A DNA stretch of 23,289 nt, taken from a virus. Of the stretch, positions 1 through 23,289 are shown one piece after another. A program made the position numbers and the translations under genes. The stretch is taken from the IMG/VR virus record IMGVR_UViG_3300007734_000491, positions 1 to 23,289 of that record, one strand, 5' to 3'. The first letter of the stretch is position 1, and every line of letters begins with the position of its first letter. The notes below the pieces were generated by a model. That model was not told the DNA's origin and did no database searches. It saw only the letters and a program-made list of their open reading frames with translations.

Positions 1-509
1 AGCAGGCTAACCTCCAAACGGCACAGCAGGGCACTGGTGCAGCGCAGTATGGTGCTGGTGCCATCAACCAGGCAATGATGGGCAATGCAGCAGCGCAGAA
101 CGAAATGCAACGCTACAACGCAAGCCTAGCCCAGCAATCTGACCTTGCCAACCAGCAAGCCTACGCTGCCGCCAATGCTCAACGTCTGGCTGCAGCAGGT
201 CAGCTAGGTGCCTTTGGTCAGCAGCAGCAGAACCTGGGAATGTCAGGCGCACAGGCCGTGATGGGCGCAGGACAAGCGCAACAGCAATTCACCCAACAGC
301 AACTCGATGCGTTACGCGGGATTGGCGTGGAGAAGCTGGGGATTGCTCAAAGTGGATTATCGGCATCACTGCCTAATCTTGGTCAGACTGCTTCAACACC
401 AACGTACAAGAATCCATTGTTGTCTGCACTTGGTGGTGCTGGATCTGGGTATCAATTCGGCGGTCCTCCAGGTGCTGCAATTGGTGCAATACTTGGACTT
501 TTGGGCTAG
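1..509 (+). CDS. Gln/Ala-rich virion protein, C-terminal part (5' end outside window)
   Basis: The reading frame is open from base 3 to the TAG at 507-509 with no convincing start, so this is the 3' end of a gene that begins upstream. The visible part is very rich in Gln, Ala and Asn (runs such as QQQQ and repeated AQQ) and looks helical or coiled. It ends in a Gly-rich hydrophobic tail (GAAIGAILGLLG). This composition is typical of phage internal virion or DNA-ejection proteins and of long tail-associated proteins. The next gene starts 9 bases later and its AGGAG ribosome binding site overlaps this stop, so the two are co-transcribed. I infer a structural or ejection role from composition and place; no catalytic motif is visible. 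A methionine codon at 75 is internal, because coding sense continues upstream of it. Confidence 0.75.
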   Translation, partial: QANLQTAQQGTGAAQYGAGAINQAMMGNAAAQNEMQRYNASLAQQSDLANQQAYAAANAQRLAAAGQLGAFGQQQQNLGMSGAQAVMGAGQAQQQFTQQQLDALRGIGVEKLGIAQSGLSASLPNLGQTASTPTYKNPLLSALGGAGSGYQFGGPPGAAIGAILGLLG

Positions 510-518
510 GAGATAAAC

Positions 519-2108
519 ATGGCTGAATTCAATTTAGAAGGGCTGCTTGGAAACGCCTTTGGTGGTGGTGGCGGTAACTTCCTGGACGAGTACCTGACAC
601 CAGAGCAAAGGGCAATGATGCAGCGCAATGCAATGCTGGCAGCGTCTGCAGCCTTGCTCAAGGCTGGCGGGGAAAACACCCGGCGCATAGGCATTGGTGA
701 GGCTCTCGGCTCTGCGTTTGAGGCAGGGCAAGCCGGGTATGAAAAGGCGCAGACGGGTGCGCTGACGCAGATGGCGTTGAAGCAAAAGTTGAAAGATGCA
801 GAAACGGAGAGAGCAACCAAACTTGCGTTTAAAAACTTTTTAGCCCAACAAGGTGGAGGGGCCGCGCCGCCAATGCCTAAAGTTGGTGATACCTATCCGT
901 ACACTTATCTTGAGGGTGAAAAAGCAGGAACATCAGAGCAACGCATAGTTACTCAAGCAGACCTAGATGCGCTAAAGACTTCTACTAACATGACAGCGCC
1001 AGTTAATCCACCACCAACGACTAACAGGCAAACTAATCTTTCTCCAAACCAGCTATCGTTGCTGTCCATGATGGACATGAAAACAGCAATACCTGAGTTA
1101 ATGAAATCCATGCAACCGCCTAAAACGGTTGGCGAACCGTTCAAAGGTACGGACGGAAATACCTACGTCCGAACAGAACAGGGCGGGGTTATCCCGTTTA
1201 CCACAGGAATTGCGCCTACACCAGTTGGGCAAGCACAGTCAATTATGATGGGCGGCAAACCAGCCTTAGTCCAAGCATTTAGTGATGGGACAAGGAAAAT
1301 AGTGCCAAATGAATTGCCATATGAACCTTTGCCTACAGATATACGAGCTGTTGAATACCTCAGAGGCGCGCCGCTTGCAGGAACAGGCCAACCAGGCATA
1401 AGTCAAGTCGGCCAATATCGCCAACAAATTGCACCGTCAACAATCGTGAATATGCCACCGCAAGAAAAAGCATTTGAGACTGGAATTGGGGCAGGCCAAT
1501 CCAAACAAGCTATCGACAGTAAGATAGCAGCACAAAGTGCAGCAACAATTTTAGAGACTAACCAAACTGGGCGCAGTATTCTTAACTCGGGCGCAATCAC
1601 AGGGACGGGGGCTAACTTTTTTGTTGGGCTTAATAACGCTCTTAAACAGGCGGGTATTGATGCTGGCTATGCAGACGCAGCAGCTAACTCTCAAGCCTAT
1701 GCTGCCGCAATGGGCGCCAACGTGGGCCAACTCATTAAGCAGTTCGGAGCAGGTACGGGCCTGTCTGACGCAGACCGTGAATATGCTATGCAAATGGCGG
1801 GTGGAAAAATTACGCTCACAGAACAGGCACTTCGCAAGATTCTGGACATCAACGATAAAGCGGCAAGTAAAGTTATTGATACCCACAATAAAACATATGG
1901 TGGTGTAAAAACTAACATCCCACTCACGGTAGAAAAACCTGCTGGTGCAGCGCCGCCGCCGCCTCCAGCGGTAAGTCAAATACCGACCGGCGCACCAGCG
2001 GCAAACCTTAACCAGCAACGCCAAGCGGCAAATGCAGCGATTGCCAAAGGAGCGCCTGCTGCTGCGGTTCGCCAACGCTTCAAACAAAACACGGGTGAGG
2101 AGTTGTAA
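519..2108 (+). CDS. Phage virion-associated protein, 529 aa, probable ejection/internal protein
   Basis: The gene starts at ATG 519, with AGGAG at 508-512 just upstream. The N-terminal part (about residues 25-105) is helical and contains a pattern often seen in phage structural genes: an LTPEQRAMMQ segment, an Ala-rich helix, then IGIGEALGSAFEAGQAGYEKAQ. The middle is Thr/Pro/Asn-rich and low in complexity. The later part (about 330-460) is again helical and contains FGAGTGLSDADREYAMQMAGG followed by a KILDIN segment, a combination I associate with uncharacterised virion proteins of podovirus-like phages. The tail is Pro/Ala-rich. No enzyme motif is seen. Its stop is followed directly by the ATG of the next gene (TAAATG). 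A role in the virion or in DNA delivery is inferred from its neighbours and composition. Confidence 0.8.
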   Translation: MAEFNLEGLLGNAFGGGGGNFLDEYLTPEQRAMMQRNAMLAASAALLKAGGENTRRIGIGEALGSAFEAGQAGYEKAQTGALTQMALKQKLKDAETERATKLAFKNFLAQQGGGAAPPMPKVGDTYPYTYLEGEKAGTSEQRIVTQADLDALKTSTNMTAPVNPPPTTNRQTNLSPNQLSLLSMMDMKTAIPELMKSMQPPKTVGEPFKGTDGNTYVRTEQGGVIPFTTGIAPTPVGQAQSIMMGGKPALVQAFSDGTRKIVPNELPYEPLPTDIRAVEYLRGAPLAGTGQPGISQVGQYRQQIAPSTIVNMPPQEKAFETGIGAGQSKQAIDSKIAAQSAATILETNQTGRSILNSGAITGTGANFFVGLNNALKQAGIDAGYADAAANSQAYAAAMGANVGQLIKQFGAGTGLSDADREYAMQMAGGKITLTEQALRKILDINDKAASKVIDTHNKTYGGVKTNIPLTVEKPAGAAPPPPPAVSQIPTGAPAANLNQQRQAANAAIAKGAPAAAVRQRFKQNTGEEL

Positions 2109-4508
2109 ATGGCTACCGGATACGAAGACCTAATTCCTGTTTCTGGGTATGAAGACCTCATACCTAAAGCGCCTGGTTTTATGACGCAGCTAGGCCGAGG
2201 GGCGGCGTCTTTGGCTGACGTTACCCTTGGCAGCGTAATCCCCGGCGCAGTGCAGTTTGGAGCCTATCCGCTTGCCCGAATGGGCCGGTCGGCAGAAGAA
2301 GCACAGGCAGCCGCAAAGAGAATTGCCGCGCCTTTTGAACAGCCATTTGGCAAGGCGTTTGGTGTTACTGAAACGCCGCAATACCAACAGGAAAGTAGCC
2401 GTCAACTGATGGACTTCATCGGGCAGAATTTTCAGAAAGGCGCTAAATTTATTTCTGAAAAAACAGGCTTGCTCGAAGCAGACGTTGAAAACATGATCGG
2501 CAGCGCCACTGTCGCGGCGCCTAAAGTTGTTCAAGCTGCACGGCCCTACGTTGCGCCGGTTATGCAGCAAGCCGCTATCGGTGCAAGACTGCCGTTTGCC
2601 GACCTACTCCAAGCAAGAGCAGAAGCAGCCTCGCTAAAAGACTACGCGCGCGGCCCTCAAATTGACGCTGCAGCTAACGCGCAACGGCTCGGCATTGCCA
2701 TTGACCCATCCAACATTGAGCCGTCGGCGTCCTCTAGGCTTTACTCGGCTATGGCCGGGCCGCGCGGTCCAGAGGCATTGTCCGCTGCTAATAAAAATCA
2801 AGTCAGAAACGTGGCGCTTAACGAGATGGATTTGCCGCCTACAACGCAACTTGATGGCCCAGCGGCTTTTGATACGGCGCGCGCCAACGTGTCTAAACCA
2901 TACGAGCAAGTCAAAAAACTTCCTATACAGCAAGCCAATGACGCAATGGTTCAGCGTCTGGAAAGTATGCGCGCGGACCTAGATGTTATTGGCGCTAAAG
3001 ACTTTGCGCCTGCAATCAACAAGATTGTTGATGATGCAATTGCAAAAACTCAAACTGGCTTAACTGGTGAATCGCTGCTAAAAAACATTCGTGTCTTGCG
3101 CGAACGCGCAAGAAAAACGTACAACAATAAATCTTCAAGCATTGAGTCGTTAGACATCGCAGACACCAACCTTAAAGTAGCGACTGAGTTGGAGTCGATG
3201 ATTGAGAACAGCATCACAAACCCAAAACTTTTAGGTGAGTTTCGTGACGCACGTCAAAAAATGGCCCGAACCTATGCGTATGAGGGCGCTACTGACTTCA
3301 ATACGGGCATGGTAGATGTTGGAAAGTTGGCTCGCATTACGGCTAAAGACAGCAACTTAACTGGCGACATCGCCGCGCTTGGCAAAATTGCTGGTAACTC
3401 CCCAGAGGCGTTTACAACTCAAGCAACATCAAAATTTTATGAGCTACCTCGGGCCACTAGGTCTGGTTTAAGCGGCGGCGCAGGCGCGCTGCTTGGCTCA
3501 AACTTTGGCTTAACTGGGTCTATTGTTGGTGGTTTGTTGGGTGGCGCAGCAGGTGAACTTGGTGGGAAAATGGCCGCTAGTCGCATGGCAAACCCCAACT
3601 ACCAAGCTGGGTTAAAACTAAGCGATATGCGTATCCCCGTGAATCAAATGGCAACGCTTATGCAGCCCATTCCCCAGAACCGCGCTGTTGTGCCGTACCA
3701 AGCGCCGGTTGAAGTGCTGCAGCCAGGTGAGGGTACTTACTTCCCTAATTTTGTGATGCGCCCAGGTGGCCCTGGCCCACTCACTACTCCCGGCGTTGCG
3801 CCTGGGCCTGCCCAGCTAGGAATGTCTCAAAGCCCGGTCGGTGGTCAAATGGGCGCCTTACGCATGGAGGATGCCCGTGCTAGAAATTTGAGTATGCAAC
3901 AGGGCGCGCAGGCTGAACTCCAACAGGCAGCGGCAGCGACTGCAGCACGGCAACCCACAGGCATAGGCGCCGTGCTAGATTTTGACCCAATTACCGGCAC
4001 TTACAAGGTCGGCGGGGCCGGTGTTAAGGGAGCGACACCAGAAATCTTTATGGAGAATTTAGGCAAGTCGTTAACGACCGCCGCTGAAAAAGTTGCGGCT
4101 GGAAAATTGTTTGACCTGACAGCGGCTGAAAAAGTAGCTTTTGACAAAACCAAGATAGACCTTGCTATTGTTGGTTCGGAATTTAAAGGGTTAACTGACC
4201 GAGCAATTGCATCAAAAATGATGGACCGGGGATGGGTTCAAGACGCAATCACCAAAGCCCAACAAAAAGCAAAAGGATTTCAGAGCATCGTAGATAAGGC
4301 AACGGATGCTCAGATGCAACGCAACGCCGCAATAAAAAGAGATCAGATGCTTGACCTTTTAACTGACTTAGAAGAGACTTTGCGTCAAGGCAGGCCAGTT
4401 TCGGGTACTGGGCAAGGCCCAAAAACTAGAGCATTCAAAGCTAGTCAAATGGTACTGCCAGAAATTACTACCGCTATGGATATATTAAGCGGTTTACCGC
4501 GCCGATAA
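2109..4508 (+). CDS. Large internal virion / DNA-ejection type protein, 799 aa
   Basis: The ATG follows the previous stop without a gap, so translation is probably coupled. The protein opens with a short direct repeat, GYEDLIP at residues 4-10 and again at 13-19, a signature seen in several phage internal virion proteins. A long Ala-rich helical body follows. A Gly-rich hydrophobic stretch at about residues 450-485 (SGGAGALLGSNFG, then GGLLGGAAGELGG) could cross a membrane. The C-terminal part is Gln/Lys/Ala-rich and likely coiled. Late position, length and glycine-rich helices fit a protein carried in the head and injected with the DNA, but I see no muramidase or other catalytic motif. The ejection role is inference; the virion assignment is reasonably safe from context. 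Confidence 0.8.
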   Translation: MATGYEDLIPVSGYEDLIPKAPGFMTQLGRGAASLADVTLGSVIPGAVQFGAYPLARMGRSAEEAQAAAKRIAAPFEQPFGKAFGVTETPQYQQESSRQLMDFIGQNFQKGAKFISEKTGLLEADVENMIGSATVAAPKVVQAARPYVAPVMQQAAIGARLPFADLLQARAEAASLKDYARGPQIDAAANAQRLGIAIDPSNIEPSASSRLYSAMAGPRGPEALSAANKNQVRNVALNEMDLPPTTQLDGPAAFDTARANVSKPYEQVKKLPIQQANDAMVQRLESMRADLDVIGAKDFAPAINKIVDDAIAKTQTGLTGESLLKNIRVLRERARKTYNNKSSSIESLDIADTNLKVATELESMIENSITNPKLLGEFRDARQKMARTYAYEGATDFNTGMVDVGKLARITAKDSNLTGDIAALGKIAGNSPEAFTTQATSKFYELPRATRSGLSGGAGALLGSNFGLTGSIVGGLLGGAAGELGGKMAASRMANPNYQAGLKLSDMRIPVNQMATLMQPIPQNRAVVPYQAPVEVLQPGEGTYFPNFVMRPGGPGPLTTPGVAPGPAQLGMSQSPVGGQMGALRMEDARARNLSMQQGAQAELQQAAAATAARQPTGIGAVLDFDPITGTYKVGGAGVKGATPEIFMENLGKSLTTAAEKVAAGKLFDLTAAEKVAFDKTKIDLAIVGSEFKGLTDRAIASKMMDRGWVQDAITKAQQKAKGFQSIVDKATDAQMQRNAAIKRDQMLDLLTDLEETLRQGRPVSGTGQGPKTRAFKASQMVLPEITTAMDILSGLPRR

Positions 4509-4525
4509 CTTTTGAAGGAACCAAA

Positions 4526-4840
4526 ATGAGCAAACTTTTTAGGGACGATAACGGGCAGCTGACCACTTTTGGCGCACTTGGCACCACCCAGGTGATGACA
4601 GTCACAGCCAGCAGCGTCCAGTCTACGGCAGTGGGGGCTGGAGTCACTATGCTGCGGCTGGCGAATGGCTCTGCAGCGCACTGCCACTTTGCCATTGGCT
4701 CCAACCCCACCGCCAGTCTGACCACCTCACCCATGCTGCCTGCAAACGCCGTCGAGTATGTGAGCTGCGCGAGTGGTGACAAGGTGGCTGTGATTCGAGG
4801 TGCAACTGCCACCGATGTGTCAATCACGCAGATTTCGTAG
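4526..4840 (+). CDS. Small beta-rich phage protein, 104 aa (possible decoration or fibre-associated)
   Basis: The gene starts at ATG 4526, preceded by GAAGGAACCAAA, a good ribosome binding site. It is the last plus-strand gene of the late block. The product is Thr/Ser/Val/Ala-rich, with alternating hydrophobic residues that predict beta strands, for example the ALGTTQVMTV segment near the start and KVAVIRG near the end. Similar short beta-rich proteins of unknown function are common in tailed phages close to structural genes. There is no signal peptide or catalytic motif. Its last 21 bases overlap the end of the convergent minus-strand gene at 4820. No intrinsic terminator with a T tract is visible at this junction. 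A virion role is inferred only from position and fold type. Confidence 0.75.
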   Translation: MSKLFRDDNGQLTTFGALGTTQVMTVTASSVQSTAVGAGVTMLRLANGSAAHCHFAIGSNPTASLTTSPMLPANAVEYVSCASGDKVAVIRGATATDVSITQIS

Positions 4841-4978
4841 GCGGTACGCCTCAATCGCATCCTTGAGGTCACCTCGCAGCTGCTCAAGCTGATCTTGCTG
4901 CTGCTGGAGCCGCAGGTAAGCCTCAAGCGCAAACTTGTCTAGGGTCGCTCTGTCCCAAGTGGCAAAGGTAGGTGTCAT
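4820..4978 (-). CDS. Small coiled-coil protein, 52 aa, function unknown
   Basis: I chose the ATG at 4978 because it forms an ATGA overlap with the stop of the upstream gene, the linkage used throughout this operon. A start at 5014 in the same frame would overlap the neighbour by 40 bases with no benefit. The product begins with TPTFATWDRATLDKFALEAY and continues with Gln-rich heptads (LRLQQQQDQLEQLRGDLKDAI), so it is a short helical, probably coiled-coil protein. It is the last gene of the minus-strand operon and runs 21 bases into the 3' end of the convergent late gene. No family is recognised. Confidence 0.65.
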   Translation of the reverse strand: MTPTFATWDRATLDKFALEAYLRLQQQQDQLEQLRGDLKDAIEAYRLRNLRD

Positions 4979-5214
4979 GGGTGTGGACAATCCTCTGGCA
5001 CAAACGCCAAGCAATGGACCGCTGCGTACTTGGTCCTGCTCTGGACCCAGCGGTCGATGTAGACATCAGGCATCAAGGCCAGGCTGCGGCTGATTTGGGA
5101 TGCGCCAATGTTGAGCGCAAACGACAACTCCAAAGCCGTCATGCCATCCGGCGCTTGGGCCAGGGCGTCACGGATGCGCTTGGACAGTACGGTGATTGTC
5201 ACATCATCCCCCAC
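4975..5214 (-). CDS. Small winged-helix-like DNA-binding protein, 79 aa
   Basis: The start is GTG at 5214, with GGA a few bases upstream inside the preceding gene; an internal ATG at residue 25 would destroy the fold. The sequence reads as a compact helix-turn-helix. A first helix (LSKRIRDALAQAP) is followed by MTALELSFALNIGASQISRSL, which fits the two-helix HTH pattern, then a wing-like segment (VYIDRWVQSRTKYAAVHC). Such small winged-helix proteins in phage early operons often act as local repressors or modulators. The gene overlaps the membrane peptide gene upstream by 16 bases and the coiled-coil gene downstream by 4. DNA binding is inferred from the pattern, and its target is unknown. Confidence 0.65.
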   Translation of the reverse strand: MGDDVTITVLSKRIRDALAQAPDGMTALELSFALNIGASQISRSLALMPDVYIDRWVQSRTKYAAVHCLAFVPEDCPHP

Positions 5215-5324
5215 AAGAATCCTGCACCAACGCCCAGAAATGTGATAGTCATCACAATTAAGAAAATAATTGTGCCGTAATGCACCACCTCATCAACCAA
5301 ACTGTAATCGTCATCATCACTCAT
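5199..5324 (-). CDS. Small single-span membrane protein, 41 aa
   Basis: This gene was found by reading the minus strand. Its ATG at 5324 makes an ATGA overlap with the stop of the upstream gene, and its end overlaps the GTG start of the next gene. It has an acidic N-terminus (MSDDDDYSLVDEVV) followed by one strongly hydrophobic segment at about residues 18-38 (TIIFLIVMTITFLGVGAGFLW). That is a clear single transmembrane helix with an acidic N-terminal tail. The coupling on both sides supports real translation. It could be a small inner-membrane modulator or a holin-like protein. One span with no charged C-terminus gives no firm family, so the function is unknown. Confidence 0.7.
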   Translation of the reverse strand: MSDDDDYSLVDEVVHYGTIIFLIVMTITFLGVGAGFLWGMM

Positions 5325-5530
5325 AACGTCACCTTCCTTGTTTTGAGTCCCCTGTGCGTGTAGCACTGCACCGACCCATCATCCAATAATTTCCAAGCGG
5401 CATTCTCGCCGCACATTTTTTGGATAACTTCCTCCACGGTGTCTACCCGTGCCTCATGCTCACTGGGACCGTCCAACAGATAGGCGGTGGACATGACTAG
5501 GGCCACCAAAGCCGCAGCCACCCAGTTCAT
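5321..5530 (-). CDS. Small exported or membrane-anchored protein, 69 aa
   Basis: The ATG at 5530 makes an ATGA overlap with the gene upstream. The first 18 or so residues (MNWVAAALVALVMSTAYLL) form a hydrophobic segment that could be a signal anchor. A small soluble domain with two Cys (at CGEN and QCYTHRG) and a basic C-terminus (LKTRKVTL) follows. Two cysteines beyond a signal anchor would fit a periplasmic disulfide. The surrounding genes are tiny and of unknown function. A role at the envelope is inferred. There is no lipobox, so an outer spanin is not supported. Confidence 0.65.
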   Translation of the reverse strand: MNWVAAALVALVMSTAYLLDGPSEHEARVDTVEEVIQKMCGENAAWKLLDDGSVQCYTHRGLKTRKVTL

Positions 5531-5652
5531 GGCTGTTTCCCAAACTTCAGCACCTCCAGCCGTTCCCGGTTGGTGCGTAGGGTGCAGTAGCGTTGGTGGA
5601 TACGCTCTAGCATCTTCACGCGCTTATGCACCAACTTTTCTTCTTCGAGCAT
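5527..5652 (-). CDS. Small charged helical protein, 41 aa
   Basis: The frame stays open up to 5799, but its upstream part reads as a low-quality Trp/Arg-rich sequence lying on top of another gene, so I start it at ATG 5652. GAGGAA lies 13 bases upstream. TTG at 5661 is an alternative with closer spacing. The product (MLEEEKLVHKRVKMLERIHQ and onward, ending VLKFGKQP) is rich in Lys, Arg, Glu and Leu and predicts a single long helix or coiled coil. The stop overlaps the next start as ATGA. No family is recognised. The gene is likely real because of the coupling, but the start is uncertain. Confidence 0.55.
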   Translation of the reverse strand: MLEEEKLVHKRVKMLERIHQRYCTLRTNRERLEVLKFGKQP

Positions 5653-5686
5653 AGACAGCAATTGTTCCTCGCTGTACTCGTTCGCC

Positions 5687-5851
5687 TCAAGATGAAATTT
5701 TCTCCAAGTCTTCAATTCTCTTCTCCAGTTCGGTAATGTGAGCCACCACCTTGTTGTAGGCCCGTGACGCGCTGTTGTGCGTCCGGGTGCGGATAGCAAG
5801 TTCAGCCTGCGCTGCCTTTAGTCTTGCCTTGAGTTGTGTGAGTCTATTCAC
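5687..5851 (-). CDS. Small coiled-coil protein, 54 aa, GTG start coupled to helicase stop
   Basis: This gene was found by reading the minus strand. GTG at 5851-5849 overlaps the TGA of the helicase gene (GTGA), which is translational coupling. The product begins NRLTQLKARLKAAQAELA and ends with an ITELEKRIEDLEK segment. Leu, Ala and charged residues are spaced in clear heptads, giving a two-part coiled coil with a short basic linker (IRTRTHNSASRAYNK) between. Similar tiny coiled-coil proteins often follow phage replication helicases, sometimes as partners, but no function can be named. Its frame contradicts the long upstream extension of the next gene, which is why that gene was shortened. 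Confidence 0.7.
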   Translation of the reverse strand: MNRLTQLKARLKAAQAELAIRTRTHNSASRAYNKVVAHITELEKRIEDLEKISS

Positions 5852-7149
5852 TTTAGTGCCTCCAGTGCAATATCAGAAATGGCGCGTTTGTCATGGAGCG
5901 CCGCCCATATCTTCTCGTCCACTGTGTTGTTTGCCAGCATGACGTAGCACCACACGTCGTGCCGCTGGCCGCTGCGGTGCAGGCGCCCGATGGTCTGCTC
6001 GTACAGTTCCAGCGACCAGGGCAGCGACAGGAAGACAATCTTGTTGCCGCCGTGTTGGAGGTTGAGGCCGTGGCCGGCAGACTTAGGGTGGGCCAGCAGC
6101 AGTTCGACCTTACCAGCGTTCCAGCGTTCGATAGCGTTTGGCTCGTCCAGCGTTGCAGCCTGCGGGTAGCGACGCTTGAGTTCGGCCAATTCCTCCCGGT
6201 AGGTGTAGGCGACGATGGTGTTGGCGTGTTGGTTCTCGGCCAGCAGGTCGTCCAGGGCGTCGAACTTGGACGTGTCGAACCAGACGGTCGAGTCGCCGTA
6301 CACAAACCCGGACGCCATCTGTTGCAGCTTGGCCGTGACCACACCAGCGTTGACGGCCACAGCCTGGGCGTCGGGGAACTGAGCCACAAACTCCTTCTTC
6401 ATCTGGTCGTAGGGCTGGCGGTTGACTAGGTCGAACCGCACCGGCACAGTGTGCAGCGGGGGCAGCTTGTCCTTGTACTCGCCCGGCTCCAGCACAAACG
6501 TGGCTGGCTTGATGCGCTCCATGACCTGCTCCAGCGCACCTGGCCGCGGCGCCCACTGGTTGTATTCTTTGCTGACCAAGAAGAAGTACTGTTGCTGGAA
6601 CGCGCCCTTGCTGCGGCCCAGCAGCGCCTGGTCCACGATCTTGCACTGGCCGAACACGTCCTCTAAACCGTTGCTGGTGAAACTGCCGGTCAGACCCCAA
6701 CGGGTACGCACCTCGGTGATGACCTTGTTGAAAGCCTTGAACCTGGCGCCGGAGGGGTTCTTCAGCCGGGTCAACTCGTCAAACACGACGGCGTCAAAAC
6801 CCCACCATCTGTCCCAGCGGTCGGCCAGCCATTGCAGGTTGTCGTAGTTGGTCACCACGATCTGGGCGTCTGAGTCTTCAATCGCAGCCAGCCGCTGCTT
6901 GGGCGTCCCGACCGCCACCGACACTTTGCGGTACTCGGCCCACAGCCGGGCCTCGGTCGGCCAGACGCTGACGGCCACCCGCAGCGGCGCCACCACCAGG
7001 AACCGGCCCACAAGACATTTGCTGATAAGTTCGTCCATAGCCGACAAGGCGATGGCGGTCTTGCCTGCGCCGACCGGCGCCAAGATCATGGCCCGGTCGT
7101 TCTCATACAGGAAGTCAACTGCCTGTTCTTGGTATGGTCGTAAATTCAT
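5848..7149 (-). CDS. SNF2-type superfamily 2 DNA helicase/translocase, 433 aa
   Basis: The start is ATG 7149 because AAGGAG sits 7 bases upstream; a longer frame to 7212 only reads through the nuclease gene. Motif Q/I region: LRPYQEQA, then Walker A APVGAGKT at residues 24-31. Motif II is DELT at 124-127, where most relatives have DEAH or DEAD. Motif III is LTGSFTSNG rather than the common LTGTP. The C-terminal RecA-like domain ends with motif VI (GRLHRSGQR, about 388-396) and a VDEKIW segment typical of SNF2-like phage helicases. It should use ATP to move along double-stranded or branched DNA in replication or recombination. It overlaps the VRR-NUC gene by 35 bases and is likely its partner. 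GTGA links it to the coiled-coil gene downstream. Confidence 0.9.
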   Translation of the reverse strand: MNLRPYQEQAVDFLYENDRAMILAPVGAGKTAIALSAMDELISKCLVGRFLVVAPLRVAVSVWPTEARLWAEYRKVSVAVGTPKQRLAAIEDSDAQIVVTNYDNLQWLADRWDRWWGFDAVVFDELTRLKNPSGARFKAFNKVITEVRTRWGLTGSFTSNGLEDVFGQCKIVDQALLGRSKGAFQQQYFFLVSKEYNQWAPRPGALEQVMERIKPATFVLEPGEYKDKLPPLHTVPVRFDLVNRQPYDQMKKEFVAQFPDAQAVAVNAGVVTAKLQQMASGFVYGDSTVWFDTSKFDALDDLLAENQHANTIVAYTYREELAELKRRYPQAATLDEPNAIERWNAGKVELLLAHPKSAGHGLNLQHGGNKIVFLSLPWSLELYEQTIGRLHRSGQRHDVWCYVMLANNTVDEKIWAALHDKRAISDIALEALK

Positions 7150-7390
7150 CCACCTGCTCCTTTGTCCACAGCACACAGTAACTTTGCCCCAACCGCGCCA
7201 TGTCGGCGGCAAAGACCTTCTGGAGCGCGGACAGCCGACCGCCGGTGGTCTTGACTTCCACGAACCACACCACGCCGCCGGGCAGCACCACGATGCGGTC
7301 GGCTACGCCGCCGTGGCCGCGCCACTTGTAGGCTACGCCGCCCAGCGCCTTGACGCGCTTGACCAGATATGCTTCAATGTGCTTTTCCAT
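7115..7390 (-). CDS. VRR-NUC domain nuclease, 91 aa
   Basis: The start is ATG 7390; a TTG two codons upstream (7396) is possible. The single small domain matches the VRR-NUC branch of the PD-(D/E)XK nucleases. An N-terminal helix EKHIEAYLVKRVKALG is followed by GGVADRIVV with the catalytic Asp (residue 31), FVEVKT with Glu 45 and Lys 47, and then a conserved LSALQK helix. Stand-alone phage VRR-NUC proteins are known or proposed structure-specific (Holliday junction type) nucleases. Its stop lies inside the helicase gene, so the two products are made together, a pairing found in many phage replication cassettes. It is the first gene of the minus-strand operon and is divergent from the gene at 7488. 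All expected active-site residues are present. Confidence 0.88.
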   Translation of the reverse strand: MEKHIEAYLVKRVKALGGVAYKWRGHGGVADRIVVLPGGVVWFVEVKTTGGRLSALQKVFAADMARLGQSYCVLWTKEQVDEFTTIPRTGS

Positions 7391-7418
7391 ATCCAAACTT
7401 TAGCACAGAAAAAAAGAT

Positions 7419-7448
7419 TTGCACAAATTTATTTTTGTGTGTTATGAT
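7419..7448 (+). promoter_or_regulatory. Predicted sigma70-type promoter with extended -10, and overlapping dyad
   Basis: TTGCAC (7419-7424, a weak -35) is followed after 18 bases by TATGAT (7443-7448, five of six matches to TATAAT). A TG one base before it (7440-7441) makes an extended -10. The site lies about 40 bases before the first replication gene. An inverted repeat CACAAA/TTTGTG (7422-7427 and 7434-7439) occupies the spacer, so a repressor or activator could bind there. A leftward promoter for the divergent operon was not found with confidence. Confidence 0.6.
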
Positions 7449-7487
7449 GGCCTCACCCAATCTCGGGTAACAACGAAAGTAGAGTCC

Positions 7488-7649
7488 ATGAAGATCGAAT
7501 TCACCCGCGCCGAAATCGAGCGGCTCATCCTAGCTCACGCCAACTTCCTCATCGAAGGCTACGGCTTCAACGAAATTGAAACAAGGTACTCTTCAATCCC
7601 CTCAATAGTCACAGTCACCAAGAAAGAAGAAGAAGATGCAGCACAGTAA
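7488..7649 (+). CDS. Small acidic/helical protein, 53 aa, first gene of replication operon
   Basis: The start is ATG 7488, preceded by AAAGTAGAGTCC and downstream of the predicted promoter; the frame's upstream extension covers the promoter and is not used. The product (MKIEFTRAEIERLILAHANF, then EGYGFNEIETRYSS) is a short alpha/beta protein with an acidic-basic tail (TKKEEEDAAQ). Small proteins with an EFT-x-EIE-x-LI opening occur at the head of phage early operons, but I cannot name a function. Its last 14 bases overlap the start of the DUF2800 nuclease gene. Confidence 0.7.
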   Translation: MKIEFTRAEIERLILAHANFLIEGYGFNEIETRYSSIPSIVTVTKKEEEDAAQ

Positions 7650-8760
7650 GATCGTCGGCGGTTCGACCGCCAAGCGTGTAATGGCCTGCCCCGGCAGCGT
7701 GGCGCTTGTCGCCAAGATGCCGCCACAGGTTGAGAACAAGTACATGGCCGAGGGCACGGCCCTGCACTCTGCTGTTGACCTGTTGGTGAACGACGGCGAC
7801 GCCAGCGCCTACAGCCTACTGGGCAAGACCTTCAACGGCGTCACGCTGGATGAAGACCATTGCGAAAAGCTGAAGTCTGCGCTGGCGCTGCTCGACGAAA
7901 TTGACCCGTTGGAGCAGATGAACTTCAACACCGAGACCCGTGTCGGCTTTGGCGACCTGCTGCCGGGCGTGTTCGGCAGCACCGACCTGATTGGCCGCAT
8001 AGGCAACCGGGCCATCGTGCTGGACTGGAAGTTTGGCGACGGCGTGATCGTGGATGCCGAGGAGAACGCCCAGCTCATGTTCTACGCCGCTGCGGCCATG
8101 AGGACGCCAGAGTCGTCGTGGGCGTTTGAGGGTGCAACCGAGGTCGAGTGCGTCATCGTGCAGCCGCCAGCCGTACGGCGCTGGGTGACCACACCCGAGC
8201 GTATTCGGGCGTTCGAGCGTGACCTGGTGCAGGCCGTCAAGTGGTCGGCGCTGCCGGACGCGCAACTGGTGGTGGGCGACCACTGCCGGTTCTGCACCGC
8301 TAAGCCCATCTGCCCCCAGATGACCGGCGCTGCCGACCGGGCGGTGGCCGTGCAGATTGCTGACTTGGACACCACCACAATCAGCGCCTATCTCAAGAAC
8401 GCCGACCTGTTGGAGACGTGGATTACCAGCCTGCGGGAGTTGGCCCTGTCGATGATGGAGAGCGGTGCTAAACTGCCAGATTACAAACTGGTTGCCAAAC
8501 GGGCAATCAGACAATGGACTGACGAGGACAAGGCTAAAGTCGCCTTGTTCGCGTTGGGCCTAGAGGAATCTGAGGTGATGGAAACATCCATCATGTCCCC
8601 GGCCAAGGTTGAGAAGGCGCTCAAAAAGCGCAAGATCGCCCTGCCGGCGGATGTGGTCGTTGCCGTCTCTTCGGGTAACACTTTGGCAAGCGCGGATGAC
8701 CCGCGCCCCGAAGTGCTTTTGTTGGGCAAACAACTTGCCCGTCTTTCTAAACTGCAATAA
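7636..8760 (+). CDS. DUF2800 family Cas4/RecB-like nuclease, 374 aa
   Basis: ATG 7636 is preceded by a purine-rich stretch (AAGAAAGAAGAAG) and overlaps the previous gene. The protein has the layout of the Cas4/AddB group of PD-(D/E)XK nucleases. Cys 18 stands near the N-terminus in ACPGS. His 44 lies in GTALH. Asp 117 is in FGSTD, Asp 130 and Lys 132 in LDWK, and Gln 146 with Tyr 150 in AQLMFY. Three more Cys (217, 220, 226) lie in DHCRFCTAKPIC. Four cysteines in this arrangement can hold an iron-sulfur cluster. The family is expected to be a DNA exonuclease used in phage recombination or end processing. The C-terminal third is helical and Lys-rich. It is the first large gene of the replication operon. 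Confidence 0.85.
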   Translation: MQHSKIVGGSTAKRVMACPGSVALVAKMPPQVENKYMAEGTALHSAVDLLVNDGDASAYSLLGKTFNGVTLDEDHCEKLKSALALLDEIDPLEQMNFNTETRVGFGDLLPGVFGSTDLIGRIGNRAIVLDWKFGDGVIVDAEENAQLMFYAAAAMRTPESSWAFEGATEVECVIVQPPAVRRWVTTPERIRAFERDLVQAVKWSALPDAQLVVGDHCRFCTAKPICPQMTGAADRAVAVQIADLDTTTISAYLKNADLLETWITSLRELALSMMESGAKLPDYKLVAKRAIRQWTDEDKAKVALFALGLEESEVMETSIMSPAKVEKALKKRKIALPADVVVAVSSGNTLASADDPRPEVLLLGKQLARLSKLQ

Positions 8761-8768
8761 GGTAAATT

Positions 8769-9398
8769 ATGTCTAATCTTTCAGTGTTCTCCAAGGCTGG
8801 TCTGCCAGCCATTAGTACCCTCTCCACTGCACTCAAGAGCATCAGCTCTAGCGCAGGCCCGGTCGGTGTTGTCATCCTCAAGATGGACAAGACCGGCCAC
8901 TGGGTCTTCGGTGCAGACCAGACCGAGGTCGAGGACGACTCGACCTGGGCCGTCAATCCTTTCTCCTTTGTCCACGGCTTTATCGCCTGGGGCGACGGCG
9001 AGGTGCTTGGCGAGAAGATGGTTGCGGTAAGCCAGCCGCTGCCCGAGATCGACGATGCGCCGCCCGGCGCCAAGAAGGGCTGGGAGCAGCAGATCGGCAT
9101 GAGCCTCAAGTGCCTGACCGGCGACGATACAGGCATGGAAGCGCGGTTCACCACCACTTCGGTGGGCGGCAAACGCGCAGTCCAGACCATCGCCGCTGCG
9201 CTGGCCGAGCAGGTCGAGAAAGACCAGACCAAGCCTGTGGCTGTGGTGACCTTGAAGAAGGATCACTACCAACACAAGTCCTACGGAAAAATCTACACGC
9301 CAGTGTTTGAGATTGCCGAATGGATTAGCATGGAAGGTGAGCCGGAACCAGAGGTGGCAGCACCTGCCGGTCGCCGTCGTCGCGTAGCGGCAGCGTAA
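8769..9398 (+). CDS. Phage protein of 209 aa in the ssDNA-binding position
   Basis: ATG 8769 is preceded by AAGGTAAATT, 8 bases after the nuclease stop. The product is beta-rich (GVVILKMDKTGHWVFGA, then WAVNPFSFVHGFIAWG), with an acidic central loop (LPEIDDAPPG), a second beta region (MSLKCLTG; ARFTTTSVGG) and an aromatic/basic segment (KKDHYQHKSYGKIYTPVFE). It ends in a flexible tail that is Pro/Glu-rich and then strongly basic (GRRRRVAA). In related phage cassettes the gene between DUF2800 and PolA is DUF2815, a single-strand binding protein, so that role is the best guess. No DUF2815 motif is evident, and the basic rather than acidic C-terminal tip is unlike most SSBs. Role moderately likely, family not assigned. 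Confidence 0.75.
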   Translation: MSNLSVFSKAGLPAISTLSTALKSISSSAGPVGVVILKMDKTGHWVFGADQTEVEDDSTWAVNPFSFVHGFIAWGDGEVLGEKMVAVSQPLPEIDDAPPGAKKGWEQQIGMSLKCLTGDDTGMEARFTTTSVGGKRAVQTIAAALAEQVEKDQTKPVAVVTLKKDHYQHKSYGKIYTPVFEIAEWISMEGEPEPEVAAPAGRRRRVAAA

Positions 9399-9409
9399 GC
9401 CGTTTTCTG

Positions 9410-9433
9410 ATGCCCATTCGCAAGAGTGGGCAT
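9410..9433 (+). promoter_or_regulatory. RNA hairpin with GCAA tetraloop before the DNA polymerase start
   Basis: ATGCCCATTC (9410-9419), GCAA loop, GAGTGGGCAT (9424-9433): ten pairs with one G-U, closed by a GNRA-type loop. No T tract follows on either strand, so a standard terminator is not supported. It ends 6 bases before ATG 9440 and buries the alternative ATG 9410 in its stem, so it may affect translation or mRNA stability. Confidence 0.6.
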
Positions 9434-9439
9434 TGGAAA

Positions 9440-11335
9440 ATGATCTGGCTTGATTTTGAAACACGCTCCACCTGCGACCTTAAGTTAGCAGGCGTCTACA
9501 ACTACGCGCAAGACCCTAGCACCGAGGTGCTGTGTATGTCCTACGCCGTTGATGACGGCGAGGTGCTGACCTGGACCTCTGGCCCACTACCCGACTTTAC
9601 CGGCCACCGCATCATGGCGCATAACGCCGCCTTTGAGCGGCTCATCCTATGGTACGTCTTGCAGGTCAACATCCCGTTGGAGCAGTTCTACTGCACGGCA
9701 GCGCAGGCCCGTGCCAACTGTGCGCCAGGTAGCCTTGAGGACGTGGGCCGGTTCATGGGTGCGTCCATGAAAAAAGATCACCGGGGCGCTGCGCTCATAC
9801 GCAAGATGTGCGTCCCGCCCTTCCAAGAATCTGCTGAGTTGACCGCCGAGATGATCCAATATTGTGAGCAGGACGTTCGGGCCATGAGGGCCATCAGCCA
9901 GGCCATGCGCCCACTAAGTTCTGACGAACTACTGGACTATCACGTCAACGAGCGCATCAACGACCGGGGCGTCCTAGTCGATGTGCCGCTCTGCCGCGCA
10001 GCAGTGTCCTACGCCGCCACAGAGGCCGCTGAGATCGCCGAGATTGTCAAGGAGGTGTCCAAGGGTGAGTTGACCTCGGTGCGGTCGCCTAAGATGCGCC
10101 AGTGGGTCTGGGACAGAGTCGGCCCCGAGGCTCGCGCCCTGATGACCAAGGATGACAAGGTCAGCATCGACAAGACCGTGAGAGCCAACCTATTAAACTG
10201 TGAAGGAGTACCCCCCGATGTCCAAGAAATCATCCAGTGCGCCGACGACCTGTGGGCGTCGTCGGTCGCCAAGTTCGCCCGACTCGCCCAACTCGCCGAC
10301 GTTGAGGACAGCCGCGTCCGAGGCGCCTTTGTCTTCGCCGGAGGGTCTGCTACAGGTCGAGCTAGTAGCTACGGGGCGCAGGTTCACAATTTCACACGCA
10401 AATGTGCGAAAAGTCCTGATGATGTTAGGGCTGCAATGTGCCGGGGTCACGCCATCGTCCCCAAGTTTGGCCAGCGAGTTACCGATGTCCTCCGGGGGAT
10501 GCTACGGCCTGCATTGATACCGGCCGAGGGTAAACACTTAGTCGTTGCGGATTGGTCGTCCATTGAGGCTAGGGTTAACCCTTGGTTGTCTGGTACGGGG
10601 CAGGCCAAGCTAGACATTTTTGAGTCGGGCCTCGACCCCTACATTGTTAACGCTGCTGGTACTTTCCAGCGCAGCTACGACGACATCAAAGCCGAGTACG
10701 ACCGCGACGGCGAGTCAGCCCAGAGACAAATAGGCAAGGTGCAGGAGCTGGCCTGCGGCTTTGCCGGTGGCGTGGGCGCCTTTGCGTCGATGGCGCGCAT
10801 CTACAGTGTGCGCCTGTCCGAGGCCGACTCCAAGCGCATGGTGGACGCTTGGCGCCGCAATAATCAGTGGGCTGTTGGCTTCTGGACGCAACTAGAGCAG
10901 CAGTACACCAGGGCCATGCGTAACCGGGGGCAGGAGTTCACCGCTGGTAGGGTTTCCTACCTGTTCGACGGCCAACATCTCTGGTACGCTCTTCCCTCTG
11001 GCCGGGTGCTGTGCTACCCATTTGCCCGGTTTGAAGAGGACGGCATCAGTTACGCCAAGGCGGCGTGGAAACCCGCGCAGGATGCCAAGGAGTGGCCCCG
11101 CGCCCGACTCTGGAAGGGTCTAGCTTGTGAGAATGTCACGCAGGCTGTGGCGGCTGATCTGCTGCGCTACGCGCTACGGCAGCTTGATGGTGTGGTGCTG
11201 CACGTCCACGACGAAATCGTCGTCGAGGGCGGCAGTGAGGATGAAGTGCGTAGGGTGATGACTACGCCGCCAGCATGGGCCACCGGCCTGCCGCTGGACT
11301 GTGGCATCAAGACGATGCCGCGTTACGGCAAATAA
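9440..11335 (+). CDS. DNA polymerase I-type (family A) with 3'-5' exonuclease, 631 aa
   Basis: I use ATG 9440, since MIWLDFETRS is the normal family N-terminus; ATG 9410 would add 10 residues encoded by a hairpin. The exonuclease domain shows Exo I D5 and E7 (LDFET), Exo II HNAAFE (61-66) and Exo III YCEQD (141-145). The polymerase domain shows a GRASSYGAQVHN segment (about 306-317), motif A with D371 (ADWSSIEAR), motif B R429 to F441 (RQIGKVQELACGF) and motif C HDE (590-592). All catalytic residues are present, so the enzyme should be active and proofreading. It lacks a 5'-3' nuclease domain, as is usual in phages. It replicates the phage genome with the primase-helicase downstream. Its position after the nuclease and putative SSB fits a single early operon. 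Confidence 0.95.
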   Translation: MIWLDFETRSTCDLKLAGVYNYAQDPSTEVLCMSYAVDDGEVLTWTSGPLPDFTGHRIMAHNAAFERLILWYVLQVNIPLEQFYCTAAQARANCAPGSLEDVGRFMGASMKKDHRGAALIRKMCVPPFQESAELTAEMIQYCEQDVRAMRAISQAMRPLSSDELLDYHVNERINDRGVLVDVPLCRAAVSYAATEAAEIAEIVKEVSKGELTSVRSPKMRQWVWDRVGPEARALMTKDDKVSIDKTVRANLLNCEGVPPDVQEIIQCADDLWASSVAKFARLAQLADVEDSRVRGAFVFAGGSATGRASSYGAQVHNFTRKCAKSPDDVRAAMCRGHAIVPKFGQRVTDVLRGMLRPALIPAEGKHLVVADWSSIEARVNPWLSGTGQAKLDIFESGLDPYIVNAAGTFQRSYDDIKAEYDRDGESAQRQIGKVQELACGFAGGVGAFASMARIYSVRLSEADSKRMVDAWRRNNQWAVGFWTQLEQQYTRAMRNRGQEFTAGRVSYLFDGQHLWYALPSGRVLCYPFARFEEDGISYAKAAWKPAQDAKEWPRARLWKGLACENVTQAVAADLLRYALRQLDGVVLHVHDEIVVEGGSEDEVRRVMTTPPAWATGLPLDCGIKTMPRYGK

Positions 11336-11360
11336 AAACGCCGCCCGGTCAGGGGCGGCG
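11334..11360 (-). terminator. Terminator-like hairpin oriented to the minus strand
   Basis: CGCCGCCC (11339-11346) pairs perfectly with GGGCGGCG (11353-11360) around a 6-base loop. On the minus strand the stem is followed by TTTTTA (11334-11338 region), the layout of an intrinsic terminator. On the plus strand only CAAAAGG follows, so it should not stop the sense operon. It lies in the 39-base gap between polymerase and primase genes. Confidence 0.5.
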
Positions 11361-11374
11361 CAAAAGGAGGCAAC

Positions 11375-13651
11375 GTGCAATTCTTGGATTTTATCACGGC
11401 GCTCGCGCCCGAGGGCGAAACTCTGCTGCTGGTGCGGCAGAAACCACAGATGCGTGGCGGCGAAACGCAGTACCACGCCGATGGCGCAATCAAGGCCACA
11501 TGGCCTGCCTACCTGCCCTCACACGGCGTCCGGGCTGGCGAGGCTTGGTATGGCAACACCGCCAGCTTCATCGTTGACCGCTTCCAAGACGGGCGGGTGT
11601 CGGCGTCGTCAGCCAATTGTGAGTACTGCGCCGTCATGGTGCTGGACGACATTGGTTCCAAGAGCAAGACCCCGCCGCTGCCGCCGACTTGGGTGATGGA
11701 GACTAGCCCAGGCAACTACCAGTGGGGCTACGTCTTTAGCGAACAGCCGCCCAAGGGCGAGTTTGCCGCTGCCATCAAGGCCATCGCCGCTGCTGGCTAC
11801 ACCGACCCCGGCGCCTGCAACCCGGTTCGCAACTTCCGGCTGCCCGGCTCCGTCAACCTCAAGCCCGACAAGGGCCAATTTGCGTCTGCTTTAGTCGAGT
11901 TCCACCCCGAGCGCGAGTTCGTACTGGCCGACATCTGCGCCGCTCTGGGCGTGACGCCCGGCCCGGCCGAGTCCTCCGGCCCCCGCCCGATTCGGATGTC
12001 TGACGATGGCGCCGACGATGTGCTGCTCTGGCTCTCGGGCCAGGGGCTGCTGCTCAGTCGCCCCAACGCCGAGGGCTGGGCCGGGGTCGTCTGCCCGAAT
12101 AACGCCGAGCACACCGACGGCAATCCAGAGGGCCGTTATATGCCCCTGAACCGGGCCTTCTGCTGTATGCACGGCCATTGTGTCGATCTGGACAGCAACT
12201 CGTTTCTGGCATGGGTCGCCGACAACGGCGGCCCCCGTCACGCCCCCGGCCTGCGTGACGACCTGATGGCTTTGCATCTTGAGTTGGCCCTCGCCAAGAT
12301 TAAGCCTAGCCCTGAGTACCCAGATGCGGCTGCTCAGGTTATTGCCGAGGTTGAGCTGCGCGAGTTAGGCCGAGTCGAAAAAGCCAGCTGGTATTCTCGG
12401 TTTGCATACCTTCAGAACGACGAGGCGTTTTTTGACCTGCAAGACCGCCGCGAGTTGTCCAGGCAGACTTTTAACGCTCTGTTTCGCCACGTCAAGTGCG
12501 TCTCGGTCCACTCGACCGGCAAGGGTGCGCGGCGCATCGAGGCCAGCGTCTGCTACGACGAGAACCGCCAGGCGGCTGGCGCCAAGGCTCTGGTCGGCAT
12601 CACTTACGCCGCTGGCGAGTCGGTGCTGGTCGCCAAGGATGGCCTAGTCTACGGCAACCGCTGGCGCAACGCTCGACCGGCGCCCGCGGCCTGTGACGTG
12701 AGCCGGTGGCTGCGTCACGCTGAGCGCATGGTGCCTGTCGAGTTCGAGCGCGAGCATCTCCTGAACGTGCTGGCGCACAAGGTCCAGTACCCCAGCCACA
12801 AGATCAACCACGCCGTGCTGCTGGGCGGCAAGCCCGGCTCCGGCAAGGACACCCTGCTGGCCCCGTTCTTTTGGGCGGTCGGCGGTCCCGCTAAGATCAA
12901 TTGTTCCATTGTCAAAAACGACGACCTCACGTCGCAGTGGGGCTACGGCCTTGAGTGTGAGGTCATGGAGATAGCCGAGCTGCGCCAGGCCGAGGCCAAG
13001 GACCGCCGCGCCCTCGAGAACCACCTCAAGCCCGTCATCGCCGCCCCGCCCGAGTACCTGCCCATCAACCGCAAGGGCCTGCACCCCTACATGGCCTTGA
13101 ACCGGGTGCTGGTGGTCGCCTTCTCGAATGAGCGCGTGGCGATATCGCTGCCTTCGGACGACCGCCGATGGTTCGTCATCTGGGCCGAGGCCGGGCGGCT
13201 GCCCGAGGCCGAGGCCGTGGCCTTGTGGAATTGGTACCACCACCGAGGCGGCTTTGCTGGCGTGGCCGCGTGGCTGATGGCCCGTGATGTGTCGGCTTTC
13301 AACCCGTCGGCGCCGCCGCCAATGACCGAGGCCAAGTCCATCATGGTCGAAGCTGGCATGAGCACGGCCGAGTCCGTGCTGGTCGAGATGATGCGCGAGC
13401 GCCGTGGGCCGTTTGCCTCCGGCGTCATCGGTTCGCCGTTCCACGTCATCTGTGACCGGGTCCAGGGGTCAGGCGCCGCAGCGCCCGGGGTCAAGATCGT
13501 CCAGGGCGCGCTTTTCCACGCCCTGCGCGAGGCCGGCTGGGCCGATATGGGGCTAGTACACTCGCGAGAGTTCAACGCCAAGAAACACGTTTTTGTGGCG
13601 CCTGAACTGATCGGCATGAGCAGGTCAGAGATGCGCCGGGCCGTGGCGTAA
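11375..13651 (+). CDS. Primase-helicase: AEP/RepB-like primase, zinc finger and SF3-type helicase, 758 aa
   Basis: The start is GTG 11375 with a strong AAAGGAGG 4 bases upstream. The N-terminal domain fits the RepB-type archaeo-eukaryotic primase: the metal-binding VLDDIG (D91, D92), then NPVRNFRLPGS (about 149-159). A zinc-binding segment follows (C240-P-x4-H246, then FCCMHGHC at 262-269), as in D5-like proteins of other phages. The helicase domain carries Walker A GGKPGSGKD at 484-492 and downstream features of the SF3/DUF5906 group (MEIAELR; FSNE; DDRRWFVIW). The C-terminus has a small winged-helix-like region. It should make primers and unwind DNA for the polymerase just upstream. All key residues appear intact. 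It is the last gene of the plus-strand operon and converges on the minus-strand operon at 13711. Confidence 0.9.
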   Translation: MQFLDFITALAPEGETLLLVRQKPQMRGGETQYHADGAIKATWPAYLPSHGVRAGEAWYGNTASFIVDRFQDGRVSASSANCEYCAVMVLDDIGSKSKTPPLPPTWVMETSPGNYQWGYVFSEQPPKGEFAAAIKAIAAAGYTDPGACNPVRNFRLPGSVNLKPDKGQFASALVEFHPEREFVLADICAALGVTPGPAESSGPRPIRMSDDGADDVLLWLSGQGLLLSRPNAEGWAGVVCPNNAEHTDGNPEGRYMPLNRAFCCMHGHCVDLDSNSFLAWVADNGGPRHAPGLRDDLMALHLELALAKIKPSPEYPDAAAQVIAEVELRELGRVEKASWYSRFAYLQNDEAFFDLQDRRELSRQTFNALFRHVKCVSVHSTGKGARRIEASVCYDENRQAAGAKALVGITYAAGESVLVAKDGLVYGNRWRNARPAPAACDVSRWLRHAERMVPVEFEREHLLNVLAHKVQYPSHKINHAVLLGGKPGSGKDTLLAPFFWAVGGPAKINCSIVKNDDLTSQWGYGLECEVMEIAELRQAEAKDRRALENHLKPVIAAPPEYLPINRKGLHPYMALNRVLVVAFSNERVAISLPSDDRRWFVIWAEAGRLPEAEAVALWNWYHHRGGFAGVAAWLMARDVSAFNPSAPPPMTEAKSIMVEAGMSTAESVLVEMMRERRGPFASGVIGSPFHVICDRVQGSGAAAPGVKIVQGALFHALREAGWADMGLVHSREFNAKKHVFVAPELIGMSRSEMRRAVA

Positions 13652-13671
13652 AAAAAGGCCCCGCGAGGGGC
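13650..13671 (-). terminator. Intrinsic terminator of the minus-strand small-gene operon
   Basis: On the minus strand the sequence is GCCCC-TCGC-GGGGC followed by C and a run of seven T (plus-strand A tract 13650-13656, stem 13658-13671). The stem is short (5 pairs) but GC-only, with a tight loop. It lies 40 bases after the last minus-strand stop (13711) and touches the primase stop. On the plus strand only TT follows, so termination there is weak. Confidence 0.75.
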
Positions 13672-13710
13672 TTGGTATCCGGTACGCGCCACGGTATCGG
13701 GCGGCAGGGG

Positions 13711-13860
13711 TCAATACCCTGCGGCTGCCAGTTCGTCGCTGGTTGGGACGCAATACCCGTGGAAGCGGTATCCGTCCCAGTCAGCGGCGACCTCGAAAAT
13801 AGCCGTTATCTCCCCGAAATTTTCGGGGTCGGTGCTATAGGTTGCGCCAAAATACGTCAT
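13711..13860 (-). CDS. Small acidic/aromatic protein, 49 aa
   Basis: This gene was found by reading the minus strand. ATG 13860 has GGAG 6 bases upstream (GGAGAAACGT). The product is MTYFGATYSTDPENFGEITA followed by an IFEVAADWDGYRFHGYC segment, with good coding character (acidic, with Tyr, Phe and Trp) and a stop at 13711. It is the last gene before the terminator. It looks like a small soluble alpha/beta protein, and no family is recognised. A perfect palindrome (CCCCGAAA-T-TTTCGGGG) lies inside it. Confidence 0.65.
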   Translation of the reverse strand: MTYFGATYSTDPENFGEITAIFEVAADWDGYRFHGYCVPTSDELAAAGY

Positions 13861-13914
13861 ACGTTTCTCCATGCCGGGATGTGCCCGGCGGCAGTTGGGG
13901 AAAATGCCCCGGTC

Positions 13915-13971
13915 TTACAAATTGAGGAGTACCGCCACTAGGGCGGCCAGCAGCGCGGCCATCAGGAGCAT
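13915..13971 (-). CDS. Possible 18-aa hydrophobic micropeptide
   Basis: ATG 13971 overlaps the stop of the gene upstream by 10 bases, with a GGGGG run nearby as a possible ribosome binding site. The peptide (MLLMAALLAALVAVLLNL) is one hydrophobic helix, about the length of a membrane span. The start overlap is like the one of the 34-aa membrane peptide at 15214. It is very short, so it could be chance; the position between coupled genes and the all-hydrophobic content are the only support. Confidence 0.35.
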   Translation of the reverse strand: MLLMAALLAALVAVLLNL

Positions 13972-14180
13972 GGGCGCCCCCAGGCGTCGGCCAGGGCCGC
14001 AAAGTCAACGCCCGGCCCGGCTGGCCGGGCGAACAGCCCCGGCCCCCGCCGGATACGCCCCCAGGCGTCCAGCCGGTTTAGGTTGACGAGGTCGCCGCGC
14101 TTAACGGCGCCGTAGACCTGATCGCGCGTCCAGCCGTCGGCGATTAACTCGCGCATGGTCTTGGGGTCGGTCAGTTGCAT
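13962..14180 (-). CDS. Small putative DNA-binding protein, 72 aa
   Basis: ATG 14180 has GGAG 5 bases upstream and overlaps the upstream gene by 10 bases; the frame's longer extension to 14279 is Arg-rich shadow sequence. The product begins MQLTDPKTMRELIADGWTRD and continues with a QVYGAVKRGDLVNLNRLDAWGR segment. Two helices followed by basic residues read like a short helix-turn-helix for DNA contact. A Pro/Gly-rich tail follows. Function unknown; DNA binding is only a possibility from the pattern. Confidence 0.6.
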   Translation of the reverse strand: MQLTDPKTMRELIADGWTRDQVYGAVKRGDLVNLNRLDAWGRIRRGPGLFARPAGPGVDFAALADAWGRPCS

Positions 14181-14347
14181 AAGCGCTCCGCATAGGCCAA
14201 GGCGTCGGCCTGATTGTCGTAGAGCCGCGCCGGGCCGACAAGCTGGCCGGAATCGTCGTCGCGCAGCAGCACCCGCCACCGGCCGTCCGGGGTCTGGGTG
14301 ACCTCGGACGTGACCATGAACTCTTCATTATGGTACTCAGTCCGCAT
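14171..14347 (-). CDS. Small protein, 58 aa, function unknown
   Basis: This gene was found by reading the minus strand. ATG 14347 follows GGAGGTGTGCG and overlaps the stop of the gene upstream (ATGCGGACTGA). The product (MRTEYHNEEFMVTSEVTQTP, then a DGRWRVLLRDDDSGQLVG segment and ADALAYAERLCN) predicts a beta hairpin followed by a helix. A larger frame across the same bases (14101-14352) gives an Arg/Ser/Pro-rich sequence without protein character and was set aside. The end overlaps the next start. No family is recognised. Confidence 0.65.
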   Translation of the reverse strand: MRTEYHNEEFMVTSEVTQTPDGRWRVLLRDDDSGQLVGPARLYDNQADALAYAERLCN

Positions 14348-14522
14348 CGCACACCTCCCGGATGATGACCGCCCGGCGTGTGCCGAGCGGGTAGAACCGG
14401 CGCCCTTGATAGACCCAGGCGCCGCCGCTCATATGCCGAATGTCCCAGAACCGGCCCCGGCGGTGGTTGTAGGTCACCGGGCCGCTACTGGTCATTTGAA
14501 ATTTATCGTGCCAGAACGTCAT
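14337..14522 (-). CDS. Small basic/aromatic protein, 61 aa
   Basis: ATG 14522 is preceded by GGAGGTGTGCG, the same 11-base leader as the next gene. The product starts MTFWHDKFQMTSSGPVTYNH, continues with RRGRFWDIRH and a GGAWVYQGRRF segment, and ends VIIREVCDAD. It is rich in Arg, Trp, Tyr and Phe and is probably a small beta-rich domain. It overlaps both neighbours (20 bases upstream, 11 downstream). No catalytic motif is seen. Small basic proteins of this type are common in early accessory clusters of phages; the function is unknown. Confidence 0.65.
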   Translation of the reverse strand: MTFWHDKFQMTSSGPVTYNHRRGRFWDIRHMSGGAWVYQGRRFYPLGTRRAVIIREVCDAD

Positions 14523-14838
14523 CGCACACCTCCATGCTGTCTTCGCCCTCGGGTATGCTTACCCGGTCGCTGAGGCCCTCATAGAACCCGGCCAGGTTAG
14601 CGTCGCCGTAGGGCGCCGCCGCGCCCTTAAAATTGTTTCGGTTACTATTTAGTGCATAGTACTGCGCGACGTAAGCCGCCGTTGACAGGCTGGCGCCGTC
14701 GGCCGGGTACAGGCGGCCGCAGCCGCCCTTGGGCCTGACAGGCTTGTGTTTGCCTGTCAATTTTAAAATGTCCGACAGAAAGGTATGCCGGTCATCGCGC
14801 ACCGTGTACCGGGCGCGGTTGAGGGTGATTGTTTTCAT
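14503..14838 (-). CDS. Small protein, 111 aa, function unknown
   Basis: ATG 14838 makes an ATGA overlap with the stop of the upstream gene; a GTG at 14850 in the same frame is less likely. The product opens MKTITLNRARYTVRDDRHTF, followed by a SDILKLTGKHKP segment, a Gly/Lys region with one Cys (KGGCGRLYPADG), an Ala/Tyr helix (TAAYVAQYYALN) and an acidic tail. Mixed alpha/beta, soluble, no known motif. It sits in the middle of the small-gene operon. Confidence 0.65.
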   Translation of the reverse strand: MKTITLNRARYTVRDDRHTFLSDILKLTGKHKPVRPKGGCGRLYPADGASLSTAAYVAQYYALNSNRNNFKGAAAPYGDANLAGFYEGLSDRVSIPEGEDSMEVCDDVLAR

Positions 14839-15044
14839 ATTGTCACCCACCGAAAACCAGTAAATATCGACCGCTCGTCGCGGCGGACTGGCTCACCGTC
14901 TACCAGGATGACAAGCGTACCCTCTCCGTACAGTTCCCCGCGCACGTATGCGCGAGCGGCCCGGACGGCCGCCAGGATCGACGGGGCCGCCCGGCTGCCG
15001 TTGAGGTAGCTGCTATTGTTTTTTGCTGTCCATGTAATTTTCAT
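14835..15044 (-). CDS. Small protein, 69 aa, function unknown
   Basis: ATG 15044 follows AGAAAGTACACT. The product (MKITWTAKNNSSYLNGSRAA, then PSILAAVRAARAYVRGELYG and a VILVDGEPVRRDER segment) is a beta-helix-beta type small domain. The gene follows the first of two duplicated intergenic hairpins, with 36 bases between hairpin and start. Its stop overlaps the next start (ATGA). No family is recognised. Confidence 0.65.
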   Translation of the reverse strand: MKITWTAKNNSSYLNGSRAAPSILAAVRAARAYVRGELYGEGTLVILVDGEPVRRDERSIFTGFRWVTI

Positions 15045-15079
15045 AGTGTACTTTCTAGGTTAGTTTGGCATGAGTGCCC

Positions 15080-15103
15080 ATGAGCGGCCGGGCGGCCGCT
15101 CAT
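15080..15103. repeat. Duplicated intercistronic hairpin, copy 1
   Basis: ATGAGCGGCC (15080-15089), loop GGGC, GGCCGCTCAT (15094-15103): ten perfect pairs. Copy 2 (15703-15727) has the same arms and flanks (CCC before, AGTC after) with a different 5-base loop. In minus-strand transcripts it starts 6 bases after a stop codon and ends about 36 bases before the next start. No T tract follows, so simple termination is not expected. Confidence 0.85.
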
Positions 15104-15109
15104 AGTCCA

Positions 15110-15214
15110 TCACGGCAGCAGGACATCAAAGTAGGCCAGCATGGCGGCCAGTAGGCCGGCCAGCATGAGCAGGACCAGCATTAGGACCGTTATGCCGTGC
15201 AACATCCGCAGCAT
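15110..15214 (-). CDS. Small single-span membrane peptide, 34 aa
   Basis: This gene was found by reading the minus strand. ATG 15214 has GAGG 7 bases upstream and overlaps the end of the upstream gene by 25 bases. The product (MLRMLHGITVLMLVLLMLAG, then LLAAMLAYFDVLLP) is one long hydrophobic segment after a short N-terminus with one Arg and one His: a clear membrane peptide. Methionine and leucine are strikingly frequent. It could act like a small holin or membrane modulator, but one span alone does not show this. The duplicated hairpin follows its stop at once. Confidence 0.6.
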   Translation of the reverse strand: MLRMLHGITVLMLVLLMLAGLLAAMLAYFDVLLP

Positions 15215-15477
15215 GGCGCATCCTCACAAAGTCCGGCCTTGTTTCGGTAGTACTCGCGGCCGCCGCTGGTCCAGACGTGGGAGACCCAAGCCGGGTTATA
15301 GCGGCTGGGGTGGTCCAGCACGTCCTGCTGTTCGTCGGCCATGTCGGCCATGTCGCCGGGTTCGGCCAGCCATGCGCGGCGGGTGGCCGTGCAATACTGT
15401 ATCTGGTCGCCGGGCCGGATACGGGCGCCGGTGATCGCGTCGCGCCCGGCATACCGGGCCTGCATTGTTTTAATCAT
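15190..15477 (-). CDS. Small Cys-ended protein, 95 aa
   Basis: The frame extends upstream to 15582, but ATG 15477 makes the ATGA overlap typical of this operon (an in-frame ATG at 15489 is an alternative). The product begins MIKTMQARYAGRDAITGARI, then RPGDQIQYCTATRRAW. That opening, with a G-x-I-x-x-GDxI pattern, looks like a small beta-barrel domain seen in many phage proteins. The C-terminal end is dense in Cys (LCEDAPCCGCC), which suggests metal binding. No enzyme function can be named. Confidence 0.6.
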   Translation of the reverse strand: MIKTMQARYAGRDAITGARIRPGDQIQYCTATRRAWLAEPGDMADMADEQQDVLDHPSRYNPAWVSHVWTSGGREYYRNKAGLCEDAPCCGCCTA

Positions 15478-15665
15478 TTGTTGATCCATGCGTGAGTGTC
15501 GGCATCGTCGTATGCGACCATCATGGCCAAGGCCAGATCGTCGCGCGTAATGGCCGGATCGTCGGCGACAGACTCGCGCCAATTATTATTTGGGTCTAGC
15601 CGGTCGGCGAAGTACAGTAGCTGGGCGATGCCATATTGGCTAAATTTATTGGCTAGTGTGAGCAT
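15474..15665 (-). CDS. Small acidic helical protein, 63 aa
   Basis: ATG 15665 has GGAG 8 bases upstream. The product (MLTLANKFSQYGIAQLLYFA, then a DRLDPNNNWRESVADDPAIT segment and RDDLALAMMVAYDD) is helical and acidic, ending in HAWINK. It follows the second copy of the duplicated hairpin, with 37 bases between hairpin and start, matching the geometry at copy 1. No family is recognised. Acidic proteins of this size can act as DNA mimics or small regulators, but nothing here shows that directly. Confidence 0.65.
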   Translation of the reverse strand: MLTLANKFSQYGIAQLLYFADRLDPNNNWRESVADDPAITRDDLALAMMVAYDDADTHAWINK

Positions 15666-15702
15666 AATTTAATCTCCGGTTGATCGGCGACAATGCGCGC
15701 CC

Positions 15703-15727
15703 ATGAGCGGCCAGCGCGGCCGCTCAT
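15703..15727. repeat. Duplicated intercistronic hairpin, copy 2
   Basis: ATGAGCGGCC (15703-15712), loop AGCGC, GGCCGCTCAT (15718-15727): the same ten-pair stem and flanks as copy 1, with a changed loop. It starts 9 bases after the stop of the DUF7227-like gene in transcript direction. The kept arms beside different loops suggest that the stem itself is under selection. Confidence 0.85.
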
Positions 15728-15736
15728 AGTCGGGCA

Positions 15737-16396
15737 TTAGGCCGCGAGCCTTAGGTTTATAACCCGATGGCGCGAGCCGTGGGCCGGGAAACCGACGATA
15801 GCGGTGCGCTGACGCTGACACAATTGGCACGTCGCGCAACTTACGTTGTCGCGCTGAGTGGCCGGGCAGATAACCACCGGGCGCCCTTTCGGCGTGGTGG
15901 TGTTGGTTGTTTGCGTCGACGGCAACACCACCACCACCGGCCCGGCGGCGTGGTCGGCTAAAGTGTCGGCGTCGGCCAGATCATTGGCGCTCAAGTTAAC
16001 TGTAAACCCCCAATTATTGGCATGGCGGATCCACGCGATAGATTCGGCATCCCGGTGGTGGCTATAGGTGAACCCCCGGCGGCCGGTATTGGCCGCTACC
16101 AATTGGCCGAGCGCGGCGGCGTCGATTGTGCCACCGGACTGTGGCAGATCCCCAGCTTGATTGTGACGCCACAATTGGCCGTCGGGCAGCGCCGCTATTG
16201 ATTTGGTAAACGTCGGCCAGTCTGTACCGCGCTCGCCAGCGCTGACAGCGCGCCAGTGCAGGGCCAGGGGGCCACTGGCCGCGTAGCATTCTTTTTTCAT
16301 GGCGCAGTCTGTTGGGCACGAATCGCTGGCCGTGGTGCTGACGGGGATCGGTCCGGTTTTCGCGTTCGCTGACTTGATTGTCAAATGTACTTGCAT
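15737..16396 (-). CDS. DUF7227-like Cys-rich phage protein, 219 aa
   Basis: ATG 16396 has AAGGAAAG close upstream; 11 further codons to 16429 run into a leader hairpin and are not used. The N-terminus (MQVHLTIKSANAKTGPIPVS) is followed by DSCPTDCAMKKECYA with Cys 27, 31 and 37, then SGPLALHW. A second Cys group lies near the end (VICPAT with Cys 177, then CATCQLC with Cys 187, 190 and 193), followed by IVGFPAHG. These features match a family of uncharacterised phage proteins that I know as DUF7227. Six or seven conserved Cys suggest a metal or iron-sulfur site. The spacing C-x3-C-x5-C is near but not equal to that of radical SAM enzymes. It is the first gene of the operon. Family assignment fair, function unknown. 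Confidence 0.7.
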   Translation of the reverse strand: MQVHLTIKSANAKTGPIPVSTTASDSCPTDCAMKKECYAASGPLALHWRAVSAGERGTDWPTFTKSIAALPDGQLWRHNQAGDLPQSGGTIDAAALGQLVAANTGRRGFTYSHHRDAESIAWIRHANNWGFTVNLSANDLADADTLADHAAGPVVVVLPSTQTTNTTTPKGRPVVICPATQRDNVSCATCQLCQRQRTAIVGFPAHGSRHRVINLRLAA

Positions 16397-16419
16397 GGTA
16401 CTTTCCTTTACTGTATTAA

Positions 16420-16443
16420 GAGAGGGCAAAAATCTGCCCTCTC
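16420..16443 (-). promoter_or_regulatory. Leader hairpin upstream of the DUF7227-like gene
   Basis: GAGAGGGCA (16420-16428) pairs with TGCCCTCTC (16435-16443), nine perfect pairs around a 6-base loop. In the minus-strand transcript it ends 23 bases before ATG 16396, just ahead of AAGGAAAG. It may stabilise the 5' end or act as an attenuator; only two T follow, so termination would be weak. Confidence 0.6.
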
Positions 16444-16519
16444 ACCCATAGAGCATAAGAGAATCGTGCCAGCACCTAGGCAAGCGCGGTAACGCATTGA
16501 TTTGTAACAACATTTTGCA

Positions 16520-16540
16520 CACTAGGGGAAACCCTTAGTG
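16520..16540. repeat. Hairpin CACTAGGGG-AAA-CCCTTAGTG
   Basis: Nine pairs including one G-T, closed by a 3-base loop. It lies at the start of the GT-rich part of the non-coding region and is not followed by a T tract. Confidence 0.6.
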
Positions 16541-16647
16541 CGTGTGTGTCAGTGTGTGTCGGCGTGTGGGCAGTGTCGCGGGCATGGCGCCCTGCTCTGA
16601 AAATGCCCCTTTGTGTGTCATGTGTGCCATTGATCTTCTAAACCTAA

Positions 16648-16679
16648 GAAAATATATATACTGTATATAACAACAGTAT
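16648..16679. promoter_or_regulatory. AT-rich patch with ATACTGT/ACAGTAT dyad
   Basis: The run from 16648 to 16672 is almost entirely A and T, unlike the GC-rich surroundings. It overlaps a perfect 7-base inverted repeat (16658-16664 and 16673-16679, spacer 8). It could be an unwinding element or a regulator site. Confidence 0.5.
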
Positions 16680-16727
16680 CATTAGTGTAGGAATTCACGT
16701 TCTCAGCGCGACTGTCAAACAAAAAAA

Positions 16728-16754
16728 CATGACCCACATGACCCACATGACCCA
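16728..16754. repeat. Three tandem copies of CATGACCCA
   Basis: Three exact 9-base units in a row. The period equals that of the larger array 70 bases further on. Confidence 0.9.
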
Positions 16755-16765
16755 CAAACGTAGAT

Positions 16766-16811
16766 TGTGTGCCATATGTGTCAAGAGCCACGATGACACA
16801 CATGGCACACA
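16766..16811. repeat. 18-base inverted repeat (TGTGTGCCATATGTGTCA arm)
   Basis: The left arm is 16766-16783 and the right arm 16794-16811, with 17 of 18 positions complementary and a 10-base spacer. On the minus strand the odd pair is G-U, so the RNA would form a complete stem. Confidence 0.85.
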
Positions 16812-16823
16812 CTGGCCGTGTGG

Positions 16824-16886
16824 CTGGCCGTGCTGGCCGTGCTGGCCATGCTGGCCATGCTGGCCGTGCTGGCCGTGCTGGCCGTG
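16824..16886. repeat. Seven tandem copies of CTGGCCRTG
   Basis: The unit is 9 bases, five copies with GTG and two (third and fourth) with ATG at the end. A further single unit lies at 16812-16820, offset by TGG. The flanks on both sides carry GGCACACAC. Confidence 0.92.
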
Positions 16887-16953
16887 TGCTGGCACACACG
16901 GCACACGCCCAGAGCGATATCCACAATGCTAGTAGGGTTTTTTATGGCTGCGG

Positions 16954-16988
16954 ACCCCCCCCTTAATAAAACGGCGGGGGGTTATAAT
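16954..16988 (+). promoter_or_regulatory. Possible late promoter: TATAAT behind a C-tract/G-tract hairpin
   Basis: A perfect TATAAT stands at 16983-16988, 45 bases before the terminase small subunit. A standard -35 is not evident (CTTAAT or similar only). A stem of ACCCCCC (16954-16960) with GGGGGGT (16976-16982) occupies the -35 region. An activator or phage factor might be needed here. Confidence 0.4.
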
Positions 16989-17033
16989 TGCACAGCCAAA
17001 CACACACCGAAAAAATTTTTTAAAAAATAACCC

Positions 17034-17423
17034 ATGTTTCAAAGTTTGCCCTTTACACCGCGCAAAATAGAAGCAACCGAATCGCGGTTAAACAAAATTT
17101 ATGAGGCCGCTAAATTAGGGTTAAGAGGTGATACGTTAGCGTTGGCTGCGGGTATGCTGCCCACCGAATATAGGCAGCTAATGCAATTTGACCCTATTGC
17201 TGAAATAGCAGCGCAAAAAGGCAAAGCCGACGCTGAAATTGAAATGTCTATGTGTTTGCATACCGCAGCGCGCGAAGGCGACGCTAAAGCGGCGCTGGCA
17301 GTTTTGCAACACGTTCATGGCTGGGTAAGCAAACAAGCTGCAATCAACATCAACATAGGCGATTTACGTTTAGAAGCTCTGCGTCAAGTTGAAATAACCG
17401 ACAATGTTTTGATCAATGAGTGA
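17034..17423 (+). CDS. Terminase small subunit, 129 aa (putative)
   Basis: ATG 17034 follows an A/T-rich leader without a strong ribosome binding site. The gene lies directly before the terminase large subunit and overlaps it by 8 bases, the usual order. The N-terminal half is helical (RLNKIYEAAKLGLRGDTLAL, then AAGMLPTEYRQL), which reads as a helix-turn-helix for recognising packaging DNA. The rest (ADAEIEMSMCLHTAAREGDA, then KAALAVLQHVHGW) is helical and suited to oligomer formation. The repeat-rich region just upstream is a natural candidate for its binding site. The assignment rests on position, size and helix pattern; the sequence is not a close textbook match. Confidence 0.75.
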   Translation: MFQSLPFTPRKIEATESRLNKIYEAAKLGLRGDTLALAAGMLPTEYRQLMQFDPIAEIAAQKGKADAEIEMSMCLHTAAREGDAKAALAVLQHVHGWVSKQAAININIGDLRLEALRQVEITDNVLINE

Positions 17424-18819
17424 AAACCCGTTCCTCGCCTTTGCCAAGCTGTACAAAAGCAACCCAGTGCTGTTTGTCAAGGAAGTGCTTGGCGTTAAGC
17501 CTGACCTTTGGCAGGAGGAGTTCCTCGGACACATTGCAGCAAACAACAGGCGCATCAGTGTCAGGTCAGGGCATGGTGTAGGCAAGAGCACGGCGGCGTC
17601 CTGGGCCATCATCTGGTATTTGCTGTTGCGGTTTCCGGTGAAGATTGTGGTTACCGCCCCTACCAGCAGCCAGCTGTATGACGCCTTGTTTGCTGAGTTG
17701 AAGCGGTGGGTCAAGGCGCTGCCACCGACACTGCAGGAGCAGCTGGAGGTGAAGCAGGACCGCATTGAAGTGAAGGAGGCACCCACCGAGGCGTTTGTCA
17801 GCGCCAGGACATCACGCGCAGAGCAGCCCGAGGCGCTGCAGGGGGTACACTCAGAGAATGTGATGCTGGTGGCTGATGAGGCCAGCGGTATACCTGAGCA
17901 GGTGTTTGAGGCGGCAGCAGGTTCAATGTCGGGCCACAAGGCTGTAACTTTGTTACTAGGTAACCCGGTACGCAGCAGCGGTTTCTTCTTTGATACGCAC
18001 AACCGCCTAAAGGATGACTGGGTGACCATGAAGGTGAGCTGCGCCGACAGCCCAAGGGTAAGTGACGCCTACATGGAGGAGATGAAGGTGCGCTACGGCG
18101 AAGAGTCCAACGCCTATCGGATACGGGTGCTGGGTGAGTTTCCGCGCAGCGATGACGACACAGTGATACCGATGGAGTTGCTGGAGGCGGCTATCAACAG
18201 GGATGTTGCCATGAGTCCCATTGCCAGTGTGGTGTGGGGACTGGACGTTGCGCGGTTTGGGAGTGACAGATCAGCACTGTGCAAGCGTCAGGGGAATGTG
18301 ATAACTGAGATCAAGACCTGGAAGAATTTGGATTTGATGCAGCTCACTGGTGCTGTGATGGCAGAGTACCAGGCGCTGCAGCCAAGCCAGCGTCCCCATG
18401 AGATCATGGTGGACAGCATTGGGTTGGGTGCTGGGGTGGTAGACAGGCTGCGTGAATTAAAGTTACCAGCAATTGGCATCAATGTGGCAGAATCCCCGGC
18501 ATTGGGGAGTACGTATCGGAATCTGAAGGCTGAACTGTGGCACAAGGCTAAGGCTTGGCTGGAGAAGCGAGACTGCAAGATTCCCAAGGATGAGAGTCTA
18601 ATTGCTGAACTGGCGACAGTGCGGTACTTCTTCACCAGCAGTGGGAAGATTCAGATTGAGGGTAAAGACGAGATTCGCAAGCGTGGCCTGGCGTCACCCG
18701 ATAAAGCAGACGCATTCTGCTTGACCTTTGCCAGCGATGCGGGAACTGCGATGTATGGTAGTTTTGGCGGTACTAAGTGGGGGCAGGGTATTAGACGTAA
18801 CTTAACGAGGGCAGCATGA
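17416..18819 (+). CDS. terL: Terminase large subunit, 467 aa
   Basis: ATG 17416 overlaps the small subunit gene. The ATPase domain has Walker A SGHGVGKST (51-59) and Walker B VMLVADE (149-155, with D154 and E155). Coupling segments such as TAPT (80-83) and LLLGNP (179-184) are also present. The C-terminal RuvC-like nuclease domain shows the acidic triad D277 (GLDVAR), D333 (MVDSIG) and D432 (SPDKADAF). The length is normal for the family. The enzyme cuts concatemeric DNA and drives it through the portal, encoded four genes on. The stop overlaps the next start (ATGA). All key residues are present. Confidence 0.95.
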   Translation: MSENPFLAFAKLYKSNPVLFVKEVLGVKPDLWQEEFLGHIAANNRRISVRSGHGVGKSTAASWAIIWYLLLRFPVKIVVTAPTSSQLYDALFAELKRWVKALPPTLQEQLEVKQDRIEVKEAPTEAFVSARTSRAEQPEALQGVHSENVMLVADEASGIPEQVFEAAAGSMSGHKAVTLLLGNPVRSSGFFFDTHNRLKDDWVTMKVSCADSPRVSDAYMEEMKVRYGEESNAYRIRVLGEFPRSDDDTVIPMELLEAAINRDVAMSPIASVVWGLDVARFGSDRSALCKRQGNVITEIKTWKNLDLMQLTGAVMAEYQALQPSQRPHEIMVDSIGLGAGVVDRLRELKLPAIGINVAESPALGSTYRNLKAELWHKAKAWLEKRDCKIPKDESLIAELATVRYFFTSSGKIQIEGKDEIRKRGLASPDKADAFCLTFASDAGTAMYGSFGGTKWGQGIRRNLTRAA

Positions 18820-18974
18820 AATTTACAGCAGCAACCAAGAAAATTGCAAAGGTAATGGGCGAGTACAAGGACAAGAAGCTGATGAGCAGCTCCGGTCAGA
18901 AGGTGAAGACCCGTGACCAGGCCGTTGCCATTGCTATGTCCGAGGCACAGAAAATGAAGAAGGGCATGAAATGA
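18816..18974 (+). CDS. DUF6496-like small basic protein, 52 aa
   Basis: This gene was found by direct reading. ATG 18816 overlaps the terminase stop (ATGA), and its own stop overlaps the next start (ATGA). The product is very Lys-rich: MKFTAATKKIAKVMGEYKDK, then SSSGQKVKTRDQAVAIAMSE and AQKMKKGMK. The pattern of a basic helix, a Gly/Ser turn, a KVKTRDQAVAIAMSEA segment and a Lys-rich end matches the small DUF6496 family found in phages and bacteria. The role is unknown; the basic charge suggests nucleic acid contact. Its place inside the packaging operon suggests a link to DNA packaging or the virion. Confidence 0.8.
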   Translation: MKFTAATKKIAKVMGEYKDKKLMSSSGQKVKTRDQAVAIAMSEAQKMKKGMK

Positions 18975-19411
18975 GAACCGTACCCAAAGAAATGAAACAC
19001 GCCGTGATGATTATCATGGGCGGTAAGGAGCCTGGTGATAGTTGTCCAGAGGCAACTCAGGATGTGACGCTGAATTTGAAGAACCGTGAGAAAGCGATTA
19101 CCAAGGCGGCATACGGTCCTGAGAATCCAAAGCTACCCAACACCGAGTTCTGGATGCGTAAGGCAGAGAAATGGGATGTCAGCGCCAAGGACGCCAAGCA
19201 GAGCCGTTGCGGTAATTGCTCTGCGTTTAACCAAAGCGATGAGATTGAATCCTGTATTGCCGAGGGAATTGGTGATGAGGGTGACCCCTGGGCAGTGATT
19301 GAGGCTGGTGACTTGGGGTACTGCGAGATATTTGATTTCAAGTGTGCAAGCAGCAGAACCTGCGATGCCTGGATTGTTGAAGACGAGGAAGTGGACACCG
19401 AGCTGGAATGA
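18971..19411 (+). CDS. Cys-rich phage protein, 146 aa
   Basis: The start overlaps the preceding stop (ATGA). The central part (AYGPENPKLPNTEFW, then a KAEKWDV segment) is followed by a Cys-rich module: RCGNCSAFN (Cys 80 and 83), Cys 95, LGYCEIFDFKC (Cys 118 and 125) and RTCDAW (Cys 131). This layout is shared by an uncharacterised family found next to portal genes in podovirus-like phages. The Cys set suggests a zinc or iron-sulfur site. The C-terminus is acidic. It is part of the packaging/head operon; function unknown. Confidence 0.8.
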   Translation: MRTVPKEMKHAVMIIMGGKEPGDSCPEATQDVTLNLKNREKAITKAAYGPENPKLPNTEFWMRKAEKWDVSAKDAKQSRCGNCSAFNQSDEIESCIAEGIGDEGDPWAVIEAGDLGYCEIFDFKCASSRTCDAWIVEDEEVDTELE

Positions 19412-20094
19412 ACCCTCCCATTGTCATCAGCACCGTCCACGGCAGGGGTTTACCCGTGCTATTGGAGAGCATCAGGCAGTACGCGCCTGATGTCCAGGTG
19501 TATCTGAAGGGGCCAGAGAGGGTGATTGATGGCTACGACTGCACATTGCTGTTTGGTGATGCCAGCAACTTTGGTGATGATTACAACGCAGTTATCCGCA
19601 AAGCACTCAGTGACGGGCATGATGCTGTGGTGATAGCCAATGACGATATTGTTTTGACGCCCAGCAGCTACCGGGTGCTGCTGGATGATGTGGCGATTTG
19701 CAATGAGCTGCAACTAAACCCTGGTTTGGTGGCGTCAAGGTCCGATGCCGTTAGGCCAATCCAGAATATTAGGTTCAATGATGGTGAGAAACTCAACGGC
19801 ATGAAATTCAACCATGAGTCATTTGTCAAGCAGTTGTCTGTCGTGAGTCCGATATTTGCTTGGATGAGTTCAGAGGCGTTTGAAGATTGCCAGTTCCCGC
19901 CCATCAATTACTTCAGCGATGATGTCATTTGCATTGATTTGGCGAAGAAGGGATACAAGCATTTTTTGAGTGCCAGCTATGTGCATCACATTGGCAGCAG
20001 CACCATAGGCCGAGATGCATATGCGCTGACGCTGGCGGCTAAACCTTGGATTGAGTTAAATCGTCCTGAGTATGCGAAGGTTTGGTTTCAATGA
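19408..20094 (+). CDS. GT2-like glycosyltransferase, 228 aa
   Basis: The start overlaps the preceding stop (ATGA). The order of motifs fits a family 2, GT-A fold glycosyltransferase: an N-terminal strand (PIVISTVHGR), GDASNFGDDYNAVI (50-63), then the metal/sugar-nucleotide motif VVIANDDIVLTP with N78, D79 and D80. Further on is FSDDVICIDLAKKGY, the usual acceptor-side segment, and VHHIGSSTIGRD near the end. It should move a sugar from a nucleotide donor to an acceptor. The acceptor cannot be told: virion protein, host surface sugar or DNA. It is paired with a methyltransferase and sits between terminase and portal. No signal peptide is seen, so it should act in the cytoplasm. Confidence 0.8.
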   Translation: MNPPIVISTVHGRGLPVLLESIRQYAPDVQVYLKGPERVIDGYDCTLLFGDASNFGDDYNAVIRKALSDGHDAVVIANDDIVLTPSSYRVLLDDVAICNELQLNPGLVASRSDAVRPIQNIRFNDGEKLNGMKFNHESFVKQLSVVSPIFAWMSSEAFEDCQFPPINYFSDDVICIDLAKKGYKHFLSASYVHHIGSSTIGRDAYALTLAAKPWIELNRPEYAKVWFQ

Positions 20095-20609
20095 GTCACT
20101 TAGCGCAGTCAGAGTTTGTGAGTAGAGTCAAGGCTCGATACCCTGAGATGTTTACAGGGACTCGGGTGCTGGAGGTTGGTTCCTTAAACATTAACGGCAG
20201 CGTCCGACAGTTCTTTGATAGTCCAGCGGAGTATGTTGGGTGTGATTTGGGTGAGGGTCCAGGCGTTGACTTGGTATGCTTGGGGCATGAGTTGCCATTT
20301 GCTGATGGGCATTTTGATGTGGCAATCAGCTGCGAGTGCTTTGAGCATGACAGGCACTGGCAGAAGACGTTTCAGAAGATGATTGATTTGGTGCGTGGTG
20401 GTGGTCTGGTTGTGTTCAGCTGCGCCACTACTGGGCGGCATGAGCATGGCACTACTCGCACCTCAGCAGCCGATTCACCATTTACAAATGATTATTATCG
20501 GAACCTTGAATCTTGGCACTTTATGCCGATGGTAAAAAAAATGGTTCAATTTGAATTCAGCGAAAATCAATCCCCTAGAGATTTGTATTTTTGGGGTATT
20601 AAGGAATGA
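20091..20609 (+). CDS. Class I SAM-dependent methyltransferase, 172 aa
   Basis: ATG 20091 overlaps the glycosyltransferase stop (ATGA); a TTG three codons earlier is unnecessary. Motif I is VLEVGSLNINGS, followed by YVGCDLGEGPGVDLV, which holds the acidic residue for the SAM ribose, and HFDVAISCECFEHDRHW as the motif IV region. A LVRGGGLVVFS segment matches the post-motif strand of the Methyltransf_11 group. This points to a small-molecule, sugar or protein methyltransferase more than a DNA methylase, because no DPPY or target-recognition region is present. It may act on the same target as the glycosyltransferase. The stop overlaps the portal start. Confidence 0.85.
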   Translation: MSHLAQSEFVSRVKARYPEMFTGTRVLEVGSLNINGSVRQFFDSPAEYVGCDLGEGPGVDLVCLGHELPFADGHFDVAISCECFEHDRHWQKTFQKMIDLVRGGGLVVFSCATTGRHEHGTTRTSAADSPFTNDYYRNLESWHFMPMVKKMVQFEFSENQSPRDLYFWGIKE

Positions 20610-22663
20610 GCATGGAAAATCTAAACACTGACACCCAGGCCGTTGAGATCATGGACCTGGACGAGTTGCAAGGCATCATCAGCATGGAGTTGACCGATGC
20701 AGTCAGCTACATCGACACTGATTTGAGTCCTATTCGCGCCAAGGGAACTGAGTACTACCGTGGGGATTTGTTTGGCACCGAGGAAGATGGACGCAGCCAG
20801 GTGGTGGCTATGGAGGTGCGAGACACAGTGTCAGCCATGATGCCATCACTGATGCGTATCTTCTTCAGCAGCGAGAACACAGTTGAGTTTGTGCCAACAG
20901 GCCCAGAGGACGTTGCCAACGCACAGCAAGCCACCGATTACTGCAACTTCATCTTCAACTCTGACAACAACGGTTTCCTGACCACCTACTCCACCTTCAA
21001 AGACAGCTTGGTGCGGAAGTGCGGGATTATGAAGTGCTGGTGGGAGGAGGATGAGACGGTTCGGATTGAGGAGTACTCTGGCCTCGATGACCAGACCCTG
21101 CAAATCCTGATGCAAGAGCAGACAGATGTGGTGGTGATGAACACCTACCCTGACCAGGCAATGGGCCAGCTGCATGATGTCCAGATCAAGCGCAAGATTA
21201 AGGATGGGCGGGTGCGGATTATGTCTGTGCCGCCAGAGGAACTGCTGCTGGACCGCCGTGCCAGGTCATTTGATGATTCAGCCATCATTGCCCACCGCCA
21301 GATGGCAACAGTGGCGCAGTTGATTGAGATGGGGTATGACGAGGACGAGGTGCGGGAGAACATCACCAGCAACGACCTTGACACCAACGAGGAGTATTTG
21401 GCGCGTCAGCCCATGAGCAGCTTTGGTGTTTCTGTTGAGAGCGCCAACCCCATGATGGAGCGAGTGCTGTACGTTGAGGCGTACCTGCGGGTTGACTATG
21501 ACAAGGACGGTATTCCCGAGTTGCGGAAGGTCTGCTGCATCGGCAGCGGCTACAAGATTCTCAGGAACCTGCCAGCAAGCTACATTCCCTTCATTGACTT
21601 CCCCTGCGACCCAGAGCCTCACACAAGTCCACTTGAGGCTATGTCCATCTTTGACATCACCCATGACCTGCAGGAGATTAAGAGCGAGATTCTTAGGAAC
21701 ACGCTGGACAGCCTGGCGCAGAGCATCCACCCAAGGACTGCTATTGTTGAGGGTCAAGTCAACATTGACGATGTACTCAACAACGAAACAGGCGCCATCA
21801 TCCGCATGAGGGCACCCGGCATGGTGCAGCCGTTCAGTACGCCATTTGTGGGACAGGCCGCATTTCCAATGCTGGACTACATTGACCAAATACGCGAGGA
21901 CCGCACTGGCATGAGCAAGGCTGCAATGGGCTTGAATGCTGATGCGCTGCAGTCCAGCACCAAAGCGGCAGTGGCAGCGACTATTTCAGCCAGCCAGGGC
22001 CGCATTGAGTTAATCAGTAGGCTGATGGCAGAGGGCATGAAGAAGCTGTTTAAGTCAATCCTGTTCTTGGTGACCACCCACCAAGACAAGGCTCGCATGG
22101 TGCGCCTGCGGAATGAGTTTGTGCAGATTGACCCCAGAGCCTGGGATGCTGCGATGGACTGCTCCATCAACATTGGCATGGGCAACGGCGACACCAACGA
22201 GCGCGTGGCGGCACTGATGCAAATTAGCGCCAAACAGCAGGAAGTGCTGACCCAACTGGGTGTGGTGAATCCCTTGGTGACGCCAGCACAGTACAGCAGC
22301 ACCCTGCGAAAGATTGTGGAACTGAACGGTTTTAGAGACCCCAGCCAATTCTTCAACCAGATACCCGCCGACTACCAGCCGCCTGCCCCACCCGAACCCA
22401 AGCCAACGCCAGAGGAGGTGCTGGCGCAGGTGCAGGCCCAGAGCATCCAGGCCGACATCCAGAAGAAGGCGGCAGAGTTGGAACTCAAGCGTCAGCAGAT
22501 GATGATGGACAACGACCTAAACCGGGACAAGATGTACCAGGAGATGGCGCTGAAGAAGTACGAGCTGGAGTTGAAGTACAACGTCCAGATCAACACGGCA
22601 GAAATCACGGCTCAACAGAACATTGACCGTGAGCTACTTAAACAACAAGGAACCTTTCAATGA
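20606..22663 (+). CDS. P22-type portal protein, 685 aa
   Basis: The start overlaps the methyltransferase stop (ATGA). The length and order fit the P22-like portal family. An acidic N-terminus is followed by YYRGDLFGTEEDGRSQVVAM, the DTVSAMMPSLMRIFFSS helix typical of these portals, a KRKIKDGRVRIMSVPPEE wing-like segment and a long stem/clip region (DITHDLQEIKSEILRNTLDS). The C-terminal 100 residues are Pro-rich, then a Gln/Lys/Glu coiled coil like the P22 barrel. The dodecameric portal forms the channel for packaging by terminase and is the docking site for the tail. This is the best evidence for a podovirus-like virion. Confidence 0.92.
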   Translation: MSMENLNTDTQAVEIMDLDELQGIISMELTDAVSYIDTDLSPIRAKGTEYYRGDLFGTEEDGRSQVVAMEVRDTVSAMMPSLMRIFFSSENTVEFVPTGPEDVANAQQATDYCNFIFNSDNNGFLTTYSTFKDSLVRKCGIMKCWWEEDETVRIEEYSGLDDQTLQILMQEQTDVVVMNTYPDQAMGQLHDVQIKRKIKDGRVRIMSVPPEELLLDRRARSFDDSAIIAHRQMATVAQLIEMGYDEDEVRENITSNDLDTNEEYLARQPMSSFGVSVESANPMMERVLYVEAYLRVDYDKDGIPELRKVCCIGSGYKILRNLPASYIPFIDFPCDPEPHTSPLEAMSIFDITHDLQEIKSEILRNTLDSLAQSIHPRTAIVEGQVNIDDVLNNETGAIIRMRAPGMVQPFSTPFVGQAAFPMLDYIDQIREDRTGMSKAAMGLNADALQSSTKAAVAATISASQGRIELISRLMAEGMKKLFKSILFLVTTHQDKARMVRLRNEFVQIDPRAWDAAMDCSINIGMGNGDTNERVAALMQISAKQQEVLTQLGVVNPLVTPAQYSSTLRKIVELNGFRDPSQFFNQIPADYQPPAPPEPKPTPEEVLAQVQAQSIQADIQKKAAELELKRQQMMMDNDLNRDKMYQEMALKKYELELKYNVQINTAEITAQQNIDRELLKQQGTFQ

Positions 22664-22914
22664 CCGAGGAAGACGTTATCCGCAAGGGCAATAAGTCAGA
22701 GCTACTGCTCCAAGACGAGGTTTTTACCAATGCCCTGCAGCAGTTGCAAGATATGCAGATTTACAAGTGGAAGACAAGCCTTCCAGATGAATCTGCAAAA
22801 CGTGAGCAGGCGTGGTTAATGATTCAAGTCATTGACAACCTGCGAACTGAACTGAAGAAGATGGTGGATAACGGCTGGATTGAGCGCAAGAAAATTGAGC
22901 GTTCAAAGAAATGA
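22660..22914 (+). CDS. Small helical protein, 84 aa, between portal and scaffold genes
   Basis: The start overlaps the portal stop (ATGA). The product (MTEEDVIRKGNKSELLLQDE, then ALQQLQDMQIYKWKTSLPDE and a TELKKMVDNGWIERKK segment) is charged and helical. Proteins of this size are often found in this place in podovirus-like phages and may help head assembly. No catalytic motif is seen. Its stop is followed by AAAGGAACTGAAAC and the start of the scaffolding gene. Confidence 0.75.
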   Translation: MTEEDVIRKGNKSELLLQDEVFTNALQQLQDMQIYKWKTSLPDESAKREQAWLMIQVIDNLRTELKKMVDNGWIERKKIERSKK

Positions 22915-22927
22915 AAGGAACTGAAAC

Positions 22928-23289
22928 ATGGATAATTTAAATATTGCCAATGCGGCAAGTGCAATTGACGCGATGCTGCCATCGGAAGGTGGGGACCAGC
23001 AGGACGTTGAGTTGCAGGATGAGTTGACGGAAGTTGACTCAGCGGCTCCAGAAGAGGAATTGCAAGACTCTGATGGGGAACAGTCTGATGAGACTGAGGC
23101 CGAGGAGGAGGAGGACAAGCCACCTGTGTTCACCGTCAAAGTAGACGGCAAGAATGTTGAGGTCACGCTTGAAGAACTCCAAAAGGGCTACAGCCGAGAA
23201 GCAGACTACACCCGCAAGACTCAGCAAGTGTCCGAGGAACGAAGGGCGTTCCAGGCAGAGGCTGAACTTGTGCGGACGGAGCGCCAGCA
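22928..23289 (+). CDS. Scaffolding/capsid assembly protein, N-terminal part (3' end outside window)
   Basis: ATG 22928 has AAAGGAA 7 bases upstream, and the frame is open to the window end. The first 60 residues are acidic and flexible (long Glu/Asp runs). Then comes VFTVKVDGKNVEVTLEELQK and a GYSREADYTRKTQQV segment, a pattern well known from phage scaffolding proteins, leading into a Gln/Glu/Arg-rich coiled coil. Position after the portal fits. The protein should guide coat assembly and leave the head before packaging. The missing 3' part and the coat gene should lie beyond the window. Confidence 0.85.
   Translation, partial: MDNLNIANAASAIDAMLPSEGGDQQDVELQDELTEVDSAAPEEELQDSDGEQSDETEAEEEEDKPPVFTVKVDGKNVEVTLEELQKGYSREADYTRKTQQVSEERRAFQAEAELVRTERQ

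Follow-up and report, generated by a model that had tools for sequence, protein, structure and literature searches.

The replication origins of uncultured phages are, to our knowledge, seldom known, and we know of little that defines what the C-terminal domain does in D5/NrS-1-like PrimPol-helicases. P4 carries short iterons at its origin (ori and crr), and the origins of SaPIs consist of two iteron sets that flank an AT-rich region. The alpha protein of P4 combines origin recognition, helicase and primase in a single polypeptide, according to a reference cited in PMC9611036. In SaPI Rep and SCCmec Cch2 the iterons are bound by the C-terminal domain (PMC7581432), and in Vibrio PLE the DNA-binding domain of the RepA_N initiator co-varies with the origin, with repeated swaps and a requirement for cognate pairs (PMC8263062). 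Priming by the NrS-1 polymerase requires a specific 8-nt sequence (PMC8718748, PMC7102993). Here we describe a non-coding gap in a freshwater phage which, judged by comparison of sequences and with a probability of roughly 0.77, is an iteron-type replication origin whose reader is the C-terminal domain of the PrimPol-helicase that the phage itself encodes.

The window analysed is the whole 23,289-base IMG/VR virus record, which is a fragment of a genome. The gap at 16397-17033 is bordered on the left by a divergent DUF7227 gene and on the right by a small-terminase-like gene, which is followed by TerL (17416-18819; PHROG 2). A preliminary description had pointed to this place as a repeat-dense gap between divergent genes, before the terminase genes, and all elements it listed were recovered. 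The GT-rich direct repeat GTGTGTGTC is exact at 16542 and 16552; GGCACACAC has two exact copies (16804 and 16891) and near copies besides; the two 9-base tandem arrays are ACATGACCC (3.3 copies, 16727-16756) and GCTGGCCGT (7.1 copies, 16823-16886); the 18-base dyad, with arms at 16766-16783 and 16794-16811, lies within a 29-nt inverted repeat (79%); and the AT-rich stretch was located at about 16636-16690. What had been overlooked is that the GT-rich, ATGACCC and GGCACAC repeats are a single 9-bp unit, TGTGKGYCA, in both orientations, and that a LexA-type box lies inside the AT-rich patch. Plus-strand copies lie at 16543, 16553 (one mismatch), 16612, 16621 and 16766, minus-strand copies at 16730, 16739, 16748, 16794, 16803 and 16890, and the iterons form head-to-tail pairs and triples that are opposed across the AT-rich patch. 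The features are as follows.

11375-13651, plus strand: PrimPol-helicase, proposed initiator, with RepB_primase at residues 90-165 and DUF5906 (AAA+/SF3) at residues 484-598
13364-13648, plus strand: C-terminal domain of the PrimPol-helicase (residues 664-758), predicted winged-helix-like, proposed iteron binder
13553-13630, plus strand: codons 727-752, with the ten positions that divide phages with A iterons from those with B iterons
15740-16396, minus strand: DUF7227 gene, divergent left border
16522-16538, no strand: imperfect dyad CTAGGGGAAACCCTTAG adjoining the first iteron; at this place TAGGTGTTTACCCTTAG is seen in many relatives
16543-16561, plus strand: iteron TGTGTGTCA (16543-16551) and its one-mismatch copy TGTGTGTCG (16553-16561)
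16612-16629, plus strand: iteron pair, TGTGTGTCA then TGTGTGCCA, left of the AT-rich patch; at the same place in relatives
16636-16690, no strand: AT-rich patch between the opposed iteron sets, candidate strand-opening element
16661-16676, no strand: LexA/SOS-box-like dyad CTGTATATAACAACAG, putative
16730-16756, minus strand: iteron triple, three copies of TGACCCACA, which is TGTGGGTCA on the minus strand, opposing the left pair
16766-16783, plus strand: iteron TGTGTGCCA and degenerate TATGTGTCA, which make up the left arm of the dyad
16794-16811, minus strand: iteron pair, TGACACACA then TGGCACACA, which makes up the right arm of the dyad
16823-16886, no strand: GC-rich tandem array of GCTGGCCGT, seven copies
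16890-16907, minus strand: iteron TGGCACACA and degenerate CGGCACACG
17034-17423, plus strand: small-terminase-like gene at the border of the candidate origin, not the iteron reader

The iteron array far exceeds chance and, within the window, is restricted to the gap. The best 9-mer, TGTGTGTCA, has 12 copies in the gap (at most one mismatch, both strands), whereas 60 dinucleotide shuffles gave 3.5 on average and never more than 6. Repeated 9-mers number 73 in the gap, or 30 without the GC array, while other 637-base pieces of the window hold a mean of 5.6 and a maximum of 22. The pattern TGRCMCACA matches ten times in the gap and nowhere in the remainder of the 23.3 kb. The gap shows the short direct repeats in non-coding DNA by which iteron origins are recognised, and an AT-rich element lies beside or between the repeats both in the window and in its relatives; in the window the two iteron sets enclose it, as in SaPIs. 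A phage nucleotide search returned no record spanning the gap, and a literature search, for which subscription papers were mostly outside reach, found no account of this origin. The GC-rich array at 16823-16886 is hypervariable: at the same place in relatives its unit differs and its period is 7, 8, 9 or 11 bp, with 14 copies in L109, 17 in L156 and 26 in L108.

Viral contigs were scanned with TerL, PrimPol-helicase and iteron patterns, which yielded more than 200 loci from phages that are mosaics. Nearly all loci with a window-like PrimPol-helicase (66-93% identical) have a repeat-rich gap before terS, whichever TerL they carry. The layout, a pair, the AT-rich patch and an opposed pair or triple, is kept in dozens of relatives with a changing unit sequence: TGTGTGYCA in type A, TGTAGTCAW in type B, TGTDGGYNN in type C/D, and further rarer types, nearly all of which share the TGT anchor. 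Loss of all repeats in close relatives, which would have spoken against a function of the region, was not seen, as IMG/VR relatives keep the iteron layout; L147 and L148 (primase 66%) have no recognisable iterons. Eight loci with other structural genes (L205, L208, L211, L217, L219, L221, L226 and L237) have A-like iterons in the opposed layout within the gap before terS, and several of these phages are apparently marine. Of 13 searched records without the window-like primase, five encode a DUF5906 primase, whose C-terminus, where readable, is different.

Both RepB_primase and DUF5906 score above the Pfam cut-offs in the PrimPol-helicase, and its helicase domain matches the NrS-1 primase-polymerase (PDB 6k9c/6k9e, E 1e-7). 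Its last 95 residues were modelled as helix-helix-helix-strand-strand-helix with a pLDDT of 70 (moderate confidence), for which a winged-helix-like fold is predicted, and residues 729 and 734 would be placed in the beta-hairpin of this model. Structure searches with Foldseek and VIA-align gave weak matches to winged-helix proteins (best Z 6.9); no solved origin-binding domain was prominent among them and that of P4 was not among them. A profile search of the domain in PDB gave chance-level matches only.

Type A and type B phages were compared for 27 A and 19 B loci (46 in total). Ten columns of the PrimPol-helicase divide A from B perfectly in these 46 loci, all of them in residues 727-752 of 758, where A phages read (V/I)HSR[ED][FY]N[AS]KKH and B phages RLTSRE[FY]P[ST]KKH. 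Five of these ten separating columns remained in an initial comparison with the distant L173 included; L173 (primase 57% identical) itself has A iterons together with an A-like wing, LHSREFNSKKH. A tree built from residues 1-650 of the primase requires four changes of the A/B label, forced by well-supported branches; the type has switched at least four times on this tree, and the C-terminal patch has switched each time. One switch separates the window (A) from its closest primase relative, L085 (B; 93%), and further ones are found for L103 within the L086 group and for L016 within the B loci. Residue 729 (H or T) switches in four of four independent pairs, for which a sign test gives p 0.125, a test that with n=4 cannot pass 0.05. 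Six extra contigs, found by iteron patterns alone (L188, L197, L212, L222, L227 and L233), also fit the rule, which is a modest test since they are close relatives.

L040 combines the hybrid wing LVHSREFPTK with hybrid iterons TGTGGGYAG, and L272 (a MAG contig, primase 61%) has the wing RLASRDHTTR with iterons TGTWAGCAA. In a clade with 66-68% primase identity the iterons vary (TGTTGGCTA, TGTTGGCAG, TGTGGGTCA, TGTAGGTCA), at position 4 and positions 7-9, under a constant wing, RLASREYQTK; the wing thus cannot set every iteron base.

Other proteins were considered as iteron readers. The polymerase, g8769 and DUF2800 have no A/B-separating columns, and neither has the small gene at 14503-14850, which is present in 45 of the 46 loci. 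This gene, on the minus strand between the primase and the candidate origin, encodes a small protein beginning MKTITLNRARYTVRDD. Three separating columns were found in SNF2 and two in DUF7227, in small samples of 10 and 11 loci, respectively; DUF7227 was rejected as the reader, being undetected in many A-iteron loci.

Since the primase end and the gap lie within one 3.5-kb stretch, with several mosaic genes in between, a single recombination tract might carry both the iteron type and the primase C-terminus, another protein being the reader. We regard this as improbable, given how identity behaves between patch and gap. Comparing L103 (B) with L087 (A), it drops to 58-71% only at codons 728-758 and some 50 bases beyond, against 85-92% before the patch and 88-100% after it, over 0.5 kb. 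The window and L085 show a similar local drop, with a longer dip before identity recovers (81-98%); for L016 and L015 the downstream pattern is less clear. The patch is therefore local in at least two switches and, as its flanks are 85-100% identical, linkage alone is insufficient in L103. Of the possible other readers on such a tract, the near-universal small gene has no separating column and DUF7227 is, as mentioned, often undetected beside A iterons. Of the three options in the preliminary description (origin, packaging site or master switch), the comparisons support the origin: the layout is conserved in relatives, and whenever the iteron type switches, the C-terminal patch of the PrimPol-helicase switches too.

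As a packaging (pac/cos) site the repeats would be read by the adjoining small terminase, whose gene they directly precede on its 5' side, and TerS-binding repeats near terS are known from lambda and SPP1. This we consider very unlikely. The unit type follows neither the small nor the large terminase: type A is seen beside a TerS of the window type and, in L016, beside one whose N-terminal domain is unrelated, type B is seen beside both, and iterons also persist with unrelated TerL. Conversely, they are missing where the same TerL joins another replication module, as in L005-L008 and L012 (TerL 97-99% identical). TerS was also rejected as the reader for having no A/B-separating column, in a comparison with only two B loci.

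Some other observations concern the terminase region. The small terminase (17034-17423) is chimeric, its N-terminal part resembling TerS of phages whose TerL is 30% identical and its last 25 residues TerS of phages whose TerL is 92-97% identical; that these 25 residues track TerL fits a contact with TerL. Directly before terS, L085, L086, L103, L128 and L135 share a conserved block, AGGGCCGA...CAAACAA(T/A)TTTTT, a possible packaging or leader element that occurs in phages with the other TerL and is missing from the window. In L015, L016, L017, L024 and L039 a conserved dyad, CTGTATAGACGTACAGCCCC or CTGTATGGATGTACAGCCCC, lies between terS and terL, about 110-155 bases before terL. Contig ends near TerL are explained equally well as termini or as assembly breaks at mosaic joints.

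The gap could also be chiefly a transcriptional switch, with phage-repressor operators and a LexA box between divergent promoters. It is indeed bordered by divergent genes, and the AT-rich patch contains the CTGT-N8-ACAG box that marks LexA promoters, in 20 of the 27 A loci and also in L085 and L103, with the exact form TACTGTATATATATACAGTA in L092 and L102. We nevertheless think this unlikely: twelve 9-mers over 370 bp exceed what operators usually need, the A/B unit type tracks the primase, nearly all C/D loci lack the LexA-like box, and a promoter scan was not above chance. The terminator scan was likewise at chance level. No tyrosine integrase was found in 11 long relatives, which makes lysogeny doubtful. 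The divergent promoters presumably lie within the gap, a regulatory role can coexist with the origin role, and through the LexA-like box the region may be tied to the SOS response of the host in some members of the group.

For the preferred reading, the iteron-type origin, we propose the following mechanism. The contiguous 9-bp iterons (TGTGKGYCA), in two sets that oppose each other across the AT-rich patch, would be bound directly by the winged-helix-like C-terminal domain of the PrimPol-helicase (11375-13651), which would then load as opposed ring helicases. These would open the AT-rich patch, and the N-terminal primase domain would prime synthesis by the family A polymerase of the phage. 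DnaA boxes show no excess (3 in 72 loci), which fits a self-sufficient initiator. Cumulative GC skew, one of the checks suggested at the outset, gave no V at the gap and no clean signal in eight long relatives, and was uninformative. Four of these eight (G018, G020, G023 and G025; 35.7-38.3 kb) have end overlaps of 80-127 bases and look like circular, near complete assemblies.

By analogy, the best reading is that this candidate origin works like those of P4 and SaPIs. As with P4 alpha, the putative initiator is encoded by the replicon and holds a primase and an SF3/D5-like helicase in one protein. Unlike P4 alpha, its primase is of the AEP/RepB type and its helicase DUF5906, and the contiguous 9-mer iterons share a single gap that adjoins terS, at a distance of 2.7 kb from the gene. 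Homology of the C-terminal domain with the P4 domain was not found. In SaPI and SCCmec the origin lies just 3' of the helicase gene, with a separate primase protein, whereas in the window the candidate origin is remote and the primase fused. PLE differs in its unrelated initiator (RepA_N, with an N-terminal binding domain), in its iterons of about 30 bp that are semi-palindromic, and in being a satellite, not a phage. NrS-1 is similar in the helicase domain, but its genome has two site copies and no iteron array (PMC7102993), and its C-terminal region consists of Head and Tail domains, described as completely novel folds. The system of the window would function like the P4, SaPI/SCCmec and PLE cases.

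Wing and iterons might, tentatively, form an exchangeable compatibility lock, in which a patch of about 150 bp is repeatedly swapped and at least ten iterons 3 kb away are converted, with hybrids reading hybrids, perhaps as an escape from satellites or nucleases that target the origin. If so, a short code relating wing residues 727-734 to iteron positions 4-6 would be legible from sequence. The natural recombinants are a ready-made experiment that connects a DNA unit with a short stretch of protein, and the recurrent swaps raise the question of what selects for an altered origin identity. If binding is confirmed, then origin, initiator and part of the recognition code would become readable across many freshwater phages.
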